41,617 nt of DNA from an uncultured Alphaproteobacteria bacterium (GTDB lineage Bacteria > Pseudomonadota > Alphaproteobacteria > HIMB59), in contig CACMWX010000007.1 in assembly GCA_902617515.1 (NCBI GenBank), positions 1 to 41,617 on the forward strand, written 5' to 3'. Shown here piece by piece: positions 1-41,617 of this stretch. Each line of letters starts with the position of its first letter. Position 1 is the first letter of the stretch. The notes under the pieces are model-generated. The model had not been told where the DNA came from and made no database searches. It saw only the letters and a list, made by a program, of their open reading frames with translations. The translations under genes were made by a program, and so were the position numbers.

Positions 1-2
1 AA

Positions 3-155
3 CTTAATCTTATTTTTTTTATTTTTTCGTCTGTTCTCATACTCGATTTCATAATTACTGCGCTTGGTATTATGATTTTTGAGGTATTATTCTCAGTTAC
101 AGAATTAATACTTTTGGGATCTTTATTTATCTTCAAATTAAAAAAAAGTATTTAG
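3..155 (+). CDS. C-terminal fragment of a membrane protein (runs off the left edge)
   Basis: An open frame enters from the left edge and stops at TAG 153-155, giving about 50 residues. It is almost wholly hydrophobic (Leu, Ile, Phe, Val) apart from two acidic positions, and ends in a short basic tail (KLKKSI). This is what the last two membrane helices of an integral membrane protein look like. The stop lies 4 bases before the flippase gene at 160, so the two are probably co-transcribed. The surrounding glycan genes make a polysaccharide polymerase or membrane glycosyltransferase a reasonable guess, but nothing in the visible part proves it. Confidence 0.55.
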   Translation, partial: LNLIFFIFSSVLILDFIITALGIMIFEVLFSVTELILLGSLFIFKLKKSI

Positions 156-159
156 AGCA

Positions 160-1425
160 TTGATTAATAATTTAAATTTATTCCTTAGAGGTCTTAGCTC
201 TGTATTTATTCTATCTAATTTGGGAAACTTATTTAGTTATATATTCATATTTATACTAGGTAGATATCTAAATAATCATGATTTTTCTATTTTTATGACT
301 TTGAACTCTTTCATAGCTATTTTAATTAGTCCAATAGCATTTTCTCCAATGGTGTTGTCAAAATCATTTATAAATAATTTTAGTTTTTCTGATTTACTTA
401 AATCAAATTACATCAAAAATTTAATTTTTCTTACAATATTTCTTGTGATAATTTTAGACTTAATCTTTCTAGCTTTTTTTAATCAAATTAAATTAGTATT
501 AAATTATGATAATCATTTTCATATTTTATTAAGTCTGATTATTATAAATTTGTCATATATCTCAATTCCAATGCATGGAATTTTTCAGGGCGCAAGATTA
601 TTTTTTAAGTTTTCATTAATAGCGTCAATGCCAATGTTTTTGAAAGTTTTATTTGTATTTGTATTTTTTTATTTTTTATTAGACTTAAGCCTCCTCGATT
701 TAGTCTTGTATTCAATAATTTCGGCTATAACTTTGACTATAATTATTTCTGTCTATTTTTTATTGAAATCATTCAATTTAAGATTAGGTGGTTTTTCAAA
801 GAATGTAATATTTGACATCTTTAAATCATTTAAGGATTTTCAATTTATATTAATTTGCAATATTTATTACCTGTTTTTAATCAGTGTTGATATCATAATC
901 GCAAATAATATTTTTAATTCAGAGGAAACAGCAAATTATAGTAAACTATCCGTTATTGCTAAATCTATATTTTACCTTTTTTCATCTTTATCGGCAGTAA
1001 TATTTCCTATCGCAGTACAAAATAAATTTGATAATAATTTAAGAGAGTCAATTAAAAATCTTTTACAAGGCACACTAATATTTTTGGTAATATCATCTGT
1101 TGTTGTTTTTATCTTTTATTTTTTTTACGATTTAATATTTTTTTATAGTTTTAATATTTCATTACCTGAATATAAAAATATTTTTACAATACAATCAACA
1201 AATTATTGTATTCTAGCTCTCTCTCAGTTTATTGCTGTTTTTAATATTGCTAATAGTAAAAATAATTTTGTATATTTCTTTTTCATCTTAACTATTCTTC
1301 ATTTAATTACTGGTTTGATATATATAAAATCACTTACTGGGTTGATTTATTTAAATTTAATTATATCTTCATTGACTTTATTAATTGTTGTTTATCAATC
1401 AATCAAAGTAAGTAATGAAAAATAG
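160..1425 (+). CDS. Wzx-like polysaccharide flippase (MOP superfamily)
   Basis: This 421-residue protein is hydrophobic throughout, with roughly 12-14 predictable membrane helices and short polar loops. That pattern and length fit the MOP-superfamily flippases (Wzx/RfbX type) that move undecaprenyl-linked oligosaccharides from the cytoplasmic to the periplasmic face of the inner membrane. The N-terminal half has the usual layout: an amphipathic start, then a helix around residues 18-40 with GNLFSYIFIFILGRYL. The start is TTG at 160, since no ATG occurs near the first helix. The 3' end overlaps the next gene by 11 bases. Its place among nucleotide-sugar and initiating-transferase genes supports the role. 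The substrate cannot be deduced. A non-Wzx MOP transporter is the main alternative. Confidence 0.75.
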   Translation: MINNLNLFLRGLSSVFILSNLGNLFSYIFIFILGRYLNNHDFSIFMTLNSFIAILISPIAFSPMVLSKSFINNFSFSDLLKSNYIKNLIFLTIFLVIILDLIFLAFFNQIKLVLNYDNHFHILLSLIIINLSYISIPMHGIFQGARLFFKFSLIASMPMFLKVLFVFVFFYFLLDLSLLDLVLYSIISAITLTIIISVYFLLKSFNLRLGGFSKNVIFDIFKSFKDFQFILICNIYYLFLISVDIIIANNIFNSEETANYSKLSVIAKSIFYLFSSLSAVIFPIAVQNKFDNNLRESIKNLLQGTLIFLVISSVVVFIFYFFYDLIFFYSFNISLPEYKNIFTIQSTNYCILALSQFIAVFNIANSKNNFVYFFFILTILHLITGLIYIKSLTGLIYLNLIISSLTLLIVVYQSIKVSNEK

Positions 1426-2356
1426 AATTATAATATCAGGAGCTGCTGGATTTATTGGCACTAATTTATGTTTAAAATTACTTAAAAATGAAAACAACTT
1501 TATATATGGATATGATAACCTTAATACCGGTACGATAAATAACATAAATAAATTAAAAAATTTCAAAAACTTTAACTTTGAAAACATTGATATTACAAAT
1601 CAAATAAAAAATTTAGATTTTCCAGTAGATTATATAATTAATTTGGCTTGTCCTGCATCTCCAATACATTATCAAGCAGATCCTGTCAGCACACTAATGA
1701 CTAATGTAGCTGGTACACATAATTTGTTACAGCTTTCTTATAAATTAAAGTCTATTTTTATACAAGCATCAACATCAGAGATTTATGGTGATCCAAAAAA
1801 AAATCCACAAAAAGAGTCATATTTTGGCAATGTTAATTCTTTTGGTCCAAGAAGTTGTTATGATGAAGGTAAAAGAGCTGCTGAGTCTTTATGTTATGAT
1901 TTTATTAATAAATATAATTGCGATGTAAGAATTATGAGAATTTTTAATACATATGGAGAACATATGAGATTCGATGATGGAAGGGTTGTTTCAAACTTTA
2001 TTAATCAAGCTCTAAAAGGGAAGAATATAACTATTTATGGTGATGGTAAACAAACAAGGTCTTTTTGTTATATTGATGACTTAATTAGTGGGATTATTAA
2101 ATTGATGCAAACAAAATTAAATACCCCAGTAAATTTAGGTAACCCTGTAGAATTTAACATGATAGAGCTAGCTGAAATAATATTAAGATTAACTGGCTCT
2201 AAATCAAAGATATGTTTTCATGACTTGCCTACTGATGATCCGAAACAAAGAAAACCTGATATTTCTCTGGCTAGAAAAATATTGAATTGGGAACCCAAAA
2301 TTAAGCTTGAAGAAGGATTAAAGAATACTATTTCATATTTCAAAAATCCAAATTAA
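1415..2356 (+). CDS. uxs: UDP-glucuronate decarboxylase (UDP-xylose synthase)
   Basis: An extended SDR enzyme of 313 residues. The NAD-binding GxxGxxG is at residues 9-15, and the catalytic Tyr149-xxx-Lys153 lies in RSCYDEGKRAAE. The family-specific signature ACPASPIHYQ (79-87 region), the TSEIYGDP segment and the downstream IFNTYGEHMR and GDGKQTRSFCYIDDL stretches are typical of UXS. These enzymes oxidise and decarboxylate UDP-glucuronate to UDP-xylose in the cytoplasm. Length agrees with bacterial UXS lacking the membrane anchor. The gene overlaps the flippase by 11 bases and is followed 15 bases later by the WecA-like transferase. UDP-xylose, or a sugar derived from it, is therefore likely in the glycan. 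A related dTDP-glucose dehydratase is less likely because of the CPASP signature. Confidence 0.88.
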   Translation: MKNRIIISGAAGFIGTNLCLKLLKNENNFIYGYDNLNTGTINNINKLKNFKNFNFENIDITNQIKNLDFPVDYIINLACPASPIHYQADPVSTLMTNVAGTHNLLQLSYKLKSIFIQASTSEIYGDPKKNPQKESYFGNVNSFGPRSCYDEGKRAAESLCYDFINKYNCDVRIMRIFNTYGEHMRFDDGRVVSNFINQALKGKNITIYGDGKQTRSFCYIDDLISGIIKLMQTKLNTPVNLGNPVEFNMIELAEIILRLTGSKSKICFHDLPTDDPKQRKPDISLARKILNWEPKIKLEEGLKNTISYFKNPN

Positions 2357-2371
2357 ATAGGTGAATATTTA

Positions 2372-3406
2372 ATGAGCTTTTCATTTTTAGTAAATATTTC
2401 TTTCTTAGCTATGGTGTCATCTTTAGTATGCTATTTATTGAGAAGTGTCTTTATAAAAAATAATTTTTTTGATAAGCCTAAATTATACAAAGTTCATGAT
2501 TATCCAGTCCCAAAAGGGTATGGAATCATTTTCAATTTTTTCTTATTTATTTCATTTTATATTTATTATGAAGATTTTTTAAGTATCAACGATGAACTTA
2601 TACCCAGATTTTGGTTTCTATTTAGTGGATTTATATTTTTTACACTTTTCTCTTTTATAGATGATTTTTATGAAATTAATTCTAGAATTAAATTATATTT
2701 TCAAATAGCAATTATTTATTTATCCATATCAACATTACCATTAAATTTACATGATGTAATAAATAATTCTTATTTTAATTTTATTATTCCTTTTAAAATC
2801 ATTGAGATAATTTTAATTTTTATATGGATATTTATTATAAATGTTACTAATTTTTATGATGGAGTTGATAGAAATTTATTAATTAATTTAATAGGTATTA
2901 ATTCAGGATTATTAATTATATCTAAATTTTATGAAATTTCAGACTCATATTATTTTATTAGTTTAATTTTATTAATTTTTTCTTTATTTGGTCTATTGAA
3001 TTATTTTAAATTTAATCGTTTTTTCTTAGGTGACTCAGGAAGTATTCCTTTAGGTTATATTCTTGGTTGGCTTCTTATAATTTCAATATATAAAGGTTTT
3101 TTAATTGAAGTATTTTTTTTATGTTTTTTTATTATACTAGATGTAGTTTCTGTTTTGATTTTTAAAATTATTAAAAAAGAAAATATATTTGTTAGACATA
3201 ATGATTTTTTATTTCATCAATTATTTTTAAAATTAAATAAAAATATTTTCAAACACAATTTATTATATTTTATTTTATATTTTATTGTTAATTTGACACT
3301 GTTATCATATTTATATAAGAGTAATTTTTTGTATTTATTTATTCTTTTTTATATTTTTTATTTATTTGTTATATATTTTAATATCAAGAGGATATCTAAC
3401 AAATGA
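2372..3406 (+). CDS. WecA/MraY-family undecaprenyl-phosphate sugar-1-phosphate transferase
   Basis: This 344-residue polytopic membrane protein (about 10-11 helices) has the family 4 phospho-glycosyltransferase motifs. The Asp pair is in SFIDDFYEINSR, near residues 94-105. The second motif NVTNFYDGVD is near 159-168, FFLGDSGSIPLGY is near 216-228, and a basic loop VRHNDFLFHQL follows near 274-284. Such enzymes transfer a sugar 1-phosphate from a UDP-sugar to undecaprenyl phosphate on the cytoplasmic face, starting a lipid-linked glycan. The GD after NFY is followed by VDR where classical WecA has IDG, a small deviation. The gene ends with ATGA, sharing 4 bases with the next epimerase. The sugar transferred cannot be read from the sequence. 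Confidence 0.8.
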   Translation: MSFSFLVNISFLAMVSSLVCYLLRSVFIKNNFFDKPKLYKVHDYPVPKGYGIIFNFFLFISFYIYYEDFLSINDELIPRFWFLFSGFIFFTLFSFIDDFYEINSRIKLYFQIAIIYLSISTLPLNLHDVINNSYFNFIIPFKIIEIILIFIWIFIINVTNFYDGVDRNLLINLIGINSGLLIISKFYEISDSYYFISLILLIFSLFGLLNYFKFNRFFLGDSGSIPLGYILGWLLIISIYKGFLIEVFFLCFFIILDVVSVLIFKIIKKENIFVRHNDFLFHQLFLKLNKNIFKHNLLYFILYFIVNLTLLSYLYKSNFLYLFILFYIFYLFVIYFNIKRISNK

Positions 3407-4335
3407 AAATCCTAATTACAGGCGGAGCTGGATATATTGGTTCAGTGATGTGTGAGGTATTATTAAATGAAGGACATGAAATTACAGTAGTTGATAAACT
3501 TTTATATGGTCCCAACTCCCTAAACCATTTATTTTACAATCAAAAATTTAATTTTATTAAAAGTGACGTTAGAGATTTTCAAAATTATCAAAGAGAAATA
3601 AAAAAATCTGACTGTATTATACCGTTAGCAGCTTTAGTAGGGGCTCCAATATGTGATCAAAATATTGAAGAGTCATTTATTACTAATGAAATATCAGTAA
3701 TTAATCTTTTTAAAAAATTAAGTAACGATCAAATCGTTATTATGCCCACTACTAATTCTGGTTATGGGTCTGGTAAAAAAAATCAAATATTTGATGAAAA
3801 TTCAAAATTAAATCCAATTTCAAGATACGCATTACAAAAGGAGATTATTGAAAAAAAGTTAATGAGAAGAAAAAGCTCTATCAGTCTCAGACTGGCAACA
3901 GTATTTGGTTCTTCCCCCAGAATGAGATTAGATTTATTGGTTAATGATTTTACACATAAAGCCTATAAGGATAAATCAATTATTCTTTTTGAGAAAGAGT
4001 ATCGAAGGAACTTTATACATATAAGAGATGTTGCTAGATGCTTTTCTCATTGTTTGGATAACTTTGATATGATGAAAAAAAATATTTATAATTTAGGTTT
4101 ATCTGACTCTAATCTTACAAAATTAGAACTTTGTAAAAAAATAAAAAAATATATTCCAGATTTTGTTATTTTATCAAAAAATATAAAAAAAGATCTCGAT
4201 AAGAGAAATTATATTGTATCTAATAAAAAAATTGAACTTACTGGTTTTAAGACACAATTCAGTATTGATGATGGTATTATTGAGCTATTAAAACTATATA
4301 AATCATTCAAATACTATGAAAATGGTAATATATGA
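3403..4335 (+). CDS. NAD-dependent epimerase/dehydratase (extended SDR)
   Basis: A 310-residue extended SDR. TGGAGYIG at residues 6-13 is the dinucleotide-binding loop, D31 is placed to bind the NAD ribose, and Tyr142-xxx-Lys146 (RYALQK) is the catalytic pair. A Thr-Thr-Asn-Ser stretch near 116-119 fills the usual catalytic Ser/Thr position. It belongs to the nucleotide-sugar epimerase/dehydratase group, and the neighbouring kinase suggests a heptose- or deoxyhexose-linked substrate. It starts inside the previous gene's stop (ATGA) and overlaps the GHMP kinase by the same 4-base arrangement, so the three are translationally coupled. I cannot tell epimerase from dehydratase or reductase by eye. 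Confidence 0.75.
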   Translation: MKILITGGAGYIGSVMCEVLLNEGHEITVVDKLLYGPNSLNHLFYNQKFNFIKSDVRDFQNYQREIKKSDCIIPLAALVGAPICDQNIEESFITNEISVINLFKKLSNDQIVIMPTTNSGYGSGKKNQIFDENSKLNPISRYALQKEIIEKKLMRRKSSISLRLATVFGSSPRMRLDLLVNDFTHKAYKDKSIILFEKEYRRNFIHIRDVARCFSHCLDNFDMMKKNIYNLGLSDSNLTKLELCKKIKKYIPDFVILSKNIKKDLDKRNYIVSNKKIELTGFKTQFSIDDGIIELLKLYKSFKYYENGNI

Positions 4336-5309
4336 TTATTACCAAAACACCTTTAAGAATTACTTTTTTGGGTGGCAATTCCGACTATCCTGATTATTGT
4401 AAAATAAAAAATGGGTTAACTATTGGAACTACAATCAATAAGTATATTTATATAGCTTATAAGGATAGTTTAATTAGAGATAATTATAATTACAAAATAT
4501 CATATTTTGACTTTGAAAGAGCAAATCAAATTAAACAACTAAAACATCCTTTCTTAAAAAAAATTTTTCAAAAATACAAATTAAATTTAAAATTAGATAT
4601 GAATATTTCATCAGATGTACCAGCTAGTATTGGATTAGGTTCATCAGGTGCATTTTCAGTGGGTCTTGTAAAGCTTTTAGATAGAGTAACAAATAAAAAA
4701 AATAAACAAGACAAAGATTTATTTATTTCTTCGTATGAAATTGAAAGATCAATAGGAAATTATGTTGGGTATCAAGATTTCGTATACCCTAGCTTTGGTG
4801 GTTTCAGTAAAGTGCTATATAAAAATAATAAAATTACAGTATCAAAAAATTACTCAAAAAAAAATATTTCTTTAATTGAAAATTCAATATCTTTAATTTA
4901 TTTACCAAGGTTAAAATCTACACATATAGTAACTAACCATATAAAAAAAAGAATCATTACATCAAAAGTAGAAAATCTTATTGATAGAATAGTGGAAGTG
5001 ACAAAAGATGCTGATAAACTTCTAAAATCAACTAATTTCAACCTTGCTCATTTTGGTGAGCTTATAGATGAATATTGGAAGTTAAAAAAAAATATATCAT
5101 CAAAAATATCAAATAATAAAATTGAAAAAATAATTTCTGATATTCAGAATTTTGATATTTTTGGCTTAAAACTTTTAGGAGCAGGATCTGGTGGATGTAT
5201 TTGCATTTTTTCTAATAAACGTACAAAAAAAAAATTAAAAGAAAAATATAAAAAAAACTACATAGATATAAAATTTATAAAAAACAAATCAAAAATAATT
5301 GAAATATAA
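4332..5309 (+). CDS. hddA: GHMP-family sugar kinase, likely D-glycero-D-manno-heptose 7-phosphate kinase (HddA type)
   Basis: The 325-residue protein opens with TKTPLRITFLGGNSDYP, the N-terminal substrate motif shared by HddA-like heptose kinases and FGGY-unrelated GHMP kinases. The ATP-binding motif is at about 96-105 (VPASIGLGSSGAF), and the C-terminal LLGAGSGGCICIF is GHMP motif 3. HddA phosphorylates D-glycero-alpha-D-manno-heptose 7-phosphate at C1 on the way to GDP-heptose. A gmhA-like isomerase lies 2.8 kb downstream on the other strand, supporting this assignment over galacto- or fucokinase. The gmhB phosphatase and hddC guanylyltransferase are not in the window. The reading frame ends where a TTG-initiated glycosyltransferase begins (11-base overlap). 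Confidence 0.75.
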   Translation: MIITKTPLRITFLGGNSDYPDYCKIKNGLTIGTTINKYIYIAYKDSLIRDNYNYKISYFDFERANQIKQLKHPFLKKIFQKYKLNLKLDMNISSDVPASIGLGSSGAFSVGLVKLLDRVTNKKNKQDKDLFISSYEIERSIGNYVGYQDFVYPSFGGFSKVLYKNNKITVSKNYSKKNISLIENSISLIYLPRLKSTHIVTNHIKKRIITSKVENLIDRIVEVTKDADKLLKSTNFNLAHFGELIDEYWKLKKNISSKISNNKIEKIISDIQNFDIFGLKLLGAGSGGCICIFSNKRTKKKLKEKYKKNYIDIKFIKNKSKIIEI

Positions 5310-6456
5310 TAATTTATTAGTACCTATTATTTTTAATTTAAAAAATAAAAATGGTCATGTTTATAATTATCATTTTTTTATAAAAGAAATATGTTTGAAG
5401 AATAATATTAACTATAAGCCAATAGTTTTTTCAAATAAAATTAAATTTTTTTTTGCAAAAAATCAATTACCTATTCACAACTCAGTATTAGACAATTCAT
5501 TTACAGGAATTTTAAAACTAATTTTTTTATTAAAAATTAAAAATATATATAGAGATATAATATTTTTTTATGAAAAATTAAAAAATTTAGTTAGTCAAGA
5601 GCAAGGTAGAAAAATAAATTTTTTTTTAGAGTCTTTTAATTTATTTAGTTTGATTGTTTTAATTTATTTTGCAAAAAGTAATCAGTTTAATAAAGATTTA
5701 AACTATTTTATATTAATCAGAACACATCCTAAAAATGGAAACTTTATAATATCAACATATTATAAAATTATTTCACTTACTATTATAAATTTTATAAAAT
5801 CTTTTAATAAAAATAATTTTAAACTTATTACTGATACTGAAATTCTTAATCAACAATTAAATAAAATCTATAACCATAAATTTTACTATCTACCAGTCCC
5901 AACTTTTTATTCTAATTACAAAATTAAAGAAAATTTAAACGTGCCATCAATTATTTTTCCTGGTGAAGTGAGAAAAGATAAAAATATCAAAGATATGATC
6001 TATATTTCTTCTAGAATTAAATTTGACAAATATATGTCTGTTTTTTTTAAAAATATTTTTAAAGATAAAAATATGAATAATATTATATATATGAACGATG
6101 GATTATCATTTACTAAATATTATAATTACATAAAGAAATCTGATATTTCTGTTTTAACTCTAAAACCCAAATTCTATAAATATTCCAGTTCAGGTACATT
6201 TATTGACTCAATTGTCAATAAAAGTATTCCTTTAGTTTATAGCGGTACTTCAATGTCTATATTGCTTCGACAAAATAATTTGACTGAACTTATAATGACT
6301 AATAAATATAATTTTATTAATTTTATTAATAAATATTTCAATGATAATGTTTTTAAAAATAAAATTGATAAAAAATTTTTAAATTTTCATAAGAAGATTA
6401 GAATAATGCACTCAAAGAAATTTTTTGAAAAAAGTTTTTTACAAATATTAAAATGA
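5299..6456 (+). CDS. Putative GT-B glycosyltransferase
   Basis: A very AT-rich 385-residue protein rich in Lys, Asn, Ile and Phe. The C-terminal half resembles a family 4 type GT-B nucleotide-sugar domain: FPGEVRKDKNIKDM near residue 219, YYNYIKKSDISVLTL near 274, then SSSGTFIDSIVNKSIPLVYS near 297, which fits the usual small-residue loop, acidic residue and G-x-P region. The N-terminal half is poorly conserved and hydrophobic in places. The only possible start near the end of the previous gene is TTG 5299; no ATG occurs until much later. The gene ends in ATGA shared with the next gene. Function as a sugar transferase building the glycan is an inference from position and weak motifs. Confidence 0.55.
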   Translation: MKYNNLLVPIIFNLKNKNGHVYNYHFFIKEICLKNNINYKPIVFSNKIKFFFAKNQLPIHNSVLDNSFTGILKLIFLLKIKNIYRDIIFFYEKLKNLVSQEQGRKINFFLESFNLFSLIVLIYFAKSNQFNKDLNYFILIRTHPKNGNFIISTYYKIISLTIINFIKSFNKNNFKLITDTEILNQQLNKIYNHKFYYLPVPTFYSNYKIKENLNVPSIIFPGEVRKDKNIKDMIYISSRIKFDKYMSVFFKNIFKDKNMNNIIYMNDGLSFTKYYNYIKKSDISVLTLKPKFYKYSSSGTFIDSIVNKSIPLVYSGTSMSILLRQNNLTELIMTNKYNFINFINKYFNDNVFKNKIDKKFLNFHKKIRIMHSKKFFEKSFLQILK

Positions 6457-7358
6457 GAATATTAGTAACAGGATCTTCAGGTTTTATTGGGAATAATATT
6501 AAAGATATAATTGGCCAATCTTCAAACGATTTCATATTCGTTACATCTAAAGATTATAATCTAGAACTTCAAGATGAATTCTACTCAATGATCAATGATA
6601 TTAAACCAAATAAAATTATTCACTTAGCAGCTTATAGTGGTGGAATCAAAGCAAACAGGGATTTTCCAGCTGATTTTTATCATAGAAATCTATATATGAT
6701 AAATAATTTATTCTTAGCTCTTTTAAAGTCAAAACATAAAGTTGAAAAAACTCTTATCACGATTGGTGGGTGTAGTTATCCTGATACAAGTGACATTTTA
6801 TTTGAAGATAATATATGGAATGGATTTCCACAAATTGATAGTGCTCCATATTCTTTGGCAAAAAAAACTGCAATTATTGCAAGTTATGCTTTTAAAAAAC
6901 AATATAATATAAATTCACAAGTAGTAATACCAGCAAATGTTTATGGAAAATACGATAATTTTGATTTAGATACATCTCATGTTATCCCAGCACTAGTAAA
7001 GAAATTTATTGATAATAAAAATATAATAAAAATATGGGGAGATGGAAACCCTGTAAGAGATTTTATTTACTCTGAAGATCTAGCAAAAATTTTAATAAAA
7101 ATTATTTATAATGATTATAATTTTGATTTGTTGAATATTTCCTCTGGCAAAGGTGTAAGTATTAAAAATGTTGTAAAGTCTTTGATTCAAATAACTAATT
7201 ATAATGGTAAAATTGAATATGATAAATCTAAACCTAGTGGCCAAAGTGTAAAAATTTTTTCTAATAAGGAAATGTTAAAATTAGATTTAAAATTAGAAAC
7301 TGATTTATTTGAAGGATTAAAAAAGACTGTTATATGGTTTCAAAAAAATTATTCGTAA
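6453..7358 (+). CDS. GDP-L-fucose synthase-like epimerase/reductase (WcaG/Fcl family)
   Basis: A 301-residue extended SDR with TGSSGFIG at residues 6-13 and catalytic Tyr133-xxx-Lys137 (YSLAK). It keeps both extra acid/base residues of the GDP-fucose synthase mechanism: Cys107 in IGGCSYP, and the His of DTSHVIPALVKKF near 175-177. This marks an enzyme that epimerises and reduces a 4-keto-6-deoxy GDP-sugar, rather than a simple dehydratase. In heptose clusters, relatives act on GDP-6-deoxy-4-keto-heptose, which would fit the neighbouring heptose kinase. GDP-L-fucose synthase is the alternative, but no GDP-mannose dehydratase is present here. It shares 4 bases with the upstream gene and overlaps the next by 25. 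Confidence 0.75.
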   Translation: MRILVTGSSGFIGNNIKDIIGQSSNDFIFVTSKDYNLELQDEFYSMINDIKPNKIIHLAAYSGGIKANRDFPADFYHRNLYMINNLFLALLKSKHKVEKTLITIGGCSYPDTSDILFEDNIWNGFPQIDSAPYSLAKKTAIIASYAFKKQYNINSQVVIPANVYGKYDNFDLDTSHVIPALVKKFIDNKNIIKIWGDGNPVRDFIYSEDLAKILIKIIYNDYNFDLLNISSGKGVSIKNVVKSLIQITNYNGKIEYDKSKPSGQSVKIFSNKEMLKLDLKLETDLFEGLKKTVIWFQKNYS

Positions 7359-8131
7359 AAAAAAAAGTATTTATTTTAGGTGGTAATGGCTTTATAGGAT
7401 CCGAGCTTGTAACATATTTTAAACATTACAATTATGATGTTTTTTCCATAACTAGAAAAAATTATAAAAAATTTGTTAAAAAAAAATGTAATCTTTTTAT
7501 AAATGCTAATGGCAATTCTAGAAAATATTTTGCGAGTAAATATCCCATTGATGATTTCAAGCTTAATGTTATAGGTACGATAAATTCAGTATTTGATTTT
7601 AAATATGACAAATATGTTTTCTTATCTTCGATAGATGTTTATGGAAATTTCAATAAAAAAACATCCACCAAAGAAAAGACAAAAATTAATAAAAATACTC
7701 TTAGTTACTACGGTTTTACAAAAAAAATCTCAGAGGAGCTAATTCAAAAATATACTGAAAAATATTTAATTCTTAGATTGGGAGGAGTTCTAGGAAAAAA
7801 TTTAAAAAAAAACCCAATTTTTGATATTTCTAATAATAAAAAATTATTTGTCCATCCTAAAAGCAAATTTTCATTTATCTCAACATATGATATTTTTAAT
7901 TTTATTCTTAAAACTGAAAAAATTAATAATGAAATATTTAATGTTTCTGGAGAAGGAACATTGACAATTTCTGATGTGATTAAATTTTTTAATTATAACA
8001 AAAATGTTTCTAATAAATTACCTGTATTTAATTATTTAATTGATATTCAAAAAACTAAAAAAATATTTAATTTAAAGAAATCTAATTATTATTTTAAAGA
8101 GTTTGCCAATCAGTTAAATCAGGCCCTCTAA
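7334..8131 (+). CDS. NAD-dependent epimerase/reductase (extended SDR, short)
   Basis: A 265-residue SDR with GGNGFIG at residues 16-22 and a catalytic Tyr126-xxx-Lys130 in YYGFTKK, preceded by LSSIDVYGN (98-105), which supplies the catalytic Ser. It is shorter than typical nucleotide-sugar epimerases and very rich in Lys and Asn. The start at 7334 puts 25 bases inside the preceding gene, and the protein would carry a basic N-terminal extension before the first beta strand. A later start would cut into the Rossmann fold. It converges on the gmhA-like gene with an 18-base overlap. A dTDP-4-dehydrorhamnose reductase-like or 4-keto-reductase role is possible; the substrate is unknown. Confidence 0.65.
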   Translation: MVSKKLFVKKKVFILGGNGFIGSELVTYFKHYNYDVFSITRKNYKKFVKKKCNLFINANGNSRKYFASKYPIDDFKLNVIGTINSVFDFKYDKYVFLSSIDVYGNFNKKTSTKEKTKINKNTLSYYGFTKKISEELIQKYTEKYLILRLGGVLGKNLKKNPIFDISNNKKLFVHPKSKFSFISTYDIFNFILKTEKINNEIFNVSGEGTLTISDVIKFFNYNKNVSNKLPVFNYLIDIQKTKKIFNLKKSNYYFKEFANQLNQAL

Positions 8132-8692
8132 CATTTCAATATAAAAATGAGAAAATATGAGTTCTAATTCTTGATATGTATCTGTATTTTCACAGGGTAA
8201 TTTAATTATTAAATCAGTCTTTTTAACAATTTTAGACTTATCTGAAGTAATCAAAACAGATTTTATTTTCATTTTTTTTGCTTGTTGAATCGCTTCCAAA
8301 ATATTTAAGCTTTTATTACTTGATGTAAGCAAAATTAGTAAATCATTTTTATTACCAATAGCTGATAGTTGCCTAGAAAAAATATATTTGTAATTAAAAT
8401 CATTTGCTATTGATGTTATTACTGCAGTATCACTAGTCAATGATACAGAAGGGAGTGATCTTCTATTCAATTTGTATCTATTTACCAATTCTGCAGCCAT
8501 ATGTTGAGACTGTGATGCAGAGCCACCATTGCCAGCAAAGATGATTTTTCCTTTTTTATTTAAAGTTCTTTTAGATAAGGAAATTAATTCAAAAAGGCTT
8601 TCAAAATTATTTTCTAGTAAACTAATTTTTTCATTTAATAATTTCAATTTTGAAATAAATGAAGAGTGGATTATTGATTTATTTAGTTTCAT
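8114..8692 (-). CDS. gmhA: SIS-domain phosphoheptose isomerase (GmhA-like)
   Basis: The 192-residue protein matches sedoheptulose 7-phosphate isomerase in length and layout: an N-terminal helical segment, then the SIS loop FAGNGGSASQSQHMAAELVN near residues 52-71, SLTSDTAVITSIANDFNY near 84-101, the phosphate-binding LLTSSNKSLN near 120-129, and a terminal helix with TYQELELIFSHFYIEML. GmhA converts sedoheptulose 7-phosphate to D-glycero-D-manno-heptose 7-phosphate, the substrate of the HddA-type kinase encoded at 4332. The usual STSG is changed to TSSN. It overlaps the FkbM methyltransferase gene by 14 bases, so the two form a leftward pair. A different SIS sugar isomerase is possible but less likely. 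Confidence 0.8.
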   Translation of the reverse strand: MKLNKSIIHSSFISKLKLLNEKISLLENNFESLFELISLSKRTLNKKGKIIFAGNGGSASQSQHMAAELVNRYKLNRRSLPSVSLTSDTAVITSIANDFNYKYIFSRQLSAIGNKNDLLILLTSSNKSLNILEAIQQAKKMKIKSVLITSDKSKIVKKTDLIIKLPCENTDTYQELELIFSHFYIEMLEGLI

Positions 8693-9509
8693 AATTTTTT
8701 GGTACCATAATTAACCAATTCATTTTTTTAGGTCTATTTTCACTGAAAGCTAATAACCTCCAATCATCAGGAAAATCATCTAATTCTTCATATGCGTTAA
8801 TGTCAATTGCATTTTTATTAATATATTTAACATCAAAATATCTTTCAGATCTTTCAATTAATTTTTTTAAATCATCATGACTATAATTTTCTAGAAATTC
8901 GTGAGTTTCAATAATTATTGAGCAAAATCTTAATGATGATAATAATGTATCATTGAATAGTTTAAATTCACCTCCTTCAATGTCACAAAGAATTATTGAC
9001 TCTTTATTTTTTAATATAATTTCATTTATTGAGTGTTTATTAGCTTCACCATAAATTTCAATATATTCAGAGACCCCATTTATTTGTGAATTTTTTAAAA
9101 TATTGTCTCTTCCTTTAGGGGATATTTCAAAGCAAATTGCCTTATCGATATATCTTTTTTTAAGTAACCCTATAGCAAAATAACCATCTGCAGCTCCTAA
9201 ATTTATAAAATATTTATATTTTTTTGATAATTTGATTAAGTGTTCAGTAACATGGCTTTCATAGCTTCCAAGGAGCTTATTAGTTATGTCATATTTTCCC
9301 CACCAATAATCTTTATTCAATAATAATCCCGAAAATTGACCATATTTTATTTGATATCCAAATTTTTCAATAAGATATTTAGATAATTTTTCTTTAATAT
9401 GAATTTCATTTAAAGGAAATCCAAATTTTATAAATAATTGGTTTAAAATAAATCTAATGAATTCAACTAAACCAATATTTTTATACAAATGAATTATTTT
9501 AAAAATCAT
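8679..9509 (-). CDS. FkbM-family SAM-dependent methyltransferase
   Basis: This 276-residue protein has a class I methyltransferase core. The SAM motif I is FINLGAADGYFAIGLL near residues 91-106, the acidic CFEISP follows near 124-129, and LCDIEGGEF near 173-181 is the conserved post-II region of the FkbM family, followed by IIIETHEF. FkbM enzymes O-methylate sugars or polyketides, and in glycan clusters they usually methylate a hydroxyl of the surface sugar. There is an N-terminal extension of about 80 residues without clear motifs. The ATG at 9507-9509 is divergent from the repeat-protein gene, with 63 bases between them. It runs directly into the gmhA-like gene. Confidence 0.75.
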   Translation of the reverse strand: MIFKIIHLYKNIGLVEFIRFILNQLFIKFGFPLNEIHIKEKLSKYLIEKFGYQIKYGQFSGLLLNKDYWWGKYDITNKLLGSYESHVTEHLIKLSKKYKYFINLGAADGYFAIGLLKKRYIDKAICFEISPKGRDNILKNSQINGVSEYIEIYGEANKHSINEIILKNKESIILCDIEGGEFKLFNDTLLSSLRFCSIIIETHEFLENYSHDDLKKLIERSERYFDVKYINKNAIDINAYEELDDFPDDWRLLAFSENRPKKMNWLIMVPKNYETK

Positions 9510-9557
9510 ATTTTGTCACTTTATATTTATTTTTATTTATGAAAACCCTTTTAACAT

Positions 9558-9563
9558 TATAAT
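9558..9563 (+). promoter_or_regulatory. Candidate -10 box (TATAAT) immediately upstream of the repeat-protein gene
   Basis: A perfect TATAAT ends 9 bases before the ATG at 9573, in the 63-base gap between divergent genes. No good -35 hexamer sits 16-18 bases upstream. If used, transcription would begin within a few bases of the start codon, leaving almost no leader. In DNA this AT-rich such hexamers also occur by chance. Confidence 0.35.
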
Positions 9564-9572
9564 TTAATCTAT

Positions 9573-11081
9573 ATGGCCAAAGTTCAATTAAAAAAATATT
9601 TATATAATACAATATTATTGTTTTTGTATATTTTATTTATTTTTAGATTATCATCATCATTACTTTTATCTGAGTGTATAATTGATGATCAATACTTTAA
9701 GGTTGGGGGCACTGAGATTACTAACAAAATTATCCCTGAAAATAATAATCAACGTAATCTAATATTTCTAAATAATATCTTGGATTGGGACTCAAGTGGA
9801 GACGATATTAGTACTTGCGATATCTCTCACTTGGATAGTTTAATTTCAAAAAATGGAATTGGAGCATTTCAAGATAAAATCGAATTTAATGACGATATTA
9901 GTAGTTGGGATACCTCGAATATAAAGAACATGTCTAGGTTATTTGAAAATGCAATTTCTTTTAACCAAGATATTGGAAAGTGGAACACTTCTAATACAGT
10001 TTACATGAATTCTATGTTTGAAGGTGCCTCATCCTTTAATCAACCTATTGGAGGTTGGGATACCTCTAAAGTTAAGGAAATATATAATATTTTTAAAAAT
10101 GCAAAATCTTTCAACCAAAATATAAATGATTGGGACATATCAAACATAAAAAATCTGGACTCAATTTTTGAAGGAGCCAGTAATTTCGATCATCCAATAC
10201 AAAACTGGGATACATCAAATGTTTATACAATGTATTCAACTTTCAAAAATGCCTTATCTTTTAATCAACCTATCGGAACTTGGGATACCTCAAAAGTAAT
10301 CTACATGCATGAAATTTTTACAGGTGCCTCATCCTTTAATCAACCTATTGGAGGTTGGAATACTTCTAATGTCAAAGATATGGACAGGATGTTTATTAAT
10401 GCCACTTCCTTTAATCAACCCATAGGTAGTTGGGATACTTCCAAGGTCAACAAAATGAATTACATGTTTTACTCTGCAAAAAATTTTAATCAACCTATCG
10501 GAACTTGGGATACTTCTAATGTTAGATCTATGATAGGCATGTTTGAAAATGCGTTTTCATTTAATCAATCTATTAATGCCTGGGATACTTCAAAAGTAAC
10601 TACAATGGACTCAATGTTTGAAAGCGCCATTACTTTTAATCAATCTCTTGATAAATGGGATGTTTCAAATGTTAAAGACATGGAGGATATGTTTTATAAT
10701 GCAAAATCTTTCAATAAACCTCTTAATAAATGGGATACTTCAAATTTAATTAGAACTGATTATATGTTTAGCTTTGCTAATAAATTTAATCAACCAATCG
10801 ATAATTGGAGTACTTCTAATATCAAATCAATGATTAGTATGTTTGAGGGCGCAAGTGCCTTCAATCAATCATTAGAATTATGGGATACTAGTAATGTCAT
10901 AAATATGAGACATATGTTCTTTAATGCTATTTCATTTAATCAAGAAATCCGCACATGGAAAATTACAAATTCCACTGATTTGACTAATATGTTTGGTAAT
11001 GCAAATTCAATCTATTTGAAATACAAAAATATAGAGGGTTATGGATCAACACCCTCACTAAAATTTTTTTCAATTAATTAA
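9573..11081 (+). CDS. Exported BspA/DUF285-type repeat protein
   Basis: A 502-residue protein with a signal-peptide-like start: basic residues 3-9, a hydrophobic core about 12-32, then SEC. After a non-repeated stretch that includes a second pair of Cys, residues 108-482 are fifteen gapless 25-residue repeats (consensus P-I-G-x-W-D-T-S-x-V-x-x-M-x-x-M-F-x-x-A-x-S-F-N-Q), followed by a 20-residue tail. This is the BspA/DUF285 leucine-rich-repeat-like unit, known from surface proteins of Mycoplasma, Treponema and others, usually in adhesion or binding. No membrane anchor, lipobox or sorting motif is visible at the C-terminus. Its codons are visibly less AT-biased than those of the glycan enzymes on both sides. 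It stands alone between a divergent methyltransferase and an SDR gene. Surface display is inferred; the ligand is unknown. Confidence 0.85.
   Translation: MAKVQLKKYLYNTILLFLYILFIFRLSSSLLLSECIIDDQYFKVGGTEITNKIIPENNNQRNLIFLNNILDWDSSGDDISTCDISHLDSLISKNGIGAFQDKIEFNDDISSWDTSNIKNMSRLFENAISFNQDIGKWNTSNTVYMNSMFEGASSFNQPIGGWDTSKVKEIYNIFKNAKSFNQNINDWDISNIKNLDSIFEGASNFDHPIQNWDTSNVYTMYSTFKNALSFNQPIGTWDTSKVIYMHEIFTGASSFNQPIGGWNTSNVKDMDRMFINATSFNQPIGSWDTSKVNKMNYMFYSAKNFNQPIGTWDTSNVRSMIGMFENAFSFNQSINAWDTSKVTTMDSMFESAITFNQSLDKWDVSNVKDMEDMFYNAKSFNKPLNKWDTSNLIRTDYMFSFANKFNQPIDNWSTSNIKSMISMFEGASAFNQSLELWDTSNVINMRHMFFNAISFNQEIRTWKITNSTDLTNMFGNANSIYLKYKNIEGYGSTPSLKFFSIN
9894..11018 (+). repeat. Fifteen tandem 75-base coding repeats
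   Basis: Exactly 15 contiguous units of 75 bases (25 codons each) with no indels between units. Most units have diverged at the DNA level, but some pairs are nearly identical. A 36-base identical stretch begins near 10024 and again near 10324, four units apart. A 28-base stretch encoding the FNQPIGTWD region near 10258 recurs near 10483, three units apart. This suggests duplication or gene conversion among units. Confidence 0.9.
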
Positions 11082-11176
11082 ATTTACTTATTTTTTAATT
11101 TAAAAGTTATTATTTGCATAATATATGTAGAAAAATTAATGTAACTATTTTATTATCACTATTTAAATTATCACTG

Positions 11177-11869
11177 ATGCAAAAGAATACTTTAATCATA
11201 GGCTCATCTTCTAAGCTATCTCAGGCACTTGAGAAAAATTTATTTAAAAAAAAGCATAACGTTTATTTGACCACATCTAATGCCGTTTCAATAAAAAAAA
11301 ATTATTTTTATTTAGACCTCAATGATAAAAGCTCCTTAAAAAAATTTTTGTCATCAAACCAAAAAACTTTAAGTAAAATTAATAATGTAATTATTGTGTC
11401 AGCCATTATTTTTGGTAAAAATGAAAAAGAATATTCATATGAAGAAATCAAAAAAATAATCGATATTAATTTTATAAATTCAAGTGTACTAATTAAAAGT
11501 TTATTAGAACAGATCTCTAAAAAAATAGTTCCACATATTATTTTTATATCATCAATATCAGCTATTAGAGGCAGTTATGATCCTTACTATGCCTCATCAA
11601 AAAATGCTATGCATGCTTTCTTGAAATCTATGCATCAAAACAGATCTAGAGAATTTAGATTTAATATTATTTGCCCCTCTTTGATTTTAGATACAAATAT
11701 GTATAAGCAAATGAGTAAAAAAAATATTTCCAAATTAAAAAATAAAAACCCTCTAAAACAAATTATTAAAATTGATGATTTCACAAAAATTATCGTTGAT
11801 TTAATGTCAGATCATTGGATTAGTCTAAATTTGAAAGAATTAGTTCTTGATTTGGGTGAAACAAGATAA
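11177..11869 (+). CDS. SDR-family oxidoreductase
   Basis: A classical SDR of about 230 residues from ATG 11177. The frame is open further upstream, but that stretch would add a non-Rossmann segment and only offers a TTG. The cofactor loop is IIGSSSKLSQAL, in which the third Gly of TGxxxGxG is replaced. The catalytic Ser is in ISSISAIRGSYD, and the Tyr-xxx-Lys follows as YYASSK, then NIICPSLILDTNMY. Such enzymes reduce or oxidise an alcohol/ketone with NAD(P)H. The gene ends 2 bases before the oppositely oriented tRNA-Leu. It may modify a sugar or a fatty acyl group of the glycan locus, but nothing specific shows this. Confidence 0.7.
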   Translation: MQKNTLIIGSSSKLSQALEKNLFKKKHNVYLTTSNAVSIKKNYFYLDLNDKSSLKKFLSSNQKTLSKINNVIIVSAIIFGKNEKEYSYEEIKKIIDINFINSSVLIKSLLEQISKKIVPHIIFISSISAIRGSYDPYYASSKNAMHAFLKSMHQNRSREFRFNIICPSLILDTNMYKQMSKKNISKLKNKNPLKQIIKIDDFTKIIVDLMSDHWISLNLKELVLDLGETR

Positions 11870-11871
11870 TT

Positions 11872-11959
11872 TGGTAGCCTCGGGCGGACTCGAACCGCCA
11901 CGGGAATAAATCCCACTGGATTTTAAGTCCAGACTGTCTACCAATTCCAGCACGAGGCC
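11872..11959 (-). tRNA. tRNA-Leu (anticodon UAA)
   Basis: On the minus strand an 88-base class II tRNA folds cleanly. The acceptor GGCCTCG (11953-11959) pairs with CGAGGCT, using one G-U at the first pair, and the CCA is encoded. The anticodon stem is CTGGA/TCCAG with loop CTTAAAA, giving anticodon UAA. A long variable arm has a GGGA/TCCC stem, and the T arm is GGCGG-TTCGAGT-CCGCC. The long variable arm and anticodon identify tRNA-Leu. Its 3' end faces the SDR gene stop 2 bases away. No duplicated 3' segment suggesting an integration site was seen in the window. Confidence 0.95.
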
Positions 11960-12182
11960 ATATTAAATTCATCTATCAAAAGATAAACAATATCAATGAT
12001 TATTAACTATATTATTTTATAAATCTTACAACTATAAAAAATTTATCTGTATCATGTTATGAAAAATTAGTTATTTGTAATTGTTTATTTTATTTAAAAT
12101 TAAATAAATGATAAGAAAATAAAAGACAATTGCATTAATTCGCATAAGCTATATTGTCTCAAAAACTATTATAGATTTTCTC
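11960..12182. other. Longest intergenic gap, between tRNA-Leu and the O-antigen ligase gene
   Basis: About 223 bases, very AT-rich, with no ORF of note. It holds an AT-only inverted repeat at 12089-12108 (9-base arms TTTATTTAA and TTAAATAAA, 2-base loop). A TATAGA hexamer at 12170-12175 ends 7 bases before the GTG of the ligase gene and could be its -10 box. It must also contain the tRNA promoter on the minus strand, but I see no convincing -35/-10 pair. I see no terminator, as there is no GC stem followed by a T run. Confidence 0.4.
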
Positions 12183-13436
12183 GTGATAGAATTAAATAAA
12201 CAAATTAACTTTTTTATAAAACAAAATACTCTTAGTATCTTTTTCTTTTTTTATCTTTTCTTTTATATTGCTGGTCCTGCTCTTATTAATATTTATGTAA
12301 CTCTAATTAGTATATTCTGTTTGATTTATATTTTTTTGCACTTAGATAGAATTACTTTAAAATCTTTTTATATAGACAAACCTTCTTTTTTTTTAATAAT
12401 TTTTTTTGTTTACGCACTCATTGTAAGTATTTTAAAAAAAAATTTTAATATCGATATACTTTCTTTTTTCAGGTATTTAATAATATACTTGTTTTTAACT
12501 TTTTATTTTAGTACAAAAAAAAAACATTCAATACATTTAAAAGAAATTTTAATATTTTTTACTTTACTAATCTCCATCGACGGTCTTTATCAATATTTTT
12601 TAAGGGTAAATGTTGTTGGATTTGAAATTTTTGACTCTTATAGATTAACAAGTTTTTTTAGAAAGGAACCTATAGTTGGGAGCTTTTTACTAAAAACCTC
12701 TCTACCACTATTAGCAATTTATTTACTAAGTAATAAAAAAAATATTCTTCTCATTTTGTTATTATTATTTTCTTCAATGATAATTTTTTTATCAGGAGAG
12801 CGTATGCCTTTACTACAATATTTCTTTGGTATAGTAATAATGATTTTATTTCTAAAAAATAAAAAAAAACTTTTTGCTATTCTTGTAGCTACCTCATCAA
12901 TCTTATTGATTATTTTATCTTTAAACAAAGGTTTATTAGATAGATACGTTTCAACTTATACGACTTTTTCAACTATAGTTTCTAATACTATCAACAATGA
13001 TAATTCTCATGAAAAACAATCAATCAACGAACATTTATCTGTTAATCAATACATTCTAAACTTCAAATCTGGAATAAATGTTTGGTCACATAATAAAATT
13101 TTTGGCGGGGGATATAGATATTATAATAAAAATTGTGATTTACTTCTAGGTAATGAATATCATATAGGATGCTCTAAACATCCACATAATATATATATTG
13201 AACTACTATCTGATTATGGATTGTTAGGATCAATATTATTTATCATATTTCTTTTTAGTTCATTTTATGAATTTTATAAGAAAAATCATAATAAGATTTT
13301 TATAGGAATAGGTATATTGTTTATTACCATCTGTTTTCCACTTTCGACATCACAAAGTATTTTTTCTAGTTATTATGGATCAGTATTTTTTTTAATACCC
13401 TACTTGATGAATTATTATTCAAAATCTAATATTTAA
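12183..13436 (+). CDS. O-antigen ligase/polymerase family membrane protein (WaaL/Wzy type)
   Basis: A 417-residue polytopic inner-membrane protein with about 10-12 helices and one large periplasmic loop near residues 250-335. The loop ends in the Wzy_C family signature HPHNIYIELLSDYGLLG (near 331-347), containing the conserved HNxxxE-like stretch before the next helix. Proteins of this family join lipid-linked polysaccharide to lipid A-core (WaaL) or polymerise repeat units (Wzy); the two cannot be separated by eye. Arg residues in SYRLTSFFRKEP and SGERMPLL match the conserved Arg positions used to bind the lipid-pyrophosphate. The start is GTG 12183. It converges on the leftward exported-protein gene with 8 bases between stops. 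Confidence 0.8.
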   Translation: MIELNKQINFFIKQNTLSIFFFFYLFFYIAGPALINIYVTLISIFCLIYIFLHLDRITLKSFYIDKPSFFLIIFFVYALIVSILKKNFNIDILSFFRYLIIYLFLTFYFSTKKKHSIHLKEILIFFTLLISIDGLYQYFLRVNVVGFEIFDSYRLTSFFRKEPIVGSFLLKTSLPLLAIYLLSNKKNILLILLLLFSSMIIFLSGERMPLLQYFFGIVIMILFLKNKKKLFAILVATSSILLIILSLNKGLLDRYVSTYTTFSTIVSNTINNDNSHEKQSINEHLSVNQYILNFKSGINVWSHNKIFGGGYRYYNKNCDLLLGNEYHIGCSKHPHNIYIELLSDYGLLGSILFIIFLFSSFYEFYKKNHNKIFIGIGILFITICFPLSTSQSIFSSYYGSVFFLIPYLMNYYSKSNI

Positions 13437-13444
13437 AAAATTTA

Positions 13445-14536
13445 TTAATTTAAATAATTTTTATCTTTATATATTTCATCAAAATCTTTTTTATTTGAAA
13501 TTAAGTCAATATAAGATTTGTGATTTTTAACATAGTTTAAGTAATCTAATTTAACAATATTTTGATTTTTGTTCTTTAATAATTCAATATACTTTTCAGA
13601 TATTAAATCCTTAATAGGTAGTATCTCATTTTCAGACAACGGACTTAATTCAATATTAAAATTCCTAAATGCATTCAGTCTATTTTCTTCTTGAGTTAAA
13701 TAACACAAAAAACTAGACTGAGAGCTATTATTTAAATATGCACTAAAACCAAAAAAAGATTTTGACTCAAAATTATCTTTAATTTTGAAAAAACCATCTT
13801 TTTCATCCCAAGAATATTTACTTTTAGGAACCCTATTATATGCTTCAAACTCAAACCCTTTATAAAGAATTATTCCATCACTAAATAATGTAAATAAATT
13901 CTCTGAATTTTCATAAGAATTGTAAATCTCTTCAAAATTACTTAGTAATATATTTTTATTTAAATTTTTATAGTTTTCTCTTAAAAGAGTAAATTTTGAC
14001 TCATAATTAACACTATAATTTTCGAATTCAACTCCTTCAAAAATATCTGAAATAAAATTAATTAATTTTTCCTCAGGTAAAAAGCTTAGTCCCAAGGTGT
14101 AATAAGTTGTACTACTTATTTTTGATAATTCTTCTAGTGATACTATCTCTATATTTTGTTTGCTAGCCAAGATAAATGTATCTAAGTCTAAGGGAAAAAT
14201 ATTATTAGAAATAGAGATACCATTTTTCCTATAAAAATTGATCAAATCTGTTGGAATTTCAATTTCTTTTTGTACCATTTTTTGTAAATCGTAGTGTTCA
14301 CCAAAAATAATATCAAATTCATTTGGATTATCCTCATAATATGAAAATTCAAACTTTAAATTATTTTGGAATGAGAAATCGTTCAGTGTGTATAGTAAAT
14401 AATATTTGTAATCAATATAAGAATTATCTAAAAGTGCAACACGTAATAATTTATCAGATTTACATTCTTCAGTTTGAGCTTTATTTGAAGTAATAAGTAG
14501 TAATGGAAATAATATGTAAATAAATAGTTTTATCAA
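13445..14536 (-). CDS. Exported protein resembling a periplasmic solute-binding protein
   Basis: A 363-residue protein starting at a TTG 2 bases past the nadK stop. It has a signal peptide (MIKLFIYILFPLLLI, then TSNKAQTEE), so it is exported, probably to the periplasm. The mature N-terminus (LLRVALLDNSYIDYKYYLLY), then NEFDIIFGEHYDL, and a later TFILASKQN and FPLDLDTF region, look like a type 2 periplasmic binding protein fold. I do not recognise a substrate family. There is no neighbouring ABC permease or ATPase, so it may have lost that role or serve a distant transporter. Last gene of the leftward DUF3553-moaA-nadK unit. The binding-protein label is tentative. Confidence 0.5.
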   Translation of the reverse strand: MIKLFIYILFPLLLITSNKAQTEECKSDKLLRVALLDNSYIDYKYYLLYTLNDFSFQNNLKFEFSYYEDNPNEFDIIFGEHYDLQKMVQKEIEIPTDLINFYRKNGISISNNIFPLDLDTFILASKQNIEIVSLEELSKISSTTYYTLGLSFLPEEKLINFISDIFEGVEFENYSVNYESKFTLLRENYKNLNKNILLSNFEEIYNSYENSENLFTLFSDGIILYKGFEFEAYNRVPKSKYSWDEKDGFFKIKDNFESKSFFGFSAYLNNSSQSSFLCYLTQEENRLNAFRNFNIELSPLSENEILPIKDLISEKYIELLKNKNQNIVKLDYLNYVKNHKSYIDLISNKKDFDEIYKDKNYLN

Positions 14537-14538
14537 TA

Positions 14539-15300
14539 TTAGTTTGATTTAAACATTTCTTTATAGACCCGTTCTTCAATCTTATGATCATTATCAAATA
14601 ACAACGGTATTTCCATACCTTCGGACATTTCTATCTCAACGGATATAACATCTTTAGCTTCAATATGATCAGCATGTACCACAATTGGTCTTTTGGATGG
14701 ATTATTATTAATAATTTTAATTTTAGCATTGTCTTTTAGTAGTCCGCCACGCCAGTGCCTAGGACTATATGCACTTACTGCAGTAAGTGCTACGACATTA
14801 CTTCCAAGCGGAATTATAGGCCCCGATGCAGAGTAATTATATCCAGTGCTACCTGCCGCTGTTGATAATATAACACCATCACACACAAGCTCTTCAATCC
14901 TTACCTCATTATCTATCATAATTTGAATTTTTGCAGCTTGATATTTCTCTCTACGTATACTGATCTCATTAATAGCTATAGCTTTAATTTCTTGACCTGT
15001 AGGATTTAAGGTTTTCATAACTAATGGCCTCAATTTTGTTAATTGAGCACTACTCAGACGCTCTTCCAATCCATCTAGCTTATAATCGTTCATCAAAAAC
15101 CCGACAGATCCAAAATTCATACCATAAATTGGTTTATTAAGTTTCATATAGTTATGAAGTGATTTTAAAATAAAACCATCCCCTCCAAGTGCTACGATGA
15201 AATCTGCCTCCTCAGGATCGTGATTACCATATTTTTTTATAAGTTTCTCTTGAGCTTCAATATTTTTTTCAAGAGGAAAAGAAACAAAACATATTTTCAT
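14539..15300 (-). CDS. nadK: NAD kinase
   Basis: A 253-residue cytoplasmic enzyme that phosphorylates NAD to NADP with ATP. The diagnostic GGDG is at residues 39-42 (VALGGDGFILKS), followed by YGMNFGSVGFLMN. The second family motif is CDGVILSTAAGSTGYNYSA, with SGPIIPLG and the AVSAYSPRHWRGG segment after it. Length equals that of typical alphaproteobacterial NadK. The gene begins 3 bases after the moaA stop and is followed 2 bases later by the exported-protein gene, so the unit is tightly packed. No missing key residues were noted. Confidence 0.95.
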   Translation of the reverse strand: MKICFVSFPLEKNIEAQEKLIKKYGNHDPEEADFIVALGGDGFILKSLHNYMKLNKPIYGMNFGSVGFLMNDYKLDGLEERLSSAQLTKLRPLVMKTLNPTGQEIKAIAINEISIRREKYQAAKIQIMIDNEVRIEELVCDGVILSTAAGSTGYNYSASGPIIPLGSNVVALTAVSAYSPRHWRGGLLKDNAKIKIINNNPSKRPIVVHADHIEAKDVISVEIEMSEGMEIPLLFDNDHKIEERVYKEMFKSN

Positions 15301-15303
15301 TTA

Positions 15304-16293
15304 CTAACCTCCAGTCTCATTCATATAACGATTAACATATCCCTCAAAATTGTCTTTTTGAATTTCAAAGTTATGTGCCTTTGGTTTAATTGACATTGCA
15401 TATTCTATTAAAGCAATAATATCATTTTTTGTTTGATTTCTTAGGGCAAATTTTAAATCAACAAAATCATTCTGTCCTAAACACATGTATAATTTACCAG
15501 TACATGTAAGTCTTACCCTATTGCAAGTATCACAAAAGTTATGAGAAATAGCAGATATAATACCAATTTTAGATTTATGATTTGAATACTCATAGTATCT
15601 AGAGGGGCCGTTAGTTCGGTACTTAGAGGGAATTAAATTTAATTTATTTACTAAATCTTCTTCAAATTTCTTCATTGATAAATATTGATTAAATCTCTTT
15701 TCTCCAATATCACCAATGGGCATTATCTCAATTAATGAAACATCAAAATGATTTTTTTTACACCAGTCTAAAATATCAAATATTTCTTTGTCATTGAAAT
15801 TTTGAGTTAAAACAGTATTTATTTTAATCTTTATACCTTCTTGTTTAGCTTCCTCTATCCCATTTAAAACTTTACTTAGATTTCCCCATTTAGTTATTTT
15901 CTTAAAACTTTCAGGATTTAAACTATCAAGCGAAACATTTATTCTTTCAACACCATTGTTTTTAAGAGTTGATGCGTATCTTGATAAATTAGTACCATTT
16001 GTCGTCAGAGTATGCTCTGAAATTTTTCCCTGATTTTTTAGATTATTTAAATGTTCTATAATTGATACGATATTTTTTCTTACAAGTGGCTCACCCCCTG
16101 TTAATCGAAATTTTTTTACACCCAACTCATTAAAAATATCTGTAAGTTTAATAATTTCTTCAATTGATAAAACCTCTTGTCTAGGTAAAAATGTTACATC
16201 CTCAGCCATACAATATGTGCACCTTAAGTCACATCTGTCTGTGACAGATATTCTCAAGTAATCAATTTTTCTTTTAAAATTATCAGTCAACAT
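15304..16293 (-). CDS. moaA: GTP 3',8-cyclase (molybdenum cofactor biosynthesis)
   Basis: A 329-residue radical-SAM enzyme that rearranges GTP to 3',8-cyclo-7,8-dihydro-GTP, the first step of molybdopterin synthesis. The radical-SAM cluster ligands are C21, C25 and C28 (CDLRCTYC). The second, substrate-binding cluster uses C254, C257 and C271 (CxxC-x13-C). TGGEPL at 65-70 binds SAM, and the protein ends in Gly-Gly, the C-terminal dipeptide needed by MoaA. All key residues are present, so it should be active. It overlaps the DUF3553 gene by 11 bases. moaC and other partners are not in this window. Confidence 0.95.
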   Translation of the reverse strand: MLTDNFKRKIDYLRISVTDRCDLRCTYCMAEDVTFLPRQEVLSIEEIIKLTDIFNELGVKKFRLTGGEPLVRKNIVSIIEHLNNLKNQGKISEHTLTTNGTNLSRYASTLKNNGVERINVSLDSLNPESFKKITKWGNLSKVLNGIEEAKQEGIKIKINTVLTQNFNDKEIFDILDWCKKNHFDVSLIEIMPIGDIGEKRFNQYLSMKKFEEDLVNKLNLIPSKYRTNGPSRYYEYSNHKSKIGIISAISHNFCDTCNRVRLTCTGKLYMCLGQNDFVDLKFALRNQTKNDIIALIEYAMSIKPKAHNFEIQKDNFEGYVNRYMNETGG

Positions 16294-16474
16294 TTTCGTG
16301 TATCTTTAAATCAACGATATTTAAATCTATAACTTTTTTTCCTACGTTCTCAAAGTTAATAGTGATTTTACTATTTATACAAGACTGAACTTGCCCCAGA
16401 CCCCAATCAGGTTGAGATGGGCACTCTACGATAGTACCTGGTATAAAATCGCTAAAATTATGATTATTTTCCAT
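16283..16474 (-). CDS. DUF3553-family small protein
   Basis: A 63-residue soluble protein with the DUF3553 core: GTIVECPSQPDWGLGQVQS near residues 13-31, then ITINFENVGKKVID near 38-51. The family is found mainly in alphaproteobacteria, and its beta-rich fold resembles a small CarD/Tudor-like domain. Its function is not established. It is the first gene of the leftward unit and overlaps moaA by 11 bases, so it may be co-expressed with molybdopterin synthesis. It diverges from recA with 51 bases between start codons. Both genes must therefore share this short control region. Confidence 0.85.
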   Translation of the reverse strand: MENNHNFSDFIPGTIVECPSQPDWGLGQVQSCINSKITINFENVGKKVIDLNIVDLKIHENVD

Positions 16475-16482
16475 TATTACCC

Positions 16483-16517
16483 TTGTTAAGTAGAAACAAA
16501 TATTTACTATTTACTAT
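16483..16517 (+). promoter_or_regulatory. Candidate recA promoter with an inverted repeat over the -35
   Basis: TTGTTA (16483-16488) and TACTAT (16505-16510) are 16 bases apart and could be -35 and -10. A second TACTAT at 16512-16517 arises from a direct repeat of TTTACTA. The -35 is part of a 17-base inverted repeat, TTGTT-N7-AACAA (16483-16499). An operator for an SOS-type repressor is possible, but it is not the usual alphaproteobacterial GAAC-N7-GTTC box. It lies between the divergent DUF3553 and recA genes. Confidence 0.35.
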
Positions 16518-16525
16518 AGAATCAA

Positions 16526-17587
16526 ATGGATAAAAAAGAAAATTTAAACAAACTTAAATCTGTTATCAGTAATATTGAAAAATCATATGGAAAAGGTTCC
16601 ATAATGATGCTTGGAAAGAAAGATATAGATGCAAATATAGATGTATACTCAACTGGTTCTCTTGGTCTAGATATAGCTTTAGGAATAGGTGGTTTACCGA
16701 AAGGAAGGGTCATAGAAGTTTATGGTCCAGAAAGTTCAGGTAAAACAACATTAACATTACATATAATTGCTGAAGCCCAAAAAGTTGGAGGAACCTGCGC
16801 TTTTATTGATGCAGAACATGCTTTAGACCCAGGTTATGCAAAAAAACTTGGAGTGAATATTGATGAGTTATTGATATCTCAACCTGATACTGGTGAACAA
16901 GCTTTAGAGATCTCCGATACTCTTGTTAAATCTGAAGGTATAGATTTATTAGTTATAGACTCAGTGGCAGCATTAGTTCCCAGAGCAGAGTTAGAAGGTG
17001 AAATGGGAGATTCTTTACCTGGACTTCAGGCAAGACTAATGAGCCAAGCGTTAAGAAAACTGACCAGCTCCATCTCAAAGACAAATACAATGGTTGTTTT
17101 TATTAATCAACTGAGAATGAAAATAGGAGTAATGTTTGGAAGCCCTGAAGTCACCACTGGAGGTAATGCTTTGAAATTTTACTCTTCAGTAAGATTAGAT
17201 ATTAGAAGAATTGGTGCAATAAAAGATAAAGATAACATTATTGGAAACCAAACAAGAGTGAAGGTAGTCAAAAATAAAATGGCTCCTCCTTTTAAAATGG
17301 TTGAATTTGACATTATGTATGGTGAAGGTATTTCTAAAATCGGCGAAATCATAGATTTAGGTGTTCAAGCTGATATTATAGATAAATCTGGAGCGTGGTA
17401 TTCCTACAAAGATGAAAAAATTGGTCAAGGTAGAGAAAATACAAAACAATTTTTAAAGGACAATCCTGAATTATTGAATGAAATAGAAAGTAGAATAAGA
17501 TCAAATTCCGACACAGTTGAAGAGCTGATGATTGATCCACCTCCTCCCACAACAGAAGAAACCGTCGAAAAAAACTCTAAAGAATAA
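16526..17587 (+). CDS. recA: Recombinase RecA
   Basis: A 353-residue protein, normal for RecA, which forms filaments on single-stranded DNA, drives strand exchange and triggers LexA-type self-cleavage. Walker A GPESSGKT is at residues 67-74. [37 protein letters not shown] (Walker B and L1 region) and the L2 loop around [18 protein letters not shown] are all intact. The C-terminal tail is acidic and Pro-rich, as usual. The ATG at 16526 gives the standard N-terminus. It is followed 32 bases later by alaS, a neighbourhood seen in alphaproteobacteria. No anomalies. Confidence 0.98.
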
Positions 17588-17611
17588 TATTAAATTTCAG
17601 TTAAATTAATC

Positions 17612-17617
17612 TATATT
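17612..17617 (+). promoter_or_regulatory. Candidate -10-like box (TATATT) before alaS
   Basis: TATATT ends 2 bases before the first ATG (17620) but 8 bases before the second in-frame ATG (17626). That second spacing matches other transcription-unit starts in this window. If it is a real promoter, 17626 (protein starting MNSNDV) would be the true start. Chance occurrence is quite possible here. Confidence 0.2.
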
Positions 17618-17619
17618 TC

Positions 17620-20289
17620 ATGAATATGAACTCTAATGATGTCAGAAATGCATTTATTGATTATTTTAAAAATAATGATCATAGGCATGTCAAATCTGGA
17701 TCTTTAGTGCCAGAAAATGACCCATCTCTAATGTTTGCTAATTCAGGAATGGTTCAATTTAAAAATGTTTTCACAGGCATTGAACAGTTAGACTTCAAAA
17801 GAGCTACGACGTCTCAAAAATGTGTTCGGGCAGGAGGAAAACATAATGATTTAGAAAATGTTGGATTCACAACTCGACATCATACTTTCTTCGAGATGTT
17901 AGGAAATTTTTCTTTTGGTGATTATTTTAAGGAGCAAGCAATTCTATACGCTTGGAACTTAATAACTAAAGAATTTGAAATAAATAAAGATAAATTATTA
18001 GTTACAATATATCATGATGATGAAGTTGCAGAAAAATTTTGGAAAAAGATAGCTAATTTACCTGATAGTAAAATAATTAAAATTTCAAGTTCTGATAATT
18101 TTTGGTCTATGGGTGACACAGGACCTTGCGGACCATGTTCTGAGATATTTTATGATCATGGCGATAAATATTCTGGCGGCCCCCCAGGTTCGGTTGACGA
18201 AGATGGTGACCGTTTCATTGAAATATGGAATTTAGTTTTTATGCAGTATGAACAGGTAGACAAAAATACTAGGCTTGATTTACCTAAACCATGTGTAGAC
18301 ACTGGGATGGGTCTAGAAAGAATAACAGCGTTATTAAATGGTAGTAATGACAATTATAGTTCTGATTTATTTTCAAATATTATTGATATTACTCAAGAGT
18401 TTATAGAAAAAAAAATATCTGAACATAATAAATCTAGTTTTAGGGTCATAGCAGATCACTTACGGGCTTCCTCTTTTTTAATAGCTGATGGGGTTTTACC
18501 TTCAAATGAGGGGAGAGGTTATGTATTAAGACGAATATTAAGAAGGGGAATAAGACACGCATATACGTTAGGCTCCAAAGGACCATTATTTCACAAAATT
18601 TTTGATGAATTGCAAAATTTAATGGGTGATTTCTTTCAAGAACTTAACACTGGAGCTGAGGCTATTAAGGAAACACTCTACAATGAGGAAATAAAATTTA
18701 GAGAAACTTTAAGTAAAGGCTTAGAGATACTCGGACAAGAAATACCAAATATTAAAAATAATAAATTAGATGGTAAAATCGCATTTAAATTATATGACAC
18801 CTTCGGATTTCCGCTTGATTTAACACAAGACTATCTTAAATCTAAGAAAATCGATGTTGATGTAGAGTCTTTTGATGCATCAATGAAGCTACAAAAAGAG
18901 GAAGCTAGATCTTCATGGAAGGGTAGCGGTGATGGAAATACTGAAAAGGTATGGTTTGATATTGCAAGAAAAACGAAACCAACAGTATTTAAAGGATATG
19001 AAGAGACTATTTCAACGGCAAATGTAACTGCATTGGTTTTAGAGTTAGAAGCGGTTGATGAATTAAGCGATAAAAAAAAACAATCAGCAATCATCACAGA
19101 TGAGTCATGTTTTTATGCAGAGTCTGGTGGGCAAGTTGGAGATAAAGGCATAATTTCCTCAGAAAATGCCGAATTTAGAGTAACAGATACTAGAAAAACT
19201 CCTCAAGGCATTTTTATTCATTTTGGAAATGTAATATCAGGTACTTTTAAAATAGGACATGAGGTTAAACTTAAAATTGATACGAGCTTGAGAGATCTTA
19301 TAAAAAAAAATCACTCTGCTACACATTTGCTTCATGCCGCTTTGCGGAATAATTTAGGACTTCATGTAGCTCAGCGCGGGTCTTTAGTTAATGAGAATAA
19401 ATTACGTTTTGACTTCAGTCACAATAAACAAATTTCACCAAATCAAATAAATACAATTCAAAAAGAGGTAACAAATATAATTTCTAATCCTTGTGAAACA
19501 CAAATTGATATTAAGTCTCAAGAGGAGGCCATTAAACAAGGGGCTATGGCTTTGTTTGGAGAAAAATATGGTGAAGAGGTAAGAGTTGTTACATTGGGGG
19601 AACGCAATAATAAACCATATTCAATTGAGCTATGTGGGGGAACGCATGTATCAAATGTAAAAGATATAGAAAAATTTTATATTATAAGTGAAGAGTCTGT
19701 CTCATCAGGAGTAAGGAGAATAGAGGCTTGCACTGGCAATAAGGTAGATGAATTTATTAGTAATAAACTAAAAGAGGATCAATTATTTGAAAAAAAACTT
19801 GATGATAAAATCTTTAACTTAATATCACAAATAAACAAATTAAATGGAAAAATAAATTTTAGCGAAGATAATAAAAACCTTTATATAAAAAAGTTAGAAA
19901 ATTATTTAGATAATTTAAAAAATAAATCAATACTCTCAAATGAAGATAATAATAAAATAGAAGAAACAAATATAAATGGAATTAATTTTGTGTCTCAATT
20001 AATAGAAAACCTGCCCCCAAAAGAACTCAGATCAATTTTTGATAAATTTAAATCAGAAAAATCTAAATCTATTTTAGCTTGCATTACTACAAATGAGGAT
20101 AAGGTGTCTATCATTGTTGGGTTAACAAACGACTTAATAGACACTTATGATGCCAGAGTATTAATAAAAAGTACTTTTGATATACTCGGTTCAAAAGGTG
20201 GTGGGGGAAGAATTGATTTCGCTCAAGCTGGTGGCAACAAAAAAGATCAATTAAATCAAGCCTTTTTAAGTATTAAAAATCAGATTTAA
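17620..20289 (+). CDS. alaS: Alanyl-tRNA synthetase
   Basis: An 889-residue class II synthetase that charges tRNA-Ala. The N-terminal aminoacylation domain (about 1-240) begins with [20 protein letters not shown]. It includes [18 protein letters not shown] and [15 protein letters not shown]. An anticodon/tRNA recognition segment follows, then the editing domain with zinc ligands in NHSATHLLH near 563-571 and CGGTHV near 672-677. The C-Ala domain ends with the glycine-rich [16 protein letters not shown]. Full length and intact. Either ATG 17620 or ATG 17626 could be the start. The stop overlaps the oppositely oriented icd stop by 4 bases. Confidence 0.97.
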
Positions 20290-21497
20290 TTTAATTTAGC
20301 TTGAAGATTTTTATCAAGACAATTTAAAAAATCTTCAGTGTTCATCCAAGGCGAATTTTTGTCTACAAGTATTGCTAAGTCCTTAGTCATTTGACCAGAC
20401 TCCACAGTTTCAACACAGGTTTCTTCAAGTGCCTTAGAAAACTTAATAAGTTCATCGTTGCCATCAAACTCACCTCTAAAGTTTAAACCTTTTGTCCAAG
20501 CAAATATTGATGCTATAGGATTTGTTGAAGTTTTTTCTCCCTTTTGATGAAGCCTATAATGTCTAGTTACTGTTCCATGAGCAGCTTCAGCTTCAATTGT
20601 TTTGCCATCGGGTGTCATTAAAACACTAGACATCATACCCAAAGAACCAAATCCCTGTGCAACTGCGTCTGATTGAACGTCTCCGTCATAATTCTTACAC
20701 GCCCAAATAAAGTTACCTGACCACTTCATTGAAGACGCAACCAAATCATCAATAAGACGGTGTTCGTAAACTATTTGGTTATTTTCAAAATCAGTTTTAA
20801 ATTCTCTCTGAAAAATTTCATTAAATATCTCTTTAAATCTTCCATCATATTTTTTCAAAATAGTATCTTTTGTTGAGAGGTACACAGGCCATTTTAATTT
20901 TAATCCATAATTAAAACAAGCTCTTGCAAAACCTCTAATTGACTCGTCTACATTATACATAGTTAGGGCAACACCCTGACTTTGGAATTGAAAAACTTCT
21001 TTTTCATCTATTTTTCCATCTTCATCAACATATTTCATAAATAGTTTCCCTGGTTTGTCGATCTTCATTTCTGAAGCTTTATATTGATCACCAAATGCAT
21101 GCCTACCAACAACAATAGGGGCATCCCATGTTCTTACAATTCTTGGAATATTTTTACATATAATTGGTTGTCTAAAAACAGTTCCATCTAAAATATTTCT
21201 TATAGTTCCATTTGGAGAACGCCACATTTTTTTTAGCTTAAATTCTGATACCCTATTATCGTCAGGAGTGATCGTTGCACATTTTATACCAACCCCAAAT
21301 TTTTTAATTGCTTTTGCTGCCTCAACTGTAATTTCATCATTTGTTTGATCTCTATTTTGCACAGATAAGTCGTAATATTTTATGTCTATATCAAGATATG
21401 GAAGTATGAGCTTTTGCTTAATAAAATCCCATATGATCCTTGTCATTTCATCGCCATCTAATTCAACCACAGGATTTTTTACTAAAATTTTTGCCAT
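20286..21497 (-). CDS. icd: NADP-dependent isocitrate dehydrogenase (eukaryote-like type)
   Basis: A 403-residue TCA-cycle enzyme that oxidatively decarboxylates isocitrate to 2-oxoglutarate with NADP. It is the homodimeric, eukaryote-like subfamily rather than the E. coli type: it opens [20 protein letters not shown] and carries [19 protein letters not shown] with [16 protein letters not shown]. Metal-binding Asp residues fall in the [18 protein letters not shown] region, and [11 protein letters not shown] contributes to NADP binding. Alphaproteobacteria commonly carry this form. It starts 94 bases from the divergent psd gene and ends within the alaS stop. A palindrome CTGT-ATA-ACAG at 21515-21525 in its upstream region has no assigned role. 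Confidence 0.95.
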
Positions 21498-21553
21498 TTA
21501 TACTGAGATATTGACTGTATAACAGATTAAATTAATAAAAAAAATCTATTTTA

Positions 21554-21582
21554 TTGATCAAATTATACAATTCAGATATTAA
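21554..21582 (+). promoter_or_regulatory. Candidate psd promoter
   Basis: TTGATC (21554-21559) and TATTAA (21577-21582) are separated by 17 bases, an acceptable sigma-70-type arrangement. The -10 ends 9 bases before the psd ATG at 21592, so the transcript would be nearly leaderless. It lies in the 94-base gap between divergent icd and psd. Read by eye only. Confidence 0.35.
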
Positions 21583-21591
21583 TTCCATCTT

Positions 21592-22254
21592 ATGTACTTC
21601 AGGTTTCATAAAGAAATTTCAGCTGCGCTGATAATACTATTTTTATTAGTAATTTTTTTTTATTTTATATATAAACCCTTATTTTTAATTTTTTTAATAT
21701 TACTAATTTTTACATTCTATTTTTTTAGAGATCCTGAAAGAGTCGTTCCAATAGGTGATGATATTTTAGTAAGCCCAGCAGATGGATTAATTACAAGTAT
21801 TAGTGAGCATAAAGAGGGAAAAAAAAGTTACACCAAAGTTTCAATTTTTTTGAGTATATTTAATGTACATATCCAAAGATTGCCAGTTTCAGGTCATATT
21901 ACAAAAATTGATTATATTGAAGGTAAATTCATTAATGCAACTTTAGATAAAGCAAGCGAAGATAATGAAAGATTAAGATTAACTCTTAAGTCTGGATCTA
22001 ATGTTATATACATAACACAAATAGCAGGTTTAATTGCTAGAAGAATAATTTGTTATCTTAAAACTAATGAGAGAGTAAACCAAGGTGAAAGATATGGAAT
22101 TATCAAGTTTGGTAGCAGAGTAGATATAGAATTTCCGAACTCCTATAATTTAATGGTAAGTATTGGTCAGCAATGTATCGGAGGTGAAACTATCATTGCT
22201 AGAGATTTTAAAAACAACAAAAATATACAATTTAGAGAATATAAAAAGATCTAG
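21592..22254 (+). CDS. psd: Phosphatidylserine decarboxylase proenzyme (short type)
   Basis: A 220-residue proenzyme that decarboxylates phosphatidylserine to phosphatidylethanolamine at the inner membrane. Two hydrophobic helices span about residues 11-45, followed by FFRDPERVVP and ILVSPADGLITSI. FLSIFNVHIQRLPVSGHI carries the conserved His. The self-cleavage site is Gly174-Ser175 in IKFGSRVDIEF; cleavage there makes the pyruvoyl group on Ser175. The short length is that of the alphaproteobacterial psd-like subfamily. pssA follows 8 bases later, placing both steps of PE synthesis in one unit. Confidence 0.93.
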   Translation: MYFRFHKEISAALIILFLLVIFFYFIYKPLFLIFLILLIFTFYFFRDPERVVPIGDDILVSPADGLITSISEHKEGKKSYTKVSIFLSIFNVHIQRLPVSGHITKIDYIEGKFINATLDKASEDNERLRLTLKSGSNVIYITQIAGLIARRIICYLKTNERVNQGERYGIIKFGSRVDIEFPNSYNLMVSIGQQCIGGETIIARDFKNNKNIQFREYKKI

Positions 22255-22262
22255 ACATTTAG

Positions 22263-22985
22263 ATGACCGAACATCCGCTCACTAAATTTATACCTAATTT
22301 AATTACATTAATGTCACTTATTGCAGGTATTTCCTCAATAAAGTTCTCAATTCAAAGTAATTTTAAAATTGCTGTGCTTATGATAATGCTAGCAGCCTTC
22401 TTTGATTTCTTTGATGGATGGATGGCTAGAAAATTAAAAAAATCATCCCAATTTGGTGCTGAATTAGACTCTTTATCAGATTTTATTAGTTTTGGATTAG
22501 CTCCATCTTTACTCATAAATTTAAGTTTTACTAATGAGCTTGGTAGAATTGGTTGGGTTATAAGTCTTTTTTACATTATTTGCGCAGCTCTTAGACTTGC
22601 TCGTTTCAATATTGAAAATATGAGAGAACAAAGCAAAGTATTTTATGGTATTCCCTCACCAGCTGCCGCAGGTATTATAATGATCCCGCTTTATCTAAAT
22701 TTTATTGAACAAATAGAATTTACCATTAATTATCCTATTATAAGTGCCTTTTTAATTATATTTGCGGGCACTATGATGATTAGTAGAGTTCCGACTCCCT
22801 CTGTTAAAAATCTAAAAGTAAAAACTCTATATTTTAGATTTATGATTATATTTACAGTTATTATTTTAATATTTTTAATAAGTTATTTTTGGCAAACAAC
22901 TCTTTTAGTTGCTCTTATTTATTTATTATTCTCTTTATTTAGTTTGTTTACTTACTTTATCAAACTTTTTAGAGGAGTTAGTTAA
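22263..22985 (+). CDS. pssA: CDP-diacylglycerol-serine O-phosphatidyltransferase
   Basis: A 240-residue polytopic CDP-alcohol phosphatidyltransferase. The catalytic motif is complete: D51-G52-x2-A55-R56-x8-G65-x3-D69-x3-D73 (FDGWMARKLKKSSQFGAELD region). It converts CDP-diacylglycerol and serine to phosphatidylserine, which Psd then decarboxylates. About seven membrane helices follow the motif pattern. It starts 8 bases after psd. Its last 51 bases overlap the 3' end of the convergent RND transporter gene. A phosphatidylglycerol-phosphate synthase is excluded mainly by the psd neighbour and the N-terminal layout. Confidence 0.92.
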   Translation: MTEHPLTKFIPNLITLMSLIAGISSIKFSIQSNFKIAVLMIMLAAFFDFFDGWMARKLKKSSQFGAELDSLSDFISFGLAPSLLINLSFTNELGRIGWVISLFYIICAALRLARFNIENMREQSKVFYGIPSPAAAGIIMIPLYLNFIEQIEFTINYPIISAFLIIFAGTMMISRVPTPSVKNLKVKTLYFRFMIIFTVIILIFLISYFWQTTLLVALIYLLFSLFSLFTYFIKLFRGVS

Positions 22986-25900
22986 GTATTTAGATTTAAG
23001 AATCAAAGCTGATGGAGTTACAAGTAAAGTCAATAGAGTAGAAAAAAGTAATCCAAAAACAATTGCCCTCGACAAATCTACCCACCACTGAGTGTCAGGG
23101 GAGTTATAGCTATATTCAAAGTTTACAAAATCAATATTTAATTTTAAAGCCATGGGAAGTAAACCAAGTACCGTAGTAGTTGTTGTCAATAAAACAGGTC
23201 TCAATCTTTGTGCTCCAGTCATTAAAATGGCATCTCTAGCATCATTTGTCTTTTTAATTAATCTATCAAAGGTATCAATTAAGACTATATTGTTGTTTAC
23301 AACTATACCTGCTAAAGAGATGACACCTATTCCGCTCATTACTATTCCAAACGGTTGTTTTGTAATTAAGAGCCCCAAAACAACACCCACTGTTGACATA
23401 ATTACAGCAAATAGAATTAATAAGGTGCTACTAAAACTATTAAATTGGGTCAAAAGAATTAAACCCATTAAAAATACAGCAATCAAAAAAGCTTTTTGTA
23501 AAAAAGCCTTAGACTTTTGCTGACTTTCATCCTCTCCCTTAAATTCTATTTTTACTCTAGGATCAATATTTGCTGAATTAAATTCTGGAATATCTAAACC
23601 AAAGTTATTTGGAATATTGAATTTTTCAATTCCAAGCCAATGTTTTATAAGTCTGACATAAGCATCAGTTTGATAAAATCTAGTTACATCTGATTTAATT
23701 GTTTCAATTCTATTCTGTTCTACTCTAGTCAAATTTCCTGTCTCTTGATTGGTTTCAATTTTAGTAAAATTTGAAATTGGTACATAGCCTGATGATGTTG
23801 GTATTTTAATATTGTCTAATTGATCGATCGTTCTCTGCTCTTTTGGCAATCTAAGATATATGGGTATGGACTCATCACTATCATCAGGTCTAAATTCACT
23901 CAATTTTAGCCCACTTGTAAGAAGTTTTATAGTGTTACCTATTATTGATATACTTGCACCATATTTTGCAGCCTCTTCTCTATCTACATAAAGTTCATAT
24001 TCAATACTAGGAGAGGGTAGTGATGTTTCCAAATCTTTTAAACCAGATATGCTTGATAGATATTTTTCAATTCTTTTAAGTTCTTGAACTGTGATTTTAG
24101 GATCAGAAGAAGTTAAATTGATTTCAATGGGCTTCCCTCTAGGAGGCCCTGCTCTTAAAGTTCTTGTTTCAACTTTAATCCCAGGAATTACTGAAGTTTC
24201 TTTTCTTATTTCAGAAATTATCGTGTCTGCTTTTCTTCTTTTATCCCAATCTTTGAATTCTATATCTATAAATCCTATAATATCAGGCGAACTTTCTTGT
24301 CTATTTTCTACATTTCCAGATGTTGTATAAATAGATTCAAATTCATTATTTTTTTGTTGCAAGTTTAATACTTGTGTTTCCACCTTTGCTACGAGCCTAT
24401 CTTTTTCTAAAACTGAGAGATTGCCTGTAGCATAAATAATTACTTTGGTATTCTCTGCTTCAACTGAAGGAAAAAAAGTTACTCCCTTACCAAACTTTCC
24501 ATAAGCACCATAGATACCAATTAACAATATAAAAGAGAGAAAAACTATTTTTATAGGATTATTTATACAAAGCCTCAAAATAAAAAGATAAATTTTAGTA
24601 AAAAAACCAACTTTTTCTAAGTCAGTTAAGTCTTCGTCATCATCAGCATTTATTCTAGGGATAATCATTTTCTGAAAAAAACCTTTGTTTTTAATATACC
24701 TAAAAATAAAAAACAAAATGACACCAATTGAAATTGTAGTTATAACCTTTGCTCCCATATTAATGTAGCTATCAAATTCTAGTTGAGATAAAAAATTAAA
24801 TGCAACAAAATTAATAATACCAAATAAAATCAAAGGTATAATAAAGAAGAAAAAAAGATTTTTAATTTTATAGGCCTGAGTTCCAATAATAGGAATAACT
24901 ATTAAGGCCATAGCTAAACTTGAACCTAAAACAGATATTACTGTTATTGGTATATATTTCATAAAACCACCGGTTGTGCCTGGCCAAAATAACAGAGGGA
25001 TAAATGCTGCTATAGTAGTAAAAGTTGAAGCCATGATTGGAAGGGACATTCTTGATGCTGCTTTTATATATGACTCTGCTAGCCCCATACCCTCTTGTAT
25101 TTTTCTTTGGGCATATTCAACTACAACCACAGCTCCATCGACAAGTAGCCCAACTGAGAGAATTAATCCAAATAAAACTACCATATTGATCGTAAAACCG
25201 AGTGAATAAAGGATTAAAATTGATGATAAAAAAGAACCCGGCACGGCTAAACCTACCAATAAACTAGATCTTATGCCAAGAAAGATAACAACGACACTCA
25301 TAACAAGAATTATTGAAAAAATTACATTGTTTTGAAGATCTCCTAACATGCTTTTTATATTTACAGACTCATCACCAGAAAAAGTTATGTTAACCTTCGA
25401 AGGAAGAATTTTTTGCTCCTCCTTTACCAACTGTTTTACTTGATCAACAGTCTCCACAATGTTTGCTCCAATTCTTTTAGATATTTCTAAAGTGAATGCA
25501 GATTTATTATTTAATCGAGCAAATTTTTCTGGATCTTTAAAAGTTCTTTTAAGTTGAGCAATATCTTTAAATTTAATTGTTTTTTTATCATTCACCTTTA
25601 TTGGTGTATTAAAAACATCATTCAGGCTTTCATATAAACCAGGAATTTTAATTACAAACCTTCCATCTCCTGTATCAAGATTTCCAGCAGAAACTATTTG
25701 GTTATTAGATCTTACAAAGTTTAATATTTCATTTAAATTTAATCCATAAGCTTCAATTTTATTCTGGTCAATGACAATGTCTAATTGCTCTTCTCTTTCA
25801 CCACCAATATTTACTTCTAAGACATTTGGTAGAGATTGTATTTTGTCTTTAAGGTCATTTGAAATCTTCTTTAGTAAAAATTCAGATATGTCGCCACTTA

Positions 25901-26327
25901 TAGAAACAACTAAAATGGGAAATAAGCTTATATTGACCTCACTCACCTTGGGTTCATCTGCATCATCAGGTAAATCTGATTTTGCTCTGTCAACTTGTTC
26001 TCTAGTGTCTAAAAGTGCTTGATCAGGATCAAACCCAGCATCAAACTCTAATAAGACATTTCCACCACCTTGATAAGAAGTGCTAGTCATTTCTTTTTTT
26101 CCTTCGATATTTGAAACTTCATCTTCAACAGGTTTTATTAAAAGTTTTTCAGAGTCCTCCGGGGATATTCCTGTCAAACCTAGAGATACGTATATATAAG
26201 GCAAACTTACATCTGGCGATGACTCTTTAGGAATATTATTAAATACTAGCGATCCACTAACAATAACAAATAGGAAAATGGAAATCGTAGTTCTGTAGTA
26301 TTGACTTGCTAAGTTAACCAAGCTCAT
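22935..26327 (-). CDS. RND-family efflux transporter (AcrB/HAE1 type)
   Basis: An 1130-residue inner-membrane pump with the duplicated RND layout: one helix, a porter domain, six helices, repeated. Helix 4 carries SVGLLVDGAVVVVEYAQR, with the proton-relay Asp397; the next position is Gly where AcrB has a second Asp. The second half has GVISLAGIVVNNNIVLIDTF. Between the helix-6 region and the second porter domain (residues about 489-545) are two extra hydrophobic segments not expected in AcrB. It is downstream of the periplasmic adaptor gene with a 2-base gap, and no outer-membrane TolC is present here. Substrate unknown. The 3' end overlaps pssA by 51 bases. Confidence 0.9.
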   Translation of the reverse strand: MSLVNLASQYYRTTISIFLFVIVSGSLVFNNIPKESSPDVSLPYIYVSLGLTGISPEDSEKLLIKPVEDEVSNIEGKKEMTSTSYQGGGNVLLEFDAGFDPDQALLDTREQVDRAKSDLPDDADEPKVSEVNISLFPILVVSISGDISEFLLKKISNDLKDKIQSLPNVLEVNIGGEREEQLDIVIDQNKIEAYGLNLNEILNFVRSNNQIVSAGNLDTGDGRFVIKIPGLYESLNDVFNTPIKVNDKKTIKFKDIAQLKRTFKDPEKFARLNNKSAFTLEISKRIGANIVETVDQVKQLVKEEQKILPSKVNITFSGDESVNIKSMLGDLQNNVIFSIILVMSVVVIFLGIRSSLLVGLAVPGSFLSSILILYSLGFTINMVVLFGLILSVGLLVDGAVVVVEYAQRKIQEGMGLAESYIKAASRMSLPIMASTFTTIAAFIPLLFWPGTTGGFMKYIPITVISVLGSSLAMALIVIPIIGTQAYKIKNLFFFFIIPLILFGIINFVAFNFLSQLEFDSYINMGAKVITTISIGVILFFIFRYIKNKGFFQKMIIPRINADDDEDLTDLEKVGFFTKIYLFILRLCINNPIKIVFLSFILLIGIYGAYGKFGKGVTFFPSVEAENTKVIIYATGNLSVLEKDRLVAKVETQVLNLQQKNNEFESIYTTSGNVENRQESSPDIIGFIDIEFKDWDKRRKADTIISEIRKETSVIPGIKVETRTLRAGPPRGKPIEINLTSSDPKITVQELKRIEKYLSSISGLKDLETSLPSPSIEYELYVDREEAAKYGASISIIGNTIKLLTSGLKLSEFRPDDSDESIPIYLRLPKEQRTIDQLDNIKIPTSSGYVPISNFTKIETNQETGNLTRVEQNRIETIKSDVTRFYQTDAYVRLIKHWLGIEKFNIPNNFGLDIPEFNSANIDPRVKIEFKGEDESQQKSKAFLQKAFLIAVFLMGLILLTQFNSFSSTLLILFAVIMSTVGVVLGLLITKQPFGIVMSGIGVISLAGIVVNNNIVLIDTFDRLIKKTNDARDAILMTGAQRLRPVLLTTTTTVLGLLPMALKLNIDFVNFEYSYNSPDTQWWVDLSRAIVFGLLFSTLLTLLVTPSALILKSKYLTNSSKKFDKVSKQTK

Positions 26328-26329
26328 GA

Positions 26330-27235
26330 TTAATTAAAATTAACTTTTTCTCCCGCAGACACGTATTGCTGACCAACAATTATAATTTTTTCTTTTTGAC
26401 TCAAGCCAGACACCAACATGTAGTCAGAGGTATCTTCTATAACGTTAATTTTTTTAAATTGTACGGTATTATCAGATCCTATGACTTTTACACCTAACTC
26501 TCCTGAGTCTCCCAAAGCTAGAATTGAGGGAGAAATTTTATGCGCAAGAACATTTCCTTTAACTATAGAAATTATTGATGATAATCCATCTTTATATCTA
26601 AGATCTTTATTTTCAACTTTGACAACAATTTCAAAAGTTTTAGTCTCCGGATCTGAAATAGGAGAGATATAGTCAATTGTGCCATTAACTTTTTCATTAA
26701 GTATTGTCACCTCAACTTTATTTTCTAAGGATATATCTAGAATTTCATTTTCGTTAATATAACCAAATATTTTTAATGAGCTTAAATCAATAATTTCATA
26801 GACCTTTTCGCCAGGCATTACAAGCTCTCCAGCAATCTTATGACCATCTAAAAGTATTCCACTAAAAGGTGCAAAAAGAGCATATTTATCAAATTCACTT
26901 TGAGACAATAAGTTTAATTTGTATAAATCAGCGTTCGTTTTGTAATCATCTAATTCAACTATATGCTGACCTTTTTTTATTTTAGATCCTGCTTTAACCA
27001 ACACTTTTTCTATTGTAGTCATCACCTCACTCTTAACTTCAATTCTCCTTAAAGCTTCAGTAGTTGAGCTAAAAACAATACTATCTTTTATCGTTTGTGC
27101 AGAGGAATCTATAACCTCAACAGAAAATAATTTTTCATCTGTTTCTTCTTTGCTTCCCCATTCTGATGAGTAACATATAGAGTTTATAAGTGTTATGATT
27201 GATACAATAATTATTTTTTTTATGGTGGATAACAT
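26330..27235 (-). CDS. RND efflux periplasmic adaptor (HlyD/MFP family), very short hairpin
   Basis: A 301-residue protein from the ATG at 27233-27235, which gives a clean signal peptide (MLSTIKKIIIVSIITLINSI). A longer in-frame start at 27277 would put 14 residues before it. The lipoyl half-motif EVMTTIEKVLVKAGSKIKKG and ELDDYK is followed after only about 22 residues by the second half, APFSGILLDGHK-AGELV. Then come a beta-barrel region and a membrane-proximal domain. Normal adaptors have some 60-100 residues of alpha-hairpin between the half-motifs to reach TolC. Such an adaptor would link the pump to the periplasm but hardly to an outer-membrane channel. It diverges from rlmE. Confidence 0.85.
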   Translation of the reverse strand: MLSTIKKIIIVSIITLINSICYSSEWGSKEETDEKLFSVEVIDSSAQTIKDSIVFSSTTEALRRIEVKSEVMTTIEKVLVKAGSKIKKGQHIVELDDYKTNADLYKLNLLSQSEFDKYALFAPFSGILLDGHKIAGELVMPGEKVYEIIDLSSLKIFGYINENEILDISLENKVEVTILNEKVNGTIDYISPISDPETKTFEIVVKVENKDLRYKDGLSSIISIVKGNVLAHKISPSILALGDSGELGVKVIGSDNTVQFKKINVIEDTSDYMLVSGLSQKEKIIIVGQQYVSAGEKVNFN

Positions 27236-27299
27236 AGATGAGTTTAAACCTATTAGAATATATGTAATCGAATACATATCAGATTATGAGTAAAATTAA

Positions 27300-27899
27300 A
27301 TGAAACAGTGGTATAAAACTAGAAAAAAAGACCCTTTTTACATAAAAGCAAAGAAAAATGACATTATTTCTAGAGCTTATTACAAATTAGAAGAAATAGA
27401 TAAAAAACACAATTTATTCAAAAATGATAAAAAAATATTAGATGTTGGATGTTCACCTGGTGGCTGGACACAATATATTTTGAATAAAAACCCAAAAAAC
27501 AAAATAGTAGGTATTGATATACTACCAACTGTTAAGCAGATTGAGGGCAAATTCAAATTTTATATGATGGACTTAAATCAGTATCAATTAATTGATGAAT
27601 TATTTACATCAAATAAATACACTTTTGACTCAATAATTTCAGATATCGCACCAAACACAAGTGGAAACCAATTTTTAGATCAAACCAATAGTTATGATTT
27701 GAGTATGCTTTCAGCAAAATTTATTCAAAAATATTTAAACAAAGGTGGTAATTTTTTAGTAAAAAACTTTCAAGGAGAGGATACAGAAAAGTTATTTAAG
27801 TTTGTTAAAAAATTTTTTGACAAAACACAATATATTAAACCAGCTGCATCAGATAAAAAATCTAAAGAAATTTACATCTTAGGTTTGTTAAAAAAATAA
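27300..27899 (+). CDS. rlmE: 23S rRNA (uridine-2'-O)-methyltransferase
   Basis: A 199-residue FtsJ/RrmJ-family enzyme that methylates U2552 of 23S rRNA. The K-D-K-E catalytic tetrad is complete at K29 (SRAYYKL), D115 (SDIAPNTSG), K155 (FLVKNFQG) and E190 (SKEIYIL). SAM motif I is DVGCSPGGWTQ near 48-58. Size is typical. The ATG at 27300 lies 64 bases from the divergent adaptor start; TATGAG at 27285-27290 could be a -10. Its 3' end overlaps the leftward DUF2794-like gene by 28 bases. Confidence 0.95.
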   Translation: MKQWYKTRKKDPFYIKAKKNDIISRAYYKLEEIDKKHNLFKNDKKILDVGCSPGGWTQYILNKNPKNKIVGIDILPTVKQIEGKFKFYMMDLNQYQLIDELFTSNKYTFDSIISDIAPNTSGNQFLDQTNSYDLSMLSAKFIQKYLNKGGNFLVKNFQGEDTEKLFKFVKKFFDKTQYIKPAASDKKSKEIYILGLLKK

Positions 27900-28198
27900 T
27901 TTTTTAACCATGCATTTAATGAATTTAGAGTTGAAAAATTTTTCTTTTTATCTCTATACGTAATTTCAAAAATTTCTTTATCGAATTTTTTAGAGTAAAT
28001 AATTTTAATGATTGGAAAAGAAAAATTTGATTTGTAAAAAGTAATTTTTGTCTTTTTGTAATTTGAGTCCTGAGTTTGAATTGAATAATTTCTCCATATA
28101 TTTTTTGATAAACCATAAGAATAAGTATTAAGAAAATATTGGAATGTTTTTTTTGGAATTGTGTCGATATAATTTTTATTTATGTTTAGAATTTTCAA
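27872..28198 (-). CDS. Small protein resembling DUF2794
   Basis: An open frame of 108 residues on the minus strand filling the gap between rlmE and the redoxin gene. The order of features (FQYFLNTYSYGLSKNIWRNY near residues 19-38, a strand ending SFPIIKIIYSKKF near 60-72, and a terminal SLNAWLKNYF) follows the pattern of DUF2794, an alphaproteobacterial family of unknown function (F-x-x-IL-x-x-Y and G-x-W-R-x-Y-x-I). The match is from memory and partial. A competing open frame (27925-28116) on the same strand is shorter and low-complexity. The start is ATG near 28198, 15 bases from the divergent redoxin gene. No other neighbour suggests a role. Confidence 0.5.
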   Translation of the reverse strand: MKILNINKNYIDTIPKKTFQYFLNTYSYGLSKNIWRNYSIQTQDSNYKKTKITFYKSNFSFPIIKIIYSKKFDKEIFEITYRDKKKNFSTLNSLNAWLKNYFFNKPKM

Positions 28199-28200
28199 TA

Positions 28201-28206
28201 TATATT
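28201..28206 (+). promoter_or_regulatory. Candidate -10-like box before the redoxin gene
   Basis: TATATT ends 7 bases before the ATG at 28214, in the 15-base gap between divergent genes. No Shine-Dalgarno sequence fits in that space. If transcription starts here, the message is leaderless. Confidence 0.25.
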
Positions 28207-28213
28207 ATGTTAA

Positions 28214-28762
28214 ATGGTACTTTTAAATTCTTCAAGCTGTAATTTTGATTGGCAACCTGCTAATTTTCAATTTATTAACTTAAAAGGAGAAAAAGGGTCC
28301 TTTAATGAATCTTTTGACACCAATGGTCTTTTAATAATGTTTATTTGTAATCATTGCCCTTATGTTAGATCCATAGAAACTAAGATTGCTACTGAAACCC
28401 AAAGACTCAAAGTTTTAAAAGTTAATTCTATTGCTTTTATGTCAAACGATCAGGATTCATATGAAGAGGACCACGACAAATTTCTTTTTGAACAAATATC
28501 AAGAGCTAAATTTGAATTTGAATATATTGTTGATGCAACACAATTAATAGCTAAAACATTTGATGTTCAATGCACTCCTGAGTTCTATTATTTCAGTAAT
28601 GATAAAAAACTTAAGTATAGAGGCAGGTTAGATTCCAATGGTAAAGATCCTACTATGGGTAAACCAGAGCTTTATTCTGCTGTTGAAGAAGTTATTGCTA
28701 AAGGATATTGTTCAAGCCAACAATATCCAAGTATGGGTTGCTCAATAAAATGGAAAAATTAA
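28214..28762 (+). CDS. Thioredoxin-like/peroxiredoxin-like protein with CNHCPYV motif
   Basis: A 182-residue soluble thioredoxin-fold protein of the AhpC/TSA-redoxin type. The active-site-like motif FICNHCPYV has C45 and C48 in CxxC spacing, followed by the helix RSIETKIATETQ. SNDQDSYEEDHDKF, VDATQLIAKTFDVQCTPEFY (the cis-Pro TPEF) and YRGRLDSN match the uncharacterised PRX_like1 group. It has no signal peptide, so it is probably cytoplasmic. The biological reductant is unknown. Its 3' end overlaps the next membrane-protein start by 13 bases, but shared function with yfgM-bamB-der is not implied. Confidence 0.8.
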   Translation: MVLLNSSSCNFDWQPANFQFINLKGEKGSFNESFDTNGLLIMFICNHCPYVRSIETKIATETQRLKVLKVNSIAFMSNDQDSYEEDHDKFLFEQISRAKFEFEYIVDATQLIAKTFDVQCTPEFYYFSNDKKLKYRGRLDSNGKDPTMGKPELYSAVEEVIAKGYCSSQQYPSMGCSIKWKN

Positions 28763-29235
28763 TCACTAAAAGAAATTTATCTTTATTTGGAATTATATCT
28801 TTTTTATTAGTTATTTCTCTTTATTTCATTTTACAAAATAACTCTAAAGATGATGAAAAATTATTCGATATTTTTTTGGCAGAGCTTTATAATGAACAAA
28901 ATTCAAATTTAAATGAAAAACTGTATTATTTATCAAGTTTAGATAATCCCAAAGTTTCATTTTTTAGTGATTTAAAATTAACCTCAATTGAAAATTTAGA
29001 TCGTTATAACAAAATTGATAAAGATATAATATTACTAAAAAAAGCTTTAATTAACTTAGATAAAGAATTGATAAAAACTTTATCATTAGATGATAATTTT
29101 ACCTTTAATGAAATTGCTAAAATATACTTTTATAATTTAGATATTAATAACTTTGAATTTAGTGAGTCAGATAAAGATAATTTAAATAATTTTTTTATCA
29201 AAGCTGTTGATAGATTATCTAATGAAAAAAATTAA
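28750..29235 (+). CDS. YfgM-like single-span membrane protein
   Basis: About 161 residues from ATG 28750; the open frame extends upstream only through a TTG inside the redoxin gene. One membrane helix lies near residues 11-27 (LFGIISFLLVISLYFI), followed by a periplasmic helical region. The latter resembles the tetratricopeptide-like domain of YfgM, which binds the Sec translocon and periplasmic chaperones. It is recognised mainly by context: yfgM, bamB and der occur in this order in many proteobacteria. It is shorter than E. coli YfgM (about 206 residues). The sequence is very AT-rich and degenerate, so the assignment is moderate. It overlaps the bamB-like gene by 14 bases. Confidence 0.6.
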   Translation: MEKLITKRNLSLFGIISFLLVISLYFILQNNSKDDEKLFDIFLAELYNEQNSNLNEKLYYLSSLDNPKVSFFSDLKLTSIENLDRYNKIDKDIILLKKALINLDKELIKTLSLDDNFTFNEIAKIYFYNLDINNFEFSESDKDNLNNFFIKAVDRLSNEKN

Positions 29236-30406
29236 ATTTTTAATTTTTCTTTTAGTTTTATCTTCATGTAATCAATATTTGGGCACTGTTGATCCTGATT
29301 ATACCCCAACTAATGAGATAACTAATATTTTTTCAGATCTAAAAATTGAAAATTATATATCAGAGTTTGAATTAGGTGATATAATTTTTCCTAAATTTGT
29401 TAATTCTTCTTTAAATATTAATAATTTAGATATAGAAAAAATTATTAATACAAATAAAAACTCCGTAGTCAATTTTGCTAATGAAAAGATTATAGTAAGC
29501 AAAGATAAAACTCTTTATTTAATTGATAAAAATAATCAAAAAGAAATTGAGTATAAATTAAATCTTAAAAAAGATGAAGAGACTATTGGTATTTTTGAAT
29601 TCAATGAAGTTATTCATATACTAACAAATAGATCACGAATATTTATTATTGATGGTCAAAATTTAATTGAAAAAGCAGATCATAGTATTTTTATAAACAC
29701 AAACCCAATTATATTAGATAAAAATTTAATACTACTCAGTTTTTTTGGCGATATTTATGATGTAAAATTAGATGATTACTCAATATCTAAAAAAGATAAT
29801 TTTATTATAAAATCTGGTATTTCGATCAAGTCAAATATACACGAAGATAATACAACTTCATATTATCTCTTTAATACAGGAACATTATTGACTTTTGATA
29901 AAAATAATTACGATTATTTTAATAACTATATATTAGAGGATTTAAATATTCTAACATCATTAAGCGGTTTTAGTGAATTAATAGATACTCCATTCAGTCA
30001 CAATGATTATTTATATTTTTTAGATCGTTCTGGAAATATAGCAGTATATAATCCAATCTCATCAGATATACTTTGGGAGCTAGGTATAAATGATACTATA
30101 TTAAGTTATCTTTTTTCAAATAATGGATATTTAATTCTGATGACTGTCAATGAAATTCTTATTTTATCTAATAATGGAAATATAGTAAATTCTTACTCAC
30201 ACAATAAAGAGTTACCAATAACAATTTTTAATATTGAAGAAAGTATTTATTTAATTTCAGAAGAGGGTATTAGTAAATTTAATTTAAATGATAAAGGAAA
30301 AGATATTTTTTACAAAAATAAATTTACTAGTAATTTAGAAATTTACTTTCAAGAAAAAAATATTTATCTAAAAGATAATAAAAGTCTTTTTAAAATAAGT
30401 GAATAA
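29222..30406 (+). CDS. bamB: BamB-like outer-membrane lipoprotein (beta-propeller)
   Basis: A 394-residue lipoprotein starting at ATG 29222; the upstream in-frame start would disturb the signal peptide. The lipobox LVLSSC places the lipidated Cys at residue 16. The rest is repeated beta-strand blocks (for example KTLYLIDKNNQKEIEYKLNL and DRSGNIAVYNPIS), as in a PQQ-like propeller. BamB assists BamA in inserting outer-membrane beta-barrel proteins. Sequence identity is not obvious by eye; assignment rests on lipobox, propeller pattern, length and its place between yfgM-like and der. The stop is inside the GTG-started der gene (8-base overlap). Confidence 0.7.
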   Translation: MKKIKFLIFLLVLSSCNQYLGTVDPDYTPTNEITNIFSDLKIENYISEFELGDIIFPKFVNSSLNINNLDIEKIINTNKNSVVNFANEKIIVSKDKTLYLIDKNNQKEIEYKLNLKKDEETIGIFEFNEVIHILTNRSRIFIIDGQNLIEKADHSIFINTNPIILDKNLILLSFFGDIYDVKLDDYSISKKDNFIIKSGISIKSNIHEDNTTSYYLFNTGTLLTFDKNNYDYFNNYILEDLNILTSLSGFSELIDTPFSHNDYLYFLDRSGNIAVYNPISSDILWELGINDTILSYLFSNNGYLILMTVNEILILSNNGNIVNSYSHNKELPITIFNIEESIYLISEEGISKFNLNDKGKDIFYKNKFTSNLEIYFQEKNIYLKDNKSLFKISE

Positions 30407-31652
30407 TTATTTTATTATTGGTAAAGTAAATGAGGGAAAATCATTCCTGTTTAATCTCTTTTCCAAAACCCATAAAACTATATCTAATCCTAAAGCTAAT
30501 ACTACAATTGATGTAATTAGGAAAAATATATTATCAGAAAACTATGAATATAATATATACGATACGCCAGGTTTTTATAAATTTAGTGATTTTAAAGATC
30601 TACTAAATAAAATTTCAATACTAAAATTAGATAATATTCATTTTATTTATTTAATCTCATCCTTTACTAATGAGGATTTTAAAATTTGTAAAAAATTACA
30701 CTCTAAAAAATATAATCTTTTGCTTTTCTCATTTAAAAAAATTTGTAAAGAAGACTATATATCAAATTTATTTGATAAAACTTTTACCAATAACCCTGAT
30801 AACTTTTCAATATTAAAAAAATATCTTTCAAGTAAAAATCAAAAACAAAGCTCTAATGTTAAAAGTGTAAATAAAAAAACTATTACAATTTTTGGTAAAG
30901 AAAATACAGGTAAATCAACACTCTTTAATAAAATAACGAATAAATCTTTATCTAAGACTTCACCTCTCCTTCACACAACTCGTGACTCGGTAAATTGGGA
31001 TATTCAGTATAAAAATCTAACATTAGAATTTATTGATACTGCTGGTTTTATTAGAGGCAGATCTAATAGAAAAAATCTTGTTTTTGAAAGACTTTCTCTT
31101 GAGCAATCTGAATATTTTATAAAAAAATCCTCATTAATTGTACTACTCTTAGATGCTAATTCCGAGTCAAGATTAGATTTATCATTGATAGGTTCTCTGT
31201 CAAAAAGAAATAAACCTTTTTTAGTACTAGTTAATAAAATTGACTTAATAGATAATAAATCTTTATATCAGAATAAGTTTCTTACTTATCTCTCATCAAA
31301 TCATAATTACTATTCTTCTTTGAATATATATTTTATTTCTGCATTAAAATCCTCCAAATCAAAAATACTTCAAATTATAAGTAATCAATTACAAAATAAG
31401 TTTTTTTTTAAAACTTCTTATCTAAATAAAATAATAAAATCAATTAATGGAGATTTAGGCAAAATACAGAAAAATTCTAAGGAATTTAAAATATACTTTA
31501 TTACTGCTTTTACAGTTAATCAAAAAAATTATTTCAAAATTTCATGTAATTTTCAAAAAAAAAATATCAAACCTCATATCAAGAGTTACTTATCAAAAAT
31601 ATTAATTAGAGAATTAGATCTTAAAGGAGTAAATTTTAGTTTAATATTTTGA
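30399..31652 (+). CDS. der: Der/EngA ribosome-assembly GTPase with degenerate first domain
   Basis: A 417-residue double GTPase, shorter than typical Der (about 440-490). Domain 1 has a P-loop GKVNEGKS (8-15) and DTPG (55-58). Where NKxD should be, near 108-114, the sequence is LLFSFKKI, and no SAx motif follows. Domain 2 is complete: GKENTGKS (166-173), TRDSV switch, DTAG (213-216), NKID (279-282) and SAL (314-316), followed by the KH-like C-terminus. Der binds 50S subunit precursors and is normally essential. The start is GTG 30399. It converges with the SDR-like gene (17-base overlap). Confidence 0.85.
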   Translation: MNNYFIIGKVNEGKSFLFNLFSKTHKTISNPKANTTIDVIRKNILSENYEYNIYDTPGFYKFSDFKDLLNKISILKLDNIHFIYLISSFTNEDFKICKKLHSKKYNLLLFSFKKICKEDYISNLFDKTFTNNPDNFSILKKYLSSKNQKQSSNVKSVNKKTITIFGKENTGKSTLFNKITNKSLSKTSPLLHTTRDSVNWDIQYKNLTLEFIDTAGFIRGRSNRKNLVFERLSLEQSEYFIKKSSLIVLLLDANSESRLDLSLIGSLSKRNKPFLVLVNKIDLIDNKSLYQNKFLTYLSSNHNYYSSLNIYFISALKSSKSKILQIISNQLQNKFFFKTSYLNKIIKSINGDLGKIQKNSKEFKIYFITAFTVNQKNYFKISCNFQKKNIKPHIKSYLSKILIRELDLKGVNFSLIF

Positions 31653-32121
31653 TATTAATATTGATAGATTTTTTTAAATCTATTTTTAATGTTTCTAGAT
31701 ATTTTATTAGTGATACTTTGAAACTATTAAAGTGAACCTTGTAATGATTATCTTTTTCAAAAGATAATATAAAGCGAAATTTATCTCTAAGTTGTGGCAC
31801 AAGTAAATTAATTAAATAAATAATATTCATTAATTCTTGATAATTTTGTTTAATATAATTGTAGTCGTATTGGTAAGAGATCATATTTAAATCAATGTTT
31901 CTATAAACAATAATCACTTCATCAATTTTTGAAAATCTATTTTTTATTATTGTATTTGCTTTAATTATATCATCTAAAGAGTCAAAATTTGTCTGAAGTA
32001 AGGTATGGTCATAATTAATATTTTCTTGCTTTTTTTTTGCTAGGATTATTTTATTTGAACTTTCAGATAAGATAGTTTTATCCTCACCATTTAAAACAAT
32101 TAATACCTGATTAATAGACAA
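31636..32121 (-). CDS. Degenerate SDR-fold protein (likely pseudoenzyme)
   Basis: A 161-residue protein starting at TTG directly after the purF stop. It aligns in order with a classical SDR: DSLDDIIKANTIIKNRFSKIDEV, a segment in place of the usual NAG (VYRNID), then QNYQELMNIIYLINLLVPQL. The catalytic Tyr-xxx-Lys is replaced by Phe131-xxx-Lys135 (FNSFK). The N-terminus has no TGxxxGxG, and the end comes soon after the active-site helix. SDR genes commonly follow purF in alphaproteobacteria, so this is probably the decayed form of that gene. It is still an open frame under coding-like constraint, not an obvious frameshift. Function unknown. Confidence 0.6.
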   Translation of the reverse strand: MSINQVLIVLNGEDKTILSESSNKIILAKKKQENINYDHTLLQTNFDSLDDIIKANTIIKNRFSKIDEVIIVYRNIDLNMISYQYDYNYIKQNYQELMNIIYLINLLVPQLRDKFRFILSFEKDNHYKVHFNSFKVSLIKYLETLKIDLKKSININIKILN

Positions 32122-33564
32122 TTAAATATTAGAGCCAGCACTCAACAAAGATAGCTGAGTGATTTTATCATCACCTAGTTGATCAATTAATTTAATAGGA
32201 TAATCTCCTGTAAAGTAATGATCAGTTAATTGTGGTTTTCTATTATCTCTCTTTAAATATCCCAGAGCTATATAAAGTCCATCTAATGATAGAAACTTCA
32301 AACTTTTTGCATTTACATAACTACAAATCTCTTTGACACTTTTATTTGCTGCTAACAATTCTTTTTTTGTAGGCATGTCAACTCCATAAAAATCTGGAAA
32401 CTTTATTTCAGGGCAGGCAATTCTTAAATGAACTTCTTTAGCTCCAGCATCATACAACATTTTTACAATCTTATGCGAAGTGGTCCCACGAACAAGAGAG
32501 TCATCTACTAAAATAATTTTTTTATTTTCAATAGAACTTCTATTTGCATTTAATTTTAATTTCACTCCTAAGCTTCTTATTTGTTGTCCAGGTTCAATAA
32601 AAGTTCTTCCAACGTAATGATTTCTTATTAAGCCTAAATCAAAATTAATTTTTTTCTCCTGGCTATATCCAATTGCTGCTGCATTTCCTGAGTCTGGAAC
32701 AGGTACAACTAAATCTGCATTTATATTATCCTCTTTAGCCAATTCTCTTCCTAAATTTTTTCTATACTCATAAGCTGTTTTACCTCTTAAAATACTGTCT
32801 GGTCGTGAAAAATAAATATATTCAAACACACAAGGTCTAGGTGTATGATTACCAAAAGGTTTTAGGCTAAATAATTCATTATTTTCAACATATACAATTT
32901 CTCCATTTTCAACTTCTCTTAAAAAATCAGCACCAATTATGTCTAGAGCACAAGTCTCTGATGCAAGAACATATGAATTATTTATTTTACCTATTACTAA
33001 TGGTCTAATGCCATAAATATCTCTAGCTCCTATAAGTACGTCCTTTGTAAGCATCACCAGTGCATATCCACCTTGAATTTGTGAAATTGCCTCTATTATT
33101 TTATCAATATTCTTTTCTTTTTTTGATCTTGCTATTAGTTGAACTATAGTTTCTGAGTCTGAGGTTGTATAAAAAATTGCTCCATCTTCAACTAGTTTTT
33201 TTCTTAATGTTATTGCATTTGTAAAATTTCCATTATGAGATACACCTATACCACCAGCGTTAGTGTCTGCAAAAAAGGGTTGAACATTTCTTAAAATCTT
33301 ACCTCCTGTAGTGCTATATCTATTGTGGCCAATTGCATATAAACCTGGTAGTTTTTTGATAGTTTCCTCGTTATTAAAGTTATCTCCAACTAGACCAAAT
33401 CTTTTTTCAGAGTAATAATTTTTTCCATCATATGATACTATTCCACATCCTTCTTGCCCTCTGTGCTGTAGTGCATGTAAGCCAAGTGCAGCTAGTGCTG
33501 ATGCGTCATTAATATTTGATATACCAAAAACTCCACACTCTTCTCTAACTTTAGTAGAGTTCAT
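32122..33564 (-). CDS. purF: Amidophosphoribosyltransferase
   Basis: A 480-residue enzyme, the first step of purine synthesis: PRPP plus glutamine to phosphoribosylamine. The start is set at ATG 33562-33564, giving a nine-residue propeptide (MNSTKVREE) before the nucleophile Cys10 (CGVFGI). The longer frame from 33648 would put a highly basic, non-homologous segment in front. HALQHRGQEGCGI and GHNRYSTTGG belong to the glutaminase domain, and the PRPP loop is IILVDDSLVRGTTS. LASETCALDIIGA also fits. It is the eighth gene of the leftward unit and overlaps cvpA by 14 bases. Confidence 0.95.
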   Translation of the reverse strand: MNSTKVREECGVFGISNINDASALAALGLHALQHRGQEGCGIVSYDGKNYYSEKRFGLVGDNFNNEETIKKLPGLYAIGHNRYSTTGGKILRNVQPFFADTNAGGIGVSHNGNFTNAITLRKKLVEDGAIFYTTSDSETIVQLIARSKKEKNIDKIIEAISQIQGGYALVMLTKDVLIGARDIYGIRPLVIGKINNSYVLASETCALDIIGADFLREVENGEIVYVENNELFSLKPFGNHTPRPCVFEYIYFSRPDSILRGKTAYEYRKNLGRELAKEDNINADLVVPVPDSGNAAAIGYSQEKKINFDLGLIRNHYVGRTFIEPGQQIRSLGVKLKLNANRSSIENKKIILVDDSLVRGTTSHKIVKMLYDAGAKEVHLRIACPEIKFPDFYGVDMPTKKELLAANKSVKEICSYVNAKSLKFLSLDGLYIALGYLKRDNRKPQLTDHYFTGDYPIKLIDQLGDDKITQLSLLSAGSNI

Positions 33565-34114
33565 CTTTTTCAATCTTTTTTTCCTTATTTGATGAGCCTT
33601 TTTTGATTTCTTTTTCAACCTCATTTTCTTTATACATAAGGTTTTCATATATTGAAATATTTAATTTCATAATTTTGTTTTTATTTTCTAAATAGTTTTT
33701 AAAAATAATAATATAAGAAAAATAGAATAAAATAGAAAATAAAATAATTCCATAAATTGCACCTAGAAAAACATCTAAAATCTTGAACTCTATTTGAGAA
33801 GGTGATTTTAAATTAAGCACTTTTTCAATTATTGAAAAAAAAATATATACTAATAAAAATAAAATTGTAAAAGATATTATTTCAAAAAAAATAGAATTTT
33901 TATCGTAAATAATATTTAAGTTTTCGATGTTCAATTTATTTAAAGAAAAATAAAGAATTTTTTTATGAAATATAAACGGTATAGATATCGATAAAATTAT
34001 TTTTAGGCTATAACTAATTGATTTAGTAGCTCCTTTAATACCAAAAAAAATTGCAAATAAAGATAAAAGAATTAAATAAACATAATCTGCAAAACTAAAA
34101 AATGGTAGGTCCAT
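33551..34114 (-). CDS. cvpA: CvpA-family membrane protein
   Basis: A 187-residue inner-membrane protein with four hydrophobic segments (about residues 8-26, 35-52, 76-96, 110-134) and a charged C-terminal tail of Lys and Glu. This is the CvpA layout. CvpA is named for colicin V production in E. coli, but its main role is linked to purF expression and cell-envelope stress. Position immediately upstream of purF, with a 14-base overlap, is the standard arrangement and the strongest evidence. The charged tail is longer and more repetitive than usual. Confidence 0.75.
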   Translation of the reverse strand: MDLPFFSFADYVYLILLSLFAIFFGIKGATKSISYSLKIILSISIPFIFHKKILYFSLNKLNIENLNIIYDKNSIFFEIISFTILFLLVYIFFSIIEKVLNLKSPSQIEFKILDVFLGAIYGIILFSILFYFSYIIIFKNYLENKNKIMKLNISIYENLMYKENEVEKEIKKGSSNKEKKIEKDELY

Positions 34115-34117
34115 TTA

Positions 34118-34816
34118 TTAGTATCTTGCGCCTGTTATAAAGGATTTAAATTTTTTATTTTTTGTTTTCAAAATATTTCTACATTCACCTTTATCTTCTA
34201 CAATACCATCATCAATAAAAAAATAGTTATCTCCTGTTTTGATCGCACTTTTGATATCATGAGTTATGCTTACTGCAGTTATTTTTCTTTTAGTTATAAC
34301 TTTTAAGATTAAATCATTTATCTTATCACTATTAATTGGATCAAGACCTGTTGTAGGTTCATCAAGAAAAATCACTTTAGGATTTTTATAAAGCGCTCTA
34401 GCCAATGCGGCTCTTTTTTTCATACCCCCAGAAAGCTCTGATGGGTATCTATTAAATATAGATTTATCTAAACCTACATCATTCATGAGAGACATAACTC
34501 TTTTTCTAAAATTTTTTTTGTTATTAATAAAATCTGTAAATGCAATATTTTCAGAAATTTTTAAGCTATCAAATAATGCACCATACTGAAATAACATACT
34601 AAAATTATCAATGTTAACGTTTGGTTTTTTGTTATATATAATTTCACCACTATCAAAATTAAATAGTTGATAGATTGTTTTAATTAATACAGATTTTCCA
34701 CAACCTGATTGACCTAGTATTATTGTAGATTTATTATTTTCTATAGTAAGACTAATGTCCTTTAATACATAGTGATCGTTAAATTTTTTTTTAAGATTCT
34801 TTATTTCAATATTCAT
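34118..34816 (-). CDS. mlaF: ABC transporter ATP-binding protein (MlaF-like)
   Basis: A 232-residue ABC ATPase with a complete motif set: Walker A GQSGCGKS (35-42), Q-loop LFQYGALFDSL near 75-85, signature ELSGGMKKRAALARAL (127-142), Walker B VIFLDEP and an H-loop ITHD. The Q-loop stretch and the SGGM form are typical of the MlaF subfamily, which powers phospholipid transport between inner and outer membranes. It shares one base with the upstream permease stop (TAATG). The MlaD, MlaB and MlaC partners are not in this window. Sugar or amino-acid transport is unlikely from this subfamily signature. Confidence 0.9.
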   Translation of the reverse strand: MNIEIKNLKKKFNDHYVLKDISLTIENNKSTIILGQSGCGKSVLIKTIYQLFNFDSGEIIYNKKPNVNIDNFSMLFQYGALFDSLKISENIAFTDFINNKKNFRKRVMSLMNDVGLDKSIFNRYPSELSGGMKKRAALARALYKNPKVIFLDEPTTGLDPINSDKINDLILKVITKRKITAVSITHDIKSAIKTGDNYFFIDDGIVEDKGECRNILKTKNKKFKSFITGARY

Positions 34817-35583
34817 TAAAAAAACAATTCTGTAAGAAAATAATTTGTCGATAATATCAAAACAGAAGAAATTACAACTGCATTAGTTGTAGCTGATCCA
34901 ACTCCAAATGCACCTTTGCCAGAAAATAGACCACAATAACAACTAACAATTGATATAATAAAACCAAAGGTAAAAGCCTTAAAAATACCTGATAGATAAT
35001 CATTTAGGCTCAGAAAATTAACTGTATTTAAAAGATACAAGTTATCATTAAATCCAAGTCTATGTACCGAAACAATGTATCCACCCATAACCCCAATAAA
35101 ATCTACTAATGTTACAAATATAGGCAAAGCTAATGTTAATGAGATGACACGTGGTACTACAAGATAATTATAATAATTTGTATTAAGTGTTCTTAAAGCG
35201 TCGATTTGCTCTGTAACTCTCATTGTCGCTATTTCAGCAGCAATAGACGAACCAACTCTGGCTGAAATCATTAGACCTGTTAATACAGGCCCTAATTCTC
35301 TTGTTAAAGTCAAAACTACTATATTAGGGATAGCTGACTCTGCAGAAAACCTTGAAAAACCAGTATAAGACTGTAGTGCAAGAACCATTCCAGAAAAAAT
35401 ACCAGTTAAAGCTATAATAGGTATAGAAGTTACAAATATATTTATAAAGTAAGATAAATTATTCTTAAAATAAAATTTAGGATTTAGTAAATATTTAAAA
35501 AAAAATATTATAAATAAGACAAATTTCCCTAAGTTTGAAAATAAACTTATAAAAGTTTGTCCAATATTTTCAATAATTTTCAT
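34816..35583 (-). CDS. mlaE: MlaE-family ABC transporter permease
   Basis: A 255-residue permease with about five or six membrane helices. The region IPIIALTGIFSGMVLALQ (residues about 54-71), then TRELGPVLTGLMISARVGSSIAAEIATMRVTEQIDALRTL (in two blocks, about 104-143) is the MlaE signature, including the E-R-x-E-Q-D coupling segment. It forms the inner-membrane part of the Mla lipid-transport complex. It pairs with mlaF immediately downstream. The gene starts 8 bases after dnaB. Intact and normal length. Confidence 0.92.
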   Translation of the reverse strand: MKIIENIGQTFISLFSNLGKFVLFIIFFFKYLLNPKFYFKNNLSYFINIFVTSIPIIALTGIFSGMVLALQSYTGFSRFSAESAIPNIVVLTLTRELGPVLTGLMISARVGSSIAAEIATMRVTEQIDALRTLNTNYYNYLVVPRVISLTLALPIFVTLVDFIGVMGGYIVSVHRLGFNDNLYLLNTVNFLSLNDYLSGIFKAFTFGFIISIVSCYCGLFSGKGAFGVGSATTNAVVISSVLILSTNYFLTELFF

Positions 35584-35591
35584 TTAAGATA

Positions 35592-37013
35592 TTAATTTGA
35601 TGCATTTTTTTCAATTCCCAAGAATTTGGTATATTTATCATCAAAGTATAACTCAATCTTACCTGTAGGACCATTTCTTTGTTTTGCAATAATTAATTCA
35701 GCTTTATTAAAAACTTGTTCATTTCTTTCTTTCCAAGAGTCATGTTTTTTTTCATATGACTCTTGGGTTTCATCAGCCCCCCTTGTTGGCTCATTTCTTT
35801 GTAAATAATAACTTTCTCTATATATGAACATTACAACATCTGCATCTTGTTCAATGCTACCTGATTCTCTTAAGTCAGAAAGTAGGGGTCTTTTATCATC
35901 TCTATTTTCAACTTGGCGAGAAAGTTGTGACAGTGAAATTACAGGTAAATCAAATTCTTTTGCGAGTTGTTTTAAATTTCTAGTTATTTCAGATAATTCA
36001 TTAACTCTATTATCTCTATTACTTTCAGGTTTTATTAACTGCAAGTAATCAATTAATATTAATTTTACATTAAAATTATTTTTGTATCTTCTAAGTTTGG
36101 ATCTCAATTCTGAAATAGTAAGATTTGGGCTATCATCAAAAAAAAAGTTCAAATTATTTATTTCTTTATATGTGTTTGATAGTTTGAGTGAATCACTTTC
36201 ATTGAGCTCACCCTTGCGAAGTTTATCACTTGGTATTCTTGATTGCTCAGCTAAGATTCTTAAGCCAATTTGTTCAGCAGACATCTCTAAAGAAAACATC
36301 ACTACAGAACCCTTGTCTTCTTCTTGAGAAAAATATTTAGCTGCATTAAAAGCTATATTTGTTGCAAGAGCAGTTTTACCCATTGAGGGCCTACCTGCAA
36401 GAATAATCAGATCAGAATTTTGAAGCCCTCCTAACATATTATCTAAATCTTTAAAACCCGAAACAATACCAGAATATTTCCCTTTATTCTTAAATGCCTT
36501 TTCTACCAGTTGCAGAGAAGCTTTAGTAACAGAAGCAAAGTCTTTGAATTCATATTGATTGCTTTTCAAATTAGATAAATCAAATAATTTTTTTTCTAAA
36601 TCCAGAAAAATATCTTTTATATTATTTGATGTTTCAAACGTCGTTGATTCTATATTTTTATTTTGAGTAATTTTGAATAGTTCTCTTCTTAGGTATAACT
36701 CTCGAAGAGTATCTAAATAATTAGAAAAAATATCTTTAGAGAATACTATCTGATCAATTTGAAGAGAAAGTTTTTTATGGGTATCAGATTGTATATCCGG
36801 AATATAATTTTTAATTGTATCAATAGAAATGTTTTTTTGCGATTTATGAAAATCTTCCAAAATGTTAAAAATTTTTAAATTTTCTGTATTTGCAAATAAA
36901 TAATTATCTAAATAATCAAAATGTGTGTCAATTAAATCAGGGTGCTTAAGTAAATAGGCAATTACAATAATTTCTATATCATTGTCTTTCAAACTTTCAA
37001 AAGTCTTCTGCAT
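35592..37013 (-). CDS. dnaB: Replicative DNA helicase
   Basis: A 473-residue RecA-fold hexameric helicase that unwinds the replication fork. An N-terminal helical domain (about 1-150) leads to Walker A GRPSMGKT at 207-214. VMFSLEMSAEQIG, LILIDYLQLIKP (Walker B) and SLSQLSRQVENRDDKRPLLSDLR follow, with ESGSIEQDADVVMFIYR and the C-terminal IIAKQRNGPTG arginine-finger region. No intein is present. Position after rplI is the common one in proteobacteria. Here mlaE follows directly, without the alr gene often seen in relatives. Confidence 0.97.
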   Translation of the reverse strand: MQKTFESLKDNDIEIIVIAYLLKHPDLIDTHFDYLDNYLFANTENLKIFNILEDFHKSQKNISIDTIKNYIPDIQSDTHKKLSLQIDQIVFSKDIFSNYLDTLRELYLRRELFKITQNKNIESTTFETSNNIKDIFLDLEKKLFDLSNLKSNQYEFKDFASVTKASLQLVEKAFKNKGKYSGIVSGFKDLDNMLGGLQNSDLIILAGRPSMGKTALATNIAFNAAKYFSQEEDKGSVVMFSLEMSAEQIGLRILAEQSRIPSDKLRKGELNESDSLKLSNTYKEINNLNFFFDDSPNLTISELRSKLRRYKNNFNVKLILIDYLQLIKPESNRDNRVNELSEITRNLKQLAKEFDLPVISLSQLSRQVENRDDKRPLLSDLRESGSIEQDADVVMFIYRESYYLQRNEPTRGADETQESYEKKHDSWKERNEQVFNKAELIIAKQRNGPTGKIELYFDDKYTKFLGIEKNASN

Positions 37014-37053
37014 AATGATATTAAATTATTAATATATTTAAAAAAAGATAGTC

Positions 37054-37512
37054 TTAGGTAGAAGTTTTAGGGGATAAGATCTCAATATCGAGTGAACAAT
37101 TTACCTCAGGATGTAAGTCTATATCTACAGAATGCTCGCCAGTAGTTTTAATTTTATTACCAAGTTTAATAGACTTCTTTTGTATACTAACTTCATTTTC
37201 ACTCAGAAATACAAAAATATCAGATACATTTAGAGATCCGTACAATTCACCATTTTCTTTAGCAGCTATCTCTTTAGTGAACTTTAATTCATTAATTTTT
37301 GAAGCTATTTCATTTGCGTTAGATTTGTTTTCCTCATCTTTTTTAATAAGACTTCCTTCTAGTGATTTAATTTTTTCAATATTTTGTTTTGTAGCAAATT
37401 TTGCTTTGCCGTTTGGAATTAGGTAATTTCTAGCGTAACCATCTTTAACAGATACAACAGAACCAATTTCCCAATTTTTTTTAAATTTTTCTAAAACTAC
37501 AACTTTAGTCAT
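37054..37512 (-). CDS. rplI: Ribosomal protein bL9
   Basis: A 152-residue large-subunit protein. The N-terminal signature VVVLEKFKKNWEIGSVVSVKDGYARNYLIPNGKA is the standard bL9 start (residues about 4-37), followed by a charged central helix and a C-terminal domain with GELYGSLNVSDI and the GEHSVDIDLHPEV stretch. Length is normal. It begins 4 bases after rpsR. dnaB follows 40 bases downstream. Nothing unusual seen. Confidence 0.96.
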   Translation of the reverse strand: MTKVVVLEKFKKNWEIGSVVSVKDGYARNYLIPNGKAKFATKQNIEKIKSLEGSLIKKDEENKSNANEIASKINELKFTKEIAAKENGELYGSLNVSDIFVFLSENEVSIQKKSIKLGNKIKTTGEHSVDIDLHPEVNCSLDIEILSPKTST

Positions 37513-37516
37513 ATGG

Positions 37517-37705
37517 CTATATTAAAGACAAATATCTTGCCTGTTTAATTGCTTTTGTTATTTTAGTATGTATAGATCTGGACATATTTGTAACTCTTTG
37601 TGGAATAATTTTTCCATTTTCATTAGTGAATTTTTTAAGGATATGTGTATGTTTATAGTCAAGCTTCATTAATTCATCGTTTGTGATATTCAAGTTTTTT
37701 TTCAT
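37517..37705 (-). CDS. rpsR: Ribosomal protein bS18
   Basis: A 62-residue protein matching bS18: LDYKHTHILKKFTNENGKIIPQRVTNMSR, then KITKAIKQARYLSLI (positions 15-43 and 48-62). Its N-terminus is shorter than the usual 75 residues, and the C-terminal extension is cut after the SLI, leaving the RNA-binding core. It starts within the rpsF stop (TAATG, one shared base) and rplI follows after 4 bases. The three proteins are therefore translationally coupled. Confidence 0.92.
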   Translation of the reverse strand: MKKNLNITNDELMKLDYKHTHILKKFTNENGKIIPQRVTNMSRSIHTKITKAIKQARYLSLI

Positions 37706-38034
37706 TAATTATCCTTATTAATTTGCGGAGTAATTTCTTCTAATTCATTAGATGACTTGATAATAATAAAACGAAGGCAATCTGTGTTAAATTTCAAAAA
37801 ACCATCAAGTTTTTTTGGAAAATCTGATTTTGAGTTAAATCTCATAAATTTAAAAGATCCCTTTGAATAATTTTTAATTGAAGTTTTTAAATTTTTTATC
37901 CCCCAATCCTCTCTGTAACCAATAGTAACATTATTATCAGAAAAAAAATGATCAATAGATGTATTAAGGCTCTTCAACTGATCGTTAGCAAGATCAGGTT
38001 TTACTATAATTGTTGTTTCATATATGTTACTCAT
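37705..38034 (-). CDS. rpsF: Ribosomal protein bS6
   Basis: A 109-residue small-subunit protein, first gene of the leftward ribosomal/replication unit. It opens IYETTIIVKPDLANDQL, and has the core DWGIKNLKTSIKNYSKGSFKFMRF (residues about 44-67) typical of bS6, followed by the FLKFNTDCLRFIIIK strand. The Cys- and Ser-rich C-terminal tails of some S6 proteins are absent. The ATG is 32 bases from the divergent fabD start; the shared gap holds TATAAT on the fabD strand. Confidence 0.92.
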   Translation of the reverse strand: MSNIYETTIIVKPDLANDQLKSLNTSIDHFFSDNNVTIGYREDWGIKNLKTSIKNYSKGSFKFMRFNSKSDFPKKLDGFLKFNTDCLRFIIIKSSNELEEITPQINKDN

Positions 38035-38054
38035 GTAAAAAGAGTGTCTACAGA

Positions 38055-38060
38055 TATAAT
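38055..38060 (+). promoter_or_regulatory. Candidate fabD -10 box
   Basis: A perfect TATAAT ends 6 bases before the fabD ATG at 38067, so a start about 7 bases downstream of the box would fall on the start codon itself. The 32-base gap to the divergent rpsF leaves no space for a leader or Shine-Dalgarno sequence. No clear -35 is seen. Confidence 0.4.
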
Positions 38061-38066
38061 TTAACT

Positions 38067-38975
38067 ATGTCAAATAAAAACCTTTCTTTGCTTTTTACAG
38101 GTCAAGGCTCACAATTTGCTGAAATGGGTATTGATTTTACTAAAAAATATGACTGGGTTAGAGAAAGATACTCCATTAGTTCTGAAATTCTTGGTTATGA
38201 TTTACTTAAAGCCCAAAGTGACCCAAGTTTATTAAATTTAACTCAATATAGCCAACCAATGATCTTTGTATTTAGTTCAATAATAATTGATCTATGTAAG
38301 GATTATTTCTACAAAAATTACTCCAAAATAATATTAGCTGGACACTCTTTAGGAGAATACTGTGCTTTGTATTTTGCTGAGTCTTTAGATTTTGAGGAAA
38401 TGCTTAAAGTGGTTATTTGTCGTGCTGACTCAATGTCAATTGTCTCAGACCCCAATAAATATGCAATGTATGCTATTTTAAAAAAAGAGGATTTAAAATT
38501 AGATGAAAATTTATTTGGAGATGGTGTTTTCATAGCTAATCTAAATTCAAACAGACAGGTTGTTATATGTGGATTTAAAGATAAATTAATGAAATTCAAA
38601 GAAAATAATCCAATTGGTAAGTTTGTACCATTAAATGTTTCAGCACCATTTCATTCAGATTTAATGGTTGAAAGTTCTAAGATTTTTAGTGAAAAAATAA
38701 AAAATAATATATTCAAAAAAATTGATTTTGATTTAATTTCTAATCATAAGCTTGTTAACTATAAAAACCTTTCAGAAAAAGATTATATTAGACAACTATC
38801 TCTTCAAATTCATTCTCCAGTATTATGGTCAGATACTATTGAAACTATTCTGAAAGAAGAGGTTAATACTTTCATAGAGATTGGACCAAAAAAAACATTA
38901 TTAAATTTTCTACCTAGAGATTTTCAAGGTGATAAATTCTCAATTTGTAGTATTAAGGACCTAGAAAATGTTTAA
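38067..38975 (+). CDS. fabD: Malonyl-CoA-ACP transacylase
   Basis: A 302-residue enzyme that moves malonyl from CoA to acyl carrier protein. The start is ATG 38067, placing MSNKNLSLLFTGQGSQ at the N-terminus; the open frame upstream would overlap rpsF and add a non-homologous stretch. The nucleophile Ser94 is in AGHSLGEY, and the catalytic His196 in SAPFHSDLM. GQGSQ near 12-16 contributes to the oxyanion hole. Full length. fabG starts 8 bases before its stop, so the two are coupled. Confidence 0.95.
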   Translation: MSNKNLSLLFTGQGSQFAEMGIDFTKKYDWVRERYSISSEILGYDLLKAQSDPSLLNLTQYSQPMIFVFSSIIIDLCKDYFYKNYSKIILAGHSLGEYCALYFAESLDFEEMLKVVICRADSMSIVSDPNKYAMYAILKKEDLKLDENLFGDGVFIANLNSNRQVVICGFKDKLMKFKENNPIGKFVPLNVSAPFHSDLMVESSKIFSEKIKNNIFKKIDFDLISNHKLVNYKNLSEKDYIRQLSLQIHSPVLWSDTIETILKEEVNTFIEIGPKKTLLNFLPRDFQGDKFSICSIKDLENV

Positions 38976-39678
38976 TAATAAAAAATTATTTTTAACAGGA
39001 GGTACTGGCTCTATTGGGAGCTCAATATGTAGTTATTTTAATAGTAATGGATGTGAAGAGATATATTCAACAACGACAAATATTGATAAAGTTAGAGATG
39101 ATCAAGATTATATTAAATTCAAAGAATTAAATTTAACTAATATTGAAAACTATAATTTAGATGATCTCTTTGACTTTGATATTGATTTTCTAGTTTTAAA
39201 TGCAGGATTAAATAAAGATAACATTTTTCTAAGAATGTCATCAAATGAATGGAATAGTGTCATAAATGTGAATTTGAACTCGTCATTTTATTTGTTAAAA
39301 CATTTCATAAAAAAAATGGTAAAAAAAAGGTTTGGAAGAGTGGTATTTATAACATCAGTAGTGGCACATACTGGAAATCCAGGCCAAGTAAACTATACTG
39401 CATCGAAATCAGCTATCTCAGGAATGGTTAAATCACTTGCTTTGGAACTATCAACAAGAAATATTACTGTGAATAGTGTTGCACCGGGTTTTATTAAGTC
39501 AAATATGACCGATAAGCTCAATGATAATCAAAAAAATGCTATATTAGATAAGATACCAATGAAAAAACTTGGTAATTCTAGTGATATAGCAAAAGCAGTG
39601 GGTTTTTTATGCTCTGAAAATGCTAATTATATCACAGGTCAGACCTTACATGTTAATGGTGGCTTGGCATTAATTTAA
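38968..39678 (+). CDS. fabG: 3-oxoacyl-ACP reductase
   Basis: A 236-residue classical SDR that reduces 3-ketoacyl-ACP with NADPH in fatty acid elongation. The cofactor loop is TGGTGSIG (10-17) and NAGLNKD is near 78-84. The catalytic set is Ser130 (FITSVVAHTGNPGQ), Tyr143 and Lys147 (NYTASK). The C-terminus ends ITGQTLHVNGGLAL, as expected. Immediate partners fabD, acpP and fabF settle the function. 65 bases separate it from acpP. Confidence 0.95.
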   Translation: MFNNKKLFLTGGTGSIGSSICSYFNSNGCEEIYSTTTNIDKVRDDQDYIKFKELNLTNIENYNLDDLFDFDIDFLVLNAGLNKDNIFLRMSSNEWNSVINVNLNSSFYLLKHFIKKMVKKRFGRVVFITSVVAHTGNPGQVNYTASKSAISGMVKSLALELSTRNITVNSVAPGFIKSNMTDKLNDNQKNAILDKIPMKKLGNSSDIAKAVGFLCSENANYITGQTLHVNGGLALI

Positions 39679-39694
39679 TTATTTGAATATTAAC

Positions 39695-39735
39695 TATAAT
39701 GTGGTACGAACTTTTTTAGATTTATTACTATGAGG
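39695..39735 (+). promoter_or_regulatory. acpP promoter and Shine-Dalgarno
   Basis: TATAAT at 39695-39700 would start a leader of about 35-40 bases. GAGG at 39732-39735 sits 8 bases before the acpP ATG at 39744, a proper Shine-Dalgarno site. This is one of the few clear ribosome binding sites in the window, in keeping with acpP being one of the most highly translated genes. No convincing -35 was seen. Confidence 0.5.
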
Positions 39736-39743
39736 TTTTTAAA

Positions 39744-39980
39744 ATGAGCGATATTGAAGAAAGAGTAAAAAAAATTGTTGTTGAGCATTTAGGTGTGGAA
39801 GAGGGTAAGATTCAAAGTGACTCAAAATTCATTGATGACTTGGGTGCTGACAGTTTAGACACTGTTGAGCTTGTTATGGCATTTGAGGAAGAATTTGGGT
39901 GTGAAATACCAGATGATGCAGCTGAAAAAATTGTAACATTAAAAGATGCAGTTACATATTTATCTGCTAATTCAAATTAA
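39744..39980 (+). CDS. acpP: Acyl carrier protein
   Basis: A 78-residue acidic four-helix protein carrying growing acyl chains. Ser37 in [12 protein letters not shown] is the phosphopantetheine attachment site. [20 protein letters not shown] follows, as in standard AcpP. It is less AT-biased than most genes around it, as usual for highly expressed ACP. A clear GAGG Shine-Dalgarno precedes it. fabF starts 18 bases downstream. Confidence 0.98.
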
Positions 39981-39998
39981 CATAAGATTTTATAGCAA

Positions 39999-41228
39999 TT
40001 GAGGCGAGTAGTAGTCACTGGACTTGGAACTATCAATCCTTTAGGTAATTGCGTAGATATATCTTGGGATAATCTTATAAACTCTAAAAGTGGTATTTCA
40101 AAAATAACTAAATTTGAAGTTGATAATTATCCATGCAAAATCGCAGGCTCAATAGAAGACTCTCAAATTAATGACGAAATCGTAAACTTAAGGGAGCAAA
40201 GAAAAATTGATAGATTTATTACCTTAGGCCTAATTGCAGCTAATGAGGCAATAGTTGACTCAGGTTTTATACCTGATGATAAAAACTCTTTGAGGTCTGG
40301 AGTTATGGTTGGCTCTGGGATTGGAGGATTGGACACAATTTATAAAAATTCATCAGTTTTAGATAATCAAGGAATAAGAAAAATTTCTCCTTTTTTTATA
40401 CCATCATCTTTAATAAATTTATTATCTGGTCATATTTCAATAAAGTATAATCTTAAAGGTCCCAACAGTTCACCTGTTACTGCATGTGCAACAGGTACTC
40501 ACGCAATAGGCGACTCTTTCACATTAATTAAAAATAATAAAGCAGATTTAATGGTTTGTGGAGGTGCTGAAGCCGCTATATGTCCCTTGGGTATATCTGG
40601 ATTTTCTGCAGCAAGAGCTTTATGTGATACTTTTAATGAAGAACCAATTAGAGGTTCGAGACCATGGGATAGAGACAGATCTGGTTTTGTTATGGGTGAA
40701 GGTGCAGGTATTTTAGTTTTAGAGGAATTAAATCAAGCAAAAAAAAGAAATGCTAAAATATATGGAGAAGTAAAAGGTTATGGTATGTCCGGTGATGCAT
40801 TTCATATTACTAAACCTTCAGAAGACGGCAATGGTGGCTACAGAGCCATGGAAATGGCATTAAGTGAGTCTCAACTCAATCCTGATGAAATTGAGTATAT
40901 TAATGCTCATGGCACATCTACTCAAGTAGGTGATATGATCGAACTTTTAGCTGTAGAAAAATTATTTGGATCTGACAATTTATTCATGAGTTCAAATAAG
41001 TCAGCGATTGGTCATCTTTTGGGCGCGGCTGGTGCTGTTGAGGCAGTATTTTCTTTTAAGTCTATGCAGACAAAAACCCTTCCCCCAACTTTAAACTTAG
41101 ATAATCCTGATACGAATACTAATATTAACCTCATACCTAATGAGTCAATCTCAAAGTCAACCAAAAACGTGATTTCTAATTCTTTTGGTTTTGGTGGTAC
41201 AAACGCAAGTTTAATCTTTGGTCTTTAA
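39999..41228 (+). CDS. fabF: 3-oxoacyl-ACP synthase II
   Basis: A 409-residue condensing enzyme that elongates acyl-ACP with malonyl-ACP. The catalytic triad is Cys163 (TACATGTHAIG), His304 (NAHGTST) and His339 (KSAIGHLLGAAGA). The C-terminal NSFGFGGTNASLIF loop is present. The start is TTG 39999 giving MRRVVVTGLGTINPLG; no ATG lies near. gmk begins within the last 11 bases. Full length and intact. Confidence 0.96.
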   Translation: MRRVVVTGLGTINPLGNCVDISWDNLINSKSGISKITKFEVDNYPCKIAGSIEDSQINDEIVNLREQRKIDRFITLGLIAANEAIVDSGFIPDDKNSLRSGVMVGSGIGGLDTIYKNSSVLDNQGIRKISPFFIPSSLINLLSGHISIKYNLKGPNSSPVTACATGTHAIGDSFTLIKNNKADLMVCGGAEAAICPLGISGFSAARALCDTFNEEPIRGSRPWDRDRSGFVMGEGAGILVLEELNQAKKRNAKIYGEVKGYGMSGDAFHITKPSEDGNGGYRAMEMALSESQLNPDEIEYINAHGTSTQVGDMIELLAVEKLFGSDNLFMSSNKSAIGHLLGAAGAVEAVFSFKSMQTKTLPPTLNLDNPDTNTNINLIPNESISKSTKNVISNSFGFGGTNASLIFGL

Positions 41229-41617
41229 AAGCAAAAATTTTTGTATTGTTTTATCTTCACCATCTGGTGCTGGTAAAACTACTATATCAAAAATGCTACT
41301 CACAAAAGTTAAGTCATTATCATTATCCATATCTTGTACAACAAGGCCAAGGAGAAAAGGAGAAATTAATAAAAAAGATTATATTTTTCTTACAGAAATT
41401 GAGTTCAGCAAATTATTAAAAAAAAATAAATTTTTAGAGTCAGCAAATGTTTTTGGATATAAATATGGAACACTAAAAGAGACAGTTAATAGTTTTTTTA
41501 ATAAAAAAAAAGATGTTATCTTTGATATTGATTGGCAAGGCTATCAACAATTAAAACAAAGCAATATGGATGTTGTAGGTATTTTTATTCTACCACCTAG
41601 CAAAAAAGAATTAATTA
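41218..41617 (+). CDS. gmk: Guanylate kinase (N-terminal part, cut at the right edge)
   Basis: The open frame from TTG 41218 overlaps the fabF end by 11 bases and runs off the window after about 133 codons. It is clearly guanylate kinase: P-loop SSPSGAGKTT near residues 13-22, then the GMP-binding CTTRPRRKGE near 39-48, YIFLTEIEF, FGYKYGT near 80-86, and FDIDWQGYQQLK near 102-113. It phosphorylates GMP to GDP with ATP. No ATG precedes the P-loop, so TTG is the only reasonable start. Genes often found between fabF and gmk in alphaproteobacteria (mltG, yicC-like) are absent here. Confidence 0.92.
   Translation, partial: MVFKSKNFCIVLSSPSGAGKTTISKMLLTKVKSLSLSISCTTRPRRKGEINKKDYIFLTEIEFSKLLKKNKFLESANVFGYKYGTLKETVNSFFNKKKDVIFDIDWQGYQQLKQSNMDVVGIFILPPSKKELI

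Follow-up and report, generated by a model that had tools for sequence, protein, structure and literature searches.

Throughout the HIMB59 clade (formerly SAR11 subclade V), a group of tiny-genome, free-living marine bacteria, the periplasmic adaptor of an RND efflux pump is shortened, and this adaptor is part of the sole RND efflux system of the clade. The copy analyzed here lies in a 41,617-nucleotide stretch of DNA (contig CACMWX010000007.1), hereafter referred to as the window. In this adaptor, the alpha-helical coiled-coil hairpin between the two halves of the lipoyl domain is absent and a 20-residue stub is found in its place. We consider it reasonably likely that the system is a tripartite exporter resembling BesABC of Borrelia burgdorferi, in which the TolC-type outer-membrane channel (OMF) docks directly on the pump and the lipoyl ring.

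The adaptor gene and the predicted structure of its product

The adaptor gene adjoins an RND permease gene, which lies directly downstream, and this pairing is conserved both in the clade and in a sister family from the same order. The features of the locus are as follows.

22935-26327, reverse strand: cognate RND permease (ACR_tran) of 1130 aa (Pfam ACR_tran, 3.8e-150)
26330-27277, reverse strand: RND periplasmic adaptor (membrane fusion protein), a 315-aa ORF (Pfam HlyD_D23, 7.9e-18; HlyD_3, 1.1e-12)
26948-27040, reverse strand: first lipoyl half, residues ~66-96 (alignment with the sister family and AcrA; model strands)
26888-26947, reverse strand: 20-residue stub DYKTNADLYKLNLLSQSEFD in place of the alpha-hairpin (alignment, dN/dS, AlphaFold)
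26795-26887, reverse strand: second lipoyl half, residues ~117-147, starting K-x-A-L-x-APFxG (alignment; model strands)
26333-26794, reverse strand: portion of the adaptor C-terminal to the second lipoyl half (Pfam, model strands, Foldseek)

The HlyD_D23/HlyD_3 match reaches residue 231 of the ORF. Because several relatives have stop codons upstream, the true start is probably M15, at 27235, which would give a protein of 301 aa. Around the stub the sequence runs ...IVELDDYK-TNADLYKLNLLSQSEFDKYALF-APFSG..., so that ELDDYK and APFSG are separated by exactly 22 residues (26873-26938), where an initial reading made from the sequence alone had estimated about 22. When the inter-lipoyl stretch was counted as in the Borrelia literature, it comprised 20 residues (26888-26947). 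The same counting yielded 75 residues for AcrA, in agreement with the published hairpin lengths of 75 residues for AcrA, 61 for MexA and 9 for BesA (PMC2279261).

An AlphaFold model of the adaptor based on 54 homologues had a mean pLDDT of 89.5 and an intact lipoyl/barrel/membrane-proximal fold; this alignment was used in place of an input of 23 near-identical rows, which gave a poor lipoyl region (pLDDT 72.9). The stub was modeled, at pLDDT 92-95, as a mini-hairpin with helices at residues 98-106 and 112-115, i.e., nine and four helical residues. No hairpin was predicted elsewhere in the model, the other helix being the N-terminal signal helix. In Foldseek searches the model matched MexA, AcrA and BesA, the last being among the best fold matches, and BesA was also the best PDB sequence match of the adaptor (E 1.4e-6). 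The N-terminus of the clade adaptor resembles a signal peptide (..FAS-EWG..), whereas sister-family adaptors start with a membrane anchor (MKRSIFIAFIILAAVVGWIGSG); in the clade, the loss of the hairpin may have been accompanied by a loss of membrane attachment.

The shortened hairpin is shared by the whole clade

The genome from which the window comes is a draft, 63% complete, which could point to an artefact of assembly, binning or sequencing, with a deletion confined to this genome. This explanation was rejected and has practically no chance of being correct, as 84 retrieved loci with 41 distinct ORFs carry the same stub, among them that of the complete single-contig genome G030 (1,410,127 bp) and those of many independent single-cell genomes. 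Of these loci, 39 are named public contigs from the GTDB collection, mostly single-cell genomes. Of 37 genomes searched from the same genus, 33 carried the adaptor, every copy that spans the linker has a stub of exactly 20 residues, and the stub was found in more than 30 species-level genomes.

In a common alignment, the hairpin measured 20 residues in 18/18 sequences from the HIMB59 clade and 61 residues in 27 homologues from outside the order, mostly from other alphaproteobacteria. One further homologue from outside the order had a hairpin of 103 residues, and the six sister-family orthologues, which occupy the same locus, had hairpins of 111-125 residues. The loss of the hairpin stalk that had been read from the sequence is thus confirmed, both by the contrast between 20 residues and the 61-125 of most homologues and by the mini-hairpin of the AlphaFold model. 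The SAR86 adaptors L124 and L125 have a 47-residue hairpin, one heptad fewer per helix than the class standard and intermediate in shortening; they resemble the clade adaptor in being shortened but differ in that theirs is still a real coiled coil and not a stub.

Among close homologues outside the clade, none without a hairpin was found in the 172 of 385 alphaproteobacterial genomes, or in the 82 of 398 Pseudomonadota genomes, that gave a match. The contiguous lipoyl-stub-lipoyl pattern of the clade was likewise found in no other close homologue in the class and phylum surveys. The non-clade matches listed for the clade profile start at the tip or slightly before it, except that of G326, which starts further upstream; on inspection, the G326 adaptor has a 61-residue hairpin.

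The stub corresponds to the hairpin tip and is under strong selection

The stub was scored against a 61-column profile of the class hairpin at all ungapped offsets, using seven diverse clade representatives. The best offset was 20, i.e., the exact centre of the 61 columns, in 7/7 representatives, and the match was gapless. This contiguous centre scored a mean of -1.2 bits, compared with -14.8 for the next offset and -11.4 for the best join that a single deletion could produce, and only 4/5000 shuffles equaled the observed score. The segment LLSQSEFDKY, initially taken for either the hairpin tip or the start of the second helix, aligns to the exact centre of the hairpin and hence belongs to the tip. 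A single in-frame internal deletion, which the sequence-only reading had thought likely, was rejected, given that a joined start and end fits worse than the contiguous tip.

As the stub fits the contiguous centre better than any join, the alignment indicates that both helices were shortened, with ~20 residues removed from each and the 20-residue tip retained. Adaptor hairpins lengthen and shorten by heptads in both helices (PMC4446572), and the two-sided stalk loss in the clade adaptor accords with this rule. The stubs closest in look to the ancestral hairpin tip are those of the deep-branching members L224 (genome G013) and L077 (genome G024).

The hairpin tip is the OMF-contacting end of ordinary adaptors. 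Pairwise Nei-Gojobori dN/dS, calculated for pairs that are 80-99% identical, was 0.017 for the stub and 0.062 for residues 36-300 (the whole mature protein); the tip is the part of the adaptor under the strongest purifying selection. Leu104 and Ser111 are near-invariant, and fully invariant in a 15-sequence alignment of the clade and the sister family. Their spacing of 7 is the same as that of L132 and S139 in the RLS motif (RxxxLxxxxxxS) of AcrA. The Arg position of this motif is occupied by Thr or Ser in the clade, and Arg is also missing from most class homologues. The 12-residue motif of HlyD, grafted alone into MacA, suffices for binding to the TolC tip (PMC3391258), and L100 of MexA is essential (PMC6447562). 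Judging from its conservation and its modeled fold, the retained tip of the clade adaptor is functional.

A single TolC-family channel with altered tip and gate residues

No TolC-type gene was found in the window or adjoining the pump. The initial statement that none is nearby therefore holds for the window, but TolC-family genes are present elsewhere in the genome and in the clade. The complete genome G030 encodes one ACR_tran pump, one HlyD-type adaptor (detected with two Pfam models) and one 423-aa TolC-family OMF, and the same set of one pump, one adaptor and one OMF was found in G004 and G029 (94% complete). A TolC-family OMF was present in 41/52 clade genomes, most of which are incomplete. 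The clade OMF gene is unlinked to the adaptor-pump pair, so that pump and OMF are paired by elimination, from one complete genome and a few near-complete ones; on this basis, we infer that adaptor, pump and OMF form one complex.

Compared with TolC, the clade OMFs have lost G365 in 34/34 aligned rows and G147 in 33/34. The gate residue R367 was replaced by Ile or Val in 34/34 rows, and the position of D371 was mostly occupied by Gln, Glu or Arg. By contrast, the positions of G147, G365 and R367 were Gly, Gly and Lys in 6/6 sister-family OMFs. Class OMFs had both glycines in 30/30 cases and R367 in 26/30. In MexAB-OprM, Ala substitutions at the tip-turn glycines G199 and G407 of OprM, the counterparts of TolC G147 and G365, abolish complex formation (PMC6447562). 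The primary OMF gate is normally unlocked by the adaptor hairpin, and the gates are weak or disrupted in BesC, the channel that works with the hairpin-less BesA (PMC8277102, PMC4446572, PMC2279261). An unusual outer-membrane partner, one of the options raised at the outset, fits these data. The association between the OMF changes and hairpin loss nevertheless amounts to n=1 (n=2 with Borrelia), as both are one evolutionary event. The channels of the deep-branching L224 and L077 keep G147 and have lost G365; together with their stubs, the sequences of these members suggest that adaptor and channel changed stepwise.

The only OMF detected in the genome of the window itself was a secretion-type protein of 815 aa, owing to the incompleteness of this genome. 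It was set aside as a candidate partner, as it adjoins a giant adhesin-like gene and was not detected in the complete relative. This protein, which could not be aligned reliably, also seems to be without the canonical tip glycines, and the loss of these glycines is for that reason no proof of partnership with the stub; the protein, considered as an internal control, thus weakens the argument from the glycines. Some clade genomes (L073, 5789-8227 on the reverse strand and 8339-15004; L193; L071) carry a secretion cluster that was not detected in G030. It comprises a giant protein starting ...LEPRIMFDGA..., a lipoprotein-like TolC-family protein of ~815 aa that is extended at its C-terminus, and a hairpin-bearing HlyD of 249 aa. 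It also includes a HlyD fusion of 459 aa and an ORF of 700 aa in which HlyD features are combined with membrane-peptidase-like ones (HELGH). Given that the adaptor of this cluster bears a hairpin, the loss is confined to the RND adaptor.

The sequence-only reading had also raised export into the periplasm only. Adaptor and pump would then be a two-component exporter that no longer uses an OMF, with the stub as a leftover. Such an exporter would agree with the position of the OMF gene away from the pump, with the loss of the TolC-contacting stalk and with that of the OMF glycines for canonical docking. However, conservation is higher in the stub than in the remaining adaptor, which disfavors a leftover. 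Moreover, the OMF is kept in most clade genomes, and in the complete genome there is no other adaptor that it could serve. BesA, finally, is without even the tip, yet besABC is required for resistance (PMC2279261, PMC3807786). We regard export into the periplasm alone as unlikely.

Alternatively, an additional periplasmic or outer-membrane protein might bridge the shortened adaptor to the channel and supply the missing length, a possibility that the authors of the BesA study left open for that protein (PMC3807786). The clade OMF has not been lengthened (421-424 aa vs 427-428 aa in the sister family), in agreement with such a bridge. Nonetheless, apart from this adaptor, no HlyD-type protein, and so none with a hairpin, was detected in the complete genome and no candidate adjoins the pump or OMF genes, making a bridging protein quite improbable.

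The RND pump and its locus

The paired pump is intact, as had been read from its sequence, with the ACR_tran match given above and a length like that of its sister-family counterparts (1123-1133 aa in the clade and 1129-1131 aa in the sister family). Clade and sister-family pumps are ~50% identical, and their alignment showed no compensating insertion in the periplasmic parts of the clade pump. A lengthened channel or pump that makes up for the lost stalk was rejected, as neither the OMF nor the pump is extended. TM4 of the pump contains a single Asp (VGLLVDGA). Residues ~485-590 (24560-24870, reverse strand) form an extra hydrophobic stretch of about two membrane segments between TM6 and TM7, which is common to the clade and the sister family; AcrB is not known to have such a stretch. 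The gene order rrmJ-adaptor-pump-pssA-psd-icd is likewise common to both groups, and in the window the 3' ends of pssA and the pump gene, which are convergent, overlap by ~50 bases (22935-22985).

Pump identity remains ~85% between divergent clade members, which suggests a housekeeping role. Together with the unlinked position of the OMF gene, this would be compatible with an OMF that serves another exporter, outside the families used in our searches, and with an RND pair that performs a different task, e.g., the transport of lipids or other envelope components. Against this, the complete genome has one RND pump and one adaptor, and the pump sequence bears no sign of a lipid transporter, its Pfam family being ACR_tran and its best PDB matches being multidrug-type pumps. 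The original suggestion that lipids rather than drugs are moved gained no evidence, and we attach little likelihood to a separate task of this kind.

Comparison with known systems and proposed assembly

Hairpin-less adaptors are already known from BesA-BesB-BesC of B. burgdorferi (PDB 4KKS/4KKT/4KKU; PMC3807786, PMC2279261). BesABC resembles the clade system in that the adaptor lacks the alpha-hairpin but retains the lipoyl, barrel and membrane-proximal domains, in that a small genome holds one set of pump, adaptor and OMF, and in that the entrance gate residues of the OMF are altered. It differs in that BesA is left with a flexible loop of 9 residues and lacks the tip, whereas the clade adaptor keeps a conserved tip of 20 residues, and in that BesCAB form one operon, whereas the clade OMF is unlinked. 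Sequences similar to BesA were reported from other spirochaetes and, rarely, from proteobacteria (PMC3807786). As Borrelia belongs to a different phylum, the hairpin loss in the clade is independent of that in BesA.

MexAB-OprM and AcrAB-TolC share with the clade system the domain order of the adaptor, the RND permease family, a TolC-family channel, and the Leu and Ser of the RLS tip motif at the right spacing. They differ in having a hairpin of 61 or 75 residues; furthermore, the clade OMF is without the tip glycines required for MexA-OprM docking and the clade adaptor without the Arg of the RLS motif. The sister family has the same locus and neighbors, a pump of ~50% identity and an adaptor whose C-terminal half is ~40% identical, but differs in its long hairpin, its N-terminal membrane anchor and its canonical OMF tip and gate residues. 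What is new is a clade-wide alphaproteobacterial case in which the tip is retained and under selection, the evidence points to symmetric stalk loss, and the only channel shows matching changes.

In the BesABC-like exporter that we favor, each helix of the alpha-hairpin became ~20 residues shorter once the clade and the sister family had separated, and the 20-residue tip now forms a mini-hairpin seated directly on the lipoyl domain. The barrel and membrane-proximal domains would presumably clasp the pump as usual, while the lipoyl domains would form a ring and the stubs a short collar. Without a hairpin funnel, the TolC-type channel would dock on top of the pump and on the lipoyl/stub collar, as has been modeled for Borrelia BesABC. 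The channel would be lowered by ~30 A relative to a 61-residue hairpin (20 helical residues x 1.5 A) and would meet the docking domain of the pump; we infer this direct docking of channel and pump by analogy. The channel gate, normally pried open by hairpins, is altered in the same lineage, and the exported substrates would presumably be small amphiphilic compounds.

More tentatively, and with a chance that we place a little below even, the exporter may have a new geometry in which the tip sits on the lipoyl ring, the tip and gate of the channel have co-evolved with the collar, and channel and pump are in direct contact. If so, the hairpin funnel would serve as a spacer and gate-opener that can be dispensed with, not as an essential conduit, and the tip would be separable from the stalk.

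As a second, independent hairpin loss after Borrelia, the clade offers a test case for pump assembly without the hairpin arm. With its many genomes, its hairpin-keeping sister family and its matched channel changes, it lends itself to tests in which stalks and tips are exchanged among close orthologues, and a series of hairpin lengths of 20, 47, 61, 103 and 111-125 residues is now available for one adaptor family.
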